The notes under the pieces are model-generated. The model had not been told where the DNA came from. It ran no database searches and saw nothing but the letters and a program-made list of their open reading frames with translations. Positions 1 to 64,000 of a stretch of 64,000 nt of DNA are shown here, piece after piece. Both the position numbers and the translations under genes were made by a program. This DNA comes from Frankia alni ACN14a. GTDB taxonomy: Bacteria > Actinomycetota > Actinomycetes > Frankiales > Frankiaceae. Position 1 is the first letter of the stretch, and every line of letters starts with the position of its first letter. The DNA lies in the NCBI RefSeq assembly GCF_000058485.1, contig NC_008278.1, positions 1,172,962-1,236,961 on the forward strand. The letters run 5' to 3'.

Positions 1-182
1 TGTCCGACGACTGGACCGTCGTGACCCAGGACGGCAGCCTCGCCGCGCACACCGAGCACTCGGTGGCGATCACCCCGCGGGGCCCCTGGGTGCTGACCGA
101 GCCCGACGGTGGGGTTGCGCGGCTCGCCGCGCTCGGCGTCGCCTGCGGGCAGCCCGCCGACGCCCCGTCCGGCATCGGCTGA
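1..182 (+). CDS. map: Type I methionine aminopeptidase, C-terminal fragment
   Basis: The frame beginning at base 3 is open to a TGA at 180-182 and gives the last 59 residues of a protein cut by the window edge. It reads [20 protein letters not shown], followed by [13 protein letters not shown]. This matches the C-terminal strand of type I methionine aminopeptidases, where the Glu in the EH motif is a metal ligand. The enzyme removes the initiator Met from new proteins. Its place directly before infA is the usual actinobacterial order (secY-adk-map-infA). The last 20 or so residues, rich in Ala and Gly, look like a short non-conserved tail. The identification rests on a short stretch plus synteny. 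Confidence 0.75.
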
Positions 183-189
183 GCCTGTG

Positions 190-219
190 TTGGCCCTTGA
201 CGGATGGGCCACGTACACT
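190..219 (+). promoter_or_regulatory. Candidate infA promoter
   Basis: TTGGCC (190-195) and TACACT (214-219) are separated by 18 bp and resemble sigma-70-type -35 and -10 boxes. They lie about 215 bp before infA, so the transcript would have a long leader. A nearby TTGACG (197-202) is only 11 bp from the same -10 and is too close to be its -35. Inferred from sequence only. Confidence 0.4.
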
Positions 220-436
220 CTTCAGTTGGCGGTCTCCTCACGCCGGTGTGCTCCACCGCGTCGATAGCAGTCCTGAAACGTGGCAGTTGCGGTCGGTGGC
301 AGTGTGGTTGGCGGTCCGTGGTCCCCTTCGGGGTCGGCGGGCCCTGACCTGGGTCTTTCCGGACTAATGTCCGGTCAGCTCGACCGGGCGCGGCCGAACC
401 GCCGATTCAGTCGTCGACGTCAGGACAGCGGAGGAC

Positions 437-658
437 ATGCCGAAGAAGGACGGGGCCATCGAGATCGAGGGCCGTGTGGTGGAGCCGCTCCCGAACGCAA
501 TGTTCCGGGTCGAGCTCCAGAACGGTCATCGCGTTCTCGCCCACATCAGCGGCAAGATGCGTCAGCACTACATCCGGATCCTGCCGGAGGACCGCGTCGT
601 GGTCGAGCTCTCGCCCTACGACCTGTCTCGCGGCCGCATCGTCTACCGCTACAAGTAG
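437..658 (+). CDS. infA: Translation initiation factor IF-1
   Basis: This 73-residue protein is exactly the family length. It is a single S1-like OB fold that binds the A site of the 30S subunit during initiation, with IF-2 and IF-3. The start [20 protein letters not shown] and the later segment [13 protein letters not shown] are diagnostic. The ATG at 437 is chosen because GGAGG lies about 4-8 bases upstream and because the family begins with M-(A/P)-K-K-(D/E). It is the first gene after map and the first of a ribosomal series (rpmJ, rpsM, rpsK, rpsD, rpoA, rplQ). Nothing is unusual in the protein. Confidence 0.98.
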
Positions 659-737
659 TCGATCTCCTCCACCTCGCTCGTACCACCATCCCATCGCCAC
701 GCGCGGCCCGCGGCTGCGCAGGAGGTCCGCAACAGCC

Positions 738-851
738 GTGAAGGTCAAGCCCAGCGTCAAGAAGATCTGTGACAAGTGCAAGGTGATCCGCCGCCACGGG
801 CGCGTCATGGTCATCTGCGACAACCTTCGTCACAAGCAGCGTCAGGGCTGA
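738..851 (+). CDS. rpmJ: 50S ribosomal protein L36
   Basis: This 37-residue protein begins at a GTG and starts [20 protein letters not shown]. It is the usual L36 length and carries the zinc-ribbon pattern Cys-X2-Cys ... Cys ... His (CDKC, later ICDNLRH), so it is the zinc-binding C+ form. L36 sits in the peptidyl-transferase side of the large subunit. AGGAGG lies at 720-725, about 12 bases before the GTG, slightly farther than normal, but no other start gives the conserved N-terminus. It lies 79 bp after infA, as in most bacteria. Confidence 0.96.
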
Positions 852-985
852 AGCCACTGACGGGTGGGCCTCGCCCTGCCGGCGGCGCGCGCAGGCGCGC
901 CGCGCGGCCCGGCTGAGGAACACCGCACCCAAGCGATGCCAGGCGTCCCCGCGCGGGACGTCTCACCCCCGGTCGGAGGCCGGGG

Positions 986-1010
986 CCCGGCCGGCACTGT
1001 GCCGGCCGGG
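986..1010 (+). terminator. GC-rich hairpin between rpmJ and rpsM
   Basis: A perfect 10-bp stem (986-995 with 1001-1010) closes a 5-base loop. No T-run follows. It could be a partial terminator, an mRNA-processing site or a fold in the 205-base rpmJ-rpsM leader. Only the structure is seen. Confidence 0.35.
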
Positions 1011-1056
1011 GCGGCATCGCCCGAGACCTCCGGTTGCAGGAAGGAAACATCCGTAC

Positions 1057-1437
1057 ATGGCACGCCTCTCCGGCGTCGACCTCCCCCGCGAGAAGCGGGT
1101 CGAGATCGCCCTGACCTACATCTTCGGGATCGGCCGTACCCGCTCTCGGGAGACCCTCGCCGCCACCGGGGTCAATCCGGACACCCGTGTCCGCGACCTG
1201 AGCGAGGACGAGATCGTCCGGCTGCGCGAGTGGATCGACGCGAACTACCGGGTGGAGGGCGACCTCAACCGGGAGATCAAGCAGGACATCCGCCGCAAGA
1301 TGGAGATCGGCTGCTACCAGGGTCTCCGGCACCGCCGGAACCTGCCGGTCCACGGTCAGCGCACGCACACCAACGCCCGCACCCGCAAGGGCCCGCGCCG
1401 TGCCATCGCCGGTAAGAAGAAGGCCGGCAAGAAGTAG
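1057..1437 (+). CDS. rpsM: 30S ribosomal protein S13
   Basis: This 126-residue S13 begins [20 protein letters not shown]. It has the helix-two-turn-helix core ([13 protein letters not shown]) and the basic C-terminal tail ([14 protein letters not shown], then AGKKKAGKK) that reaches the P-site tRNA. S13 sits in the head of the 30S subunit and contacts the 50S through bridges B1a/b. AGGAAGG lies just upstream of the ATG at 1057. It follows rpmJ after 205 bp that hold a hairpin and is followed by rpsK after 81 bp, so it belongs to the alpha-operon part of the ribosomal cluster. Confidence 0.98.
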
Positions 1438-1518
1438 TCAGGGCGCCCGGCGGGCCGCTCGGCCCGGCCTCGGACGACCACTGATCGACGACCTCGCAGA
1501 CGGAGACCACACGCGAAG

Positions 1519-1923
1519 ATGCCTCCCAAGACTCGCGCCGCCGGCGCCAAGAAGGTCCGGCGCAAAGAAAAGAAGAACGTCGCCCACGGGCACGCTCACA
1601 TCAAGAGCACGTTCAACAACACGATCGTTTCGATCACCGATCCCACCGGGAACGTGATCTCCTGGGCCTCCGCCGGCCACGTCGGCTTCAAGGGCTCCCG
1701 GAAGTCCACCCCCTTCGCCGCGCAGATGGCCGCCGAGAACGCGGCCCGCAAGGCGCAGGAGCACGGGATGCGCAAGGTCGACGTGTTCGTGAAGGGCCCC
1801 GGCTCCGGCCGGGAGACCGCGATCCGCTCGCTGCAGGCCGCTGGCCTGGAGGTCGGGGCGATCCAGGACGTCACCCCGACCCCCCACAACGGTTGCCGCC
1901 CGCCCAAGCGGCGCAGGGTGTGA
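1519..1923 (+). CDS. rpsK: 30S ribosomal protein S11
   Basis: This 134-residue S11 begins [20 protein letters not shown]. The core motifs [17 protein letters not shown] and [20 protein letters not shown] are characteristic, and the C-terminus [15 protein letters not shown] is invariant in the family. S11 forms the platform of the 30S subunit with S6 and S18, near the mRNA exit. The basic N-terminal extension is normal for Actinobacteria. It is flanked by rpsM and rpsD on the same strand. Confidence 0.98.
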
Positions 1924-2018
1924 CCGTGCGGCGTGACGACCGCGGCCGGGATGGCGTCCCGGCCGGAGTCGTGGCGTCGCGTTCGAGTTCGCGCCAGGAG
2001 ACGAGAGAGAAGGACTAG

Positions 2019-2648
2019 ATGGCCCGTTACACCGGCGCGGACTGCAAGCGTTGCCGCCGCGAGAAGACGAAGCTGTTCCTCAAGGGCAGCAAGTGCGACA
2101 CCCCGAAGTGCCCGATCGAGATCCGGCCCTACCCGCCGGGCGAGCACGGTCGGGGCCGTACCAAGGACTCCGAGTACCTGCTGCAGAAGCGCGAGAAGCA
2201 GAAGTGCGCGCGGATCTACGGCATCCTGGAGAAGCAGTTCCGGGGCTACTACGACGAGGCGAACCGTCGGGCCGGCAAGACCGGTGACGAGCTGCTGAAG
2301 ATCCTCGAGTCGCGGCTCGACAACGTCGTCTACCGGGGGGGCTTCGCGCCGTCCCGCGACGCCGCCCGCCAGGCCGTCCGGCACGGCCACGTCCAGGTCA
2401 ACGGGCGCAAGGTCGACATCCCGAGCTACCGGATCAGCGAGAACGACATCGTCGAGATCGCGCCGAAGGCCCGGGAGCTCACCCCGTTCATCGTCGCCCG
2501 GGAGACCGCGGGCCAGGGCCGGGCCGTCCCGGCGTGGCTGGAGTCCATCCCGAGCCAGATGCGGATCCTGGTGCACTCCCTGCCGGCCCGGCAGGTCATC
2601 GACACCCAGGTCCAGGAGCAGCTGATCGTCGAGCTGTACTCCAAGTAG
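2019..2648 (+). CDS. rpsD: 30S ribosomal protein S4
   Basis: This 209-residue S4 begins MARYTGADCKRCRREKTKLF. The N-terminal part carries cysteines at about positions 9, 12, 26 and 31, the zinc-binding C+ form. The S4 RNA-binding domain follows (SRLDNVVYRGGFAPSRDAAR and VRHGHVQVNGRKV). S4 nucleates 16S rRNA folding and in many bacteria represses its own operon. GAGAGAAGGA precedes the ATG at 2019. A short direct repeat (GTAGTTCCGGTCGCCC) overlaps and follows the stop codon. Confidence 0.98.
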   Translation: MARYTGADCKRCRREKTKLFLKGSKCDTPKCPIEIRPYPPGEHGRGRTKDSEYLLQKREKQKCARIYGILEKQFRGYYDEANRRAGKTGDELLKILESRLDNVVYRGGFAPSRDAARQAVRHGHVQVNGRKVDIPSYRISENDIVEIAPKARELTPFIVARETAGQGRAVPAWLESIPSQMRILVHSLPARQVIDTQVQEQLIVELYSK

Positions 2649-2727
2649 TTCCGGTCGCCCGTAGTTCCGGTCGCCCCCGTCGCGTGGCAGCGGGGCACAC
2701 TGGAGGAGCGACAACCGGTGCCGTGCG

Positions 2728-2801
2728 CGCCGCCCGGGTGGTTGACCGGGCGGCGGGCGGACACCGGGCCCGCGGGTGGGACGGACCGATGTCCCACCCG
2801 C
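2728..2801 (+). other. Two hairpins in the rpsD-rpoA gap
   Basis: The 223-base gap holds two perfect inverted repeats: 2728-2737 with 2746-2755 (10 bp, 8-base loop) and 2772-2782 with 2791-2801 (11 bp, 8-base loop). Neither has a T-run. They could tune read-through into rpoA or serve as mRNA cleavage or stability elements. Only the pairing potential is seen. Confidence 0.5.
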
Positions 2802-2871
2802 CGGCTCCCGAACCGGGAGCCCGCAGCACACGGCGTCATATGGCGGTCGCCGTGGTCGGAAGGATCGCAAC

Positions 2872-3921
2872 ATGCTGATCGCTCAGCGTCCCACCCTCGT
2901 CGAGGACCCGATCTCCGAGTTCCGGTCGCGTTTCGTGATCGAGCCGCTGGAGCCGGGCTTCGGCTACACCCTCGGCAACTCGCTGCGCCGGACCCTGCTG
3001 TCCTCCATCCCCGGCGCCTCGGTGACCAGCATCCGCATCGACGGGGTGCTGCACGAGTTCTCCACCGTGCCCGGCGTCAAGGAGGACGTGACCGACCTGA
3101 TCCTGAACCTCAAGGAACTGGTCGTCAGCTCCGACAACGACGAGCCGACGGTGATGTACCTGCGCAAGCAGGGCCCCGGCGAGGTCACGGCGGCGGACAT
3201 CGCCCCGCCGGCCGGCGTCGAGGTGCACAGCCCCGAGCTGCGCCTGGCCACCCTCAACGACAAGGGCAAGCTCGAGATCGAGCTGACCGTCGAGCGGGGT
3301 CGCGGGTACGTCAGCGCGGCCCAGAACAAGCAGGCCGGCCAGGAGATCGGGCGGATCCCGATCGACTCGATCTACTCGCCGGTGCTGAAGGTGACCTACA
3401 AGGTCGAGGCGACCCGCGTCGAGCAGCGCACCGACTTCGACCGGCTCATCGTCGACGTCGAGACGAAGCCGTCGATCTCCCCGCGCGACGCGATGGCGAG
3501 CGCCGGCAAGACCCTGGTCGGCCTGTTCGGGCTGGCCCAGGAGCTCAACGCCGAGGCGGAGGGCGTGGACATCGGCCCGTCCGCCGCGGACGCGGCGCTG
3601 GCGGCCGACCTCGCGCTGCCGATCGAGGAGATGGACCTGACCGTCCGCTCCTACAACTGCCTCAAGCGCGAGGGCATCCACACGATCGGCGAGCTGGTCT
3701 CCCGCAGCGAGGCCGACCTGCTCGACATCCGCAACTTCGGGCAGAAGTCGATCGACGAGGTCAAGACGAAGCTCGGCGCGATGGGCCTGCAGCTCAAGGA
3801 CTCCCCGCCCGGATTCGACCCGCGTCAGGCCGTGGACACCTACGGCACCGACAGCTACAACCCGGCGTTCTCCGACCCGTCCGACGACGGCGCGGAGTTC
3901 GTCGAGACCGAACAGTACTGA
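2872..3921 (+). CDS. rpoA: DNA-directed RNA polymerase subunit alpha
   Basis: This 349-residue alpha subunit assembles core RNA polymerase through its N-terminal dimerisation domain and contacts UP elements and activators through its C-terminal domain. The N-terminal domain shows [20 protein letters not shown] and [20 protein letters not shown]. The C-terminal domain shows [17 protein letters not shown] and [15 protein letters not shown]. The ATG at 2872 is used although the frame is open from 2776, because GGAAGGA lies 7 bases upstream and the protein then starts MLIAQRPTL as in relatives. An acidic tail ends FVETEQY. A strong hairpin follows at once. Confidence 0.98.
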
Positions 3922-3927
3922 CCTTCA

Positions 3928-3959
3928 CGAGGGCCCCCGCCCACCGGCGGGGGCCCTCG
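3928..3959 (+). terminator. 14-bp hairpin directly after rpoA
   Basis: A perfect 14-bp stem (3928-3941 with 3946-3959) closed by a CACC loop lies 7 bases after the rpoA stop. It has no T-run. Since rplQ follows within 80 bp and no clear promoter lies between, it is more likely a partial terminator or 3'-end stabiliser than an absolute stop. Confidence 0.5.
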
Positions 3960-4038
3960 ACGACCTCCGGTGGCGCATGCCGCCGTCCTACGGGCGGGCA
4001 GCCTGGCGGGACAGTGAAAGGAACGAGGAGCACTCATC

Positions 4039-4653
4039 ATGCCCACGCCAACGAAGGGCGCCCGGCTCGGCGGCAGCCCCGCACATGAGCGGCTGCTGCT
4101 GGCCAACCTCGCCACCGCGCTGTTCGAGCACGGCGGCATCACCACCACCGAGGCCAAGGCCAAGCGGCTGCGCCCGTACGCCGAGCGGCTGGTGACCTTC
4201 GCCAAGCGCGGCGACCTGCACGCCCGGCGCCGCGTCATGCGCCACGTGCGGGACAACTCGGTGGTGCACACCCTGTTCACCGAGATCGGCCCGCGGTACG
4301 CCAACCGGGACGGTGGCTACACCCGGATCATCAAGCTCGGCAACCGCAAGGGCGACAACGCCCCGCTGGCCCGCATCGAGCTGGTGGAGGCGCTGACCGT
4401 CGGCCAGCAGGCCGTCGGCGAGGCCGAGCGCGCCCGCGGAACCCGCTTCTCCGAGCGGCGCAAGCCGACCGGTGCCACCGCCGAGGCCGCCGAGGACCTG
4501 GCGAGCGAGTCGCCGACCGCCGCCGCCGTGGCAGCGCAGTCCGCCGAGGAGCAGGCCCCCGTCGAGGAGACGCTCACCGCCCAGGCGGCCGAGACGTCGG
4601 CGGCCACCGTCGAGGAGACGGACGACGACGGTCCGGCCGAGTCGAAGTCCTGA
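4039..4653 (+). CDS. rplQ: 50S ribosomal protein L17 with long acidic tail
   Basis: The first 120 residues are a normal L17 ([20 protein letters not shown], then [16 protein letters not shown] and [18 protein letters not shown]). The last 80 residues, rich in Ala, Glu, Thr and Ser and ending [10 protein letters not shown], form a low-complexity acidic tail that E. coli L17 lacks but actinobacterial versions often have. L17 sits near the exit of the polypeptide tunnel, so the tail would be on the ribosome surface. AAAGGAACGAGGAG precedes the ATG at 4039. It ends the ribosomal operon, with a strong terminator 67 bases on. Confidence 0.96.
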
Positions 4654-4719
4654 CCAGGGAGATCCCTCGTCGAGGACGCGGTCTGCCGCCGCCGCCCGCG
4701 TCCCGCCGGTAGCTCCCGC

Positions 4720-4752
4720 AAGGCCCGCCGCCCATCATGGGCGGCGGGCCTT
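4720..4752 (+). terminator. Terminator after rplQ
   Basis: A perfect 15-bp stem (4720-4734 with 4738-4752) has a 3-base loop and ends in TT. It lies between rplQ and truA, so truA probably has its own promoter downstream of it. Confidence 0.8.
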
Positions 4753-4859
4753 CGCCGTTCAGGTCGCCGCGTTCGTTCCACGCTCGGGGTGCCTGTCGGG
4801 GTGCCGCCGGGACCGCCGCGTCGTGCCCCACCTGCACGCCGCCGTACGGGGAGAGACAG

Positions 4860-5756
4860 ATGTCCGATGTCGTGGGATCCGATCCGCGGGTGCCCCACGC
4901 GGTGCCCGGCGCCGTGACGGACGTGGCGGCGCGGGCGGCGGGCCTGGTCCGGCTGCGCCTGGACATCGCCTACGACGGCACGCCGTTCGCCGGCTGGGCC
5001 CGTCAGCCTGGCCAGCGGACCGTGCAGGGCGACGTGGAGGATGCGCTCATCCGGGTCGCCCGGCTGGCGGCCGTGCGCCTGACGGTGGCCGGGCGCACCG
5101 ACTCCGGGGTGCACGCCGCCGGGCAGGTCGCCCACGTCGACCTCCCCACGGACGTCCCGCTCGGCGGGCTCGCGCGGCGGCTCAACGGCGTCCTCGACCG
5201 GTCGGTCCGGGTCACCGGCCTCGCCCCCGCGCCGGCCGGGTTCGACGCCCGCTTCTCGGCGCTGTCCCGGCGTTACGTCTACCGCATCACCGACGCGCCG
5301 TTCGGCGCCGAGCCGCTGCGGCGGTTCGACACCCTTGCCTGGCCGCGGCCGCTGGACGTACCGGCGATGGCCTCGGCGGCGCTGCTGCTGGTCGGCGAGC
5401 ACGACTTCGCGGCCTTCTGTCGTCGGCGGGAGGGCGCGACGACCGTGCGCACCCTGCTGCGCCTCGATGTGCTGCGCCGCCCCGACGGGGTGGTCGTCGC
5501 CGACGTCGAGGCGGACGCCTTCTGCCACTCGATGGTCCGGGCGCTCGTCGGGGCGTTGCTGGCGGTGGGAGAGGGGCGTCGGCCGCCGCAGTGGCCGGCC
5601 GCGGTCCTGCGCCGCGGACTGCGCGATCCGGCCGTCACCGTCGCCCCCGCGCACGGGCTGACGCTGGTCGAGGTGCGTTACCCCCCGGACACTGAGCTGG
5701 CGGCGCGGGCCGAGGTCACCCGGGCCGTGCGCGTGCCGACCACCCCGTCCGGCTGA
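4860..5756 (+). CDS. truA: tRNA pseudouridine(38-40) synthase
   Basis: The product is 298 residues, a cytoplasmic enzyme that converts U38-U40 of tRNA anticodon arms to pseudouridine. The N-terminal motif [16 protein letters not shown] and the catalytic motif [17 protein letters not shown] are clear; the nucleophilic Asp is residue 81. HDFAAFCRR and [11 protein letters not shown] are the other family blocks. The frame is open from 4737, but that start lies inside the terminator, so the ATG at 4860, preceded by GGGGAGAGA, is used. It converges on a minus-strand gene with only 21 bp between them. Confidence 0.95.
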
Positions 5757-5777
5757 GGTCTGCCGAGGCCCGTGACG

Positions 5778-7634
5778 TCAGCGGCGCGGACCGTGCCCGA
5801 GCACCGCCCGGTCGCCCATCGGCTCGGTGGCGAGCGTGGCAAGGTCGGTCTGGGCGTTGCGCAGCGCCGGGTCGGTGGCCGCGCCCGCGGTGCCGTCGAC
5901 GTACGCGATCTGGGTGTAGACGAGATAGTGCCCGCGGCTCAGCGCACTGCGCCAGGAGTTGTTCCCGCCCGGCCCGGTGATCTGCGTGTTCTGGATCGTG
6001 CCGGCCGGGATCGGCAGCGGCACGATGCCGCCGCGGCCCTGGTTGAGCACCTGCGCGGCCTGGGTGGCCGTCGCGCTGGTGTCCAGGGAGAACACGGTCA
6101 CTCCCGCGAGTACCTGCCGTGCGCCCGGCTGGGGATGGCTGAGGAACAGCGAGCGCACCACCTGCCGGCAGTGCGGGGCCTTCACCTGGGCGATCAGATC
6201 GCCGGTGAGGTTCGGGCAGCCGGAGTCGAGCTTGCGGGCGAGTCGCTGGTAGCCACGCCCGTCGACCGCGACGGACGACTCGGGGAAGAACTCCTCGGGG
6301 GTGATCGGATCCGCGTCGACCGCGGCGCTGTCGAGGAAGTTCGCCGGTATCGGCGGCAACGAGGCCGTCGCGGCCGGCGCGGCGGCGCCCTTGTCGTCCC
6401 CGCCGCGCAACGCGACGACCGCCACAGCCGCGATGAGTACCAGGACGGCTCCGGCGACGACGGCCAGCAGCCGCCGGGAACCGCTGACCCGGCCCGCCAG
6501 GCCGGATCGTCCTCCTCGCCCGGCCGCGGGAGGAGGAGGACCGGCGCCGGTGCGGCCGCCGGCGCCGTCGGGCTCGTCGGGGTAGCCGTCCCCGTCGGGG
6601 TCTTCGTCCCCGTCGGCGTACCTGTCCCCGTCGGGGTACTCGTCGCTGTTCGGGTACTCGTCGCTGTTCGGATACCCGTTGTTCGGATACCCGTTGTCCG
6701 GGTAGCCGCCGCCGGCTGCCTGGTTGTCCAGGTCGCCGAGGTCGGTCCAGGCGGGAGGGGCGGGCGTGTCGGTCGGGGAGCTGGTGCCGGACAGGGGATG
6801 CGGCTCGGTCTGGGGATGTGGCTCGGTCTGGGGATGCGGGTTGGTTCGGGGACCTGGGTGGGCGAGGGGGGTGACGCCGGTCAGCCGGCCGGGCGCGCCC
6901 GACCAGCCCCGGATCGACCAGCCGCTCGCCGGTTCGGACGGCGCGGGCTGCGCGCCCGACCGCGGTGGGAAGCCGGTGCCGGCTTCCGCGCCGATCCCTG
7001 GGGCAGCACTCGTCGGCGCGGCGTCGCCGGCCGCGGGTCGTTCCGATCGCGGTACGCCGAGGCCCACGGCCCCGGTAGCCGGTCGGGACGCCGGACGTTC
7101 GTGGCGGCCCGGCCAGGCCGCCGTGGCAGCACCCGGGTGCGTCCCTGCCGTGCCGGTGGATGCCGTGCCGGTGGACGCCTGATCGGTGGATGGCTGGTCG
7201 GTCGGGGACTGGTCGGTCGAGGTCTGGTCGAAGGACGGCCACTCGGACGCGGACGGCTCGGGCGGCGCGGCCTCGGACGAGGTCGACCCGGCCGGCCCCG
7301 GAGCCGAACTCGCGCTGGTGGCGAGGTGGTCGAACGAGAAGGCGTAGCTGCGGGGGCCGCCGAAGAGGGGATCGTCGCTCGGGGGCGTCCAACCGTCGTA
7401 GCTGACGTAGCGGCCGCGCAGGTCCTGGCCTCCGGATGACGCCGGACTCGGCAGATCGGGACCGGGCACACCGGCCGCGCCGGTGAGAGCCGCCGCGGCG
7501 GCTCCCGGGGGTCCGGACGGCCTGCCGGCGGAATCGATCGGGTCGTCCGGCCGGGCGGCGCGGTCCGGTCGGTCGCGCGGCGGAGTGCCCGACCCCGCGC
7601 GCGTCTCGTGTCCCTCGCCACCCAATTCAGTCAT
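5778..7634 (-). CDS. Single-pass membrane protein with disordered N-terminal half
   Basis: The family is not recognised. The predicted product is 618 residues. Residues 1-385 are low-complexity and rich in Pro, Ser, Thr, Gly and Asp. They include repeats such as PHPQTEPHPQTEPH and DQSPTDQPSTDQ, and an acidic Tyr-Pro-Asp stretch (NSDEYPNSDEYPDGDRY). One transmembrane helix follows at about 385-408 (LLAVVAGAVLVLIAAVAVVA). The roughly 210-residue C-terminal domain, probably outside the cell, has two cysteines and motifs such as TPEEFFPESSVAVDG. The ATG at 7634 is preferred over upstream in-frame starts, whose sequence is Arg/Pro-rich and looks non-coding. It stands alone between truA and rplM. 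A surface or envelope role is inference. Confidence 0.7.
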   Translation of the reverse strand: MTELGGEGHETRAGSGTPPRDRPDRAARPDDPIDSAGRPSGPPGAAAAALTGAAGVPGPDLPSPASSGGQDLRGRYVSYDGWTPPSDDPLFGGPRSYAFSFDHLATSASSAPGPAGSTSSEAAPPEPSASEWPSFDQTSTDQSPTDQPSTDQASTGTASTGTAGTHPGAATAAWPGRHERPASRPATGAVGLGVPRSERPAAGDAAPTSAAPGIGAEAGTGFPPRSGAQPAPSEPASGWSIRGWSGAPGRLTGVTPLAHPGPRTNPHPQTEPHPQTEPHPLSGTSSPTDTPAPPAWTDLGDLDNQAAGGGYPDNGYPNNGYPNSDEYPNSDEYPDGDRYADGDEDPDGDGYPDEPDGAGGRTGAGPPPPAAGRGGRSGLAGRVSGSRRLLAVVAGAVLVLIAAVAVVALRGGDDKGAAAPAATASLPPIPANFLDSAAVDADPITPEEFFPESSVAVDGRGYQRLARKLDSGCPNLTGDLIAQVKAPHCRQVVRSLFLSHPQPGARQVLAGVTVFSLDTSATATQAAQVLNQGRGGIVPLPIPAGTIQNTQITGPGGNNSWRSALSRGHYLVYTQIAYVDGTAGAATDPALRNAQTDLATLATEPMGDRAVLGHGPRR

Positions 7635-7955
7635 CTCGGTCAGAATAGCTAGCTCGCTGGAGGGTGCCAGCCCATCTGCGGGCATCCCCGCGCGGGCGCC
7701 CCGTCCGACGCCCGCCCGATACACTGGGCAGCCAGCGAGGTTTCGACGGGCCGGGTGGGTCGGGCGCGTGTGGTGCGGTTGGCGTCCTGACGGCGATGGC
7801 TGGTCGGGCCGCTCGGCGGTCCGCTCAGATCGCCTGGTAACCTCAAAGACTGCTGCGCGTGACACGTCCCGTCTGCGCGCTCACCATTCTTGACGAGATC
7901 CGCCCGAGGCCCCTCGGAGTTCCAGGCGGAGTCGTCCGAACGAGAAGGCAGACCT
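7635..7955. promoter_or_regulatory. Divergent upstream region of rplM and the membrane protein
   Basis: This 321-bp gap must hold the promoters of both divergent genes. A TACACT -10-like hexamer at 7720-7725 faces rplM, with no good -35. No gene or strong hairpin was seen. Confidence 0.3.
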
Positions 7956-8399
7956 GTGCGCACGTACCAGCCCAAGCCCGCGGATGTCCAGCGTGTGTGG
8001 CACGTCATCGATGCCACCGACGTGGTGCTCGGTCGGCTGGCGACCCAGGCCGCCACGCTGCTGCGTGGCAAGCACAAGCCGTACTTCGCCCCGCACATCG
8101 ACACCGGCGACTTCGTCATCGTCGTCAACGCCGGCAAGGTCGCGCTGAGCGGGAACAAGCGTCAGCAGGCCCAGTACCACCGGCACTCGGGCTTCCCGGG
8201 CGGTCTGCGCAGCACCTCGTACGGTGAACTGCTCGACACGCGGCCGCAGATCATCATTGAGAAGGCCATCAAGGGCATGCTGCCGAAGAACAAGCTCGGC
8301 CGCGCCCAGGGCACCAAGCTGAAGGTCTACGCGGGGCCGACGCACCCGCACGACGCTCAGCAGCCCACCCCGTTCGAGATCATCCAGGTCGCGCAGTAA
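7956..8399 (+). CDS. rplM: 50S ribosomal protein L13
   Basis: This 147-residue L13 is the exact family length when read from the GTG at 7956 ([20 protein letters not shown]). GAGAAGG lies about 8 bases upstream. Conserved blocks [29 protein letters not shown] and [13 protein letters not shown] identify it. L13 is an early assembly protein of the 50S subunit. It is paired with rpsI 93 bp downstream, as in nearly all bacteria, and the pair is unlinked from the main ribosomal cluster. Confidence 0.97.
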
Positions 8400-8492
8400 C
8401 CGCTGACCTCCTCCAGCCGGTCGGCGGGCGGTGTTGATCCGCTCCGGGCGCCGGCTACGGGAACCACGCATCAACCGAGGAAGGAACGCGAC

Positions 8493-8900
8493 GTGGCTGT
8501 CGTGACCGACGTACAGGGCAACCCCCGCGCCACTGGGCGGCGCAAGGAGGCGGTCGTCCGCGTGCGCCTGCTCCCCGGCAACGGGAAGTGGACGCTCAAC
8601 GGGCGGACGCTGGAGGAGTACTTCCCCAACAAGGTGCACCAGCAGCTCGTCAACGAGCCGCTGAAGGCGCTGGACAAGGCCGAGTCGTACGACATCGTCG
8701 CCCGGCTGCACGGCGGCGGGGTGTCGGGCCAGGCCGGCGCCCTTCGCCTCGCCATCGCCCGCGCGCTGACGCTGGCGGAGGAGGAGTCACGGCCTACTCT
8801 CAAGAAGGCCGGCTTCCTGACCCGAGACGCCCGGGTCAAGGAGCGCAAGAAGTACGGGCTGAAGAAGGCCCGTAAGGCTCCGCAGTACAGCAAGCGCTGA
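8493..8900 (+). CDS. rpsI: 30S ribosomal protein S9
   Basis: This 135-residue S9 starts at GTG 8493 ([20 protein letters not shown]), with GAGGAAGG just upstream. Its core includes [20 protein letters not shown] and [20 protein letters not shown]. The C-terminus is the basic tail [12 protein letters not shown], whose final Lys-Arg reaches the P-site tRNA. It is the second gene of the rplM-rpsI pair. Confidence 0.97.
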
Positions 8901-8905
8901 CCTTG

Positions 8906-8956
8906 CGTCCCCCTCGTCGGCGCGCCCCCGCGATGGGCGCGCCTGCGGAGGGGACG
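8906..8956 (+). terminator. Nested hairpin between rpsI and glmM
   Basis: Inner perfect stem of 9 bp (8919-8927 with 8935-8943) is enclosed by an outer 7-bp stem (8906-8912 with 8950-8956). It lies 6 bases after rpsI and probably ends most rplM-rpsI transcripts. No T-run is present. Confidence 0.5.
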
Positions 8957-9015
8957 GGTGCCGCCGGTGCGTGCCTCGGTCTCCGCCTGAACCTTCGACT
9001 TCATGGGAGACCTCA

Positions 9016-10383
9016 GTGACGAGGCTCTTCGGCACCGACGGCGTCCGGGGCGTGGCGAACGTCAACCTCACCGCGGAGCAGGCGCTGTCCCTGGCCTCCG
9101 CGGCCGTGGAGCTGCTGGGCGCGCCGGGCCGCTCTGCCGGGCCGGCGCAGCGGCCTCGCCCGCTCGTGGTCGTCGGCCGGGACACCCGTCCGTCCGGTGA
9201 GTTCCTCGAGGCCGCGGTCGTCGCCGGCCTGGCCGCCTCAGGTGCCGACGTCGCCCGCATCGGCGTCGCTCCGACCCCGGCCGTGGCGCACGCGGTCGCC
9301 GCCAGCGACGCGACCTTCGGCGTGATGCTCTCCGCCAGCCACAACCCGATGCCGGACAACGGCATCAAGGTGTTCGCCGCCGGCGGTCTCAAACTCCCCG
9401 ACGAGGTCGAGGACGCCATCGAGCGGCGGATGGCGCAACCACCCGGCCCCCGACCCGTCGGTGCCGACGTCGGGCGGATCCGGGACGAACCAGGGCTTCT
9501 CGACCGCTACGCGGACCACCTGCTCGCCGCCCTTCCGGTGCGGCTCGACAACCTGCGGGTCGTCGTCGACTGCGCCCAGGGCGCGGCCTCGGCGCTCGCG
9601 CCGCGGGTACTGCGCGCCGCCGGCGCGGACGTCATCGCGCTGCACGCCGACGGCGACGGCGCGGCGATCAACGACGGCAGCGGCGTCACCCATCTGGACA
9701 GCCTGCGGGCGGCGGTTGTCGACCAGGCCGCCGATGTCGGCATCGCCCACGACGGCGACGCGGACCGCTGCCTCGCGGTGGACGCCGCCGGCGAGATCGT
9801 CGACGGCGACCAGATCCTCGCCATCTGCGCGCTCGCCCTGGCCGAGCGCGGCGAACTGGCCGACGACACGGTCGTCGTCACCGTGATGTCGAACCTGGGC
9901 TTCCACCACGCGATGCGCGAGGCGGGGATCACCGTCGTGACCACGCCCGTCGGCGACCGGTACGTGGTGGAGGCGATGCGCGCCGGCGGCTACGTGCTCG
10001 GCGGCGAGCAGAGCGGGCACGTCGTCTTCCTCGACCACGCCACCACCGGCGACGGGCTGCTGACGGCGCTGCGGCTGCTCGGCCGCGTCGCCGAGACCGG
10101 CCAGCCCCTCGGCGAGCTCGCCAAGGCCATGACCCGATTGCCGCAGGTGCTCGTCAACGTGCGCGGCGTCGATCGCACCCGGGTGGACACCTCACCGCAG
10201 CTGCGGGCGGCCGTCGCCGCGGCGGAGGCCGAGCTCGGCGACGGCGGCCGGGTGCTGCTTCGGCCCTCGGGAACCGAGCCGCTGGTCCGCGTCATGGTGG
10301 AGGCGGAGACCGACGCCGTCGCGCGGGACACCGCCCAGCGCCTCGCGGCCGTCGTCCGCGCCGCGCTGCCGGCGCCCCGCTGA
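9016..10383 (+). CDS. glmM: Phosphoglucosamine mutase
   Basis: The product (455 residues) interconverts glucosamine-6-phosphate and glucosamine-1-phosphate on the way to UDP-GlcNAc for peptidoglycan. The family signature starts at the N-terminus ([19 protein letters not shown]). The phosphoserine loop is [13 protein letters not shown] (catalytic Ser108), the metal loop is AHDGDADRC, and the sugar and phosphate loops are [10 protein letters not shown] and [13 protein letters not shown]. The GTG at 9016 is chosen because the family begins right there and GGGAGA precedes it. It is followed by glmS 103 bp downstream, the previous step of the same pathway. Confidence 0.97.
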
Positions 10384-10389
10384 GTCCGC

Positions 10390-10411
10390 CCTCGCCAACC
10401 CGCCGGCGAGG
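10390..10411 (+). terminator. Weak hairpin between glmM and glmS
   Basis: A 7-bp perfect stem (10390-10396 with 10405-10411) and an 8-base loop lie just after the glmM stop. It may end some glmM transcripts. No T-run. Confidence 0.3.
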
Positions 10412-10486
10412 CCACGCCAGGACAACTCACCCGGTGTTCGGCCGGCCAGGTCCGCCCGCCCGGGGAACCTGCGTACGCTGAGTCGC

Positions 10487-12472
10487 ATGTGCGGGATCAT
10501 CGGGTACGTCGGTGACCAGTCGGCCCTGGACGTCGCGTTGAACGGCCTGCGGCGCCTGGAGTACCGCGGCTATGACTCCTCCGGCGTCGCGGTCGTCGGC
10601 GCCGGGGCCCTGCGGACGGCGCGGCGGGCCGGCAAGCTCGCCAACCTGGAGAAGCTGCTGGCCGAGAGCGCGGCGGCGGATCCGATGCCCGGGACGACCG
10701 GGATGGGGCACACCCGGTGGGCCACCCACGGCGGCCCGACCGACGCCAACGCCCATCCCCACACCGACTGCACCGGCGCGATCGCCGTCATCCACAACGG
10801 CATCATCGAGAACTTCGCCGCGCTGCGCGCCGAGTTGGAGGCGATCGGGCACGAGCTCGCCAGCGAGACGGACACCGAGGTCGTCGCCCACCTGCTGGAA
10901 GTCGAGCTGGGCAACGCCGCCGCCGCGCCGGCGGCGGCGATCCCGGAGGACGTCACCCCCCGGCCGACCCGCCCCGGCACGGCTCCCGCGTCCGCGTCCG
11001 TGCCCGGCTCGGGCGAGCCGGTCGGCCGCGTCGCGGAACCGGGGACGCACCCGTTGACCGTGGCGTTGCAGCGCGTCTGCCGCCGGCTGGAGGGTGCCTT
11101 CACCCTCGTCGTGCTGCACCGCGACTTTCCCGAGGTGGTCGTCGGCGCCCGGCGCAACAGCCCCCTGGTCGTCGGGCTGGGCACGGGGGAGACCTTCCTC
11201 GCCAGCGACGTCTCGGCGTTCATCGCCCACACCCGCGAGGCGCTGGAGATCGGCCAGGACCAGGTGGTCGAGGCCCGCCGGGACGGCGTCACCGTGACCG
11301 ACTTCGCCGGGGAGGTCGTCGAGGGGCGCCACTACCACGTCGACTGGGACGCGGGCGCCGCGGAGAAGGGCGGCTACCCGTACTTCATGCTCAAGGAGAT
11401 CAACGAGCAGCCGACCGCGCTCGCCGACACCCTGCGGGGTCGGCTGTCCGCCGACGGCGCGATCGTCCTCGACGAGGAGCGGCTGTCCGCCCAGGACTTC
11501 CGGGACGTCGACAAGGTCTTCATCGTGGCCTGCGGGACGGCCTACCATGCCGGACTGATCGCGAAGTACGCCGTCGAGCACTGGACGCGCCTGCCCTGCG
11601 AGGTCGAGATGGCCTCGGAGTTCCGCTACCGGGATCCCGTGCTGGACCGCTCCACCCTCGTCATCGCGATCAGCCAGAGCGGCGAGACGCTGGACACGCT
11701 GATGGCCGTCAAGCACGCACGGGAGCAGAAGGCCCGGGTGCTGGCGATCTGCAACACGAACGGGTCGACGATCCCCCGGGAGTCCGACGCGGTGCTGTAC
11801 ACGCGCTGCGGGCCCGAGGTCGGCGTCGCCTCGACCAAGACCTTTCTCGGCCAGGTCGCGGCCTGCCTGCTCGTCGGTCTGTACCTGGCGCAGGTGCGGG
11901 GCGTGCTCTACGGCGACGAGGTCGCCGCCTACGTCGAGCGGCTGCAGCGGATGCCCGACCTGGTGGAGCGGACGCTGGGCCGGCTCGAACCGATCCGCGA
12001 GCTCGCCCGCAGCCTGGCCGACGCCAAGGCCGTGCTCTTCCTCGGCCGCCACGTGGGCTACCCGGTGGCGCTGGAGGGGGCCCTCAAGCTCAAGGAACTC
12101 GCCTACATGCACGCCGAGGGGTTCCCGGCGGGCGAGCTCAAGCACGGGCCGATTGCGCTCATCGAACCGGGCCTGCCCGTGATCGTCGTCGTACCGTCAC
12201 CGCGCGGGCGCGCGCACCTGCACGGAAAGATCGTTTCCAACATTCAGGAGGTCCGGGCGCGGGGCGCGCGGACCATCGTGATCGCCGAGGACGGCGACGT
12301 CGCGGTGGAGCCCTACGCCGACCATCTCATCCGGGTACCGGCGACGTCGTCCCTGTTCGCGCCCCTGGTGACGACCCTGCCGCTGCAGGTGTTCGCCTGC
12401 GAGCTCGCCCTCGCCCGCGGCCTCGACGTCGACCAGCCGCGCAACCTCGCGAAGTCCGTCACGGTGGAGTAG
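10487..12472 (+). CDS. glmS: Glutamine-fructose-6-phosphate aminotransferase (isomerising)
   Basis: This enzyme makes glucosamine-6-phosphate from fructose-6-phosphate and glutamine, the committed step to amino sugars. The N-terminal glutaminase starts MCGIIGYVGD with Cys2 as nucleophile after Met removal, and has LRRLEYRGYDSSGVA and MGHTRWATHG. Two SIS domains follow (VACGTAYHAGL, ISQSGETLDTLMA, GVASTKTFLGQ), and the C-terminus ends NLAKSVTVE. At 661 residues it is longer than the usual 610-625, because a Pro/Ala/Glu-rich insert of about 45 residues occupies roughly 142-188 inside the glutaminase domain. No glmS ribozyme was seen upstream. A terminator and the 92-bp array follow. Confidence 0.97.
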   Translation: MCGIIGYVGDQSALDVALNGLRRLEYRGYDSSGVAVVGAGALRTARRAGKLANLEKLLAESAAADPMPGTTGMGHTRWATHGGPTDANAHPHTDCTGAIAVIHNGIIENFAALRAELEAIGHELASETDTEVVAHLLEVELGNAAAAPAAAIPEDVTPRPTRPGTAPASASVPGSGEPVGRVAEPGTHPLTVALQRVCRRLEGAFTLVVLHRDFPEVVVGARRNSPLVVGLGTGETFLASDVSAFIAHTREALEIGQDQVVEARRDGVTVTDFAGEVVEGRHYHVDWDAGAAEKGGYPYFMLKEINEQPTALADTLRGRLSADGAIVLDEERLSAQDFRDVDKVFIVACGTAYHAGLIAKYAVEHWTRLPCEVEMASEFRYRDPVLDRSTLVIAISQSGETLDTLMAVKHAREQKARVLAICNTNGSTIPRESDAVLYTRCGPEVGVASTKTFLGQVAACLLVGLYLAQVRGVLYGDEVAAYVERLQRMPDLVERTLGRLEPIRELARSLADAKAVLFLGRHVGYPVALEGALKLKELAYMHAEGFPAGELKHGPIALIEPGLPVIVVVPSPRGRAHLHGKIVSNIQEVRARGARTIVIAEDGDVAVEPYADHLIRVPATSSLFAPLVTTLPLQVFACELALARGLDVDQPRNLAKSVTVE

Positions 12473-12478
12473 GCCATC

Positions 12479-12509
12479 CCCCGTGAGTCGCCTTCGGCGA
12501 CTCACGGGG
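12479..12509 (+). terminator. Terminator hairpin after glmS
   Basis: A perfect 14-bp stem (12479-12492 with 12496-12509) with a TTC loop lies 7 bases after the glmS stop. Its right arm is also the start of the first unit of the 92-bp tandem array, so the array looks seeded by this hairpin. Confidence 0.7.
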
Positions 12510-12892
12510 ACCCCTGGCCTCGGGGTGGTAGCCGGTTTCCGTCAGATCGCCTTTGGCGATCTTCCTGGGTTGGTCGGCGGGGCCTTCGGCGACTCACGGG
12601 GACCTCTGGCCTCGGGGTGGCAGCCGGTTTCCGTCAGATCGCCTTTGGCGATCTTCCTGGGTTGGTCGGCGGGGCCTTCGGCGACTCACGGGGACCCCTG
12701 GCCTCGGGGTGGCAGCCGGTTTCCGTCAGATCGCCTTTGGCGATCTTCCTGGGTTGGTCGGCGGGGCCTTCGGCGACTCACGGGGACCTCTGGCCTCGGG
12801 GTGGTAGCCGGTTTCCGTCAGATCGCCTTTGGCGATCTTCCTGGGTTGGTCGGCGGGGCCTTCGGCGATTCGCGGGGCCTCTGGCCTCGGGG
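12490..12892. repeat. 92-bp tandem repeat array between convergent genes
   Basis: The marker GACTCACGG begins at 12499, 12591, 12683 and 12775, and a diverged copy (GATTCGCGG) at 12867: an exact 92-bp period with four full units and one partial unit. Units differ at only a few positions. Each contains a small perfect hairpin (AGATCGCC, TTT, GGCGATCT; first copy 12544-12562) and the sequence GCCTTCGGCGACTCACGGGG. The array fills the whole space between glmS and the convergent SWIM gene, ending a few bases before the latter's stop. Because 92 is not a multiple of 3, a frame across it changes peptide in each unit, so it is not a repeat protein. Confidence 0.95.
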
Positions 12893-12898
12893 GCTGGG

Positions 12899-13474
12899 TC
12901 AGGGCGAGGGGGCGGCGCCGTGCTGGCGGCCGTGCCAGGCGACGGTGGCCTCCCAGAGCGCGTCGGCGACCGCCTCGTTGTCGTCCGCGGCGTCGAGCAG
13001 GGTCTCGACGAGCTCGGCGCGGGGGACACGGCTGAGGAACACCCGCATCGCGGCGTGCACCGGATCGTCGGTGAACAGCGAGCTCTCGCCGATGATCCCG
13101 CCGTTGTCCTCGTCGTCGTCGGCATCCTCGTCGTCGTCGGCGAGTCCCGCCGAGCCGGTGGCGACCAGGGCGACGGCGACCGCGTGGCGGCAGAACGAGC
13201 CGGTCGCCCCTTCGGGGCAGGTGCAGCCGGTGCGCGGCCCGTCGTCGGCGGCCTCCAGCCGGACCTCGTGCGGCCCGTCGTCGTCGACCGTGCCCGAGGC
13301 GTTGGTAGGCCGGATGCGCAGCTGCTCGACGCGGCCGAGCAGGGCCAGGTTCACCCCTTCGATGAACACGTCGGTACCCGCGCGCTGTGCGCAGGCACGT
13401 TCCTCGAAGGCTGCTTCGAGCGGGGTGACGGCGTCCCCGCCGTGCCCGTTCTCTCCGGACACAGAAATGATCAC
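12899..13474 (-). CDS. SWIM zinc-finger protein
   Basis: The product (191 residues) has the SWIM pattern Cys-X-Cys ... Cys-X-His in the middle (GCTCPEGATGSFCRHAVAVA), within a domain that binds nucleic acid or protein in actinobacterial SWIM proteins. An acidic linker follows (DDDEDADDDEDNGG). The C-terminal part (HAAMRVFLSRVPRAELVETL) is helical and typical of the family. The partner, often a Snf2-type helicase, is not seen next to it. It is divergent from the PadR gene and convergent with glmS across the 92-bp array. Function cannot be given beyond likely nucleic-acid or protein binding. Confidence 0.8.
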   Translation of the reverse strand: MIISVSGENGHGGDAVTPLEAAFEERACAQRAGTDVFIEGVNLALLGRVEQLRIRPTNASGTVDDDGPHEVRLEAADDGPRTGCTCPEGATGSFCRHAVAVALVATGSAGLADDDEDADDDEDNGGIIGESSLFTDDPVHAAMRVFLSRVPRAELVETLLDAADDNEAVADALWEATVAWHGRQHGAAPSP

Positions 13475-13552
13475 TGGTCAATCCTACGGAATGCGAGGGC
13501 GGATCGTACCGGCCAGGTCCCCGGCGTTACCAAGGCCGTCTTGTCAGACGTA

Positions 13553-13590
13553 GCATCGCGATATATCGTTAGCGTACGCGATAGCGAGCG
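13553..13590. promoter_or_regulatory. Candidate PadR operator
   Basis: Between the divergent SWIM and PadR genes, the AT-rich palindrome CGATATATCG (13559-13568) is followed by GCGTACGC (13572-13579) and a half-site CGATAGCG. PadR regulators commonly bind such ATAT-containing palindromes next to their own genes. Autoregulation is inferred. Confidence 0.5.
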
Positions 13591-13632
13591 GATGACCTCC
13601 GTTGGTCTTCCGTGGAGATGAAGGGCAAGATC

Positions 13633-14553
13633 ATGACATCGCAGGCGATTCCAGGCCCATGGGGACCCTGGGGCAAGTGGGGGCGCGCGGCGGGTTTCGA
13701 TCCCGCGCGGCTGTCGGAGTTCTTCGAGACGGTGGCCGGCTGGGCGGAGCGTGAGGCCGGCGGGTGCGGGACGAAGGAGTCGGCGGCTCGCGAGCGCACC
13801 AGCCGCACGGCGCGCGGCGGGCACGGCGGCGGGCGGCATGAGCACGGCGGACCCGGCGAGGGGCGGCCGCGCGGGCGCCGCGGCGGTGGCCCGGGCTGGC
13901 CGCCGTTCGGCGGCTTCCCCGGTCCCGGGTTCGGTCCCGGGTTCGGTCCGGGCTTCGGCGGGCCGGGTGGCTTCGGCCGTGGGCCGCGGGTGGGGCGCGG
14001 CGACGTCCGCGAGGCGTTGCTGGCCCTGCTCGCCGAGCAGCCCATGCACGGCTACCAGATGATCCGCGAGCTGGCCGAGCGCAGCGGTGGCACCTGGCGG
14101 CCGAGCCCCGGCTCGGTCTACCCGGTGCTGTCCCTGCTCGCCGACGAGGGGCTCGTGCGCGCGGAGGAGGCGGAGGGCAAGCGGGTCTTCCACCTCACCG
14201 ACCTCGGGCGGGCCCACGTCGAGTCCCGGGTGGGGCACCGCAAGCCGTGGGAGACCGCCGCGGCCAGCGCCGACGACGAGCTGACCAGCCTGCGCTCCCT
14301 GGCCTTCGCGGTGGGTGCCGCGGTGGTCCAGGTCGCCCAGGCCGGGGACGACGCGCAGATCGCCGCCGCCCGGTCCCTGCTCACCGAGACCCGCCGCAGC
14401 CTTTACCGCATCCTGGCCGGCGACGAAGGCGAGCCGGCGACCGCGGAGGGGGCCCACAGCGCCGGGCAGGCCGCCGCCGGGAACGACGCCGCCGCGCAGG
14501 ACGGTGACGGGACGGTGGACGGTCCCGCGTCGGGCTGGGATGCGAAGTCCTGA
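13633..14553 (+). CDS. PadR-family transcriptional regulator with Gly/Phe/Pro-rich N-terminus
   Basis: The product is 306 residues. The PadR winged helix lies at about residues 124-195 ([20 protein letters not shown], then [20 protein letters not shown] and [11 protein letters not shown]), followed by a helical dimerisation region. Residues 35-120 are unusual: His/Gly-rich ([12 protein letters not shown]), then Arg/Gly-rich, then [20 protein letters not shown]. Such stretches are seen in some actinobacterial PadR proteins and may mediate self-association. The ATG at 13633 is preferred over 13612 (GTG) and 13618 because GAAGGG lies 7 bases upstream. The ligand and the target, often a multidrug transporter, are not evident nearby. 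Confidence 0.85.
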
Positions 14554-14744
14554 CTCTGATCCCGGCCCCGGCCCTGGCCCTGGCCGGGGACTGTCGGGAC
14601 CGCGGCTCAGGATCCGCCGGCGGGCCACCCCTTCGGGCAGGGCGAGGCCCTGATTCGAGGGGGTGCGCCCGGCCGCGGCGCGATCGGCGCGGCGCGGCGC
14701 ACGGTCCACCGAGGGCCGCGGCACCGGTATGGGACGCTTGCGCG

Positions 14745-15101
14745 ATGGCGGTGGTCGGTGTCGGCGTCGACGTGGTGGACGTGGACCGTTTCGCCGCGAC
14801 GCTGTCCCGGACGCCGGGGATCGCGATGCGCCTGTTCACCCCGGCGGAGCGCGGTCTGGCCCGCCCGGAGCGGCTGGCCGCCCGGTTCGCGGCGAAGGAG
14901 GCCGTGGCGAAGGTGCTTGGGGCGCCGCCCGGGCTGGAATGGCACGACGCCGAGGTCGTCCTGGCCACGGGTGGGCGGCCGTCGCTGCGGATTCGCGGCA
15001 CCGTGGCCGCCGCGGCGCAGCGGCTCGACATCGCCTCCTGGCACCTGTCCCTCACCCACGACGGCGGGGTCGCCATCGCGATGGTCGTCGCCGAGAGCTG
15101 A
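14745..15101 (+). CDS. acpS: Holo-[acyl-carrier-protein] synthase
   Basis: This 118-residue enzyme transfers 4'-phosphopantetheine from CoA to a serine of acyl carrier protein. The family motifs are [12 protein letters not shown] at the N-terminus (magnesium-binding Asp) and [13 protein letters not shown] (the conserved Glu and Lys of the active site). [14 protein letters not shown] closes the fold. The ATG at 14745 puts the signature at the extreme N-terminus, as usual. It starts a same-strand series with the nnr fusion and alr, an arrangement common in Actinobacteria. Confidence 0.95.
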
Positions 15102-15179
15102 CCGCCTTCCTACCGGCCAACTCTCCTGCTGACCGCCTTCCTGCGGCACCGGCCGCTCGGCGCGGGGCAGCATGGCGGC

Positions 15180-16787
15180 ATGCGGAACGCGCACACGGTC
15201 ACCCAGATCCGGGACGCCGAGGCAGTGCTGCTCGCCTGCCTGCCGCCCGGAGCCCTCATGCAACGCGCGGTGTACGGCCTGGTCGCCCATGTCGCCCGCC
15301 GCCTCGGCCACGTCTACGGCGCCCGGATCGTCGTGCTTGCCGGGGGCGGTGACAACGGCGGTGACGCCCTGTGGGCCGGCGCACGCCTGGCCGCGCGGGG
15401 CGCTCGGGTCGACGCCGTCGCACCCGGCCGCACCCATCCGGAGGGCAGCGCCGCCCTGCTCGCCGCCGGCGGCAGGCTGCACGGCCCCGCCTCGGAGCTC
15501 GACGACGAGACGCTGCGCGGACTGGTGGACCGCGCCGACCTCGTCCTGGACGGGTTGCTCGGCATCGGTGGCCGCGGCGGCCTGCGGGCGGACCACGCCC
15601 GGCTGGCGGCCCTCGCGCCGCCCGAGCGCACCGTGGCCGTCGACGTTCCCAGCGGCGTCGACGCGGACACCGGCGCCGTCACCGGACCCGCCGTGCGGGC
15701 CAGTGCCACCGTCACGTTCGGCACGCACAAACGCGGCCTGTGGCTGATGCCGGGCGCCGCCCACACCGGGCCGGTGGAGCTGGTCGACATCGGGCTGGCG
15801 CTGCCCGAACCCGACCTGCGGGCGCTCGACGACGCCGACGTCGCCGCCATGTTCCCGGTGCCGGGCCCGGAGTCGTCCAAGTACCGCCGGGGGGTCCTCG
15901 GCCTGGTCGCGGGCAGCGACGCCTATCCGGGTGCCGCCGTGCTCGCCGTCGGCGGTGCGCTGCGCGGCGGCGCCGGCTACCTGCGAGTCGTGACCGAGGG
16001 CCACGCCCTGACCGAGACGCCCGACGCCCACGCCCACGCCCACGATGACGGAGACGGAGACAGAGACAGAGCCGATGACGCCGGCGGTTCCGCGGTGGGT
16101 GTCGCCAGCCGGGCGGGGGAGTTCGTCCGGCTGGCGCACCCCGAGGCGGTGGTGACCGCCGTCCGGGCCGGGGACCGCGCGGCCATGCTCGCCGCCGGCC
16201 GGGTTCAGGCCTGGGCGATCGGCCCGGGACTGGACCCGGGGCCCGCGGTCCGGGAGCTGGTGGCCGGACTGCTCGGCACCGACCTTCCGGTCGTGGTCGA
16301 CGCGGGCGCGCTCGACCCGCTGGCGGAGATCCTCGCGGCGGATCCCGCGGCGCTGCGTGACCGGGGCGCGCCGGTTCTCCTCACCCCGCACGAGGGCGAG
16401 TTCGGCCGGCTCACAGCCGCCGCCCTGGGCTGGGATCCCGACCGCACGACGGCGGACCTCGCGGCGGACCGCCTCGCCACCGTCCGGCGGGCCGCCGCGG
16501 CGACGGGCGCGGTGATCCTGCTCAAGGGCACCCGTACCCTGATCGTCGAACCGGCCGGGGCGGCCTGGGTGAACACGACCGGTTCCGGCTGGCTGGGCAC
16601 CGCCGGCACGGGGGACGTCCTGACCGGGCTGATCGGCTCGCTGCTCGCCGCCGGGCTGCCCGCCGCCGGTGCCGGGGCGGTCGGCGCGTACCTGCACGGG
16701 CGCGCCGCCGAGCGGGCTGCCGCGCCGCTCGCCGCCGGCGACCTGCCCAACCTGCTGCCTCGGGTCATCGCGGAGCTGCTCGCGTAG
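15180..16787 (+). CDS. nnrD: Bifunctional NAD(P)HX epimerase / ADP-dependent NAD(P)HX dehydratase
   Basis: This 535-residue fusion repairs hydrated NADH and NADPH. Residues 1-215 are the YjeF_N epimerase (GGGDNGGDALWAGARLA and the later VAVDVPSGVDADTG). Residues 220-535 are the ribokinase-like dehydratase (LGLVAGSDAYPGAAVLAVGG, then LTPHEGEFGRL, LLKGTRTLIVEPAG and GTAGTGDVLTGLIG with the catalytic Asp). A low-complexity His/Asp-rich insert (DAHAHAHDDGDGDRDRADD) interrupts the dehydratase domain near residue 285. The two activities are fused in this way in many bacteria. It lies between acpS and alr; the gap to alr is about 50 bp. Confidence 0.95.
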   Translation: MRNAHTVTQIRDAEAVLLACLPPGALMQRAVYGLVAHVARRLGHVYGARIVVLAGGGDNGGDALWAGARLAARGARVDAVAPGRTHPEGSAALLAAGGRLHGPASELDDETLRGLVDRADLVLDGLLGIGGRGGLRADHARLAALAPPERTVAVDVPSGVDADTGAVTGPAVRASATVTFGTHKRGLWLMPGAAHTGPVELVDIGLALPEPDLRALDDADVAAMFPVPGPESSKYRRGVLGLVAGSDAYPGAAVLAVGGALRGGAGYLRVVTEGHALTETPDAHAHAHDDGDGDRDRADDAGGSAVGVASRAGEFVRLAHPEAVVTAVRAGDRAAMLAAGRVQAWAIGPGLDPGPAVRELVAGLLGTDLPVVVDAGALDPLAEILAADPAALRDRGAPVLLTPHEGEFGRLTAAALGWDPDRTTADLAADRLATVRRAAAATGAVILLKGTRTLIVEPAGAAWVNTTGSGWLGTAGTGDVLTGLIGSLLAAGLPAAGAGAVGAYLHGRAAERAAAPLAAGDLPNLLPRVIAELLA

Positions 16788-16835
16788 CCGGTCGGGGGCA
16801 CCCGGCGGGCGGTCACGGCGAGTAGCGTGGCGGCC

Positions 16836-17990
16836 ATGAGCGTGCAGGGGCCAGGGGCGTCCGCCAGCAGCGAACCCCGGACGTATGCCGCCGTCGAGCT
16901 CGACGCGGTCCGTGATTCGGTGGCCGCTCTCGCGGCCCGCGCCGGCGACGCCGCCACCATGGCCGTCGTGAAGGCCGACGGGTACGGCCACGGCATGATT
17001 CCCTGCGCCCGGGCTGCCCTGGACGCCGGGGCGAGCTGGCTGGGCACGGCCGTCCTCGAGGAGGCGCTCGCGCTGCGCGCGGCCGGGATCACCGCGCCCG
17101 TGCTGTGCTGGCTCGCGACGCCCGGTGAGCGTTTCGGCGAGGCGATCTCGGCCGGCATCGACGTGTCGGCCTCCGCGTCCTGGACCCTCACGGAGATCGC
17201 CGCGGCCGCGCGGCTGGCTGGCCGACCGGCCCGGGTGCACCTCAAGGCGGACACCGGCCTCGGCCGGGCGGGGGCGATGCCCGGCGACTGGCCGGGGTTG
17301 TGTGACCAGGCCGCGGCGCTGCAGGCCGAGGGCGTGATCGAGGCGTTCGGGGTGTGGAGCCACTTCGCGTTCGCCGACGCCCCCGGGCATGCGACGGTGC
17401 AGGCTCAGATCGGGGCGTTCCGGGACGCGGTCGACATCGCCGAGAAGGCTGGGCTGGCGCCGACCGTGCGGCATCTTGCGAACTCCGCGGCGACCCTGGT
17501 CAGCCCCGAGGCCCACTTCGACCTGGTGCGGCCCGGGGTGTCGGTCTACGGGCTCTCCCCGGGCCCGGAGGTCGGCCCGCCCGCGCGGTTCGGCCTTCGG
17601 CCGGCGATGTCGCTGGTCAGCCATGCCGCGCTGGTCAAGCGGGTGCCGGCCGGCACGGGCGTGTCCTATGCCCACCGCTACACCACGGCGCGGGAGACGA
17701 CGCTCGCCCTGGTACCGCTGGGCTACGCCGACGGCATCCCCCGGGCCGCCACGAACACCGGCGAGGTGCTGTTCGGCGGCCGCCGGCGGCGCATCGCCGG
17801 CACCGTCTGCATGGACCAGTTCGTCCTCGACGTCGGGGACGACGAGGTGGCCGCGGGCGACGAGGTGCGGCTGTTCGGCCCGGGCGACCTCGGCGAGCCG
17901 ACCGCGGACGACTGGGCCGTGGCGCTGGGCACCATCAACTACGAGATCGTGACCCGGATCGGCCAGCGCGTCCCGCGCGTCTACGTCTGA
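16836..17990 (+). CDS. alr: Alanine racemase
   Basis: This PLP enzyme converts L- to D-alanine for peptidoglycan. The PLP lysine lies in AVVKADGYGHGM (Lys46) and the second catalytic base is the Tyr of GVSYAHRYTT (about residue 278). Other family blocks are HLKADTGLGRAG, VWSHFAFAD, LVRPGVSVYGLSP and GTVCMDQFVLDVG. At 384 residues it is of normal length. The ATG at 16836 is preferred; a GTG three codons upstream is also in frame. Its stop abuts the stop of the next, convergent gene with no intergenic bases. Confidence 0.96.
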   Translation: MSVQGPGASASSEPRTYAAVELDAVRDSVAALAARAGDAATMAVVKADGYGHGMIPCARAALDAGASWLGTAVLEEALALRAAGITAPVLCWLATPGERFGEAISAGIDVSASASWTLTEIAAAARLAGRPARVHLKADTGLGRAGAMPGDWPGLCDQAAALQAEGVIEAFGVWSHFAFADAPGHATVQAQIGAFRDAVDIAEKAGLAPTVRHLANSAATLVSPEAHFDLVRPGVSVYGLSPGPEVGPPARFGLRPAMSLVSHAALVKRVPAGTGVSYAHRYTTARETTLALVPLGYADGIPRAATNTGEVLFGGRRRRIAGTVCMDQFVLDVGDDEVAAGDEVRLFGPGDLGEPTADDWAVALGTINYEIVTRIGQRVPRVYV

Positions 17991-18308
17991 TCAGCCGCAG
18001 CCGCCGGAGGAGCAGCCGCCGCCGGTGGGGGCGCTGCCGCCGAGCGCGCCGCGCTCGATCCGGCGGCGCACCGGACGGGCGGCGGCCTCGGTGGCCTCCC
18101 GCTCGGCCTGCTCGATCTTCGAACGGGTGGTCAGCGTCAGCATGACCGGGCCGGGGGCGGCCGGGGCCGCCGCGGCGGGCGTCAGCTCCAGCTCCGCCTC
18201 CGGCTCGGACTCGTCGACCATCCCGAGCGCGGCGGCCCGCTCCGGGCCGGTCAGGCCGCGACCGGCGCTCACCGGGATGTCCTTGCTCCTGCGCCACGCC
18301 AGCTTCAC
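17991..18308 (-). CDS. Small protein with C-terminal Cys-Gly motif
   Basis: The family is not recognised. The frame is open far upstream, but only a short gene is credible: GTG at 18308 has GGAGG 8 bases before it and gives 105 residues starting MKLAWRRSKDIPVSAG. The middle is acidic, then Pro/Ala-rich. A basic helix follows (TRSKIEQAEREATEAAARPV), and the protein ends GGSAPTGGGCSSGGCG. The two cysteines spaced C-X4-C in a glycine tail could bind a metal or act in redox, but this is speculation. It converges exactly on alr, and its upstream side faces glyA. Confidence 0.6.
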   Translation of the reverse strand: MKLAWRRSKDIPVSAGRGLTGPERAAALGMVDESEPEAELELTPAAAAPAAPGPVMLTLTTRSKIEQAEREATEAAARPVRRRIERGALGGSAPTGGGCSSGGCG

Positions 18309-18490
18309 GATTCCCGCCTCCGCAACGAAAACATCCACCGCCCCCACCGGGCGTCCCGGCCTCGTTCCACGGTAAGGGACTCCGCCCGGCTCGGCCCGGC
18401 CCGGCGGCCCGGATGTGACCCGGCCGTGCTGTCGGTCGGCCGACCGATCGGACAGATGTCGGCCGTGCCGGGTCCGGGGAGACCGGTGGC

Positions 18491-18496
18491 TACACT
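18491..18496 (+). promoter_or_regulatory. Candidate -10 of the glyA promoter
   Basis: TACACT lies 4-5 bases before the first conserved part of the ZTP riboswitch. Transcription from about 18503 would make the riboswitch the 5' end of the glyA mRNA. No convincing -35 was found. Confidence 0.4.
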
Positions 18497-18499
18497 TGG

Positions 18500-18585
18500 C
18501 TGGGAGTCGCGACTGGCGCACAGAGGTGGAACTGACCACCGGGGAGCGATGAGCGGGTCGGTGCCGTGCGCCTGGGTGCCTCCGG
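18500..18585 (+). promoter_or_regulatory. ZTP (pfl-type) riboswitch of glyA
   Basis: The sequence holds the conserved blocks of the pfl/ZTP aptamer in order. GACTGGCG (18511-18518) leads the first domain. GGTGGAACTGACCACC (18525-18540) is the hairpin, and GGGGAGCG (18541-18548) is the strictly conserved strand. GCGCCTGGGTGCC (18568-18580) is the second domain ending in the C-C-T-G-G-G core. ZTP/ZMP accumulates when 10-formyl-tetrahydrofolate is short, and the riboswitch then raises expression of one-carbon genes such as glyA. The aptamer ends about 30 bases before the glyA start, so control is probably at translation or by a nearby fold. No ligand test is possible here. Confidence 0.88.
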
Positions 18586-18611
18586 CCGGATGAGACCTGC
18601 CGGAGGTCAGC

Positions 18612-19874
<1,263 letters not shown>

Positions 19875-19896
19875 TCGTCGCGGCGCTCCACGCGCG

Positions 19897-19930
19897 ACCA
19901 CGCTCCGACCCGCCGGGTCCGGAGCGTGGT
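19897..19930 (+). terminator. Terminator after glyA
   Basis: A perfect 11-bp stem (19897-19907 with 19920-19930) continues with a 5-bp inner stem (ACCCG with CGGGT) across a one-base bulge. It lies 23 bases after the glyA stop. TTACG follows rather than a T-run. Confidence 0.65.
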
Positions 19931-20012
19931 TACGCGTGCGTCACGTGACGCCTGCTCCGGGCGCCCCCGCGGTGCATCATCGGTTCAGGGCAGCCCGGAG
20001 GAGGGAGCACCG

Positions 20013-21221
20013 ATGGTGAGGACCGTGGGCCCGTTCGCGGGTTCCCGGGCGGCACGCGCCGCCACGGGATCGGTCGGTGTGGTCGGCGCGGCCGTCGCGG
20101 CCGGCCTGGTCGCGCAGCAGCGGGCGATCCGCCGCCGCCGCACCCGGCCGGACGGGCCGCCGGAGCCGGCGCTGGAGCCGATCGGCGGCCGTGTCGCCAC
20201 GGTGATCGCGACCGACGGCGTGCCGCTGCACGTCGAGGAGACCGGTCCGCCGGACGCGCCGCTGACGCTGGTGTTCGTGCACGGGTTCTGCGTGTCCGCC
20301 GAGTGCTGGACCCTGCAGCACCAGGCCCTCGCGGACCTCGGCCGGATGGTCTTCTTCGACCAGCGCGCGCACGGGCGCTCCGGGCCGTCCGAGGTTGGCA
20401 ACTGCACCATCGACGTGCTCGCCGACGACCTCTACCAGGTGATCCGCGAACGGGTGCCCGGCGGGCCGATCATCCTCGTCGGCCACTCGATGGGGGGCAT
20501 GGCGGTCCTGGGCCTGGCCGACGCCCATCCCGAGCTCTTCGACGACCGGATCGTCGGAGTGGCGCTGCTGTCGACCAGCGCGTCGGAGCTGGCCCAGGTG
20601 ACCCTCGGGCTGCCCGCGCTGGCGACGGCGGTGGTGCGTCGGGTGCTGCCCGGCATCGCCGTCGGCATGCGGCACACCTCGGGCCTGCTGGAGCGGGTTC
20701 GCGGGCGGGGCAGCGACATGTCCTGGGAGGTGACCCGCCGGATCGGTTTCGGCGCGACCGATCTGCCGCCGGCGGTGGTCACGTTCCTGGAGACGATGGT
20801 CTCGGACACCTCGGTAGCGGTGATCGCCGCGTTCCTGCCCACCCTGCTCGACAACGACCGGCTGGACGCCGCCGCCCGCCTGGTGGGGATTCCCACCGTG
20901 CTGGTCGTCGGCGACGCCGACCTGATCACCCCGGTGGCACACAGCCGGACGATCGCCGAGATCCTGCCCGACGCGGAGCTGGTCGTCGAGCAGGACGCCG
21001 GCCACGCCATCATGTTGGAGCGGCCCGAGGCGGTGAACGCCGCGATCCGCAGGCTGGTGCAGCGGTCACTCGCCGAGTTCTCGCTGCCGCTGCCCCGGTC
21101 GCGGTCGGGTCTCCCGCCCGCCTCGGTGGGTGCCGCCCCGGTCGGCGCCGCCGCGGATGGCGCCCCGTCGGCCGACCGGGCGGCGGTCGCCGACCGCGAC
21201 GCCGGCGGGACGGCCGCCTGA
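20013..21221 (+). CDS. Alpha/beta-hydrolase with N-terminal membrane anchor
   Basis: The product is 402 residues. A hydrophobic segment near residues 17-35 (ATGSVGVVGAAVAAGLVAQQ) followed by basic residues suggests an N-in anchor. The hydrolase fold shows the oxyanion region VFVHGFCVSAECW, the nucleophile elbow GHSMGGMAVLG, the acid region VVGDADLITPVAHS and the catalytic His in EQDAGHAIMLERP. The last 50 residues are Pro/Ala/Asp-rich. GGAGGAGGGAG precedes the ATG at 20013, which is preferred to the earlier in-frame start at 19926. A hydrolase at this spot, between alr/glyA and tsaE, is common in Actinobacteria. Substrate unknown. Confidence 0.88.
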   Translation: MVRTVGPFAGSRAARAATGSVGVVGAAVAAGLVAQQRAIRRRRTRPDGPPEPALEPIGGRVATVIATDGVPLHVEETGPPDAPLTLVFVHGFCVSAECWTLQHQALADLGRMVFFDQRAHGRSGPSEVGNCTIDVLADDLYQVIRERVPGGPIILVGHSMGGMAVLGLADAHPELFDDRIVGVALLSTSASELAQVTLGLPALATAVVRRVLPGIAVGMRHTSGLLERVRGRGSDMSWEVTRRIGFGATDLPPAVVTFLETMVSDTSVAVIAAFLPTLLDNDRLDAAARLVGIPTVLVVGDADLITPVAHSRTIAEILPDAELVVEQDAGHAIMLERPEAVNAAIRRLVQRSLAEFSLPLPRSRSGLPPASVGAAPVGAAADGAPSADRAAVADRDAGGTAA

Positions 21222-21261
21222 CCGGTCCCGGTCGACCCGGGCCCGCGAGGAGGTGATGGGC

Positions 21262-21750
21262 ATGAACGCCGCCCGGCAGCGCGACGTGGTCGTCGTGCCC
21301 ACGGCGGACCGGATGCGGGACTTCGGCGCCCGGCTGAGCGTGTTGCTGCGCCCGGGCGACCTGCTCGTGCTCTCCGGCCCGCTCGGCGCGGGCAAGACGG
21401 TCCTCACCCAGGGCATCGCCGCCGGGCTCGGCGTGCGGGAGACGGTCACCTCGCCGACGTTCGTGCTCGCGCGGATCTACCCGGACGGCCGGATCCCGCT
21501 CGTGCACGTCGACGCCTACCGGCTCGGCGGGGTGACCGAGGTCGACGACCTCGACCTCGACGCCGACGCCGACACCTCGGTGACCGTCGTCGAATGGGGC
21601 GCCGGGCTGGTCGAGGGGCTCGCCCAGGACCATCTCGAGCTCGTGCTCACCCGGCCCACCGCCGACGAGGCCGGCGAGACCAGGACGGTCCGCCTCGTCG
21701 CCACCGGCCCGAGCTGGGCGCGCCGGCTGCGCGACCTCGCCGCGGACTGA
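21262..21750 (+). CDS. tsaE: tRNA threonylcarbamoyladenosine biosynthesis ATPase
   Basis: TsaE is the ATPase that drives the TsaB-TsaD complex making t6A37 in ANN-reading tRNAs. The P-loop is LSGPLGAGKTVLTQGIA, followed by the family motifs TSPTFVLARIY, HVDAYRLGG and VVEWGAGL. From the ATG at 21262 it has 162 residues; AGGAGG lies about 8 bases upstream. Another ATG at 21256 would be too close to that site. The last 33 bases, including the stop, are duplicated in tandem directly downstream. tsaB follows 143 bp later. Confidence 0.94.
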   Translation: MNAARQRDVVVVPTADRMRDFGARLSVLLRPGDLLVLSGPLGAGKTVLTQGIAAGLGVRETVTSPTFVLARIYPDGRIPLVHVDAYRLGGVTEVDDLDLDADADTSVTVVEWGAGLVEGLAQDHLELVLTRPTADEAGETRTVRLVATGPSWARRLRDLAAD

Positions 21751-21783
21751 GCGCGCCGGCTGCGCGACCTCGCCGCGGACTGA
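21718..21783 (+). repeat. 33-bp tandem duplication of the tsaE 3' end
   Basis: Bases 21718-21750, the last ten codons of tsaE plus TGA, are repeated exactly at 21751-21783. Further, degraded copies are recognisable to about 21840. The second copy lies after the stop and is not translated as part of tsaE. Confidence 0.95.
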
Positions 21784-21893
21784 GCGCGCCGCCTGCGTGC
21801 CGCCACCGCCGCGGATCGAGCGCGCGGCCTGCGCCGGGCCGCGGTGGGGCGGGTACCCGACGTGGCCGATGCGGCGGTCCGTAGTCTGGATGC

Positions 21894-22700
21894 GTGCTGG
21901 TGCTGGCCCTCGACACATCCACGGCCGCGTGCGCGGTGGCGCTCGCCGAGCTGACCGCCTCCGATCCCGCGCGGGCGGGGAGCGCGGCGGCCGGTGATCC
22001 CGCCGGCCCCGGCGTGCACGTCTGGCCGCGGGGCAGCGTTGTCACCGTCGACGCCCGCCGCCACGGGGAGCTGCTCGCGCCGTCGATGCGGGCGGTCCTC
22101 GACGAGGCGGGCGCGCGCCCGTCGGACCTCGCGGCCGTCGTCGTGGGGGCCGGGCCCGGGCCCTTCACCAGCCTGCGGGTCGGGATGGTGACCGCCGCGG
22201 CCTTCGCGGACGCGTTGGACATCCCCGTGCACGGCGTCTGCTCGCTCGACGGTATCGGCGCGGCCACGGCCGGCGCGGTCGGCGTGGTCACCGACGCGCG
22301 GCGCCGCGAGGTCTACTGGGCCCGCTACGTCGGCGGGGTCCGGGTGGGTGATCCCGCCGTGGGGCGTCCGGCGCAGGTCGCCCAGACGTTGCGGGAGCTC
22401 GGCGTCGGCGCCGTCACCGGCCCCGGCCGGGCGCTGTACCCGGAACCGTTCGCCGGGTTCGCCACCATCGACGACGACGTGACCGAGAATGACGCGACCG
22501 GGAATAGCGCGACCGGGAATGGCGGGGCGGCCGGGGCGGGCGCAGGCACGCCGGCGGGCGGGTATCCGCGTCCGGAGCTGCTCGTCGGTCTCGCCGGGGC
22601 GGACCTGCTGGCCGGTCGCGATCCGAGCGTCCTGGCTCCGCTCTACCTGCGGCGGCCGGACGCGACCGAACCGCACGCGCCGAAGCCGGTCAGGGTGTGA
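21894..22700 (+). CDS. tsaB: tRNA threonylcarbamoyladenosine biosynthesis protein TsaB
   Basis: TsaB is the inactive ASKHA-fold partner that binds TsaD in t6A synthesis. The N-terminus LVLALDTSTAACAVALAEL and the segment VVVGAGPGPFTSLRVGMVTA are typical. The start is GTG 21894. The product, 268 residues, is longer than the usual 220-230. Insertions explain this: an Asp/Ala/Gly-rich one near residue 30, and another near residue 200 encoded by about three 15-bp repeats (NDATGNSATGNGG). It overlaps rimI by 4 bases (GTGA), so the two are probably translationally coupled. Confidence 0.92.
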   Translation: MLVLALDTSTAACAVALAELTASDPARAGSAAAGDPAGPGVHVWPRGSVVTVDARRHGELLAPSMRAVLDEAGARPSDLAAVVVGAGPGPFTSLRVGMVTAAAFADALDIPVHGVCSLDGIGAATAGAVGVVTDARRREVYWARYVGGVRVGDPAVGRPAQVAQTLRELGVGAVTGPGRALYPEPFAGFATIDDDVTENDATGNSATGNGGAAGAGAGTPAGGYPRPELLVGLAGADLLAGRDPSVLAPLYLRRPDATEPHAPKPVRV

Positions 22701-23431
22701 CGCGGCGGCTACCGCAACCCGACGGCGTGGCGCCGAGCGCCGCCACGCCGATCGAACCGGACCGGAACCGAGCGCAGGACGAGAACCGCGAACGGGACCG
22801 GCTCCGTGCGTTGGGGCAGTACGGCGAGCGGGGGCAGGACGGCGACCGGGGGCCGGACGGCGAGTTGGGGCCGGACGGCGATCTGGATCTGGTGCTCGTT
22901 CCGATGCGCTGGTGGCACGTCGCCACCGTCGCCGAGCTGGAACCGACCGTCTTCGCCACCGACCCCTGGACCGCGGAGCTGTTCTGGTCCGAACTGGCCC
23001 AGGGCGACCAGCGGCATTACCTGACCGCGCTGTGGCAGCCCCGAGGGGCGGCCGCGCACGACCTGTCCGCGATCATCGGTTACGCGGGGCTGGCGCTCGC
23101 CGACGACGGCGCCTACATCCAGACCGTCGGCGTCGTGCCGCGGATCCGGGGCCGCGGGGTGGGCGCTCGGCTGATGATCGCCCTGCTGCGCCACGCGCGT
23201 CGGGCCGGGGCCCGCTCCTGCGGGCTGGAGGTCCGTACCGACAACCATGCCGCGCGGGCGCTGTACACCCGGCTCGGTTTCGTCGACATCGGCGTGCGCC
23301 GCGGCTATTACCAGCCCTCCGGCGGCGACGCCTACGTCATGCGGGCCAGACCGATCGACACGGTCGGATACGCCGCGCTGCTGGACGAGGTCGAACGCGC
23401 ACTGCCCGGCCGGGTGCGCCTGGAGCCGTGA
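22697..23431 (+). CDS. rimI: Ribosomal-protein-S18-alanine N-acetyltransferase (GNAT)
   Basis: The product is 244 residues with a GNAT acetyltransferase domain at about 70-225. The acetyl-CoA loop is VGVVPRIRGRGVGARLM and the C-terminal motif is LEVRTDNHAARALYTRLGF. RimI acetylates the N-terminal Ala of S18 and sits with tsaB in most bacteria. The first 68 residues are an atypical charged extension with Gly-Asp repeats (GQDGDRGPDGELGPDGD). The GTG at 22697 overlaps the tsaB stop. tsaD, which usually follows, is not here; instead a convergent azoreductase gene follows after 36 bp. RimI versus a related GNAT is decided by context. Confidence 0.85.
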   Translation: MTRRLPQPDGVAPSAATPIEPDRNRAQDENRERDRLRALGQYGERGQDGDRGPDGELGPDGDLDLVLVPMRWWHVATVAELEPTVFATDPWTAELFWSELAQGDQRHYLTALWQPRGAAAHDLSAIIGYAGLALADDGAYIQTVGVVPRIRGRGVGARLMIALLRHARRAGARSCGLEVRTDNHAARALYTRLGFVDIGVRRGYYQPSGGDAYVMRARPIDTVGYAALLDEVERALPGRVRLEP

Positions 23432-23467
23432 CCGGCTCGCCGGGGCGCCCCGGCCGGTCGCGCTGAC

Positions 23468-24103
23468 TCAGGCCGCCGCCCGCGCCCGCAGGGCGCTCTC
23501 GCCCGCGGCGCGGCTGCGCTCGTAGACGTCGGTGAAGTCGGCCAGCGCCGGGTTGACGGGGGCGAGCGTCATCTCCACCCGGACCAGCTCGACGTCGGTC
23601 GCCCCGAGCGACTCGAGGACGTGGGCGATGAAGGGGAGCTGGTGGTCCCAGCCCTCCTTGGGCGTGCCCACCCCGTACGAACCGCCCTGGGTGGCGATGA
23701 CGGTGACGCGGTCACCGGTCAGCACCGACTCCGCCGGAGGCTGCTGCAGGGTGCGCCCGACCAGGATCACCTGGTCCACCCACGCCTTGAACGTGGACGG
23801 CACCGAGTAGTTGTACATCGGCAGCGACAGCAGGAGCTCGTCGGCGGCCTCGAGCTCGCCGATCAGTTCCTCGCGCAGCTTGACGCCCTCGGTCTGCTCC
23901 GGGGTGTGCTGCTCGGGCGGCGTGAAGGCCGCCGAGAGGGTGGCCCAGTCGAGGTGCGGCGGGGGCGTGAGGGCGAGATCGCGGTAGGTCACGGTGCCGT
24001 CGGGGTGGGCGGCGCGCCAGGCGTCGATGTAGGTGGCGGCCAGCGATCGGGAGGTCGAGCCCTCCTGAGCCAGGCTCGCGTCCACGTGCAGCAGGTTGGG
24101 CAT
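23468..24103 (-). CDS. FMN-dependent NADH:quinone oxidoreductase / azoreductase
   Basis: This 211-residue flavodoxin-fold protein resembles AzoR: MPNLLHVDASLAQEGSTSRS (FMN phosphate loop), PMYNYSVPSTFKAWVDQVI and TQGGSYGVGTPKEGWD. Such enzymes reduce quinones and azo compounds by two electrons and protect against thiol or quinone stress. The ATG at 24103 has GGAGG 8-9 bases upstream. It is divergent from a MarR-family gene, with operator-like inverted repeats between them. MarR proteins often control exactly such enzymes, so regulation by the neighbour is a fair inference. Confidence 0.88.
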   Translation of the reverse strand: MPNLLHVDASLAQEGSTSRSLAATYIDAWRAAHPDGTVTYRDLALTPPPHLDWATLSAAFTPPEQHTPEQTEGVKLREELIGELEAADELLLSLPMYNYSVPSTFKAWVDQVILVGRTLQQPPAESVLTGDRVTVIATQGGSYGVGTPKEGWDHQLPFIAHVLESLGATDVELVRVEMTLAPVNPALADFTDVYERSRAAGESALRARAAA

Positions 24104-24141
24104 TGCGGCGCCTCCGTTGTTCCACAGGTCGTCATAAGTTG

Positions 24142-24202
24142 AGATCTTCTGCTGTCGCGAAGATCTGTAGAGAGACTATCTGATGGATAAATCGTCTCTA
24201 CA
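24142..24202. promoter_or_regulatory. Inverted repeats between azoreductase and MarR genes
   Basis: Two inverted repeats lie in the 150-bp divergent gap: AGATCTT at 24142-24148 with AAGATCT at 24160-24166, and TGTAGAGA at 24166-24173 with TCTCTACA at 24195-24202. The region is much richer in A+T than its surroundings. They are good candidates for operators of the adjacent MarR protein and overlap the likely promoters. Confidence 0.55.
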
Positions 24203-24253
24203 AGCACTCATCTGGGGGGAGATTACTCTGACCGGGACGGGTACCCTGGGGCG

Positions 24254-24880
24254 GTGAGCGACGCCGCAGCGGCCGCGGAGCCCGAGACCGGGGCCGACGG
24301 CCTGCCCGAGGATCTCGGGCAGGATCTGGGCTGGCTGCTGGGCCAGGTGCAGTACGGCTACCTCGCGGCCTCGGCCGCCGCGGTCGGCGAACTACCCGGC
24401 GGCCTGCGCGCGCTGCACGTCCTCGGCGCGGCCGTCGGCGGCGAGGCGCGCAACCAGATCGAGGTGGCCCGCCGGTTCGGCATCGACCGGACGGTGATGG
24501 TGCGCCTCGTCGACGATCTCGAGCGGGCGGGTCTGGTCGAGCGCCATCCCGACCCGGCCGACCGGCGGGCCCGCATCATCACCGCGACCGACCAGGGGGC
24601 GCGCCTGTACGCGTCGACCCAGGAGGACCGTCGCCTCGTCGATCAGCACGTGCTCGCCGGGCTGGCCCCGCAGGAGCGGGAGCGGTTCGTCGCGCTGCTG
24701 CGCCGGATCGCGGCGCGGCTGCTGGCCGTCGATCCCACCCACGGCGCGGCCGCCTGCGACGCGGCTCGGCGGGAGATCGAGGCGCACGAGGCCGGGTGCC
24801 CGTCGGCGGACGACTGCCCCACGGGCGGTGAACCCGCACCGGGCGGCGACCGCGGGCAACGGGCGGCCGCCGGCGGCTGA
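24254..24880 (+). CDS. MarR-family transcriptional regulator
   Basis: The product is 208 residues from GTG 24254. The winged helix-turn-helix spans about 60-125 (NQIEVARRFGIDRTVMVRLV, then DDLERAGLVERHPDPADRRA with the typical wing DxxDRR). Long helices on both sides form the dimer. The C-terminal 30 residues are Gly/Pro-rich and have a C-X6-C pair (GCPSADDC), which could make the protein redox-sensitive, though that is speculative. It is divergent from an azoreductase gene, the probable target. The ligand is unknown. Confidence 0.87.
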   Translation: MSDAAAAAEPETGADGLPEDLGQDLGWLLGQVQYGYLAASAAAVGELPGGLRALHVLGAAVGGEARNQIEVARRFGIDRTVMVRLVDDLERAGLVERHPDPADRRARIITATDQGARLYASTQEDRRLVDQHVLAGLAPQERERFVALLRRIAARLLAVDPTHGAAACDAARREIEAHEAGCPSADDCPTGGEPAPGGDRGQRAAAGG

Positions 24881-24958
24881 CCGCGGCTCAGGCGGTGGCC
24901 ACGGAGGTGCCAGGGGCGGGGATGGACCGGCGCGGCCGACACCGGCGTGGCGCTGGGC

Positions 24959-25255
24959 TCAGTGGGCGGGGTGGACCTGGTGGAACGGCCAGGCGTGGGG
25001 GGTACCGGCGACCAGTCCGTCGGGTGGCGGCGGCAGCGGAGCCGTGGCGGGCTCGTTGGTGGTGGCGGTGTCCGGGCCGGCGGCCACGTCGGTCGGTGCG
25101 GCGTCGGGCAGCCGGAGGATCATCACGACGAGGTCACCCCCCGGTTGGCGACTGAGATATACCTCACCTTTTCGGCCGCCGAGGGCGGCGACAGCCCAGT
25201 CCCGCAGGTCCGTCAGGCGGCCGGGCGTCGCCCTGGCCTCCCACATCCAGATCAT
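24959..25255 (-). CDS. Small conserved-looking protein upstream of groES
   Basis: No family name can be given with confidence. The frame is open from 25444, but the upstream part is Arg/Pro-rich and overlaps the groES promoter, so the ATG at 25255 is used: 98 residues starting MIWMWEARATPGRLTDLRDW. The core has alternating hydrophobic strands (GEVYLSRQPGGDLVVMILRL), a Pro-rich middle, and a distinctive end PHAWPFHQVHPAH. From memory, similar short proteins occur beside groES in other Actinobacteria, a weak argument. It is divergent from groES. The composition supports a real gene, but no clear ribosome binding site is seen. Confidence 0.55.
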   Translation of the reverse strand: MIWMWEARATPGRLTDLRDWAVAALGGRKGEVYLSRQPGGDLVVMILRLPDAAPTDVAAGPDTATTNEPATAPLPPPPDGLVAGTPHAWPFHQVHPAH

Positions 25256-25404
25256 GTCCGGGTCCCATCCAGCGTGGCCGAAGGCGGTCGGGGCCGGTTG
25301 CGCGGTCCCGCGCCGGGAAGGGGCCGGGGCGAGTCGGCGCGGCCGGCGCGGTCGGGCGGGCGGTGCCCGGTTCCCGGCCGTCTTGACAGATCCGACCTTG
25401 TTGG

Positions 25405-25432
25405 TTGACGTGTGTGGTGCGGGTGCTAGGTT
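25405..25432 (+). promoter_or_regulatory. groES-groEL promoter
   Basis: TTGACG (25405-25410) and TAGGTT (25427-25432) are spaced by 16 bp. The -10 box touches the CIRCE element that follows, so repressor bound there would block RNA polymerase. Confidence 0.75.
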
Positions 25433-25457
25433 GGCACTCGGCACGTGAGAGTGCCAG
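25431..25457. promoter_or_regulatory. CIRCE operator (HrcA site)
   Basis: TTGGCACTC (25431-25439), nine bases, then GAGTGCCAG (25449-25457). The consensus is TTAGCACTC-N9-GAGTGCTAA; each arm differs at one or two positions and GCACTC/GAGTGC is intact. It predicts HrcA repression of groES-groEL, relieved by heat shock. Confidence 0.9.
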
Positions 25458-25538
25458 CGACAACAGGCGCCTGTTCACCCGCGACGGCAGGCCGCCAGGG
25501 TCGCTCTCTCATCCAGCGCAGGAAGGGGGAGGTCGATC

Positions 25539-25844
25539 GTGACGACCGCCACCAAGGTTGCTATCAAGCCTCTCGAGGACCGCATCGTTGTGCAGCCCTC
25601 CGACGCCGAGCAGACCACCGCATCCGGCATCGTGATTCCGGACACGGCGAAGGAGAAGCCCCAGGAGGGCACCGTCCTCGCGGTCGGCCCGGGTCGATTC
25701 GAGGACGGCAAGCGCGTCCCGCTCGACGTCAAGGTCGGCGACGTGGTGCTCTACAGCAAGTACGGCGGCACCGAGGTCAAGTACTCGGGCGAGGAGTACC
25801 TCGTGCTCTCCGCTCGTGACGTCCTCGCGATCATCGAGAAGTAG
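25539..25844 (+). CDS. groES: Co-chaperonin GroES
   Basis: This 101-residue protein caps the GroEL ring in protein folding. It has the family start [14 protein letters not shown] and the segment [20 protein letters not shown]. The mobile loop lies around [20 protein letters not shown], whose hydrophobic IVI triad binds GroEL, and the end is [13 protein letters not shown]. The start is GTG 25539, with GGAAGGGGGAGG upstream. The promoter overlaps a CIRCE element. groEL follows 126 bp later. Confidence 0.97.
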
Positions 25845-25859
25845 ACCGCTCGCCGGTAG

Positions 25860-27623
<1,764 letters not shown>

Positions 27624-27687
27624 TCGGAAGCCGTCCCGCGAGGCCCGGCCGGGTGACTCCGGCCGGCGCCCCGCCCGCGGCAGCGAA

Positions 27688-27728
27688 ACGGCCCGCTCGG
27701 TCCCCGATCAGGGGTCCGAGCGGGCCGT
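27688..27728 (+). terminator. Terminator after groEL
   Basis: A long hairpin: 13-bp outer stem (27688-27700 with 27716-27728), one T-T mismatch, then a 4-bp CCCC/GGGG inner stem. It lies 64 bases after the groEL stop. Confidence 0.75.
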
Positions 27729-27901
27729 CGCCGTTTCCGGGTGTTCATCCGGCGGCCGGCCGCTCGACGAAGGGCGGCCGGCCGGCGGGCGCCACCCGAA
27801 CGACTGGGCGAGACCGGCCGGTGGGCCCGCTCACCCGTCGCGGGTGATCGTCATGGTCGGGATCGGATGTCCGGCCAAGTCGTCACCTGCCGCGGGGCCG
27901 G

Positions 27902-28234
27902 TCAGCAGGCCGGCGCGAGCCCCGGCCGCGCGGGGACGCGGCGAGCCACCCCCCGCCGCGAGCGGCCGGTGAGGATCGCCTCCCGTTCCGATTCGCTGAG
28001 CCCTCCCCAGACGCCGTAGGGCTCCCGGGCGGTCAGTGCGTACTCCCCGCAGGCGCGGATGACCGGGCACCGGGCGCAGATCGCCTTGGCCGCGGCCTCG
28101 CGGGCGGCCCGGGCCGGTCCGCGTTCGCCCTCCGGGTGGAAGAACAGCTCGGTGCTCTCCCCGCGGCACGCGCCATGCAGTTGCCACTCCCACTTCTCCG
28201 CGCCGGGGCCGGGAAGTCGTCGGACGTCGGTCAT
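27902..28234 (-). CDS. whiD: WhiB-family regulator, WhiD/WhiB3 type
   Basis: The product is 110 residues. It starts MTDVRRLPGPGAEKWEWQLH and has the four cysteines that hold a 4Fe-4S cluster: one in GACRGESTELFFHPEGERGP and three in ICARCPVIRACGEY. The turn motif REPYGVWGGLSESERE is diagnostic. The N-terminal RLPGP ... WEWQL and FFHPEGERG match the Streptomyces WhiD / mycobacterial WhiB3 branch. These proteins bind the primary sigma factor and act in differentiation or redox response. The ATG at 28234 has AGGGGGG upstream. In Streptomyces whiD also lies near groES-groEL. Confidence 0.9.
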   Translation of the reverse strand: MTDVRRLPGPGAEKWEWQLHGACRGESTELFFHPEGERGPARAAREAAAKAICARCPVIRACGEYALTAREPYGVWGGLSESEREAILTGRSRRGVARRVPARPGLAPAC

Positions 28235-28280
28235 CGGCCTGAGCCCCCCTTTCGACCTGAGCGGCAAGCGCCGCGGGCTC

Positions 28281-28307
28281 ACCGTAGTACGGTCACCCTT
28301 TCGGTGA
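28281..28307. promoter_or_regulatory. Palindromes upstream of whiD
   Basis: Two adjoining inverted repeats lie 47-73 bp before the whiD start: ACCGTAGTACGGT (28281-28293) and TCACC-N5-GGTGA (28293-28307). A short AT-rich run follows (28310-28322). They could be operators or promoter-proximal sites of whiD. The binding protein is unknown. Confidence 0.45.
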
Positions 28308-29195
28308 TCTTGAAAAAATTCACCCGGGCGACCCCGCGTCGCCTGTCGTCAGGTCCGGTGTGCCGCGCCGGCACAGCCCCCGCCGGGACGCGGCGCGGAT
28401 CCACGGGTCGTCCGATGGTCGCGTGACCGGGCGAGGCCTCCCGTCCGGTGCCACCGGCCGCCCGGACGGATCCGGAATCGGGAGGGACGTCCGGTCCGTG
28501 GGTCCGGCGGACAACTTCGTGGACGGTGGTTCGCCTACCCCGGCGATCGCCTGGTCACACGGCCCGGCCGGAACGTCACCGGCGAAGGCTGCAACTCGGG
28601 GCCGCCTGGGCGGCCTCCGCGGCCCGGCATATCCCCGGCGGGGCCACCGGCGCCGGACTAATCGTGCGAAACGGAAGAAATAAACAAAACGGATTAACCG
28701 GTACAAGCGACCGATGGAGAGCCGACGTCGGACGGCCGGGGAACGCCCTGGGTCGACCGTCGGCTGGCAGGGACATGCCAGCGGGCGACAGGTGGCGCCG
28801 GGCTGCCCGCGGACTGTCCGGGAACGGACAGTCCGGGCTGGCCCGAAAGTCGTAATGGCGGCGGGTCGGCGGGAGGCGCGCGGGCGGCGCCGGGACGCCG
28901 GCCGGAGTCGAAGCCGGCCGTCGGGATCGCCGAGAACAGGGCTCGGGAGCCCGCGATGGTGGGCCGGAGGGGGCGTGGTGTGGCGCCGGCGAACCCGGTG
29001 ATCGGCCGGGTGCACGCCGCCGACCACATGCGCGGCGACGGTCCCGCGGCGAGAACGCGAAGGTGGTCACGGCGGCGCGGGTGCGCCCAGGCGGCCGGAG
29101 GGGGAGGTCCGGCGCACAGGCGCTACTGGACCTGCCCGCGGTGGCTCCCGCCTCCACCCGCGGGGGCTCCCGCCAGGCCGGGGACGTGCCCGGGC
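28308..29195. other. Gene-poor region between whiD and the DUF5319 gene
   Basis: No credible gene was found in either strand across about 890 bp; the open frames are Arg/Pro-rich shadows. It contains an AT-rich tract near 28655-28695, unusual here, and a perfect hairpin at 28810-28835 (11-bp stem, GGAA loop). An untranslated RNA or a long 5' region is possible. Confidence 0.5.
28810..28835. other. Perfect hairpin with GGAA tetraloop
   Basis: CGGACTGTCCG (28810-28820) and CGGACAGTCCG (28825-28835) form an 11-bp perfect stem around GGAA, a GNRA-type loop. The arms themselves are nearly palindromic (GGACNGTCC). No T-run follows. It may be a structured RNA element or a protein-binding site. Confidence 0.6.
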
Positions 29196-29612
29196 TCAGC
29201 GGGAGTCGGCCTCCGAGGCGGCTGAGGCCTCGTACACGCCGTCGGCGAAGCCGCGGGCATATTCCCAGCTCACGTAGCACGACGGGTCGGGAGAGAAGGC
29301 CGGCTCGTGGACGCGCGTCCGCCCCTCGTTGAGGAGGTTGCGCAGATTGCCAGCCAGCAGCTCCCAGTCGAAGTAGTGGGGCTCGGCGCAGCCCTCGCAG
29401 TCGACGACGAGGCCGCGGTAGCCGCGCGGCTCGAGCAGCGTGCGGAAGACGTCGAGGTCTCCCAGCTCGGCGAGGACCTCCTCCCGCTCGTGCAAGGACA
29501 GCGGTTCGAGCAGGTCGAGGTCGTCGACGGAGTCGAGGCGCGCGAGCTCGGCGGCCGGATCCTCGGGGTCACCCGCGAAGGGGTCGACAGGCTCGTCGCT
29601 CACGTCGACCAC
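29196..29612 (-). CDS. DUF5319 family protein
   Basis: The product is 138 residues, acidic at the N-terminus (DPFAGDPEDPAAELARLD). The conserved part follows: LDLLEPLSLHEREEVLAELG, then RGLVVDCEGCAEPHYFDWEL, NLLNEGRTRVHEPAF and YVSWEYARGFADGVYE. The C-X2-C pair with nearby His may bind zinc. DUF5319 proteins are found next to guaB in many Actinobacteria, and this one is divergent from guaB. Their function is unknown. The start at GTG 29612 is uncertain; GTG 29603 is equally possible and neither has a strong ribosome binding site. Confidence 0.8.
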   Translation of the reverse strand: MVDVSDEPVDPFAGDPEDPAAELARLDSVDDLDLLEPLSLHEREEVLAELGDLDVFRTLLEPRGYRGLVVDCEGCAEPHYFDWELLAGNLRNLLNEGRTRVHEPAFSPDPSCYVSWEYARGFADGVYEASAASEADSR

Positions 29613-29810
29613 GCTACGCTTGCCCGGACTGCTAAGTGGTCCCGATCAGGAGTCTCGGCACCGTTGTGCAGTGCTTGTGGACAGGTCCGTGTAGGTCCGT
29701 CTGCTGTTGCGCGACCCGCGTGGCGCTGGTCGGACCCCGGATGAGCCGCCCGCGGCGGACCTGCCGCGATCTCCGTCACGCCGCGACCGCCCACAAGCGC
29801 CACCGACCTC

Positions 29811-31622
<1,812 letters not shown>

Positions 31623-31780
31623 GGCCGCCGCCGCGGTTGCGCCCCTCGTCACCCCCCGGCCCCGTCCCGACACCGGCGATCAGGTGCCCGTGACGGGGGC
31701 GTCGGCGCGCGGGCGACCAGAGCAGGTACGTCAGTGTCCGGCCGGCGTGAGCCCGCCGACCCAACCAGGAGGCGCCAGCA

Positions 31781-32911
31781 GTGGCAGAGGTCGAGATCGG
31801 TATCGGCAAGAACGCGCGGGTCGCGTACGGTCTCGACGCCGTCGGCATCGTCCCGTCGCGTCGGACCCGCGATCCGCAGGACGTCTCGCTGGCCTGGGAG
31901 ATCGACGCCTACCGCTTCGACCTGCCGCTGGTGGCGGCCGCCGCCGACGCCGTCACCTCGCCGGCGTCGGCGATCGCGCTCGGCCGGCTCGGCGGGCTCG
32001 GCGTCCTGCACGTCGAGGGGCTGTGGACCCGGTACGAGCAGCCCGAGGACCACATCGGCGAGCTCACCGAGATCGGCGCCAAGGAGGGACAGCAGGCGGC
32101 GACCGAACGGCTGCGCGCGCTGTACGAGTCGCCGGTGCTGCCGGAGCTCATCGCTCGCCGTCTCGGCGAGCTGCGCGACGCCGGGGTGGTCGTCGCCGCG
32201 GCGCTGCGCCCGCAGAAGGTCCGCGCGCTGAGCCAGCACGTGCTGGCGGCCGGTGTCGACCTGCTGGTCATCCACGGCACCGCGGTCTCCGCCGAACACC
32301 AGTCCCGGCGCAGCGAGCCCCTCAACCTCAAGCGGTTCATCGGCGAGCTGGACGTTCCCGTGCTGGTCGGGGGGTGCGCGTCGTTCTCGACCGCGCTGCA
32401 CCTGATGCGGACCGGCGCCGCCGGGGTCATCGTCGGCGTCGGTTCGGGCCTGGGCGACCGGACCCATGACGTGCTCGGGGTGGGGGTCCCGCTCGCCACC
32501 GCCATCGCGGACGCCGCCGGAGCCCGGATGCGCTACCTCGACGAGTCGGGTGGCCGCTACGTCCACGTCGTCGCGCACGGCGACCTGCAGACCGGCGGTG
32601 ACCTCGCAAAGGCGATCGCCTGTGGCGCCGACGCGGTCATGGTGGACGCGGCGCTGGCGGCGGCAGAGGACGCGCCGGGCCAGGGCGGGATGTGGCCGAT
32701 GGACGTGCTGCACTCCGACCTGCCGCGTGGACGGTGGGCGCCGGCCCCCCCGACGGGCACCCTGGCGCAGATCGTCACAGGGCCCGGCGCGGCCACCGGA
32801 ACGGGCCTGCTCAACCTCGCCGGCGGTCTGCGGACCGCCATGGCGACGACCGGGTACGCGACCCTCAAGGAGTTCCAGAAGGCCGAGATCATGGTGACCG
32901 CCGGCTCCTGA
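31781..32911 (+). CDS. GuaB3 family IMP dehydrogenase-related protein
   Basis: This 376-residue protein of the IMPDH/GMP reductase superfamily starts MAEVEIGIGKNARVAYGLDA at GTG 31781. It lacks CBS domains, as GuaB3 proteins do. The C-terminal motif YLDESGGRYVHVVAHGD and AIACGADAVMVDAALAAAED are typical. At the usual loop position, where IMPDH has the catalytic cysteine (GSICTTR), this protein reads GVGSGLGDRTHDVLGVGVP with no cysteine. GuaB3 roles in Actinobacteria are unsettled. It follows guaB by 158 bp, and the pair is conserved in the phylum. Confidence 0.9.
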   Translation: MAEVEIGIGKNARVAYGLDAVGIVPSRRTRDPQDVSLAWEIDAYRFDLPLVAAAADAVTSPASAIALGRLGGLGVLHVEGLWTRYEQPEDHIGELTEIGAKEGQQAATERLRALYESPVLPELIARRLGELRDAGVVVAAALRPQKVRALSQHVLAAGVDLLVIHGTAVSAEHQSRRSEPLNLKRFIGELDVPVLVGGCASFSTALHLMRTGAAGVIVGVGSGLGDRTHDVLGVGVPLATAIADAAGARMRYLDESGGRYVHVVAHGDLQTGGDLAKAIACGADAVMVDAALAAAEDAPGQGGMWPMDVLHSDLPRGRWAPAPPTGTLAQIVTGPGAATGTGLLNLAGGLRTAMATTGYATLKEFQKAEIMVTAGS

Positions 32912-33101
32912 CCGGCCCGGGGGCCGTCGGCGCCCGAGCCGGCCGCGGGTATCCCTGCGGGCGATCGGCCGCGCGGCGGGCCGATACCCGACTCCGGCGG
33001 AACAGTCCACGCCCCGACGGTGGCGGCGGTACCCGGCCGATCCGGACCCCTGGTGGACATGGCACCCTGGGAGCGTCCGTCTCCGGCACGAAGGACGACA
33101 G

Positions 33102-34511
33102 ATGCGCCTCGACGAGCACGGCCGCTGGGTCAGCGATGACGGCGCCTACCTCTGGGACGAAGCCGCCCAGACGTGGCAGCCGTCCTCCGCTGTGCCGCCG
33201 GCAGGCTCCAGCGGCGACCCGGCGCGGGCGCAGCCGGCCGGCACCGTCGACGCCGGGTCGCGTGATGGCGGCGATGCGCGCCCGGGCGGCCTGGCCGACG
33301 CCACCGCTGCGGGCTCCCCGGCCTACCCGGGGTCGGTCTTCGGGTCCGGCCCGGGTGGCACGCCGGACGGTGGGCGGGGCGCCGCCGCCCCGGCGCGCGG
33401 TGCGGGGCTCGGATCGCCCGCCGTGGTGCGCCACGAGGTCCGTCCTGGATCGCCGCGTCCCGGAAGCTCGGCCGCGGGCGAACCGCCGGCCGGTGCGAAC
33501 CCGCCGGGTGTTCGCGGCCTGTTCGGCGCCGCCGGCCTGACCGGCGGCGTGCGCTCGGCGGGCGGACCGGGCTCGGCCGGTGACCTTGGCGGCCCGGCCG
33601 CCGGCTCCGGCCCGGCCGCCGGCTCCGGCCCGGCCGCCGGCTCCGGCTCGGCCCCTGGCTCTGGCATGACCACGGGGGAACTGGCGTCCTACGGCGGCAC
33701 CGGGCAGTTCGGGCGGTGGGCTTCGCCGGACGCCCCGCCGGACGCCGACGCAGCCGGGCCGAGCGGCCCGCCGCACGTGACCGCGCCGACCGCTGCCACC
33801 GGGATGACTTCCGCCGGCACCACGGGCCCCGGCCCCGCCGGCACCCCCGGGGGCTGGCACGACGGCGATGCGACCGGCGAGTTTCGGCGGGTCGGTGCGC
33901 CGACGGGTACGGGGGCCCCGCCGGCGCGGGCGGCCGGTGTGGCGGACTGGGACGATGACCTCGACGACGAGGGTGACTCCGGCACCGACGCTTTCGGTGG
34001 CGGGAATCCCTTCGGCGGCACGGAGCCTGGCCGCGGCACGAAGTTCGATGGCGAACCCGAGTCCGGTTGGGCACCGTCGGGACCGCGCAGGCCGGCGTCG
34101 GCGGTCGCCCGCCCGGCCGCCGCCGGGGGGCTGGGCGAACGCGTCGGCGGGTTCCTCCGGCAGGCCCGCGATCGTCCCCCGCTGCTGATCGCGGCCATCG
34201 TCGTGCTGGTCTGCGTGGGCCTTGGGGTCGCGGGATTCCTCGCTTTCGGCGGGGGCGGCTCGGACGGTGGGTCGGCCGTGGGTGCCGCGGCAGCCGGCAA
34301 GGGCCATTACAGCAAGGCCGTCCGCGAGGCGTATCTGAGCTCCTGCCTGGACGTCAGCAACGGCAACGAGGGGTACTGCACCTGCACTCTGGACAAGCTG
34401 GAGGCCACCTACACGGAGGAGGAGTACAAGCGGTTCAACGCCAGCGTCCAGTCGGAGTCGTCGCGGCGCATCGTGCGCGAGATGTACGCCGCCTGTCGTG
34501 ACAAGCGATGA
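33102..34511 (+). CDS. Single-pass membrane protein with C-terminal Cys domain
   Basis: The family is not recognised; the product is 469 residues. It starts MRLDEHGRWVSDDGAYLWDE, a Trp-containing motif like those at the N-terminus of other actinobacterial membrane proteins. Residues 30-350 are disordered and Gly/Ala/Pro-rich, with repeats of GSGPAA near 33600-33660. One transmembrane helix lies at about 362-383 (LIAAIVVLVCVGLGVAGFLA). The C-terminal 70 residues, probably outside, are helical with four cysteines (SSCLDVSNGNEGYCTCTLDK ... AACRDKR), likely two disulfides. GAAGG lies about 8 bases before the ATG. It follows guaB3 on the same strand. Role unknown. Confidence 0.75.
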   Translation: MRLDEHGRWVSDDGAYLWDEAAQTWQPSSAVPPAGSSGDPARAQPAGTVDAGSRDGGDARPGGLADATAAGSPAYPGSVFGSGPGGTPDGGRGAAAPARGAGLGSPAVVRHEVRPGSPRPGSSAAGEPPAGANPPGVRGLFGAAGLTGGVRSAGGPGSAGDLGGPAAGSGPAAGSGPAAGSGSAPGSGMTTGELASYGGTGQFGRWASPDAPPDADAAGPSGPPHVTAPTAATGMTSAGTTGPGPAGTPGGWHDGDATGEFRRVGAPTGTGAPPARAAGVADWDDDLDDEGDSGTDAFGGGNPFGGTEPGRGTKFDGEPESGWAPSGPRRPASAVARPAAAGGLGERVGGFLRQARDRPPLLIAAIVVLVCVGLGVAGFLAFGGGGSDGGSAVGAAAAGKGHYSKAVREAYLSSCLDVSNGNEGYCTCTLDKLEATYTEEEYKRFNASVQSESSRRIVREMYAACRDKR

Positions 34512-34899
34512 CTCCCTCCCGTGTACCATGGTCAGTCGGAGCTAAGACCCCATATCCTTCCGGGCTTATGGGCGACCCGCCAGCGAGCTATTGCTTTTTT
34601 GCCGGCCGTACGGTAGGACGTCCATCACGCATAGCCACACGATCACGGCCAGGCGGTGCGCGGGGCCGCAGACCGGGATCGCATGCCTCCGAGCGGCGCT
34701 GCTCCCGACCGACTGATCTGGCTGGGTGCGGGTTGCGACGAGATGGTTCAGACAATGCACGTCCACACGATGGCTGCCCACATCGTGCTGATCTGGGGGG
34801 CAGGAGATGCCGCCCGATGACCATGCACCGTAGCCCGGGGCCCGAGGGCCCTGCGTCTGCCGTTCCGTCCACCCGCGTGCCGAGGCGGGGGGCAGTTCG
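34512..34899 (+). other. Non-coding gap between two membrane-protein genes
   Basis: No gene was seen in these 388 bp. The first 120 bases are richer in A+T than the surroundings, with a weak inverted repeat (CCCATA 34549-34554, TATGGG 34567-34572) and a T6 run at about 34595. This may be the end of the upstream transcript and the promoter of the downstream gene. Confidence 0.4.
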
Positions 34900-37800
34900 G
34901 TGACGACCCACGATGCCGATGTGAACGGCCCGGCCCGGCCGGCTCCGCCCCGCCGCGACGACGACTTCTTCGCCGTCGAGCGGGTCGGCGAGCCCGAGTC
35001 CCGCCCCTCCGCCGCGCCGTCCCAGGTCTCCTTCGCCCCGACCCCCTGGCCACCGCAGTCCGCCGAGCCGCCGAACGCGGGGCCGCCGAACGCGGGGCCG
35101 GTGAACTCCGGGCCGCGGGCGGTCCGGCCGCAGGACTCCGCCGTGGCGCCGCCCGGCGGGCCGCCGCGCCGCACCGATCCCTTCGACGTCACCAGCACCT
35201 GGGACGGTCCGGCGCCGCGACCCGGAGGCGGGTCCTCGTCGATCTCCGTGGCGCCTCCGGTCGACGCCGTCGCGCCGGGCGGTTTCCGGCCGATGGCGAA
35301 CCTGCCGTCGATGTCACCCCCGGTACCGCCCGCATCCGCCGGCGCCGGCCCGTCCGCCCGTCGGGAGCCGGGCGTCGACCGGATCGGATCGCCGGTGGCA
35401 GGTGGCCGGACCGGGCCCGGTGACCAGCGGGCGTGGGGTGGTTCGTCCGCGGACGCGGTGCGCGTCGGTGACTCGCCCCAGCACGGCGCGCCCGCGGCGG
35501 ACCGGTCCGCCGGCGGTTACACCGACCCGTTCACCGGCGGTTTCCCCATCTCCGCCCGTCCGGTCCCCGCCACCGGTCCCCGTACGGGTCCGACCCCGTT
35601 GTCGTCTCAGCCCCCGGCGGCCTACCCGGTCGCGGCGCCACGGCAGGCCGCGTACCCGCCGTCCGCGCCCGCCGGCCCGCCGGCGTCCGCGGGCTTCTCC
35701 GCGGCCCCCGCCATGCCCGGCACGAACGGCATGCCCGGTACCAACGGCATGCCCGGCAGCAACGGCATGCCCGGTACCAACGGCATGCCCGTGGCCGGAG
35801 CCGCGTCTGCAGCCGCACCGCCGGGAACGGCCGGCCGGGCGACCGGTTCGCCGTTCGGGGGGGCCCGCCAGCCGGAGCCCGGGACGCAACAGCGCGTGGG
35901 ACCGGACGGCTTCGGCGTGACCGACGCCAGCCCGCATCCGGCTCGGCCGGCGATGCCCGGCGGTCGCGGCCCGGGTTGGACCGGCCCCGGCGGCTACGGA
36001 CCCCAGGGCGGGGCCGACCTGCCCGCCACCGCGGGCAGTGGGCGGGAGGCCCCTCGGCAGACGGATCCGTGGAACGGCCACAGCTCGCCGCGGCTGCGGC
36101 CGCCGGCGTCACCCGCAGCCGACCCGGCCCAGGCAGGCTGGGGGACGGGCGGGCAGGCTCCCGACTACCCGTCGGTGCCGCCGCGCGGCTTCGGTGGGGT
36201 GGGTGCCTACCCGTCGCGGGAGTCCGGAGCTGGAGCTGCGGGCCGACCCGGGGACCTCGCCGCGCGCGGCCAGGCCGCGGCCGCCGGCGAGGCGTTCGCA
36301 GCCGGGGCGGCGGCGCCCCCGGCAGGAGGTGTGTACGACCGCGCGGGCGCCGGCCCGCTTCTCGGCGCCGGCGCGGCGTCGGCGAGCCTGTCGGGACCGG
36401 CCGCTGGGATCGAGCCGGGGCCTGCGGTCGATCGCGGGCGCTCCGGCCCCACCGCGGCGCCCCTCGCTCGACCAGAACGCCCCCGGGATGCGTCGCAGGG
36501 TGCGCCCGGCGCCTCGGCCTGGCGCAACCCGTTGACCGACACCGGCAGTTTCGTCCGCCCGCTGCCGCCGCCCGGCGTCCCCGGCTCGCTCGCCGACCGG
36601 GAAGATCCCCTGTCGGGGCCGTTGCCGGTGGGACGGCGTCGCCGTGGGTCCGGGGTCGGGATGGCCGGGGCTGGAGTGCCGGAGGCTGGAGCGCCCGGAC
36701 CCGCCGGGCCTGGAATCGGTGAGTCTGGAGTCGGAGCGCCTGGAATCGGGGGAGCCGGCACCGGCTGGCGTGCGCCCGCCGCCTCGCCGGCGGGGGAGCG
36801 CCACCTGTCCCCTGCTCGGGAGGGAGCAGCGACAGGCGTCGACCGAGCCGGTTCCGCCTCGGTCGCGCCGGACGCGGCCCCGGTCGGCATGCGAGCCGGT
36901 GGCCCGCCTCCGCGGCGGGTCGAGGAGACGATGACGACAGCCCGGCCGCTGTACCGGCCGGATGCACCGGCTACCGGTGGGCAGCCCGAGGGCAGGCCCG
37001 GGCAGCCCGGCGAGGCGGGCGGTCGGAGCCCCGGCGCGGCCGGCCCCACCGGGCGCCGGCCGGAGACGCCGGCCGAGATGACCTCCCTGGTCACCCGGCG
37101 AGCATCGGGCCGGGGACGGGGCGGCGCCGCGAACTCGGCGGGGGACGACGACAGCGGTTGGCAGCCGTCCCGGACGGTGCGCAAGCCGAGCGGTCGCAGC
37201 GTTCCCGCCGATCGTCGCCGCACGCCGAATCCGGTGACTGACACCGACAGCCTGCAGCCGGTCTCCGCCCCGTCCGCGGGACGGCCCACTGCCGGCGGTC
37301 GGGTGGAAGGCCGTTCCGACACCGGCGAGCGGCGGCGGCGCACAGCCGACCGGGCAGCCCGCAGCGGCGCGACCGGGCCGGGGGCGCGCCGCGCCACGGG
37401 TCGGCGAGCGGACACCACCGGCGGCCATGGCGGTGGCGGCCATGGCGGTGGCGGCCATGGGGGTGGGGGCCATGGGGGTGGCGGCCCTGCGAGCCCGCAG
37501 CGGCGGTCCGCGCGCGCGGCGACGTCCTCGGGACTGCTGGAACCGACCGACCGCCGGGACGCGACGCCCGACGACGAGCCGCCGCTCGAGGACCGGCTGG
37601 CCTGGCTCCGGCAGGGCTGGATCGGCCCGCTGGCGGTCGCGCTGGTCGTGGCGCTGCTGGCGGTCGGCGGCTATGTCCTGCTGCGCGGTGGCGGCAACGA
37701 GGGCGGCGGGCCGATCACCGCGAGCCCGTCGGCCGACGCCTCGGCCACCCCGGCGACGACCAACCCGGACGCCCTCACCGGCAAGGCGATGATCGACGGC

Positions 37801-38115
37801 AGCTGGCAGTGCCGCCTGGTCACCGTCACCGATCCGATCAGCCTGTCCCACGAGGTGGTGGGGGTGCTGGTGGTCCAACGCACGGCGGGCGACTACACCT
37901 GGAACGGCGTGGGCGGCCAGTACACGATCACCCCCGTGGCCGGCAACGACGGCGGGAATGTGATCGGCGACGTGAGGTTCACCAGCGGTCCGCTGAAGGA
38001 CCTCGCGGCGGTGCACATCGCCAAGCCGGGGGACGGAATCCGCGGGAAGGCGCAGGGCACCCTGGATCTCAAGGCCAACGGGACTGCGCCGCATCGAATC
38101 TGCGGAGTGAACTGA
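34900..38115 (+). CDS. Very large disordered membrane protein
   Basis: The family is not recognised; the product is 1071 residues from GTG 34900. Residues 1-900 are Pro/Gly/Ala/Arg-rich and predicted disordered. They include a tetrad repeat (NGMPGTNGMPGSNGMP), a run of GHGGGGHGGGGHGGGG, and many short Gly-Ala blocks (GAPGIGGAG). A single transmembrane helix lies at about 907-930 (GWIGPLAVALVVALLAVGGY). The last 130 residues, probably outside, form a compact beta-rich domain (SWQCRLVTVTDPISLSHEVV ... HRICGVN) with two cysteines that may pair. The architecture mirrors the two other anchored proteins of the window. Role unknown; a cell-envelope role is a guess. Confidence 0.75.
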   Translation: MTTHDADVNGPARPAPPRRDDDFFAVERVGEPESRPSAAPSQVSFAPTPWPPQSAEPPNAGPPNAGPVNSGPRAVRPQDSAVAPPGGPPRRTDPFDVTSTWDGPAPRPGGGSSSISVAPPVDAVAPGGFRPMANLPSMSPPVPPASAGAGPSARREPGVDRIGSPVAGGRTGPGDQRAWGGSSADAVRVGDSPQHGAPAADRSAGGYTDPFTGGFPISARPVPATGPRTGPTPLSSQPPAAYPVAAPRQAAYPPSAPAGPPASAGFSAAPAMPGTNGMPGTNGMPGSNGMPGTNGMPVAGAASAAAPPGTAGRATGSPFGGARQPEPGTQQRVGPDGFGVTDASPHPARPAMPGGRGPGWTGPGGYGPQGGADLPATAGSGREAPRQTDPWNGHSSPRLRPPASPAADPAQAGWGTGGQAPDYPSVPPRGFGGVGAYPSRESGAGAAGRPGDLAARGQAAAAGEAFAAGAAAPPAGGVYDRAGAGPLLGAGAASASLSGPAAGIEPGPAVDRGRSGPTAAPLARPERPRDASQGAPGASAWRNPLTDTGSFVRPLPPPGVPGSLADREDPLSGPLPVGRRRRGSGVGMAGAGVPEAGAPGPAGPGIGESGVGAPGIGGAGTGWRAPAASPAGERHLSPAREGAATGVDRAGSASVAPDAAPVGMRAGGPPPRRVEETMTTARPLYRPDAPATGGQPEGRPGQPGEAGGRSPGAAGPTGRRPETPAEMTSLVTRRASGRGRGGAANSAGDDDSGWQPSRTVRKPSGRSVPADRRRTPNPVTDTDSLQPVSAPSAGRPTAGGRVEGRSDTGERRRRTADRAARSGATGPGARRATGRRADTTGGHGGGGHGGGGHGGGGHGGGGPASPQRRSARAATSSGLLEPTDRRDATPDDEPPLEDRLAWLRQGWIGPLAVALVVALLAVGGYVLLRGGGNEGGGPITASPSADASATPATTNPDALTGKAMIDGSWQCRLVTVTDPISLSHEVVGVLVVQRTAGDYTWNGVGGQYTITPVAGNDGGNVIGDVRFTSGPLKDLAAVHIAKPGDGIRGKAQGTLDLKANGTAPHRICGVN

Positions 38116-38250
38116 GAACATCCGTCCCTATGCTGACTGTAAGCGGGAACGGCGAAATGTCTGTTCTAACCGGTGGGTCGGCGATGCCGGCCGGTCGGCG
38201 GGCGACCCCGGTTGTCGGGTTTAGACGGCGGTGCGGCAGGATCAGGTGCC

Positions 38251-39660
38251 ATGCTCAGGTCTGACCGTGGTATGGGTGGCTGGCGGCGTTCCGCCGCCGG
38301 CAACGAGAAGGATGTGGCCGGCGGGGTGGGCGGCGGTGTCCCGGCGGCTGTCGGGACCGGTCGACCGGCCGTCGACCGGCGCAGTCTGCTCCGCTGGGCC
38401 GGGACCGCCGCGGTGGCCGCGCCGGCCGCCGGGTTGCTCGCCGCCTGCGGCGGGTCGTCGTCCTCCGATGGTCCGCGCAAGGTGCGTCTCGGGTACGTGA
38501 CCTCCCGTACCGGGACGCTCAGCTCCTACAGCGTGGTCGATTCGTACGTCGTCCAGACGATGCGGTCACTGCTCGCCGACGGGGTCAAGGTGGGCGGTCG
38601 CAGCTACCCGGTGGAGATCTTCGTCCGCGACGCGGAGTCCGACCGGCACCGGGCCGGGATCGCCGCGACCGACCTGATCTTCAAGGACAAGGTCGACATC
38701 GTCCTGGTCGGCGGAACCTCGGACACGGCCATTCCGGTCGCCGATCAGTGTGAGATCAACCAGGTTCCGTGTATCTCGACGAGCGCCCCCTGGCAGTCCT
38801 GGTGGAACGGGCGCGGCGGTAACGTCGACATGCCCTTCCACTGGACCTACCACTTTTACTGGGGGATGGAGGACGTCGTCGCCACCTATGTGGCGATGTG
38901 GCGCCAGCTCGGGATCACCAAGGTGGGGTTGATGTATCCCGCGGACGATGACGGCCAGGCATTCGCCAACCCCGACTTCGGAATTCCCACCATCCGCAAC
39001 TTTGATTTTCAGCTCACCTCGCCGGCGACCTCGGGCTACCAGGTGGGAGCGCCGTCGTTCGACTCCTACCTGAGCGCCTTCAAGGCCGCCGGCGTCCAGG
39101 CGGTCGTCGGCATCGCCCAGGCAGCGGACTTCGCCACCTTCCGGCGCCAGACCCGAACCGCGGACTTCACCCCGAAGGCGCTGACCGTGTCGAAGGCGCT
39201 GAACTTCCAGGAGGACGTCCGGGCGCTCGGGTCCAACGGCGACGGGCTGACCACCGAGGTCGCCTGGTCGCCCGCACACCCCTACCGCAGCTCGCTGAAC
39301 AACAAGACCTCCCAGGACCTGGCCAGTGACTTCGCCAGCGCCCGCGGCCGCGGCTGGACGCAGTCGCTGGGCTTCTCCTACGCACTGTTCGAGGTGGCCG
39401 TGAAGGCGCTCGGCGGCGCCGCCTCGCTGGACCGGGAGGCGATCGCCGCGGCCGTCAAGGAGGTCGACGCCCAGACGATCGTCGGCCCGGTGGCGTTCGG
39501 ATCCCAGTCGAACGTGCCGAAGAACGTGGCCCGAACCGCGCTGGTCGGCGGGCAGTGGGACCAGGTCGACAACGACTTCGCGCTCAAGGTCGTGAACAAC
39601 AGCGGCAACAGCAAGGTCGGGGTGGACACGCAGTTGCGCCCGCTCCCGCCGCCGGTCTGA
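38251..39660 (+). CDS. Tat-exported lipoprotein, branched-chain amino-acid-type solute-binding protein
   Basis: The product is 469 residues. The N-terminal region has a twin-arginine motif (DRRSLLRWAG), a hydrophobic stretch and a lipobox LLAAC with Cys66, so it is probably exported folded and lipid-anchored. The mature part is a type-1 periplasmic-binding fold of the LivJ/Peripla_BP_6 group: VRLGYVTSRTGTLSSYSVVD, VDIVLVGGTSDTAIPVADQ and ISTSAPWQSWWNGRGG. The aromatic pocket region is WTYHFYWGMEDVVATYV. AGGATCAGG precedes the ATG at 38251; the earlier in-frame start at 38173 is less likely. No permease or ATPase gene lies in the window, so it is an orphan here. Ligand not predictable. Confidence 0.87.
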   Translation: MLRSDRGMGGWRRSAAGNEKDVAGGVGGGVPAAVGTGRPAVDRRSLLRWAGTAAVAAPAAGLLAACGGSSSSDGPRKVRLGYVTSRTGTLSSYSVVDSYVVQTMRSLLADGVKVGGRSYPVEIFVRDAESDRHRAGIAATDLIFKDKVDIVLVGGTSDTAIPVADQCEINQVPCISTSAPWQSWWNGRGGNVDMPFHWTYHFYWGMEDVVATYVAMWRQLGITKVGLMYPADDDGQAFANPDFGIPTIRNFDFQLTSPATSGYQVGAPSFDSYLSAFKAAGVQAVVGIAQAADFATFRRQTRTADFTPKALTVSKALNFQEDVRALGSNGDGLTTEVAWSPAHPYRSSLNNKTSQDLASDFASARGRGWTQSLGFSYALFEVAVKALGGAASLDREAIAAAVKEVDAQTIVGPVAFGSQSNVPKNVARTALVGGQWDQVDNDFALKVVNNSGNSKVGVDTQLRPLPPPV

Positions 39661-39683
39661 GCGGCGGACCGCCGACGCACACA

Positions 39684-39723
39684 CGCGAGGGGCCCCGGGA
39701 CACGTGTCCCGGGGCCCCTCGCG
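39684..39723. terminator. 40-bp perfect palindrome, bidirectional terminator
   Basis: Bases 39684-39703 are perfectly complementary to 39704-39723. It lies between the plus-strand binding-protein gene and the minus-strand conservon, both of which end here, so it probably terminates both. TTGTCT follows on the plus strand. Confidence 0.85.
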
Positions 39724-39807
39724 TTGTCTGGTGGGTCCGGACTGCGGCAGCTCAGGTTCGCGGCAGTGCAGGTGTGCAGGTGTGCAGCGGTGCAGGGTTG
39801 CAGCGGG

Positions 39808-40405
39808 TCAGGCGCGAGCGGCCGCCCGCGACATCGTGTGCTCGACCACGGCGATCAGCGCGCTCTTGGTCGAGTCCCGGTTGCGGGCGTCGCAGGTGAT
39901 GATCGGCACGGTCGGGCTGATCTGCAGTGCCTCGCGGACATCCTCGATGGAGTGCCGCAGGATGCCGTCGAAGCAGTTGACGCCGATGACGAACGGCAGC
40001 TGACGCTTGTTCGAAGTAGTCGACGGCGGCGAAGCAGTCGGCCAGCCGGCGGGTGTCGGCCAGGACGATCGCGCCGATGGCGCCCCGGACGATGTCGTCC
40101 CACATGAACCAGAAGCGGTACTGCCCGGGCGTCCCGAACAGGTACAGGATCAGGTCCTCGTCGAGGGAGACGCGGCCGAAGTCCATCGCGACCGTGGTCG
40201 TGGTCTTGTCGGACAGGTGGGTGAGGTCGTCGACGTGGGCTCCCGCCTCGGTCATGACGGCCTCGGTACGCAGCGGGACGATTTCGGACACCGAGCCCAC
40301 AAAGGTGGTCTTCCCGGCGCCGAATCCTCCCGCCACCACGATCTTCACCGAAGTCGTGGCGACGGAGGAGTTGACCCGTCTGTTGTCAGAGCTTTCGAAG
40401 GCCAC
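39808..40405 (-). pseudogene. Conservon GTPase (CvnD-like) with a frameshift
   Basis: Read from GTG 40405, the gene has the P-loop VVAGGFGAGKTTFVGSV, the switch/DxxG-like FGTPGQYRFWFMWDD and IVLADTRRLADCFAAVDYFE, all typical of small GTPases of conservon operons. After YFE the frame goes wrong (QASAAVRHRR). The next frame at once resumes the expected sequence KRQLPFVIGVNCFDGILRHS and IITCDARNRDSTKSALIAVV, ending at TGA 39808-39810. One extra C, or loss of two bases, at about 40005-40015 explains it. The intact product would be about 198 residues. It overlaps the DUF742 gene by 20 bases. Sequencing error, true mutation or programmed frameshift cannot be told apart here. Confidence 0.85.
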
Positions 40406-40745
40406 TGAGAACCCTTTCGAGCAACGCGAGATCCGGTGCCTCGTCGCGGTCAGGCTGCTGGTGGACGCGGACGAAGCCTTCGTCCGCCATGTCGCCGACC
40501 AGCACACGGGCGACTCCCAGAGGCACCCGGAGCCCGGCGGCGATCTCCGCGATGGATCGCACCTGCCGGCACATGGCGGCGATGGTCTGTTGCTCGAGGT
40601 TGAGGCCGATGGCCCGTTCCTCGCCGAGCGGCGTCGTGAAGACGAGCGCCTCGATGGCGAGCTCGTAGCGTGACCGAGTACGCCCGCCGGTCATCGCGTA
40701 GGGACGGACGACCGGACCGGGCGCGTTCTCGGGATCGATACTCAC
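40386..40745 (-). CDS. DUF742 protein (conservon CvnC-like)
   Basis: This 119-residue product starts at GTG 40745 (MSIDPENAPGPVVRPYAMTG), with GGGAG upstream. DUF742 hallmarks are VRPYAMTGGRTRSRYELAIE, GLNLEQQTIAAMCRQVRSIA and the winged-helix-like LRVPLGVARVLVGDMADEGF. In conservons this protein acts with the roadblock protein and the GTPase as a membrane-linked signalling module near a histidine-kinase-like protein. It overlaps the GTPase gene by 20 bases and follows the roadblock gene by 25. Confidence 0.93.
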   Translation of the reverse strand: MSIDPENAPGPVVRPYAMTGGRTRSRYELAIEALVFTTPLGEERAIGLNLEQQTIAAMCRQVRSIAEIAAGLRVPLGVARVLVGDMADEGFVRVHQQPDRDEAPDLALLERVLSGLRKL

Positions 40746-40770
40746 CCTGACTCCCTGTGCTGCCGCTCGT

Positions 40771-41193
40771 TCACCGCGGAAGCGTTCCCTGCAGCTCGGC
40801 CCGCAGCGCCGGGGTGAGAACATCCTTCGCCCGGCTGACCAGCAGTGCCATCTCGTAGCCGACCAGGCCGATGTCGCACGACGGCGCCGCCAGCACCGCC
40901 ATGCTCGCCCCGTCGCTGATCGACATGATGAACAGGAAGCCGTGTTCCATCTCGACGACGCTCTGCGTCACGGCGCCCGCCTCGAACACGCGTGCCGCCC
41001 CCTGGGTCAGGCTCACCAGCCCGGAGGCCACCGCGGCGAGCTGGTCGGCCCGGTCGCGGGGAAAGCCGTCGGAGACGGCCAGCAGCAGCCCGTCCGCGGA
41101 CACCACCACGGTGTGGGCGACACCCGGGACTCGATCGACAAAATTGTTGATCAACCAGTTGAGGTTCTGAGCCTCAGAACTCACGGGTGTCAC
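40771..41193 (-). CDS. Roadblock/LC7 domain protein (conservon CvnB-like)
   Basis: This 140-residue protein has the roadblock/LC7 fold: LNWLINNFVDRVPGVAHTVV, VSADGLLLAVSDGFPRDRAD, LAAVASGLVSLTQGAA and GFLFIMSISDGASMAVLAAP. In conservons it is thought to bind the GTPase, as MglB does for MglA. The GTG at 41193 overlaps the stop of the upstream kinase gene by 4 bases (GTGA), so the two are probably translationally coupled. Confidence 0.93.
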   Translation of the reverse strand: MTPVSSEAQNLNWLINNFVDRVPGVAHTVVVSADGLLLAVSDGFPRDRADQLAAVASGLVSLTQGAARVFEAGAVTQSVVEMEHGFLFIMSISDGASMAVLAAPSCDIGLVGYEMALLVSRAKDVLTPALRAELQGTLPR

Positions 41194-44100
41194 CGTTCCT
41201 CCTGCGCGTCACGTCGGGGATTCCTCGTGGTGTCGACTCCGACATCACGTCCCTGCCGCACGCCCTGGTAGAAGCTGGCAAGCCGGCCACCGACGGCCTC
41301 GGGAGACCTGGTCGAGGTTTCGGCGGGACGCCGGCTTGGCGCGGGTTCGGCGCTGCCGGGCACGAGATGGGTCATGGGAACTCGCACCGGCAGGCCCGAT
41401 CGCGTCACGCCACCGCTGCTCGGCTGGCGCAACGACTCGGCTGCCTGCCAGCCGGCGTCCCCGGGAGAGCTCCAGCCTCCCCGGTCCGGCGGCTGTGCCG
41501 TTTGGTGCTGTGGTGCCGTCTGGTGCTGTGGTGCCGTCTGAAGCGGTGGTGCAGCCTGAAGCGGTGGCACGGACTGGTTCGGTGCCGGTGGCTGGTGGGA
41601 CTGCGCCGCCGTGGGCTGTGGCCTGGTGCCCGGTTGCCCGGCCCCCGGCCGCACCGGGCCGCCGGGGGCCGGGGACTGGTGCGGCGCGGCGAAGGCGGCC
41701 ACCGGCGCCGGCGCGGCCGGCTCGGCCGCCGCCGGGCGGGCGGGTGTGGCGGGCTCGGCCGCCGGACGGGCCGGACCGCGCTGCCCGAAGGCCCCGCCGA
41801 TGCCGGGACGCCCGACCGGCCGGGCCGGGACCGCGGCCGCCGGCTCGCCGGCCGCACGCGCGGCAGCCGCGGAGGCCTGGCGCTGGGCCGATGCCGCGTC
41901 GCCCGGTGTCCGGCGCTGGAACCACGCGGACACCGAGTCGAAGATCGGCGAGGTCTCGACGTCGTCGGTCTCCGACTCGGCCGTGGCCTGCTCGCCGGTG
42001 ATCTCGGCGGGCGCCGGCTCCGCGACCCGACCGGGAACGGTCGGTGTCTGCGGTCCGGCCTGCGGGAGGGTCCGTGCCTGCGGCTGAGGCCCCGCCTGCG
42101 ACTGGGGACCGGTCCGTGACTGGGGACCGGTCGGCGCCTGCGGGCGGATCGGCGGCCGCAGGCCGGCCGGTGACGGCGGGCCGGCCGGTGACGGCGATCC
42201 GGTGGCGGGCTCGGGGCGTGGCCGCGCCTGTGGTTCGGGCCGGTCGTCCGCGCGGGCGAACACGTCGCCCGGCCGCGGGGCGACCGGCTCGACCGGATGC
42301 CTGGGTGCCTCGTGGTCGGCGCGGTCCCGGAGGTTCGGGCGCTCCCGCACGGGCAGCTTCGGCGTCGCCTCGGGCTGCTCGCCCGTGGCGGGCTCGGCGT
42401 CCGTGGGCCGGGGGCGGGTCGGCCAACGGTTGTCCCCGAACGACACGGGGCTCGTGACGTCCGGTGCGGGCTGCTCGCGGCGGGCGGCCGGCCCGCGCCG
42501 GTCGATGGCCTCGGTGTCGGGGGTGACCCCGCCGGGTGACGCGCCGCGGGGAGCGGTGCCGCCGGCGGCACCGCCGGGTGGCGTGCCCGTGCGGCCCCGT
42601 GGCCCGCTGTCGTGGCCGGGCCGGACGTCGAGGTCGATCTCCTGGCTGTCGAAGTCCCGCGGGCCGCGGTCGTCGTCGGCGGGGCCGTCGGGCGCCCGGT
42701 CCTGCGGGCCGGTGCTCGGGAACTGCGCGGCCCGTCGTGCGGTGCCCCCGTCGCCCTCACGTGGCGCGGTCGACGGGGTGGACGCCGTGCCGCCGGTCTC
42801 GCTGTCCCGGTCGTTGCGGCCGTCCAGGCCGGGGGAGAACTCCTCCAGACCGAAGTCGCGCCGGTCCGCGGTGGGCATCGGGCCGGTCCGGTCGGAGCCG
42901 AGCTGCGCGGCCAGCGGGCCGGTCAGCGGAAACGGACCGGTGTTGGGGAAGCGCCGCGGACCACTGGAGTCGTCGAAGATGTTCTCCCGCGTCGCGGGCT
43001 CCGACTCGGGCCGGTGCCCGTTGCTCACCCCGTTGCTCGCGCCGGTACCCGCCGGGGTCGGGGCCCCGTTCGCGCGGTCGGGCGCCACGCCGTTACTCGG
43101 CCGCTCGGTGCGTTCCGCGGGCCGTCCGCCGCCGATCGCCGGGGCGGTCGCGGGCCGGTTCAGGGCCGGGGGACGGCCGGGCAGGGCGCCGGCGGCGCTG
43201 TCGCCGGTGACCAGCTTCGCGGGCAGCCGGACGACGGCGGTGATACCGCCCGACGCCGACTCCCGCAGCTGGACGCGGATGCCGTGCCGGCCGGCCAGCC
43301 GGCCGACGGCGAACAGTCCCATCGTGCGCGACACCGACACGTCAACGACCGGGGGATTGGCCAGCCGCTCGTTGACCCGCTCGAGCTCCTTGGCCGGCAT
43401 GCCGATGCCCTGGTCCTCGATCTCGATCATCGCGCCGGCGCCGGGGCCGAGGGAATGGCTGGTCACGAGCACCTCGGTGACCGGCGGCGAGTACGAGGTG
43501 GCGTTCTCCAGCAGCTCGGCGACGAGGTGGACGACGTCGCTGACACCGTTGCCGGCGATGGACACCGGCGCGGCCGAGGTCTGCTTCACCCGGGTGTACT
43601 GCTCCACCTCGGAGATGGCGGCCAGGACCACCTCGTTGAGCGGCACGGGGTGCGTCCAGCGGCGGGCGGTGTCCGTGCCGGCGAGGACCAGCAGGCTCTC
43701 GTTGTTCCGCCGCATTCGGGTGGCGAGGTGGTCCAGCTTGAAGAGGTTGGAGAGCTGGTCGGGGTCCTGCTCGCGGTTCTCCAGGTCGTCGATCAGGCGG
43801 AGCTGGCGCTCGACCAGCCCCTGGCTGCGGCGGGAGAGGTTCACGAACATCGCGTTGACGTTGTTTCGCAGCGACGCCTGCTCGGAGGCCAGCCGGATCG
43901 CCTCACGGTGGACCTCGTCGAAGGCCCGGGCAACTTCACCGACCTCCTCGTCGGTGTTGATACCGACCGGTTCGATCGAGTCGTCGATGTCCTGGTCGGT
44001 GGAGTCACGCAGGCGGCGGACGGCCTCCGGCAGCCGGCGGTCGGCGATGTCGAGCGCCGCGGTCCGCAGCGCAAGCAGCGGCCGGACCAGCGACCGCGCC

Positions 44101-45266
44101 ACGACGAGCGCGGACAGCAGGGCGGCGGCGAGGATGAGCACGATGAGCAGACCGGACAGCAGGGCCCGGTGCTGGATGTTGCCGCGCAGGGTGTCGACCC
44201 GGTCGTCCACGAGACCCAGGAGTTTGTCCGTGGCGTCGGTGCTGGTGTCGATGGTCTCCTGGGTCGCCCGGTTCCACTTCTCCGACTCGACGACGGTCAG
44301 GGGCTGGCCGATGGGCGCGTCCAGGACCTCCTCGACGTAATTCTGGGTGTTGCGGATGTCGCCATTGTTTTCGGTGTCGATTGTCGGGTTGTAGATGGCC
44401 TGCTGGGCTGGCCCGGCGACGTTTTCGAGGTCGTCGCGTTCCCGTGACCGCTGCGTCTCGGCCGACAGGAACTCGCGATAGTCACCTTCGGTGAAGACCT
44501 GGTTGCTGCCGCGTGGAAGCAGGCCGTAGACGAGGGCCTGCTGCTGCGCGAGGAGTTCCGTCCCCGACATGAGGAAGTAGGCCGTATTGACGCCGTCGTC
44601 GAGCTGCTGGTCGTCATTTCCCTGCGGGATGAGCTGGACCAGGTTGATCAGCGAGTCGATGATCGGCTGAAAGGCCGTCTGGACGGCTTTCGGGTCGACA
44701 ACTCTTTGGATCGTCTGCCGCTTCGCGGGCAGCGAGTCCATCCGGGTCTGGACGTCGTCGAGGGCCCGCCGGACCTCGCCGCCGAAGGAACCGCGCCGTC
44801 CGTTGGCCACCGCCTTGTAGGCCTGGTAGGCATCGTTCACCGCCGCCTGGCGGGGCGGGACGGCGGCGTCGTCGCGGGAACCGACCGGGCCGCTCGCCAC
44901 GAAGCCGGTGCTGTACGTCCGTTCCGTCTGCAGGGCATGGGCGAGCGTCGACGCGGACCGGCCGATCTCGGTGAGATCCGAGATCCGGTTGACGTCACGG
45001 GTGCTGGTCAACACCGTGCTGGCCTCGATGGAGGAGTAGACCAGGATCGCGATGACCGGCACGGCCAGAATCGCGATCAGCTTGGTGCGGACCCGCCAGT
45101 TGGTGGGGTTGCTGGCGGCGCGACGAAGGCGCACCAGACCGGACCCCGCGGGGTCCGGTGGCGCCGCTGGGCGATCGTCGCGCTGCCCGCCGTCTTCGGT
45201 GTCCACGGGCAAACCCGGCGCCGAGGTCGGCTCCGGATCTGCGGCGATGCCCGTGCTGCTGGCCAT
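41190..45266 (-). CDS. Nitrate-sensor-type histidine kinase / ATPase (conservon CvnA-like)
   Basis: The product is about 1358 residues. TM1 lies near 61-83 (LIAILAVPVIAILVYSSIEA), then a helical extracytoplasmic sensor, TM2 near 366-390 (LLSGLLIVLILAAALLSALV) and a HAMP segment. The HATPase_c domain spans about 550-690: N-box ELLENATSYSPP, G1 IEDQGIGMP and GLFAVGRLAGRHGIRVQLRE. No clear phospho-acceptor His block is seen, as usual for conservon CvnA. Residues 690-1358 are a Pro/Ala/Arg-rich disordered tail, about half the protein. The ATG at 45266 is tentative; another in frame lies at 45371 and neither has a good ribosome binding site. It heads the minus-strand conservon operon. Confidence 0.9.
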   Translation of the reverse strand: MASSTGIAADPEPTSAPGLPVDTEDGGQRDDRPAAPPDPAGSGLVRLRRAASNPTNWRVRTKLIAILAVPVIAILVYSSIEASTVLTSTRDVNRISDLTEIGRSASTLAHALQTERTYSTGFVASGPVGSRDDAAVPPRQAAVNDAYQAYKAVANGRRGSFGGEVRRALDDVQTRMDSLPAKRQTIQRVVDPKAVQTAFQPIIDSLINLVQLIPQGNDDQQLDDGVNTAYFLMSGTELLAQQQALVYGLLPRGSNQVFTEGDYREFLSAETQRSRERDDLENVAGPAQQAIYNPTIDTENNGDIRNTQNYVEEVLDAPIGQPLTVVESEKWNRATQETIDTSTDATDKLLGLVDDRVDTLRGNIQHRALLSGLLIVLILAAALLSALVVARSLVRPLLALRTAALDIADRRLPEAVRRLRDSTDQDIDDSIEPVGINTDEEVGEVARAFDEVHREAIRLASEQASLRNNVNAMFVNLSRRSQGLVERQLRLIDDLENREQDPDQLSNLFKLDHLATRMRRNNESLLVLAGTDTARRWTHPVPLNEVVLAAISEVEQYTRVKQTSAAPVSIAGNGVSDVVHLVAELLENATSYSPPVTEVLVTSHSLGPGAGAMIEIEDQGIGMPAKELERVNERLANPPVVDVSVSRTMGLFAVGRLAGRHGIRVQLRESASGGITAVVRLPAKLVTGDSAAGALPGRPPALNRPATAPAIGGGRPAERTERPSNGVAPDRANGAPTPAGTGASNGVSNGHRPESEPATRENIFDDSSGPRRFPNTGPFPLTGPLAAQLGSDRTGPMPTADRRDFGLEEFSPGLDGRNDRDSETGGTASTPSTAPREGDGGTARRAAQFPSTGPQDRAPDGPADDDRGPRDFDSQEIDLDVRPGHDSGPRGRTGTPPGGAAGGTAPRGASPGGVTPDTEAIDRRGPAARREQPAPDVTSPVSFGDNRWPTRPRPTDAEPATGEQPEATPKLPVRERPNLRDRADHEAPRHPVEPVAPRPGDVFARADDRPEPQARPRPEPATGSPSPAGPPSPAGLRPPIRPQAPTGPQSRTGPQSQAGPQPQARTLPQAGPQTPTVPGRVAEPAPAEITGEQATAESETDDVETSPIFDSVSAWFQRRTPGDAASAQRQASAAAARAAGEPAAAVPARPVGRPGIGGAFGQRGPARPAAEPATPARPAAAEPAAPAPVAAFAAPHQSPAPGGPVRPGAGQPGTRPQPTAAQSHQPPAPNQSVPPLQAAPPLQTAPQHQTAPQHQTAQPPDRGGWSSPGDAGWQAAESLRQPSSGGVTRSGLPVRVPMTHLVPGSAEPAPSRRPAETSTRSPEAVGGRLASFYQGVRQGRDVGVDTTRNPRRDAQEER

Positions 45267-45698
45267 CGGTTGTCTGCGCACGTACCTTCGCAACCTCTCC
45301 GCCAGCCTCCCGGAACACGTCGTACCAGGATGGCTCGGTATCGGGCCCTGATGTCCCTTGCCAGGCACCATAGCGGTACGAAGTCGGCATCCGAAAGGCG
45401 CCTACCGTAAGCGCCTTGGTGGCCGCACGCCAGTTGTGGTCACGGCGCACGGAGTCACCGTCTGCGTAACCGTCGCGAAGCCCGACAACGTACGCCCATC
45501 GTGACGTAGCGGTTGTCCCGGTGAGTGGCACTGAAGGTGCAAAGCAGGCATCTGCGACATCCGCCGTTACGGGTCTTCGGGGGCGCCGCGATGCGCCGCC
45601 GGTTCCCGTGAACGGGCGCCGATGGGCGGCGGCCGGGCCCGGAAGGTCGCCCGAGTAGGCCTGGCCCACAGGTGCCGCAGGGTCCGTAGGCTTGCGGG
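45267..45698. promoter_or_regulatory. Divergent region between conservon and guaA
   Basis: About 430 bp without a gene, holding the promoters of the conservon and guaA. On the minus strand TTCGGA-N17-TATGGT (45395 down to 45367) is a possible conservon promoter. No strong hairpin was seen. Confidence 0.3.
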
Positions 45699-47387
45699 GT
45701 GAGCGAGTTGCAGCGCAGCGATGCTGGTCACGATGTGAGACCGGGGGCCGTGGGCCCGGCGGGGGGCGCCCCGACGGCGCCGGTGGCCAGGCCCGGCACG
45801 CCCGCGGGCGCCGGTGCGCCGGGGCATCCCGGCTACGACACGGTGTTGGTGATCGATTTCGGCGCGCAGTACGCCCAACTGATCGCCCGACGGGTCCGGG
45901 AATGCCATGTGTACTCGGAGATCGTGCCGTGGGACATGCCCGTGGACGAGATCCTCGCCCGCAGACCGTCCGCACTGATCCTTTCCGGTGGGCCGAAGTC
46001 GGTGTACTCGCCGGGAGCGCCTCGGGTCGACCCTGCGTTGTTCGAGACCGGGCTGCCTATTCTCGGCATCTGCTACGGCCACCAGGTGATGGCCCAGGCG
46101 CTGGCCGGCTCGGTCGCCCGGACTGGAACGGCAGAGTACGGAGCGACTCGCCTGTCGGTGACCGGGCCGGGCGTCCTGTTCGACGGCCTGCCGGTCGCCC
46201 AGCAGGTGTGGATGTCGCACGGCGACTCCGTGACCGCGGCCCCGCCCGGCTTCCGGGTGACGGCGTCCACCCCGTCGACCCCCGTCGCCGCCTTCGAGGA
46301 TCCGACCCGCCGCCTCTACGGCGTCCAGTTCCATCCGGAGGTGGTGCACAGCGAGCGCGGGCTCGACGTGCTGCGGCACTTCCTGCTGGTGGGTGCGGGC
46401 TGCCGGCCGACCTGGACCATGGTGAACATCGTCGACGAGGCGGTGGCGGCGGTGCGCGCCCAGGTCGGCTCGGGCCGGCTGATCTGCGGGCTGTCCGGCG
46501 GGGTGGACTCCGCGGTCGCCGCGGCGCTCGTGCACCGTGCTGTCGGTGATGCCCTGACCTGCGTTTTCGTTGACCATGGCCTGCTGCGGGCGGGTGAGGC
46601 CGAGCAGGTCGAGCGGGACTTCGTCGCCTCCACCGGCGTCGATCTCGTCCACGTGAAGGCGGCCGACCGGTTCGCCGCGGCGCTGGCGGGCGTGACCGAC
46701 CCGGAGCACAAGCGGAAGATCATCGGACGGGAGTTCATCCGGGTCTTCGAGGAGTCGGCCCGCGAGCTGGAGGCCCGCGCCGAGGCCGAGGGTGCGACGA
46801 TCGAGCACCTCGTGCAGGGGACGCTGTACCCCGACGTGATCGAGTCCGGTTCCCCGACCGCGGCGAAGATCAAGTCGCACCACAACGTCGGCGGCCTGCC
46901 GGAGGACCTGCGGTTCGGCCTGGTCGAGCCGTTGCGCACCCTGTTCAAGGACGAGGTGCGCCGCCTCGGTGAGGAGCTCGGCCTGCCCGAGGAGATCGTC
47001 TGGCGCCAGCCGTTCCCCGGCCCTGGACTCGCCGTCCGCATCATCGGTGAGGTCACCCCCGAGCGGCTCGACGTGGTCCGGGCGGCCGACGAGGTGGTCC
47101 GCGACGAGATCCGCCGGGCCGGCCTGGACCGGGAGATCTGGCAGGTCTTCGCGGTGCTGCTCGCGGACGTGCGGTCGGTCGGCGTGCAGGGCGACGAGCG
47201 CACGTACGGGCACCCGGTGGTGCTGCGCGCGGTCACCAGCGAGGACGCGATGACCGCCGACTGGGCGCGGCTGCCCTACGGGCTGCTCGAACGGATCTCC
47301 AACCGGATCGTCAACGAGGTGGGACAGGTCAACCGGGTCGTCTACGACATCACCTCGAAGCCCCCGGGCACCATCGAGTGGGAGTAG
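45699..47387 (+). CDS. guaA: GMP synthase (glutamine-hydrolysing)
   Basis: GMP synthase aminates XMP to GMP using glutamine and ATP. The product is 562 residues. The class I glutaminase domain has [20 protein letters not shown], the nucleophile Cys125 in [12 protein letters not shown] and [13 protein letters not shown]. The ATP pyrophosphatase P-loop is [16 protein letters not shown]. The C-terminal dimer domain has [20 protein letters not shown] and the end [16 protein letters not shown] 45699 is used; the first 43 residues are an extra Pro/Ala/Gly-rich extension. It completes the guanine pathway started by guaB at 30 kb, though the genes are separated here. A terminator follows. Confidence 0.97.
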
Positions 47388-47404
47388 GCCCGAACGCCCG
47401 TCGG

Positions 47405-47447
47405 CGGCAGGCGCCCGGCGGTCCTGACCGCCGCCGGGCGCCTGCCG
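47405..47447 (+). terminator. Terminator after guaA
   Basis: A 15-bp stem (47405-47419 with 47433-47447) with a small inner GGTC/GACC pairing follows the guaA stop by 17 bases and is followed by GTTTG. It separates guaA from the ilvA leader promoter. Confidence 0.75.
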
Positions 47448-47449
47448 GT

Positions 47450-47478
47450 TTGACGTCCGGGCAAGTCCGGAGCACGCT
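47450..47478 (+). promoter_or_regulatory. Candidate promoter of the ilvA leader
   Basis: TTGACG (47450-47455) and CACGCT (47473-47478) are 17 bp apart. The predicted start of transcription, about 6-7 bases on, coincides with the GTG of a ten-codon ORF at 47485, which would make that ORF leaderless. Confidence 0.5.
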
Positions 47479-47484
47479 GAACCT

Positions 47485-47514
47485 GTGACCGTGCACGAGA
47501 TGGCCATTACTTAG
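47485..47514 (+). CDS. Candidate leader peptide of ilvA
   Basis: The short ORF GTG-ACC-GTG-CAC-GAG-ATG-GCC-ATT-ACT-TAG encodes MTVHEMAIT. It contains Thr (2), Val and Ile, the substrate and end products of the threonine deaminase pathway, and its stop is the first base of the following hairpin. The position before a hairpin and a U-tract terminator is that of a ribosome-mediated attenuator. Very short leaderless ORFs of this kind are common in Actinobacteria. Translation is not shown; the composition is suggestive, not decisive. Confidence 0.45.
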   Translation: MTVHEMAIT

Positions 47515-47577
47515 GCGCGCACCCGAGCTCCGGGTCCGCGCGCCAGCCCTTCCGCCCTCTCGGCGGGGGGCTTTTTT
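47514..47577 (+). promoter_or_regulatory. Candidate transcription attenuator of ilvA
   Basis: Two hairpins stand in tandem. The first pairs 47514-47520 with 47538-47544 and 47521-47525 with 47531-47535. The second pairs 47545-47556 with 47562-47572 (one bulged T) and runs directly into T6 (47572-47577), a classical intrinsic terminator, the only one with a T-run of this length noticed here. It ends about 50 bases before the ilvA start, so it must control read-through into ilvA or end an upstream transcript. Confidence 0.7.
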
Positions 47578-47626
47578 GTTGCCGCGGTCACGGCGAGGTG
47601 GCCGCACAGCCGCCGGGAGAGGCATC

Positions 47627-48880
47627 ATGACCGCACCAGCCGCAGACGACGACCAACCGACGCCCGGGAGCGGGGACCCTGGGCCCGGCGAGGCCGACCC
47701 GGATGTCGAGGCCGACCCGGGCGTCGAGGCCGACCCGGGCGTCGAGGCGGACCTGTGTGCCGAAGCGGATCAGCGTGTCGACGCGGATCTGCGTGTCGAA
47801 GCCATCGAGGCGGCGGCCGGGGTGCTCGACGGCGTGGCGCGGCGGACTCGGGTCGTGCCTGATCCCGGCCTGTCGGCCGCGCTCGGCACACCCGTGTGGT
47901 TCAAGTGCGAGCACGAGCAGCACACCGGCTCGTTCAAGCTGCGTGGCGCCTACCACCGGGTGGCGACCGCGGACCCGGCGGCGCGAGCCCGGGGAGTCGT
48001 CGCGGCCAGCGCCGGGAACCACGCCCAGGGGGTGGCGTTCGCGGCGGCCACCTTCGGCGTCCCGGCGACGATCTTCGTACCGGCGGGGGCGAACCCCGTC
48101 AAGGTCGCCCGGACCCGCCGGTGGGGCGCGCGGGTCGAGGAGGTGCCCGGAGGGGTGGAGGCCGCCCTCGCCGCGGCCGCCGACTTCGCCGCCCGCGGCG
48201 GGCGCCTGCTCGTGCATCCCTTCGACGATTTGGCCGTGGTGGCCGGGCAGGGCACGATCGGTCTCGAGCTGCTCGACCAGGTGCCGGACCTGGGGACCGT
48301 CCTGGTCGGTGTGGGCGGCGGCGGGCTCGTCAGCGGGGTCGCCGCGGCGCTGCGAGCGCGCCGGCCCGGCGTGCGCGTGATCGGGGTGCAGTCGGTGCTG
48401 GCCCCCGCCTTCGCCGCCTCGCTGCGAGCCGGTCGGCGGCTCACCGCGGTGGTGGGTGCCGATCTGCCGGGCGCCGCGGCGCGCGGCCGGGGCGTTCCCA
48501 CCATCCCGGGCAGCCGGCTGTCCGGGCGGCCGGTGCTGCCCCGACCGGCGGCGCGGCCCCGCACGATCGCCGACGGCATGGCGGTGAGCGAACCGGGTGC
48601 GCTGACCTTCGCGCTGGCCACCAGGCTGGTCGACGAGGTGGTGACCGTGGACGAGGCCGCCTTCTGGGAGGCGATGGTGCTGCTGCGCCGCGCCGGTCTC
48701 GCGGTGGAGCCGGCCGGAGCCGCGCCGGTCGCCGCGCTGCTGCGCCACGGCCGCCTCGTGCAGGGGCCGACGGTGGCGATCCTGTCGGGGGGCAACATCG
48801 ATCCCGGGGTGGCCAGCCGGGTCAAGTCGCTCGCGGCGGTCGCGACCGACGACGTCGGCGAACTGCGGACCACGGCCTGA
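47627..48880 (+). CDS. ilvA: Threonine ammonia-lyase (dehydratase), no ACT domain
   Basis: The enzyme makes 2-oxobutyrate from threonine, first step to isoleucine. The product is 417 residues. The PLP lysine is Lys104 in TGSFKLRGAYHR; the Gly-rich PLP phosphate loop is VGVGGGGLVSGVAAAL and VVAASAGNHAQGVAFAA is typical. The C-terminus ends just after the catalytic domain (AILSGGNIDPGVASRVKSLA), so the ACT-like regulatory domain of biosynthetic IlvA is missing. The first 60 residues are an acidic repeat (VEADPGVEADPGVEAD), and a Pro/Arg-rich insert lies near 290. GGGAGAGG precedes the ATG at 47627. A serine/threonine dehydratase of catabolic type is the alternative. Confidence 0.85.
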   Translation: MTAPAADDDQPTPGSGDPGPGEADPDVEADPGVEADPGVEADLCAEADQRVDADLRVEAIEAAAGVLDGVARRTRVVPDPGLSAALGTPVWFKCEHEQHTGSFKLRGAYHRVATADPAARARGVVAASAGNHAQGVAFAAATFGVPATIFVPAGANPVKVARTRRWGARVEEVPGGVEAALAAAADFAARGGRLLVHPFDDLAVVAGQGTIGLELLDQVPDLGTVLVGVGGGGLVSGVAAALRARRPGVRVIGVQSVLAPAFAASLRAGRRLTAVVGADLPGAAARGRGVPTIPGSRLSGRPVLPRPAARPRTIADGMAVSEPGALTFALATRLVDEVVTVDEAAFWEAMVLLRRAGLAVEPAGAAPVAALLRHGRLVQGPTVAILSGGNIDPGVASRVKSLAAVATDDVGELRTTA

Positions 48881-49072
48881 GGCGGCCCGCCGGGCGGTGG
48901 GCGGCCGAGGTGACCATAAGGTGGCGACACGTGGGTCGGCGACGTCGCGGGCGCGTGGCGCTTCACGGCGGGCCGCTCCGCGGCAGGCCGCCGCCGGTCC
49001 GGCCGGGAGGCGGCGCCTCCCCGGCGAGCCCGGCTCCGACCAGTCCGGCGTCGAACGTACGATCGAGGTCTG

Positions 49073-51616
49073 ATGAGCACTCTGTTCGGTGAGTCCCCCC
49101 GTGCCTTCGGCGAGTCGGCCGCGGGCGTCGGCGGTGGCGTGCCCTACGACCTGTTCGGCCCGGCGGTGCTCGCCCCGTCCGCGGGCGGCGACGCAGGCGG
49201 CGGGGCACCCAGGCTCGATGCCGAGGGCCTGCTCGACGGGCTCAATCCGCAGCAGCGTGCCGCCGTGGTGCACATCGGCGCGCCGCTGCTGGTCGTGGCG
49301 GGCGCGGGCTCGGGCAAGACCCGGGTGCTGGCCCATCGCATCGCCTACCTGCTGGCGGCCCGGGGCGTGCGGCCCGGGGAGATTCTGGCGATCACGTTCA
49401 CGAACAAGGCCGCAGCCGAGATGCGGGAGCGGGTCGGCGCGCTGGTGGGCCCGCGGGCGCGGGCGATGTGGGTCAGCACGTTCCACTCGGCCTGCGTGCG
49501 CATCCTGCGGTCGGAGGCGAAGCGGCTCGGCTACGGGTCCTCCTTCTCCATCTACGACGCCGCGGACGCGCAGCGGCTGATCACGCTGGTCACCCGGGAT
49601 CTCGACCTCGACCCGAAGCGGCACCCGGCGCGCGGGCTGGCCGCGCAGATCAGCAACCTGAAGAACGAGCTGATCGACTGGGAGGCCGCCCGGGACCGGG
49701 CGAGCAGTCACCAGGAGCGCACCCTCGCCGAGGTGTACGCCGCCTACCAGCAGCGGCTGGCCCAGGCCAACGCGCTCGACTTCGACGACCTGATCATGAT
49801 GACGGTCAACCTGCTCCAGGCGTTCCCCGACGTCGCCGAGCACTACCGGCGCAGGTTCCGGCACGTGCTGGTGGACGAGTACCAGGACACCAACCACGCC
49901 CAGTACGTCCTCGTGCGGGAACTCGTCGGCCAGCCCGCGCACGCCGACGCCGACGCCGACGTGCCAGGGCCGGGGGCGGCGGCGGACGCGGCGGTGTCGA
50001 CCGTCACGTGGGCGTCGGGCGCCGTGCCGCCCGCCGAGCTCTGCGTCGTCGGTGACGCCGACCAGTCGATCTACGCCTTCCGCGGGGCGAACATCCGCAA
50101 CATCGTGGAGTTCGAGGAGGACTTCCCCGACGCCGCGGTGATCCTGCTGGAGCAGAACTACCGTTCCACCCAGACCATCCTGTCCGCCGCGAACGCGGTG
50201 ATCGCGCGCAACAACCAGCGCAAGGCGAAGCGGCTGTGGTCCGACGCGGGCGACGGGGAGAAGATCGTCGGATTCGTCGCGGACAACGAGCACGACGAGG
50301 CCGCCTTCGTCGCCGAGGAGGTCGACCGGCTCACCGACGCGGGGCTGGCCCGGCCCGCGGACGTCGCGGTGTTCTACCGGACCAACGCGCAGAGCCGCGT
50401 CTTCGAGGAGATCTTCGTCCGGGTCGGGCTGCCCTACCGGGTCGTCGGCGGGGTGCGCTTCTACGAGCGCCGCGAGATCCGCGATCTGCTCGCCTACCTG
50501 CGGGTGCTGGCCAACCCGAACGACACGGTGAACCTGCGCCGCATCCTCAACGTGCCGCGGCGCGGCATCGGGGACCGGGCCGAGGCGGCGCTCGCCGGCT
50601 TCGCCGAAGTCGAGCGGATCGGGTTCGCCGCGGCGCTGGAGCGGGTCGGCGAGGTGCCGGGGATCGCCACCCGCTCGGCGAAGGCGGTGCGCGAGTTCGC
50701 GGCGTTGCTCGCCGAGCTGCGCGCGATCGAGGCGGACGGACCGGTCGCCGTCGTCGAGGCTGTCCTCGAACGCACCGGCTACCTGTCCGAGCTTCTTGCG
50801 GAGGACACGGTCGAGGCCCAGGGCCGGGTGGAGAACCTGCAGGAGCTGGTCGGCGTCGTCCAGGAGTTCACCGAGCGCAACCCGCAGGGCACTCTCGCCG
50901 AGTTCCTCGAACAGGTCTCACTGGTCGCCGACGCCGACCAGGTTCCCACCGATGACGGCTCCGACGGCGTCGTCACCCTCATGACCCTGCACAGCGCCAA
51001 GGGCCTGGAGTTCCCCGTCGTCTTCCTCACTGGCCTGGAGGACGGCGTCTTCCCGCATCTGCGGACCCTGGGCGACCCCACCCAGTTGGAAGAGGAGCGC
51101 CGCCTGGCCTACGTGGGAGTCACCCGGGCCCGCTCCCGGCTGTACCTGACCCGCTCGGTCGTCCGCAGTGCCTGGGGCCAGCCGGCGTACAACCCGCCGT
51201 CGAGGTTCCTCGGTGAGGTGCCCGACGCGCTGGTCGACTGGCGTCGTCTCGTCGAGGCGGCGCCGGAGCCGGCTGCGCGCCCCTGGGGCGGCTCCGGAGG
51301 GTCCGGGCCGGGCGGGTTCGGGTCGGGCGGGTTCGGGTCGGGCTCGGCGGGGCAGGGCGCCGGCCGGGCGGGCGGCGGGAGCGCGCCGGCCCGCAAGCCG
51401 CTGCCGAACTCACCGTTCGCCGGCCGCGGCCGTCCCTCGGCGCGGCCCGTGCTGGAGCTGCGCCAGGGCGACCGGGTGACCCACGACAGCTTCGGCCTCG
51501 GAGTCGTCGTCGCCACCGGTGGGGTGGGGGATTCGGCCGAGGCGACGATCGACTTCGGTGCGGACGCCGGGACCAAGCGCCTGCTGCTGCGCTACGCCCC
51601 GGTCGAGAAGCTCTGA
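49073..51616 (+). CDS. pcrA: ATP-dependent DNA helicase PcrA/UvrD
   Basis: This 847-residue superfamily 1 helicase unwinds DNA 3' to 5' in excision repair and replication. Motif Q/I: LNPQQRAAVVH and VVAGAGSGKTRVLAHRIAYL (Walker A about 76-83). Motif Ia: ITFTNKAAAEMRERV. Motif II: LVDEYQDTNHAQYVLVRELV. Motif III: VVGDADQSIYAFRGANIRNI. Motif IV: LLEQNYRSTQTIL. Motif V-VI: TLMTLHSAKGLEFPVVFLTG and EERRLAYVGVTRARSRLYLT. A 45-residue N-terminal extension and an Ala/Asp-rich insert near 300 are extra. After a Gly-rich linker, a Tudor-like C-terminal domain (GDRVTHDSFGLGVVVATGG) follows. Its last 207 bases overlap the convergent lipase frame. Confidence 0.96.
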   Translation: MSTLFGESPRAFGESAAGVGGGVPYDLFGPAVLAPSAGGDAGGGAPRLDAEGLLDGLNPQQRAAVVHIGAPLLVVAGAGSGKTRVLAHRIAYLLAARGVRPGEILAITFTNKAAAEMRERVGALVGPRARAMWVSTFHSACVRILRSEAKRLGYGSSFSIYDAADAQRLITLVTRDLDLDPKRHPARGLAAQISNLKNELIDWEAARDRASSHQERTLAEVYAAYQQRLAQANALDFDDLIMMTVNLLQAFPDVAEHYRRRFRHVLVDEYQDTNHAQYVLVRELVGQPAHADADADVPGPGAAADAAVSTVTWASGAVPPAELCVVGDADQSIYAFRGANIRNIVEFEEDFPDAAVILLEQNYRSTQTILSAANAVIARNNQRKAKRLWSDAGDGEKIVGFVADNEHDEAAFVAEEVDRLTDAGLARPADVAVFYRTNAQSRVFEEIFVRVGLPYRVVGGVRFYERREIRDLLAYLRVLANPNDTVNLRRILNVPRRGIGDRAEAALAGFAEVERIGFAAALERVGEVPGIATRSAKAVREFAALLAELRAIEADGPVAVVEAVLERTGYLSELLAEDTVEAQGRVENLQELVGVVQEFTERNPQGTLAEFLEQVSLVADADQVPTDDGSDGVVTLMTLHSAKGLEFPVVFLTGLEDGVFPHLRTLGDPTQLEEERRLAYVGVTRARSRLYLTRSVVRSAWGQPAYNPPSRFLGEVPDALVDWRRLVEAAPEPAARPWGGSGGSGPGGFGSGGFGSGSAGQGAGRAGGGSAPARKPLPNSPFAGRGRPSARPVLELRQGDRVTHDSFGLGVVVATGGVGDSAEATIDFGADAGTKRLLLRYAPVEKL

Positions 51617-52531
51617 GTCCCGCGCACGCAGCTCGGACCCCTGGTCGGGAAGCTCCGAGCCCTGGTCGAGCAGCTCTGACTGCTCCGGCGCCGTCGTCCC
51701 TGCCAGCCAGCCCGCAACCCGGCGCGTCACCGCCCCGTTGAACGCCAGCGAGTGATGACCGAGCCCGGGGACGGTGACGTTCACCGCGTCCAGGTCCGGA
51801 TGGTCGATCGCGGCCTGGGCCGGGCGGACCACCGTGTCCCGCCCGGCGGCGACCGCGACGAACCGCGTCCGGCATCCCGGCGCCGGGCGGCCGAGCTCGA
51901 CCAGCAGCGGCGAGCCCGGCCGTAACTGGGCGAGCAGGGGATACGGCAGCGCCCGGGGTACCAGCTCGGCCAGGCGGGTGCCGCCGTGCGGGGTGGCGAG
52001 GGTGATCAGAGTGTCGACCTGCCGGTCACCGCCCAGCCGCTGGACGTGGTAGCGGGCGACGAGGCCGCCCAGGGAGTGGGCGACGACATGCACGTGGCCG
52101 CCGTCGCCCGCCGCGGCCGTCACCGCGGCGGCGAGCACCCGGGCGCCGTCCTCGACGGTGGTGGTCCACAGAGGCAGCTCGACCGCCCGCACCCGGCGAA
52201 AGCCCCGGCGGCGTAGCTGATGGTGCAGGCGGGTGAAGATCGACCGGTTGTCGACCAGCCCGTGGACCAGCAGGATCGGCGTCCCGGCCGCGGCGGGCGC
52301 GCGCACCAGCAGGCCGCGCTGCAGCGGCGGCAGACCGTCGAGAGAGTACGGTTCGTCGTCCCGCTCCGGCTGGCGGCGCAGCGCGCTCGCCGGATAGAGG
52401 GCCAGGTGGGCGGCGACCCAGGCGGTCTCGACGGCGAGTCCGCGGGCGTTGTCCCCGGTGGCGCGCAGCCCCGCGACGAGCGCGCGGCGGGTCGGTGCCT
52501 GTCGGGGTGCTGGTGGTACCGGCTCGCCGAT
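51410..52531 (-). CDS. Lipase/esterase-like alpha/beta-hydrolase, possible AUC start
   Basis: The hydrolase core shows the oxyanion segment PILLVHGLVDNRSIF, the nucleophile HVVAHSLGGLVARYH, LITLATPHGGTRLAELVP and the catalytic His in VPGLGHHSLAFNGAV. The first GTG in frame (52306) falls just before the first strand. Upstream, 77 more open codons (52307-52537) look coding (LRATGDNARGLAVETAWVAA) but contain no ATG, GTG or TTG. AAGGAAGG lies about 9 bases before an ATC at 52529-52531, so an AUC start or a mutated ATG is proposed. The C-terminal 110 residues have SELLDQG-type repeats and run antisense into pcrA by 207 bp. Substrate unknown. Confidence 0.7.
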   Translation of the reverse strand: MGEPVPPAPRQAPTRRALVAGLRATGDNARGLAVETAWVAAHLALYPASALRRQPERDDEPYSLDGLPPLQRGLLVRAPAAAGTPILLVHGLVDNRSIFTRLHHQLRRRGFRRVRAVELPLWTTTVEDGARVLAAAVTAAAGDGGHVHVVAHSLGGLVARYHVQRLGGDRQVDTLITLATPHGGTRLAELVPRALPYPLLAQLRPGSPLLVELGRPAPGCRTRFVAVAAGRDTVVRPAQAAIDHPDLDAVNVTVPGLGHHSLAFNGAVTRRVAGWLAGTTAPEQSELLDQGSELPDQGSELRARDSELLDRGVAQQQALGPGVRTEVDRRLGRIPHPTGGDDDSEAEAVVGHPVALAQLQHGPRRGTAAAGER

Positions 52532-52639
52532 GGCCGATCACCTTCCTTCGTCGCGCCGTCGAGGCGTCACGCTGTTGCCGGGTGGACCCGTGCGTGTTCG
52601 CCCGACCTCGTCGGGATCGGATCGAGAAACGCAAAGAGA

Positions 52640-54241
52640 TTACAGACTGTCACGTAGTTCTGTCGACCAGCGCTGCTGGCGGCGTTCCCGCCGCTGCGCC
52701 GGGTCCTGCCAGGAGACCTCGGCGAGCAGCCCCGCGGCCGCCTGCGCCACCTGGTCCGCGGTCGTCGCGGGCAGCAGGCAGTCGGCGAAACCGAGTCGGT
52801 ACAGATCCGTGGGACGCAGCCCCGCCCGGTCCGCCGCCTGCTCGACCGGGATGCGCAGGGTCGTCGCGGCGCCCTCCGGGGAGAGCGCGGTGAAGTAACT
52901 TTCCGGAGTCATAATCACCATATCGGTGACCGCTGCGGCGAGGGCGCCGCCCGACCCGCCCTCGCCGAGCACCACCGACACGGTCGGGGAGGGGCAGGCC
53001 AGGACCGCCGCCATCGCATCCCCGATCGCCGCGGCGATCCCGGCGGTCTCGGCGTGCGCGCCGCCGGCCGCGCCCGGTGTGTCGACGAGCGTGACCAGCC
53101 CGACCCCGAGCTTGCCGGCCAGCCGGGCGGCCCGGGCAAGCAGCCGGTACCCCGCCGGGCCCGGCGCGCTGCCGCGTCGGGCCCCGACCGCGACGACCAC
53201 CGCGCGCATCCCGCCACCGCCGTGCGGCGCGGCCCCTGCACCGGCACCGGCCCTGGCGCCGGCACCGGCACCGGCCCCCGCACCGGCACCGGCCCCGGCC
53301 CCTGCGCCGGCACCGGCGTCAAGCAGGGCACCCAGGCGGGCACCGACCAGCGGATCGGGCCCGACGAGATCGACCCCGTCGGGCAGCAGGGCGCGCAGCA
53401 CCGTCGCACCGTCCGCCCGCTGCGCGGTCCGGGCGGCCATCACCTGCTCCCAGCCGGAACGGGCGGCCACCTTGTCGAAACCCACCGGCAGATCGGTCCG
53501 GGCCGTGCGTACCGGCGGCCTCCCCGGTGCCGGCGGGCCCGGCGGCATCGGCGGCCTCGCCCGGGCCACCGGTTCGATCGGGCCCGGCGGGGTCAGCGCG
53601 CGCAACGCCCGGCGTAGCCAGTCCGCGACGCTGTCGGGTGCGGGCGCGGCGTCGACGAGGCCGGCGGCGAAGGCGGACGCCGCCGTGTGGCTGCCGGCGG
53701 GCGGCGGCGTCCCGGTCGTCGCCGCGACCACGCGGGGACCGGCGAAGCCGACCGTCGCCCCGGCGACGGCGCAGCGCAGGTCGCAGCGCGAGCCGATGGT
53801 GACCCAGACCCCACCGGTCGTCGGCTGGTCGGCGACGGCCACGTGGCCGACCCCGGCCGCGTCGAGGGCCGCGAGGGCGAGGGCGGCGCGGGGCAGTCCG
53901 ACGAGTCCGGCGACACCCTCCTGCAACCGGGTACCGCCGCTGCGCAGGAACGACACCAGCGGCCGGCGGCTCGCGACCGCTGCGGCCGCCGCCTCGGCGA
54001 AGCCGGCGGCGTCCGCCTCGCCGAAGCTGCCGCCGTGGACGGCGAAGTCCCAGACCGCCGCGACCGCCGGCACTCCCGCGATCAGGCCGGCACCCCACCT
54101 AAGCGCCGGCCGTCCGTCGTAGTCCGGCCAGCCGAGACGGTTGACCGCGGGGGCGGCCGACGGCCTCAAGGTGATGCCGGCGAGCAGGTCCGTCCGCCAG
54201 TCGGCGGACGTCTGCCGCCCCGGTCGGCTGTCACTGTCCAT
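52640..54241 (-). CDS. Fused acetyl-CoA carboxylase carboxyltransferase (AccD-AccA type)
   Basis: The product is 533 residues with two crotonase-fold carboxyltransferase halves. The N-terminal, beta-like half has VWDFAVHGGSFGEADAAGFA and PLVSFLRSGGTRLQEGVAGL. The C-terminal, alpha-like half has VTLVDTPGAAGGAHAETAGI and SVVLGEGGSGGALAAAVTD, then YFTALSPEGAATTLRI. The zinc-finger cysteines of AccD are not seen. The halves are joined through an Ala-Gly dipeptide run (GAGAGAGAGAGAGAGA) and Pro-rich linkers. It would transfer CO2 from carboxybiotin to an acyl-CoA. No biotin-carrier gene is nearby. The ATG at 54241 is tentative. It could act on a CoA ester other than acetyl-CoA. Confidence 0.82.
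   Translation of the reverse strand: MDSDSRPGRQTSADWRTDLLAGITLRPSAAPAVNRLGWPDYDGRPALRWGAGLIAGVPAVAAVWDFAVHGGSFGEADAAGFAEAAAAAVASRRPLVSFLRSGGTRLQEGVAGLVGLPRAALALAALDAAGVGHVAVADQPTTGGVWVTIGSRCDLRCAVAGATVGFAGPRVVAATTGTPPPAGSHTAASAFAAGLVDAAPAPDSVADWLRRALRALTPPGPIEPVARARPPMPPGPPAPGRPPVRTARTDLPVGFDKVAARSGWEQVMAARTAQRADGATVLRALLPDGVDLVGPDPLVGARLGALLDAGAGAGAGAGAGAGAGAGAGARAGAGAGAAPHGGGGMRAVVVAVGARRGSAPGPAGYRLLARAARLAGKLGVGLVTLVDTPGAAGGAHAETAGIAAAIGDAMAAVLACPSPTVSVVLGEGGSGGALAAAVTDMVIMTPESYFTALSPEGAATTLRIPVEQAADRAGLRPTDLYRLGFADCLLPATTADQVAQAAAGLLAEVSWQDPAQRRERRQQRWSTELRDSL
53220..53330. repeat. Ala-Gly hexanucleotide repeat in the carboxyltransferase gene
   Basis: About 110 bp of degenerate hexamer repeats (units such as GGCACC and CCGGCA on the plus strand) encode alternating Ala-Gly in the minus-strand gene. 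Such runs can change length by slippage; the frame is kept when whole hexamers change. Confidence 0.85.
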
Positions 54242-54470
54242 GTCCGCATCTTGGGGCCGACAGCGGCCGTGTCGATGGCCCGGACGGCGGCGGTGTTGCA
54301 GGACACGCCGCACCGGGACGCTCACCGGCGGCACCCCGAGCGATGCTCGGATGTCTCCCGACGCCGGAAGGGAAGGGACATTTGTGACCTACCGTGCAGT
54401 CTGCTTCACGGCAGTCAGCGACATACCCTTTCGTTCACAGCCCCCTGAGTGGGTGGGTGCCCGCACCACA

Positions 54471-54500
54471 CCCGCGAGATCAGTTCCCGCGAGATCAGTG
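54471..54500 (+). repeat. 15-bp direct repeat before the kinase gene
   Basis: CCCGCGAGATCAGTT (54471-54485) and CCCGCGAGATCAGTG (54486-54500) stand head to tail, 15 bp before the kinase ATG and just ahead of its ribosome binding site. A regulator site or a chance duplication are both possible. Confidence 0.7.
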
Positions 54501-54514
54501 GAGTGAGGAGAGGG

Positions 54515-56491
54515 ATGCTCACACCGCTGCTGGAGGACGACCCCCGCCAGATCGGCCCGTACCGTCTGCAGAACCGCATCGGCGCCGGGGGGATGGGGAC
54601 CGTCTATCTCGGCTTCACCCCGGAACAACATCCGGTCGCGGTGAAGGTGGCTGCCGAGGAGCTCGCCGAGGACGTCGAGTTCCGCAGCAGGTTCGAGCGC
54701 GAGGTGCACGCGGCGCTGCGGGTGCGGGGCAATGCGGTCGCCGCCGTGCTCGACGCCGACACCGAAGCCCCGGCGCCGTGGATGGTCACCGAGTACGTCG
54801 AGGGCATCAGCCTGGCCGAGGCGGTCCGGGCTCGGGGCCGGTTGGAGAACCATCTCGTCCGCGGCCTCGCGGTCGGGCTGGCCGACGCGCTGGTCGCCAT
54901 CCATGCCGCGGGCGTCGTGCACCGCGATCTGAAGCCGTCGAACATCCTGCTGGCGTGGGACGGGCCGAAAGTGATCGATTTCGGTGTCGCCCACATCAGC
55001 GACAGCAGCACGCTGACCCGCACCGGGCACGTGATCGGGACTCTGGCCTGGATGTCACCCGAGCAGATGCGCGGGGACGCGTCGGACTCGTCGGCGGACA
55101 TCTTCGCGTGGGCGAGCTGCGTGACGTACGCCGCGACCGGCCGCCACCCCTTCCACGCCGAGACGCCGGACAAGCTCGCCCTGCGCGTACAGCGGGACAC
55201 GCCGGACCTCGACGCCCTGCCCGCCTACCTGCTCACGTCGGTCGCCGGGGCCCTGTCCAAGATCCCCCGACAGCGGCCGACCGCCTCCGCCCTGCTCGCC
55301 TCACTGGTCGGCCGGGAGGTCCAGGGGGTGACCGAGGCCGACGCCGTCGCGGGTGACTTCCTCGAACGGACCTGGACCGGCACGGCCCGGGCAGCGAGCG
55401 ACGGTCTCACCGTCCTGCCCGCCGGCGAGTGGTCCGGCGCGGACCGCGCGCGGGCCGCCGACGGCCCCGAGGGGGACGGACGGTCCGACCCCGCCCCGTC
55501 GGGTGGCGGGCGGCCGTCCGCCGCGGGTGGCTGGTCGCCCTCCGTCCAGGGGCCGCCGCCCGCCTCCGGCCCCTGGCCGGTCGGCCCGCCGCCCCCCGCG
55601 TCCGCGTTCCGGCCCGCCGTCTCGCCGCCGCCGACGATCCCGCCGCCACCGCCGCTGCCGGCCTCCCGTCTGACCCCGTTGCCGCCCGCGCCGCTACCGC
55701 CGTCCGCGCCGCCGCCGTCCACGCCGCCGGCCCCGAGGCCTTCGGCCGCCAGGGTTCCCCCCGGGGCCTCCCCGCCCGCCGGATCCCAACCGGTCGTCTC
55801 GCCCTGGACCTACGACATGGACGAACCCGATTCGCGGGCGCCCGTCCGGCCCCGGCGCGAACCTCCGCCTGACCCGCACGCCGCGGGCGAGACCCGCCCG
55901 CGATCCCGGACGGACCAGGCGGAGGACACCATCCGGCCGCCGGACCCGACCCCGCCGGCGCGGCCGCCGGATCCGTCGGAGTTCCAGGTGTGGATCAGGC
56001 CCGCGAGTGCGGCGTCGTCGTCGGCCCCCTCGTCGTCGGCCCCGCCGTTGTCGCGCCGGGTGTCGTCGAGCCCGTCGTCGAGTCGGGCGCCGACTCGCCC
56101 GACACCAGCGCCGCTGCCTGCCTCACCGCCGCGCCGGTCGGCCGCGGCGGCGCCGGGCGGGATCGCCGCGGCGTCGGGTGGCCGCGGGCACCGTATTCCC
56201 GTGGCGGTGGGTGGTGGGGGCGGGGAGGGCTCGGACGCTCGCCGGTTTCCGCCCACCACCCCGGTGGAGCACGGGCTCAACGGTCGGGCGTTGCTGTCGG
56301 TTGTCCTGGCCCTGGGTTGGCTGTTCGGGGTGGGCAGCGTCGCCGCGATCGTGGTCGGCTCGATGGCCCAGGCCCAGATCCGTCGGCACAACCAGCGGGG
56401 GCGACGGCTCGCCGCCGTCGGGATCGCGCTGGGTTGGACCGGAATCGGGCTGACGGTCGTCAGTCTGCTGATCGTCCTCGCGCTGCGGTGA
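54515..56491 (+). CDS. Ser/Thr protein kinase with C-terminal membrane hairpin
   Basis: The product is 658 residues. The Hanks-type kinase domain (about 15-280) has the Gly loop IGAGGMGTVYLG, VAVKVA with the ATP lysine, the catalytic HRDLKPSNILL, KVIDFGVAH and GTLAWMSPEQMRGD, so it looks active. Residues 350-580 are Pro-rich and disordered. The C-terminus has two hydrophobic segments (LLSVVLALGWLFGVGSVAAI and GWTGIGLTVVSLLIVLALR) around a basic loop, resembling DUF4190. There is no PASTA or other known outside sensor domain. GAGGAGAGGG precedes the ATG at 54515. Targets are unknown. Confidence 0.9.
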   Translation: MLTPLLEDDPRQIGPYRLQNRIGAGGMGTVYLGFTPEQHPVAVKVAAEELAEDVEFRSRFEREVHAALRVRGNAVAAVLDADTEAPAPWMVTEYVEGISLAEAVRARGRLENHLVRGLAVGLADALVAIHAAGVVHRDLKPSNILLAWDGPKVIDFGVAHISDSSTLTRTGHVIGTLAWMSPEQMRGDASDSSADIFAWASCVTYAATGRHPFHAETPDKLALRVQRDTPDLDALPAYLLTSVAGALSKIPRQRPTASALLASLVGREVQGVTEADAVAGDFLERTWTGTARAASDGLTVLPAGEWSGADRARAADGPEGDGRSDPAPSGGGRPSAAGGWSPSVQGPPPASGPWPVGPPPPASAFRPAVSPPPTIPPPPPLPASRLTPLPPAPLPPSAPPPSTPPAPRPSAARVPPGASPPAGSQPVVSPWTYDMDEPDSRAPVRPRREPPPDPHAAGETRPRSRTDQAEDTIRPPDPTPPARPPDPSEFQVWIRPASAASSSAPSSSAPPLSRRVSSSPSSSRAPTRPTPAPLPASPPRRSAAAAPGGIAAASGGRGHRIPVAVGGGGGEGSDARRFPPTTPVEHGLNGRALLSVVLALGWLFGVGSVAAIVVGSMAQAQIRRHNQRGRRLAAVGIALGWTGIGLTVVSLLIVLALR

Positions 56492-56938
56492 ATTCCGCGC
56501 CGATCCGGCCGGAGCGGCCAGAAGGTCGACCACGATCGGTGTTGTTCCCGTGTGATTTCTGACATATATCCGATGGTCAACTCCGTGACCTCGGCCACGG
56601 CAGCTCGCGGTGCCGCGTGCGGTGGTCACGCTCAGCGTCTTTTCTCGTACGCATGATCCGTCCCCGCGCGACGTGCGGGTGCCGCTCGGGGCGCGATGTG
56701 CACCTCATTTGTCCTGTATCGATGGGCCTGACGTGGGCACCCGGCCAGCCGAGCCCGGGCGATGGCACCATCGACGGCCCCGGCCGGACCCGGTGCCACC
56801 CGGCTTGTCGCCGCCGCCGGCCGCGCACGGGGGCACTCCGCGTGACGCGCGCCGTAACCGCCTCGTCAGTAGGCTCGCAGGCGTTCTGTGCCCCCCTACG
56901 TAACCCAACCCGTACGACCGCATCCGACTGGACGGACC
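56492..56938 (+). other. Non-coding gap between the kinase and sucC
   Basis: About 450 bp with no credible gene. It should hold the sucC promoter; TAGGCT at 56870-56875 is a possible -10 but no paired -35 was found. The part just after the kinase stop has a short AT-rich run (56560-56580). Confidence 0.4.
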
Positions 56939-58105
56939 GTGGATCTCTTCGAATACCAGGCGAAGAAGCTGTTCGCCGAACATGGCGTTCCGGTGCCCAC
57001 CGGGAAGACGGCGACCACCCCTGAGGAGGCGCGCGCGATCGCCACCGAGCTCGGTGGCAAGGTGGTCGTCAAGGCGCAGGTCAAGGCCGGCGGCCGAGGC
57101 AAGGCCGGCGGTGTCAAGGTGGCCGACGGGCCGGATGACGCCTTCGCGAAGGCGACGGCGATCCTCGGGATGGACATCAAGGGCCACACGGTCCACTCGG
57201 TGCTCGTCGAGGAGGCCAGCAACATCGCGGAGGAGTACTACGCCTCCTTCCTGCTGGACCGGGCGAACCGGACCTTCCTCGCCATGGCCTCCCGCGAGGG
57301 CGGCATGGAGATCGAGGAGGTGGCCGCGACCAACCCGGACGCGCTGGCCCGCATCGCGATCGACCCGCTGACCGGCGTCGACGCGGCGAAGGCCCGCGAG
57401 ATCGCGGTTGCCGCCAAGCTGCCCGAGACCGCGCTGGACGGGGCCGCCGAGCTGCTGGCGAAGCTGTGGACCGTCTTCGTGAAGTCGGACGCCACCCTGG
57501 TCGAGGTGAACCCGCTCATCCTCACCGCTGACGGTCGCGTCGTCGCGCTCGACGGCAAGGTCAGCCTCGACGAGAACGCCGACTTCCGGCACCCGGAGAA
57601 CGAGGCGTTCGTCGACGTCTCCGCGGTGGACCCGCTGGAGCAGAAGGCCAAGGAGAAGGGCCTCAACTACGTCAAGCTCGAGGGCGAGGTCGGGATCATC
57701 GGCAACGGTGCCGGCCTGGTCATGTCGACGCTGGACGTGGTGACCTACGCCGGCGAGGAGTTCGGCGGCAAGCGCCCGGCGAACTTCCTCGACATCGGCG
57801 GCGGCGCGTCCGCCGAGGTGATGGCGAACGGTCTGTCGATCATCCTCGGCGACCCGTCGGTCAAGAGCGTCTTCGTCAACATCTTCGGCGGCATCACCGC
57901 GTGCGACGCCGTGGCCAACGGCATCGTGCAGGCGCTGAAGATCGTCGGTGACGTCACCACCCCGCTGGTGGTGCGCCTCGACGGCAACAACGCCGAGGAG
58001 GGTCGTCGCATCCTCAAGGAGGCGAACCTCTCGGTGGTCAAGCCGGTCGACACGATGGACGGCGCGGCGAAGCTCGCCGCCGAGCTCGCCGCGGCCGCGG
58101 CCTGA
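56939..58105 (+). CDS. sucC: Succinyl-CoA ligase, beta subunit
   Basis: With SucD this TCA enzyme makes ATP or GTP from succinyl-CoA. The product is 388 residues from GTG 56939, giving the invariant start [19 protein letters not shown]. The ATP-grasp domain shows [19 protein letters not shown] and [20 protein letters not shown]. The C-terminal ligase domain has [32 protein letters not shown] and [20 protein letters not shown]. The frame extends upstream to 56888 but the family start favours 56939. sucD follows after 24 bp. Confidence 0.97.
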
Positions 58106-58129
58106 CCAGGGCGAAGGGATTGCGAACCG

Positions 58130-59002
58130 ATGGCTATCTGGCTTGACGAGAACAGCCGGATCGTGGTGCAGGGCATCACCGGCTCCGAGGGCACCAAGCA
58201 CACCAAGCGGATGCTCGCCGCGGGCACGAACGTCGTGGCCGGGGTGAACCCGCGCAAGGTCGGCCAGCAGGTCGAGGGCGTGCCCGTGTTCGGCTCCGTC
58301 GCGGACGCGATCGAGCAGGCCGGCGCGAACGTTTCGGTGATCTTCGTGCCGCCGAAGTTCACCAAGGACGCGGCGATCGAGGCGATCGACGCGGCCATCC
58401 CGCTCGCGGTGGTCATCACCGAGGGCGTGCCGGTCCACGACACGACCGAGTTCTGGGCCTACGGCCAGTCCAAGGGCACGACCCGGATCATCGGGCCGAA
58501 CTGCCCGGGCATCGCCAGCCCCGGTCTGTCCAACGCCGGCATCATCCCGGCGGACATCACCCCCGGCGGCCGCATCGGCCTGGTCAGCAAGAGCGGCACG
58601 CTGACCTACCAGATGATGTACGAGCTGCGCGAGTTCGGCTTCTCCACCTGCGTCGGCATCGGTGGCGACCCGGTCATCGGCACCACGCACATCGACGCCC
58701 TCGACGCCTTCCAGGCCGACCCGGGCACCGACGCGATCGTGATGATCGGCGAGATCGGCGGCGACGCCGAGGAGCGGGCCGCGGCGCACATCGAGGCGCA
58801 CGTGACGAAGCCGGTCGTCGGCTACGTCGCCGGCTTCACCGCGCCGGAGGGCAAGACGATGGGCCACGCCGGCGCCATCGTGTCCGGCTCGTCCGGTACC
58901 GCGCAGGCCAAGAAGGAAGCCCTCGAGAAGGCCGGTGTGCGGGTGGGCAAGACCCCGTCCGAGACCGCCCGGCTGATGGCTGACATCATGCGGTCGTTGT
59001 AG
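58130..59002 (+). CDS. sucD: Succinyl-CoA ligase, alpha subunit
   Basis: This 290-residue subunit carries the phosphohistidine. It starts [20 protein letters not shown] (CoA-binding Rossmann fold), then [16 protein letters not shown] and [18 protein letters not shown]. The active-site His246 lies in [26 protein letters not shown] precedes the ATG at 58130. It is the second gene of sucC-sucD, and a hairpin follows the stop immediately. Confidence 0.97.
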
Positions 59003-59008
59003 ACCTTT

Positions 59009-59051
59009 CTGGATGATGGGCCTCCGCTTCCCGCGGTGGCTCGTCATCCAG
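59009..59051 (+). terminator. Terminator after sucD
   Basis: A 10-bp stem with one G-T pair (59009-59018 with 59042-59051) encloses an 8-position inner stem with one mismatch. It begins 7 bases after the sucD stop. Confidence 0.6.
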
Positions 59052-59193
59052 GCGGTCCAGGGGTCGTGGGTCGTCGGGAGTGAGGGACGCGGATGTCTTC
59101 CCTCATCTCCCCACGACTGCAAGACTCCTGCATCGGTGCGTGGGCGAACCGGCGTCGTCGTGCCGACCGAGCTGACGAAGTGGGGTTCCCGTC

Positions 59194-60180
59194 GTGGCAC
59201 AGATCGGCGGTCGTAGCGTCGCGACCAACGACATCGGGGTGATCGCCTCCGGGCTGGTCATGTTCATCGTGAGCTTCCTGCCCTGGTATTCGGTGACCTA
59301 CTCGTTCTTCGGCCGCGGCACGAAGGCGCACGAGAACGGCTGGGGGCTCGGGTTCAACTCCTGGTTCCCGGTGTTGTTGGTCCTCGCGGTGGCCGGTCTG
59401 CTCGCGGCGCGACTGTTCGCGAACGTGCGCATCCCGGACGTCGGTCCGGTGTCCGCCCTGTGGATCCTGCCGGGCGCCTCCGCGTTCGCCGCCCTGCTCC
59501 TGCTCATCCGCTGGATCAGGTTCCCCGACGTGCCGAGCGGACTGGACGCCGGCCCGAGCTACGGCTTCTATCTTGCGCTGGTCGCCGCCATCGCCCAGAC
59601 GGTCTTCGGTGTCCTCGCCGCGCTGGCGAACGGGGCCACCATCCCCGGCCGCGGTCGGGCGGGCGGCCCGGGCACGCCCGGCGGCTGGCCGCAGCCGGGT
59701 CAGCCTCCCTACGGCCAGCCCTACGGGCAGCAGCCGACCCCCGGCTACGGCGCTCCGACCGGCGGCTACGGCCAGCCCGGTTACGGTCAGCCCCAGCAGG
59801 GATACGGCCAGCCCCCGACCGGTTATGGACAGCCGTCTCAGGGCGGTTACGGCCAGCCCCAACAGGGCGGCTACGGCGCGCCGCCCAGCGGCTACGGCCA
59901 GCCGCAGCAGGGTGGTTATGGCCAGCCGCCCGCGGGTTATGGCCAGCCGCCGGCCGGTTATGGCCAGCCGCCGGCCGGCTACCCCCAGCCGCCTGCGGGC
60001 TACGGCCAGCCGCCCGCCTACGGCCAGCCGCCCGCCTACGGCCAGCCGCAGGATGGTTATGGCCAGCCGTCCCAGCCGCAGGCACCCCAGCACCAGGAGC
60101 CGCAGCCTCAGCAGCAGCCTGGTTATGGTCAGTCCCCGCCTCCGGGCACCTACGGCCAGCAGCCGCCGGCGGACCGTTAG
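59194..60180 (+). CDS. Multi-pass membrane protein with YGQP-repeat tail
   Basis: The family is not recognised; the product is 328 residues from GTG 59194. The first 155 residues hold about four hydrophobic segments ([78 protein letters not shown]). The rest is a low-complexity repeat built on Tyr-Gly-Gln-Pro-Pro ([18 protein letters not shown]), some 25 units, about 150 residues, predicted disordered. Such tails occur in other actinobacterial envelope proteins and may promote clustering. It lies between sucD and the perM-like gene on the same strand. Function unknown. Confidence 0.82.
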
Positions 60181-60306
60181 CCGTCGGGCCTGGCGTCCCG
60201 CCGCCCCATGCCGGGCAGCGCGGACGTTCGGGATGTTCCCGGCATTTCCGGGATCCGGACGGCGTGTTGTCCGGGATGGCGTGCAGCCGCGTGCGAGCGT
60301 CCTACC

Positions 60307-61953
60307 GTGCCCGCCTTCCCCCACCGTCCCGGCCCCGCCGGCCAGCTCCTCGACCGGTTGTGGCAGCGGGTCGGCCGGCCGGCGGCAGCGGCGATCGCCG
60401 CGTCGGCGGCCGGACTGGTCTTCATCGAGTTCATCGTCCTGGTCGTGTGGGGCGCGGACACCGGTTCGTCGACCGGGCCCGCCGCGGCCCTGCGCGTCGG
60501 CGCCGACCTGTGGCTCGTCGCCCACGGCACGACGCTGCGGCTGCCGGACGGGATCATCTCCTTCCGGCCGCTCGGGCTGGCGCTGTTCCCCCTGGCCGCC
60601 GCGCTCAGCGCCGCGCACCGGCGGGCGGCGGCCGCCCCCACGCCGGTCGGCTCCGCGCTCCTGCGTCCCGGCCGGGGCGGTGAGGGGCGGGGCGGTGGGG
60701 GTCGGGAGGGCCGCGGCCGGCCGGGTTGGCGCCCGTCGAGTTGGGGCCCACCGGGTTGGGGCCGGCCGGGTTGGGGCCGGCCAGGTGGGGACGGGTCGCA
60801 CCGGGACGCGATGGATCGGCCCCCGATCGCCGGCGCAGGCGGTGCCGCCGGCGCGAGAGGTGCCGTCGGTGGGGGCAGTGACCCGACCGGCCGGCAGGCG
60901 CCGGCGACGGGCCGGGCTCCCGGTGCTTCCGGTGCTTCCGATGTCGCAGGCTCCGGCGAGGGGGGCGGGGCCGACGACCGGGTCCGGCGCGACGGGCTCA
61001 TCGGCGTTCCCTGGGGGTCGGTGGTGGCCGACATCGTCGGCGTCGTCGGCGCGCAGACGTTGTTCGTCGTGCTCGTCGCGCTTGTCGTGAACTCGGGCCC
61101 GGCGCGGCCGACCCTGCTGTCGGCGGCACTCGGCACGATCGCGCTCGGCCTGCCCGCCGCGCTGCTCGGTGCCCTCGCCGGTCGCCACCGGCTGCGGACT
61201 GCCTGGCGCACGCTGCCCGGGATACTGCGCAGTTCTCTGCTGTGTGGGGCGGGTGCGTTCGCGTCGTTCATCGCCATCGCCGCCTTCGGCGTCGCCCTGG
61301 TACTCGCCGCCACGCTGCCCGAGGTGGCCGGGGCGGAGCGGGCGCTCGACGTCGGGGTTCTCGGTGGAATCGGGCTCGCGGCGACGCAGCTCGCGCTCGT
61401 CCCCAACCTGGTGCTGTGGGGCCTGTCCTACGCCCTGGGGCCCGGCTTCCGGACCGGGCCCGGCATGGTCCGGGTCGATGCGGTCCGTCCCGCCGAGCTG
61501 CCCGACCTCCCGGTGCTGGCCGCGCTGCCCCCGAACGCGCTGCCGCGGCCCGGGTGGCTTGTCCTGGCCCTGGTGCCGATCGTCGCGGGCATCGTGCTCG
61601 TGGCGATGGTCCACCGGGCCACCGCCGGGAGCCGTTCGCGGGACCGGCTCGCGACCGTGCTGGTCGCGGGCGTGACCTGCGGTCTGCTCACCGGGCTGGC
61701 GATTCAGGCGTCGATCGGGCGGGTCGGTGGGGCCGCCGCCCACTACGGGCCGACTGCCGGCTGGGTGTGCGGGCTGCTCGCCGGGGGCGAGGTCGCCGCC
61801 GTCGGCCTGCTCCTGCTCGGCGGCATAGATCTGGCGGCCCGGCGTGCCGAGCGGCCGTTCCTGGCCGAGGACGCGGAGCCGTCGTTCTGGCGGCGCCGGA
61901 TGTCGCTGCCCGGATCCGGGCTCTCGGCGCGGCCGTCGCGGCGCACTCAGTAG
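60307..61953 (+). CDS. PerM-like / DUF6350 integral membrane protein
   Basis: The product is about 548 residues with around ten hydrophobic segments. The first is AAAAIAASAAGLVFIEFIVL. Later ones include DIVGVVGAQTLFVVLVALVV, AFASFIAIAAFGVALVLAAT and VAAVGLLLLGGIDLAARRAE. Conserved-looking loops are LPNLVLWGLSYALGPGF-like (VPNLVLWGLSYALGPGFRTG) and GLAIQASIGRVGGAAAHYGP. An Arg/Gly/Trp-rich insert (PGWGRPGWGRPGG) separates the first helices from the rest. DUF6350 proteins lie between sucCD and purNH in Actinobacteria, and the mycobacterial PerM affects cell division. GTG 60307 is a tentative start. The 3' end is duplicated downstream. Confidence 0.82.
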   Translation: MPAFPHRPGPAGQLLDRLWQRVGRPAAAAIAASAAGLVFIEFIVLVVWGADTGSSTGPAAALRVGADLWLVAHGTTLRLPDGIISFRPLGLALFPLAAALSAAHRRAAAAPTPVGSALLRPGRGGEGRGGGGREGRGRPGWRPSSWGPPGWGRPGWGRPGGDGSHRDAMDRPPIAGAGGAAGARGAVGGGSDPTGRQAPATGRAPGASGASDVAGSGEGGGADDRVRRDGLIGVPWGSVVADIVGVVGAQTLFVVLVALVVNSGPARPTLLSAALGTIALGLPAALLGALAGRHRLRTAWRTLPGILRSSLLCGAGAFASFIAIAAFGVALVLAATLPEVAGAERALDVGVLGGIGLAATQLALVPNLVLWGLSYALGPGFRTGPGMVRVDAVRPAELPDLPVLAALPPNALPRPGWLVLALVPIVAGIVLVAMVHRATAGSRSRDRLATVLVAGVTCGLLTGLAIQASIGRVGGAAAHYGPTAGWVCGLLAGGEVAAVGLLLLGGIDLAARRAERPFLAEDAEPSFWRRRMSLPGSGLSARPSRRTQ

Positions 61954-62007
61954 GCCAGCGCACTCAGTAGGCCAGTGCACTCGGTGAGCCGCGCACTCGG
62001 GAAGCCG
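61941..62007 (+). repeat. 17-bp tandem repeat at the perM-like 3' end
   Basis: GCGCACTCAGTAGGCCA occurs exactly twice (61941-61957, 61958-61974) and twice more in degraded form (to about 62007). The stop codon of the upstream gene lies inside the first copy, so later copies are untranslated. Confidence 0.9.
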
Positions 62008-62100
62008 TGGCGGCCGAAATCGACCGGCGGGATCGTCGCCGGAAAATGTCCGTGGCGCGGGTTAGGGTGCCGGCGTTGGATCATCCTCACGGAGGTCGTC

Positions 62101-62649
62101 GTGCCGATCGCGGTCGCCCACATCCGAGTCGAGGCCAGGCGTCTGCGGGCACTCGGCTGGTCCTACCGTCGCATCGCCCGCAGGCTCCAGGATCGTCATC
62201 GGCTCGGTGCGTTGGTGGCCTTCCGCCTCGCCCACGGCTGGACCCAGGAGGAAGCGGCGCGCCGGTGGAACGAGCGATGGCCGGGGCGGGGACCGGCCAA
62301 GACCGGTAAGACCTGGTCGTACTGGGAGAGCTGGCCGGGCAGGGGCGGCCGGGCACCCTCGGCCACGGTGCTGGCCCGGCTGGCCGAGCTGTACCTGTGC
62401 CGGCCGGGCGACCTGCTCGACGGGCCCGACTTCGGCCAGCTCGACCCGGGGGCGGACGACGCCGGCGACCGGACCGCTGCCGGCTGCTCGTGCGGTGTGG
62501 GTGCTGGCGGGGACGACGACGACCGGCTGGCGGGGCTGCTGTCCATGACCGGGCCCCTGGCTGCCCCGGCGGGCCGCGACGTCCCGTCCGCCGCGGCCAT
62601 CGAGGCTCGGCTGGCCGAGTTCGTGACCGGGTGGGCCCCGGCGGCGTGA
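62101..62649 (+). CDS. Helix-turn-helix DNA-binding protein
   Basis: The product is 182 residues from GTG 62101, chosen because GGAGG lies 6-10 bases upstream. The first 100 residues are basic and contain a helix-turn-helix of the XRE-like kind: VEARRLRALGWSYRRIARRL, then FRLAHGWTQEEAARRWNERW and SATVLARLAELYLCRPGDLL, a layout common in Frankia and Streptomyces regulators. The C-terminal third is acidic with a CSCG motif and an amphipathic end. It lies between the perM-like gene and purN. Targets unknown. The specific family is not certain. Confidence 0.75.
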   Translation: MPIAVAHIRVEARRLRALGWSYRRIARRLQDRHRLGALVAFRLAHGWTQEEAARRWNERWPGRGPAKTGKTWSYWESWPGRGGRAPSATVLARLAELYLCRPGDLLDGPDFGQLDPGADDAGDRTAAGCSCGVGAGGDDDDRLAGLLSMTGPLAAPAGRDVPSAAAIEARLAEFVTGWAPAA

Positions 62650-62884
62650 TCGCGGCAGCGGGCTGCTCCTGGGCTGTTCCGCGCGCGGCGCAGGTGGTCC
62701 AGTCAGTACAGTCGGACGGGTCGTCCTTCGCCGCGGTCGGGGACGTGAGCGTCGCGCGGTGGCGGTGGCACTCAGCGCGCGGCGGCGGCCGTCCCCCTGC
62801 GTCTGTGGCGCGTCGACGCTCCGGTCGCTCGGGGCGTCCGGCCCGGGTCCATCGGGCCGTCCCATTCTGGTCACGGAGGGTGAA
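62650..62884 (+). other. Gap upstream of purN
   Basis: No gene was seen in 235 bp. It was searched for a second ZTP riboswitch, since purN-purH is a likely target, but the conserved GGGGAGCG and CCTGGG blocks are absent. Confidence 0.4.
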
Positions 62885-63556
62885 GTGTCTGCTCGCCTCG
62901 TCGTACTTGCCTCGGGCGCGGGAACCACCCTGCAGGCGGTTCTCGACGCGACCGCGGATCCCGAGTTCGGCGCGACCGTCGTGGCGGTCGGCACCGATCG
63001 CCACGACACCGGCGCGGAGCGGCGGGCCCGGGAGTACGGCGTCGCGGTGTTCACGGTCCGGCTCGAGGATCATTCCGACCGAGAGGCCTTCAACGTGGCG
63101 ACCGCCGAGCGGATCGCCGCGTTCGAGCCCGATCTGCTCGTGCTGGCGGGCTACATGAAGATTCTCGGTCGGCGGGTGATCGGCCGGTTCCGGACGATCA
63201 ACACCCATCCCTCGCTGCTGCCCGCCTTTCCGGGGGCCGCCGCGGTCCGCGACGCGCTCGCCGCCGGGGTGAAGGTGAGCGGGGTGACGGTGCACTGGGT
63301 CGACGAGGGGGTCGACACCGGGCCGATCATCGCCCAGCGTCCGGTTCCGGTCGAGCCGGACGACACCGAGCAGACCCTTCGCGCCCGGATCCAGGGCGTC
63401 GAGCGAGGGCTGTTCGTCGCGACGATCGGCGAGATCGTGCGGTCGGAGCGCGCGCAGGTGGTTCCGGCCGGGCGTCGGCGTGCCCCCGACCTGCGCGCGC
63501 CGACGCGAGGTTCAGGTACCGGCAGAGGCTCAGCTCACGTCCAGGAGGAATCATGA
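62885..63556 (+). CDS. purN: Phosphoribosylglycinamide formyltransferase
   Basis: PurN uses 10-formyl-tetrahydrofolate to formylate glycinamide ribonucleotide, step 3 of purine synthesis. The product is 223 residues from GTG 62885 ([20 protein letters not shown]), with GGAGGG upstream. Key motifs are [19 protein letters not shown], the catalytic block [20 protein letters not shown] (Asn and His) and [18 protein letters not shown] with the active-site Asp. The last 25 residues are Arg/Gly-rich and non-conserved. Its TGA overlaps the purH ATG by 4 bases, so the two are probably coupled. Confidence 0.96.
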
Positions 63557-64000
63557 CGTCATCGGGCGAAGGCACGGCGGGCGCAGACGGCGCCGCCCGA
63601 GGATCCGAGTCCGCCGAGGTGATCCCCACCGGGCGACGGCCGCTGCGCCGAGCGCTCGTCAGCGTGTACGACAAGAGCGGGCTCGACGTGCTCGCCGAGG
63701 CGTTCCTGGCCGCAGGGGTCGAGGTCGTCTCCACCGGGTCGACCGCGGACGTGCTGGCTCGCCATGGGCTGGCGGTCATCCCGGTCAGCACCGTCACCGG
63801 CTTTCCGGAGGTGCTCGGCGGGCGGGTCAAGACGCTGCACCCGCACGTGCACGCCGGTCTGCTCGCGGACCTGCGCAACGCCGAGCACGCGGCCGTCCTG
63901 GCCGAGCTCGACATCGCGCCGTTCGATCTGGTCGTGGTCAACCTCTACCCGTTCGCCGCGACGGTGGCCGGTGGCGCGAGCGAGGACGAGGCGATCGAGC
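63553..64000 (+). CDS. purH: Bifunctional AICAR formyltransferase / IMP cyclohydrolase, N-terminal part
   Basis: The first 149 codons of purH, cut by the window end. The N-terminal MGS-like IMP cyclohydrolase domain starts after a 30-residue Gly/Ala/Glu extension: [20 protein letters not shown], then [38 protein letters not shown] and [10 protein letters not shown], all invariant. PurH carries out the last two steps to IMP and consumes ZMP (AICAR), the precursor of the ZTP sensed by the glyA riboswitch in this window. AGGAGGA precedes the ATG at 63553. Confidence 0.97.

Follow-up and report, generated by a model that had tools for sequence, protein, structure and literature searches.

A candidate leaderless attenuator upstream of ilvA in Frankia alni, with related leaders before branched-chain amino acid genes in Actinomycetia

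Introduction

How does Frankia alni ACN14a control ilvA, the gene of its threonine deaminase? The question is raised by the short region in front of the gene (positions 47450 to 47626 of the window, that is, of the whole stretch of 64,000 nucleotides under analysis). A first-pass annotation of the sequence had proposed that a leaderless leader peptide and two hairpins form an attenuator there. Here, we explored this proposal by comparing the leader with those of other Frankiaceae and of the class Actinomycetia, and by computing the folding of its RNA with a ribosome at different positions. The comparative tests lend support to the proposal, and we consider it likely that the ilvA leader is a leaderless, isoleucine-responsive, ribosome-mediated transcription attenuator. 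Its layout is not quite classical, because we found no antiterminator that shares bases with the terminator.

Results and Discussion

Layout of the Leader

The upstream gene guaA ends at 47387. A strong GC-rich inverted repeat without a T run (47410–47443) lies between guaA and the leader promoter, and is possibly the 3′ end of guaA. All features of the leader are on the forward strand, and the promoter pair, the GTG-initiated ORF, the hairpin at its stop and the second hairpin with its T run were all located where the first-pass annotation had placed them. The −35 hexamer is TTGACG (47450–47455) and the −10 hexamer is CACGCT (47473–47478). The leader ORF (47485–47514) reads GTG ACC GTG CAC GAG ATG GCC ATT ACT TAG, and transcription is predicted to start at the first base of its GTG, 47485. 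It had been described as having ten codons; there are nine sense codons (MTVHEMAIT) and the stop.

Hairpin A (47514–47544) has its arms at 47514–47520 (GGCGCGC) and 47538–47544 (GCGCGCC), and its pairing starts at the G of TAG, the last base of the leader stop codon. It touches the terminator hairpin T (47545–47577), which has its stem at 47546–47571 and its T6 at 47572–47577 and was also recovered by a terminator scan (0.1 expected in shuffles). T had been called the only long T-run terminator noticed in the window; a second T6 exists at 34595–34600 and an A6 at 28313–28318, but no terminator-like hairpin was found beside either run.

A further hairpin, H3 (GCGGTCAC / GTGGCCGC; 47584–47605), lies between the terminator and the predicted ribosome-binding site of ilvA, GGGAG (47615–47619). 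Two alternative hairpins with shared bases, GCGGYCAC/GTGGCCGC and GGTGGC/GCCACC, can be drawn at 47584–47619 just before this site; both seem to be kept across Frankiaceae, with a possible effect on translation. The start of the leader ORF pairs with H3 in the minimum-energy fold of the window, but a comparison by eye across genera showed that this pairing is not consistently conserved, and we rejected it.

The ilvA gene (47627–48880, with its ATG at 47627) encodes a threonine/serine deaminase of the PALP fold. In the Pfam search, only PF00291 (PALP, 1.1e−76) was matched, and no ACT domain was found at E ≤ 0.001; the best NCBIfam matches were threonine ammonia-lyases, which scored below their cut-offs. 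The lack of an ACT domain, which had been claimed for this enzyme, was thus borne out at this threshold, but its use as an argument for transcriptional feedback does not discriminate. The ACT-like Thr_dehydrat_C domain was absent in 19 of the 20 actinobacterial genomes tested, including ones with the leader before cimA, and its absence is therefore not special to the ilvA locus. The N-terminus of IlvA (47690–47810) is a repetitive acidic extension (DVEADPGVEADPGVEADLCAEAD...), and locus L034 has a similar repeat (RVDVERVDVERVDVE).

Conservation in Frankiaceae

Leaders of Frankiaceae were collected by DNA search and completed with fetched loci to a set of 33. Of 35 Frankiaceae genomes, 33 had the pattern ATGNNNATTNNNTRGGCGCG exactly once, in each case in front of ilvA, and the reversed-pattern control gave zero matches in the 35 genomes. 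The two genomes without the pattern are members of two small-genome genera. A looser pattern was also scanned against the genome contigs, and the matches listed were mostly chance.

The promoter is conserved in the same set. TTGAC was found 35–36 nt upstream of the GTG in all 33 leaders, and a −10-like hexamer 6–7 nt from the GTG, again in 33/33; the distance from the −10 to the leader start is 6–8 nt in nearly all leaders. Leaderless transcripts of Streptomyces lividans have a −35 consensus of TTGACn and a mean distance of 6.3 nt between the −10 and the transcription start (PMC8079986). The promoter-to-GTG spacing of the Frankiaceae leaders, as read from their alignment, fits this measured geometry.

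The reading frame is kept in all 33 leaders. In 29 leaders, 15 nt separate the GTG from the core ATG; the other four have a distance of 30, 60, 60 and 90 nt, and all four length variants are in frame, with no stop between the GTG and the core ATG. One of the expanded leader peptides is VPQQLVSRRPLGVQPLGRQPLGRRPLGVRLMGIT. In genus g6 (L025, L026, L035, L033), the ORF is enlarged in frame to 14–34 codons, due in part to a PLG-rich repeat, and the C-terminal motif is kept. The peptides end in M-x-I-[TNS]-stop, and their N-terminus is variable. At three loci, TGG replaces TAG and the frame closes inside hairpin A. A conserved short ORF in other Frankia genomes had been named as a check on the proposal; in Frankiaceae, the ORF is conserved together with its frame and its place at the predicted start of transcription.

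The Ile codon ATT (47506–47508) is invariant (33/33). It is rare otherwise: among Ile codons, ATT makes up 5 of 275 in the ilvA genes and 3 of 100 in the genes of the window. Isoleucine and threonine had both been put forward as the sensed amino acid. The Thr codon changes to Asn or Ser in several species whereas ATT stays constant, and we rejected threonine as the sensor; on codon conservation, the sensed amino acid would be isoleucine. The first-pass annotation had also judged the codon content to be weak for a sensor. For Frankia this holds, and the single conserved Ile codon counts against the attenuator reading.

Hairpin A is paired in all of 27 Frankiaceae leaders, and 97.7% of the cells of H3 are paired in the same number. 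The hairpins are nearly invariant within Frankiaceae, so that they say little on pairing from that family alone. At locus L029 (G021:C1:349282 onwards), the sequence from H3 to ilvA is replaced after CCACCAG, and the usual ilvA ribosome-binding site is consequently missing there.

Related Leaders before cimA and Other Genes

Five matches were found outside Frankiaceae, all before cimA, the gene of citramalate synthase (TIGR00977, above cut-off). Citramalate synthase opens another route to 2-oxobutyrate and isoleucine. In one family (f19), the leader is present in 21 of 21 cimA-bearing genomes. Among its peptides are MTFCLIIT, MSFWMIII and MTYSLIIS, and the stop is TAG, TGA or TAA, always at the same place. 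Two f19 genomes have a second copy on the minus strand, L240 (MFALVIIM; G203:C37:283433–283523) and L241 (MFTPRIII; G130:C6:196633–196725). L240 is followed by a protein of 107 aa that may be a small regulatory subunit; its match to the ACT domain is weak (E 0.0014, below cut-off).

A covariance model, R2, was built from 17 f19 cimA leaders; H3 is not part of it. At E ≤ 0.05, R2 had matches in 220 of 393 genomes of the class, among which some of the weakest will be chance because the scan used strict filters and rough E-values. Frankia ilvA leaders were recognised too, with E down to 5e−7. Elsewhere in the phylum, R2 matched no more than a few genomes from other classes, including G440, G415 and G429 (f57) and G579 (f90).

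We read 40 matched loci from 25 families. By BLASTP, cimA is downstream in 31 of them, and two more have cimA in another reading frame. Ile-Ile is present in nearly all cimA leaders, the ORF ending in Ile-Ile-x. Weak codon content is typical of the class, most cimA leaders having two or three Ile codons; one cimA leader, L277 (MASTCITT), has a single Ile as in Frankia. ATT is again enriched in the class-wide leaders (74 of 118 Ile codons, versus 31 of 828 in genes).

The codons of the leader match the gene that follows. The leader before leuS is MRRNLLLT, with Leu codons (NLLLT), and the leader before leuA is MKHLLLIESARH, also with Leu codons (LLLI). Before ilvB we found MHLTRDLVIP (LVI) and MTSRRDRVVP (VV), and for the latter ilvB was identified by reading the sequence. 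These four leaders (L261, L263, L264 and L265, from families f26 and f11) have the same hairpin layout, re-coded with Leu or Val.

Of the 35 Frankiaceae genomes, 34 have cimA, and this leader was absent from the 16 cimA stretches searched. The putative isoleucine element is, in this family, on ilvA in place of cimA.

Covariation and Spacing of the Hairpins

The first-pass annotation had named compensatory changes in both hairpins as support for the proposal, and these emerged once the cimA relatives were included. Within the f19 set, compensatory changes were found in hairpin T. In the class-wide alignment, double changes occurred in 15 of the 21 pairs, and 0 of 500 shuffles were as high. Because this alignment had been fitted to the model, and a dozen of its rows are partial or come from the reverse strand, the counts lean towards structure. 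Slid controls gave far lower covariation than observed. A covariation scan of all column pairs (65 rows) recovered both A and T, and detected no third covarying helix. The gap between A and T is 0 nt in 68 of 88 leaders and 1–2 nt in the remainder.

Folding and Ribosome Position

In the folding test, the RNA up to the 5′ arm of the terminator was folded together with a ribosome footprint, and the thr leader of Escherichia coli served as the positive control. The known antiterminator of thrL (10 bp) appeared with the ribosome at the Thr/Ile codons and was absent with the ribosome at the stop. In the ilvA leaders, the constrained folding found no conserved antiterminator sharing bases with T. 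Considering this result together with the covariation scan, we rejected a classical base-sharing antiterminator.

Hairpin A itself responded to the ribosome. When the ribosome was placed one codon short of the last Ile codon, the computed mean energy of A was about −19 to −23 kcal/mol; it weakened to −10 to −13 kcal/mol with the ribosome on that Ile codon and to −3 to −6 kcal/mol with the ribosome at the stop. Because its energy varies in this way, A behaves like a classical antiterminator, yet it has no base in common with T. A and T were able to form together in equilibrium folds, for which reason exclusion of T by contact is put forward here as a proposal. Plain equilibrium folding with the ribosome-covered bases blocked was uninformative, because the terminator appeared in every state of thrL too.

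Ribosome-mediated attenuators are recognised by an upstream ORF with codons for the end product, an intrinsic terminator between this ORF and the structural gene, and an RNA structure that depends on ribosome position. In the ilvA leader, a putative ORF has its frame, start and Ile codon conserved, an intrinsic terminator (hairpin and U-run) stands before ilvA, and hairpin A depends on ribosome position in the computed folds. The trp/thr-type attenuators have in addition an antiterminator that shares bases with the terminator, and this was not found in ilvA leaders.

Proposed Mechanism and Alternative Explanations

We propose the following mechanism. With transcription starting at the GTG, a ribosome would load straight on the 5′ end and read the nine codons. 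When isoleucine is plentiful, the ribosome would pass ATT, reach the stop and mask the 5′ arm of hairpin A; with A masked, the terminator T would fold and transcription would stop before ilvA. When isoleucyl-tRNA is scarce, the ribosome would halt at ATT and hairpin A, or most of it, would fold. Abutting on T, it would hinder the closure of T in the polymerase, and ilvA would be transcribed. Besides the start of the transcript, we infer that the ribosome stalls, in which direction expression responds, and that A keeps T from forming; by the end-product logic, hairpin A must favour read-through.

In the main alternative, A would have the opposite effect on T. Attenuation would still be real, but A would help T as part of a hairpin cluster: a ribosome halted at Ile would open the base of A or sterically block T, giving read-through, and its release would restore A, T and termination. 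Hairpin A does lose about half its energy when a ribosome holds the last Ile codon in its A site, nearby ribosomes repress terminators in E. coli (PMC4824070), and the contact between A and T is conserved. The stop, however, is inside A in several lineages, where a ribosome that finishes the ORF would open A more than a stalled one, and we regard this version as unlikely. An arrest peptide, in which the nascent chain M-x-I-T-stop halts the ribosome on a metabolite signal with no sensing of codon supply, would be in keeping with the conserved M-x-I-[TNS] C-terminus and variable N-terminus in Frankiaceae. We give it little credence, as the homologous leaders keep only Ile-Ile, Leu or Val stand in place of Ile before leuS, leuA and ilvB, and the synonymous choice of ATT is conserved, a constraint that sensing by the peptide would not require.

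Translation would play no role at all if the element were a metabolite riboswitch or a T-box RNA. The strong conservation of the RNA sequence and the two hairpins could be read in this manner, but no Rfam match came near any cut-off at the locus, none was found at E ≤ 0.1 in ten relatives, and the frame-preserving length variants, the three stop codons and the codons that track the downstream gene all point to translation; the probability of such an RNA is very small. That T is simply the terminator of guaA, which ends upstream at 47387, with a chance ORF in between, is negligible as an explanation, given the conserved promoter and translated frame between guaA and T and the occurrence of the element in other gene contexts at the cimA loci. 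Our preferred reading is still the isoleucine-responsive attenuator in which A works against T.

Extended to the class, this reading would give a leaderless attenuator on cimA, ilvA, ilvB, leuA and leuS throughout Actinomycetia, in which an antiterminator without bases of T excludes T by contact in the polymerase, and of which the isoleucine version precedes cimA in most lineages and ilvA in Frankiaceae. We advance this broader view tentatively, with rather more doubt than confidence.

Relation to Known Attenuators

Attenuators of the leaderless kind are not new: in Streptomyces, leaders for alaS, ilvB, thrS, trpS, leuS, leuA, trpE and metN have been reported, most of them leaderless (PMC8079986). 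The ilvA leader resembles the ilvB (ilvL) and leuS (leuL2) attenuators in its leaderless short ORF, branched-chain codons and intrinsic terminator (PMC8079986, PMC1262725), and differs from them in target gene and codons; abutting hairpins were compared for ilvL alone. We located the ilvB leader of Streptomyces (family f18) via the published ilvL peptide MRTRILVLGKRVG, and its ORF runs into a hairpin abutting the terminator. In the S. coelicolor ilvB leader, changes of the control codons left regulation unaltered (PMC1262725). The layout of that leader looks the same as that of the ilvA leader, and this counts against the codon-sensing reading.

The ilvBNC attenuator of Corynebacterium, or ilvB-II motif, likewise has a uORF with branched-chain codons, an upstream hairpin and a U-tract terminator, and its antiterminator overlaps the terminator slightly, as tested by mutation (PMC10272879, PMC11857589); no shared bases of A and T were found here, and the gene is ilvA. 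The ilvB1 attenuator of Mycobacterium tuberculosis shares the stalling uORF (with LVVI codons), the intrinsic terminator and the end-product logic, but it has a leader of 166 nt with a predicted mutually exclusive antiterminator and controls a different gene (PMC13236596). E. coli thrL also has leader codons for end products and a terminator before the structural gene; unlike the ilvA leader, it has the 10-bp antiterminator in the same folding test, and its ORF, which begins some 40 nt downstream of the transcript start, is not leaderless. Mycobacterial polycysteine uORFs are leaderless short ORFs described as amino-acid-responsive attenuators, according to what PMC13236596 cites from Canestrari 2020; they concern cysteine, and no obvious terminator was found for them (PMC1262725).

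Neither ilvA nor cimA is among the eight attenuators given for S. lividans TK24 (PMC8079986), and Seliverstov et al. 2005 reported no conserved structure beyond the Trp, Cys, Leu (including ilvB) and ileS cases. Our literature search, which did not cover Lopatovskaya et al. 2010 (Mol Biol), found no attenuator before ilvA or cimA. What appears to be new is the pair of targets, ilvA and cimA, for a putative leaderless attenuator without a base-sharing antiterminator.

Significance

The S. coelicolor ilvB leader has two abutting hairpins without a classical antiterminator, which suggests a reason for the puzzling results of its codon mutations (PMC1262725). If A does exclude T by contact, this attenuator design would be simpler than the textbook one. 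Because leader codons for Ile, Leu and Val match the downstream gene, one covariance model can be used to annotate regulation in many genomes. For Frankia, the ilvA leader is a candidate site at which the committed step in making isoleucine is controlled, and its cimA version is such a candidate for a large share of the actinobacteria, Streptomyces among them. With this leader, the cell can probably turn isoleucine synthesis on when isoleucine is short.
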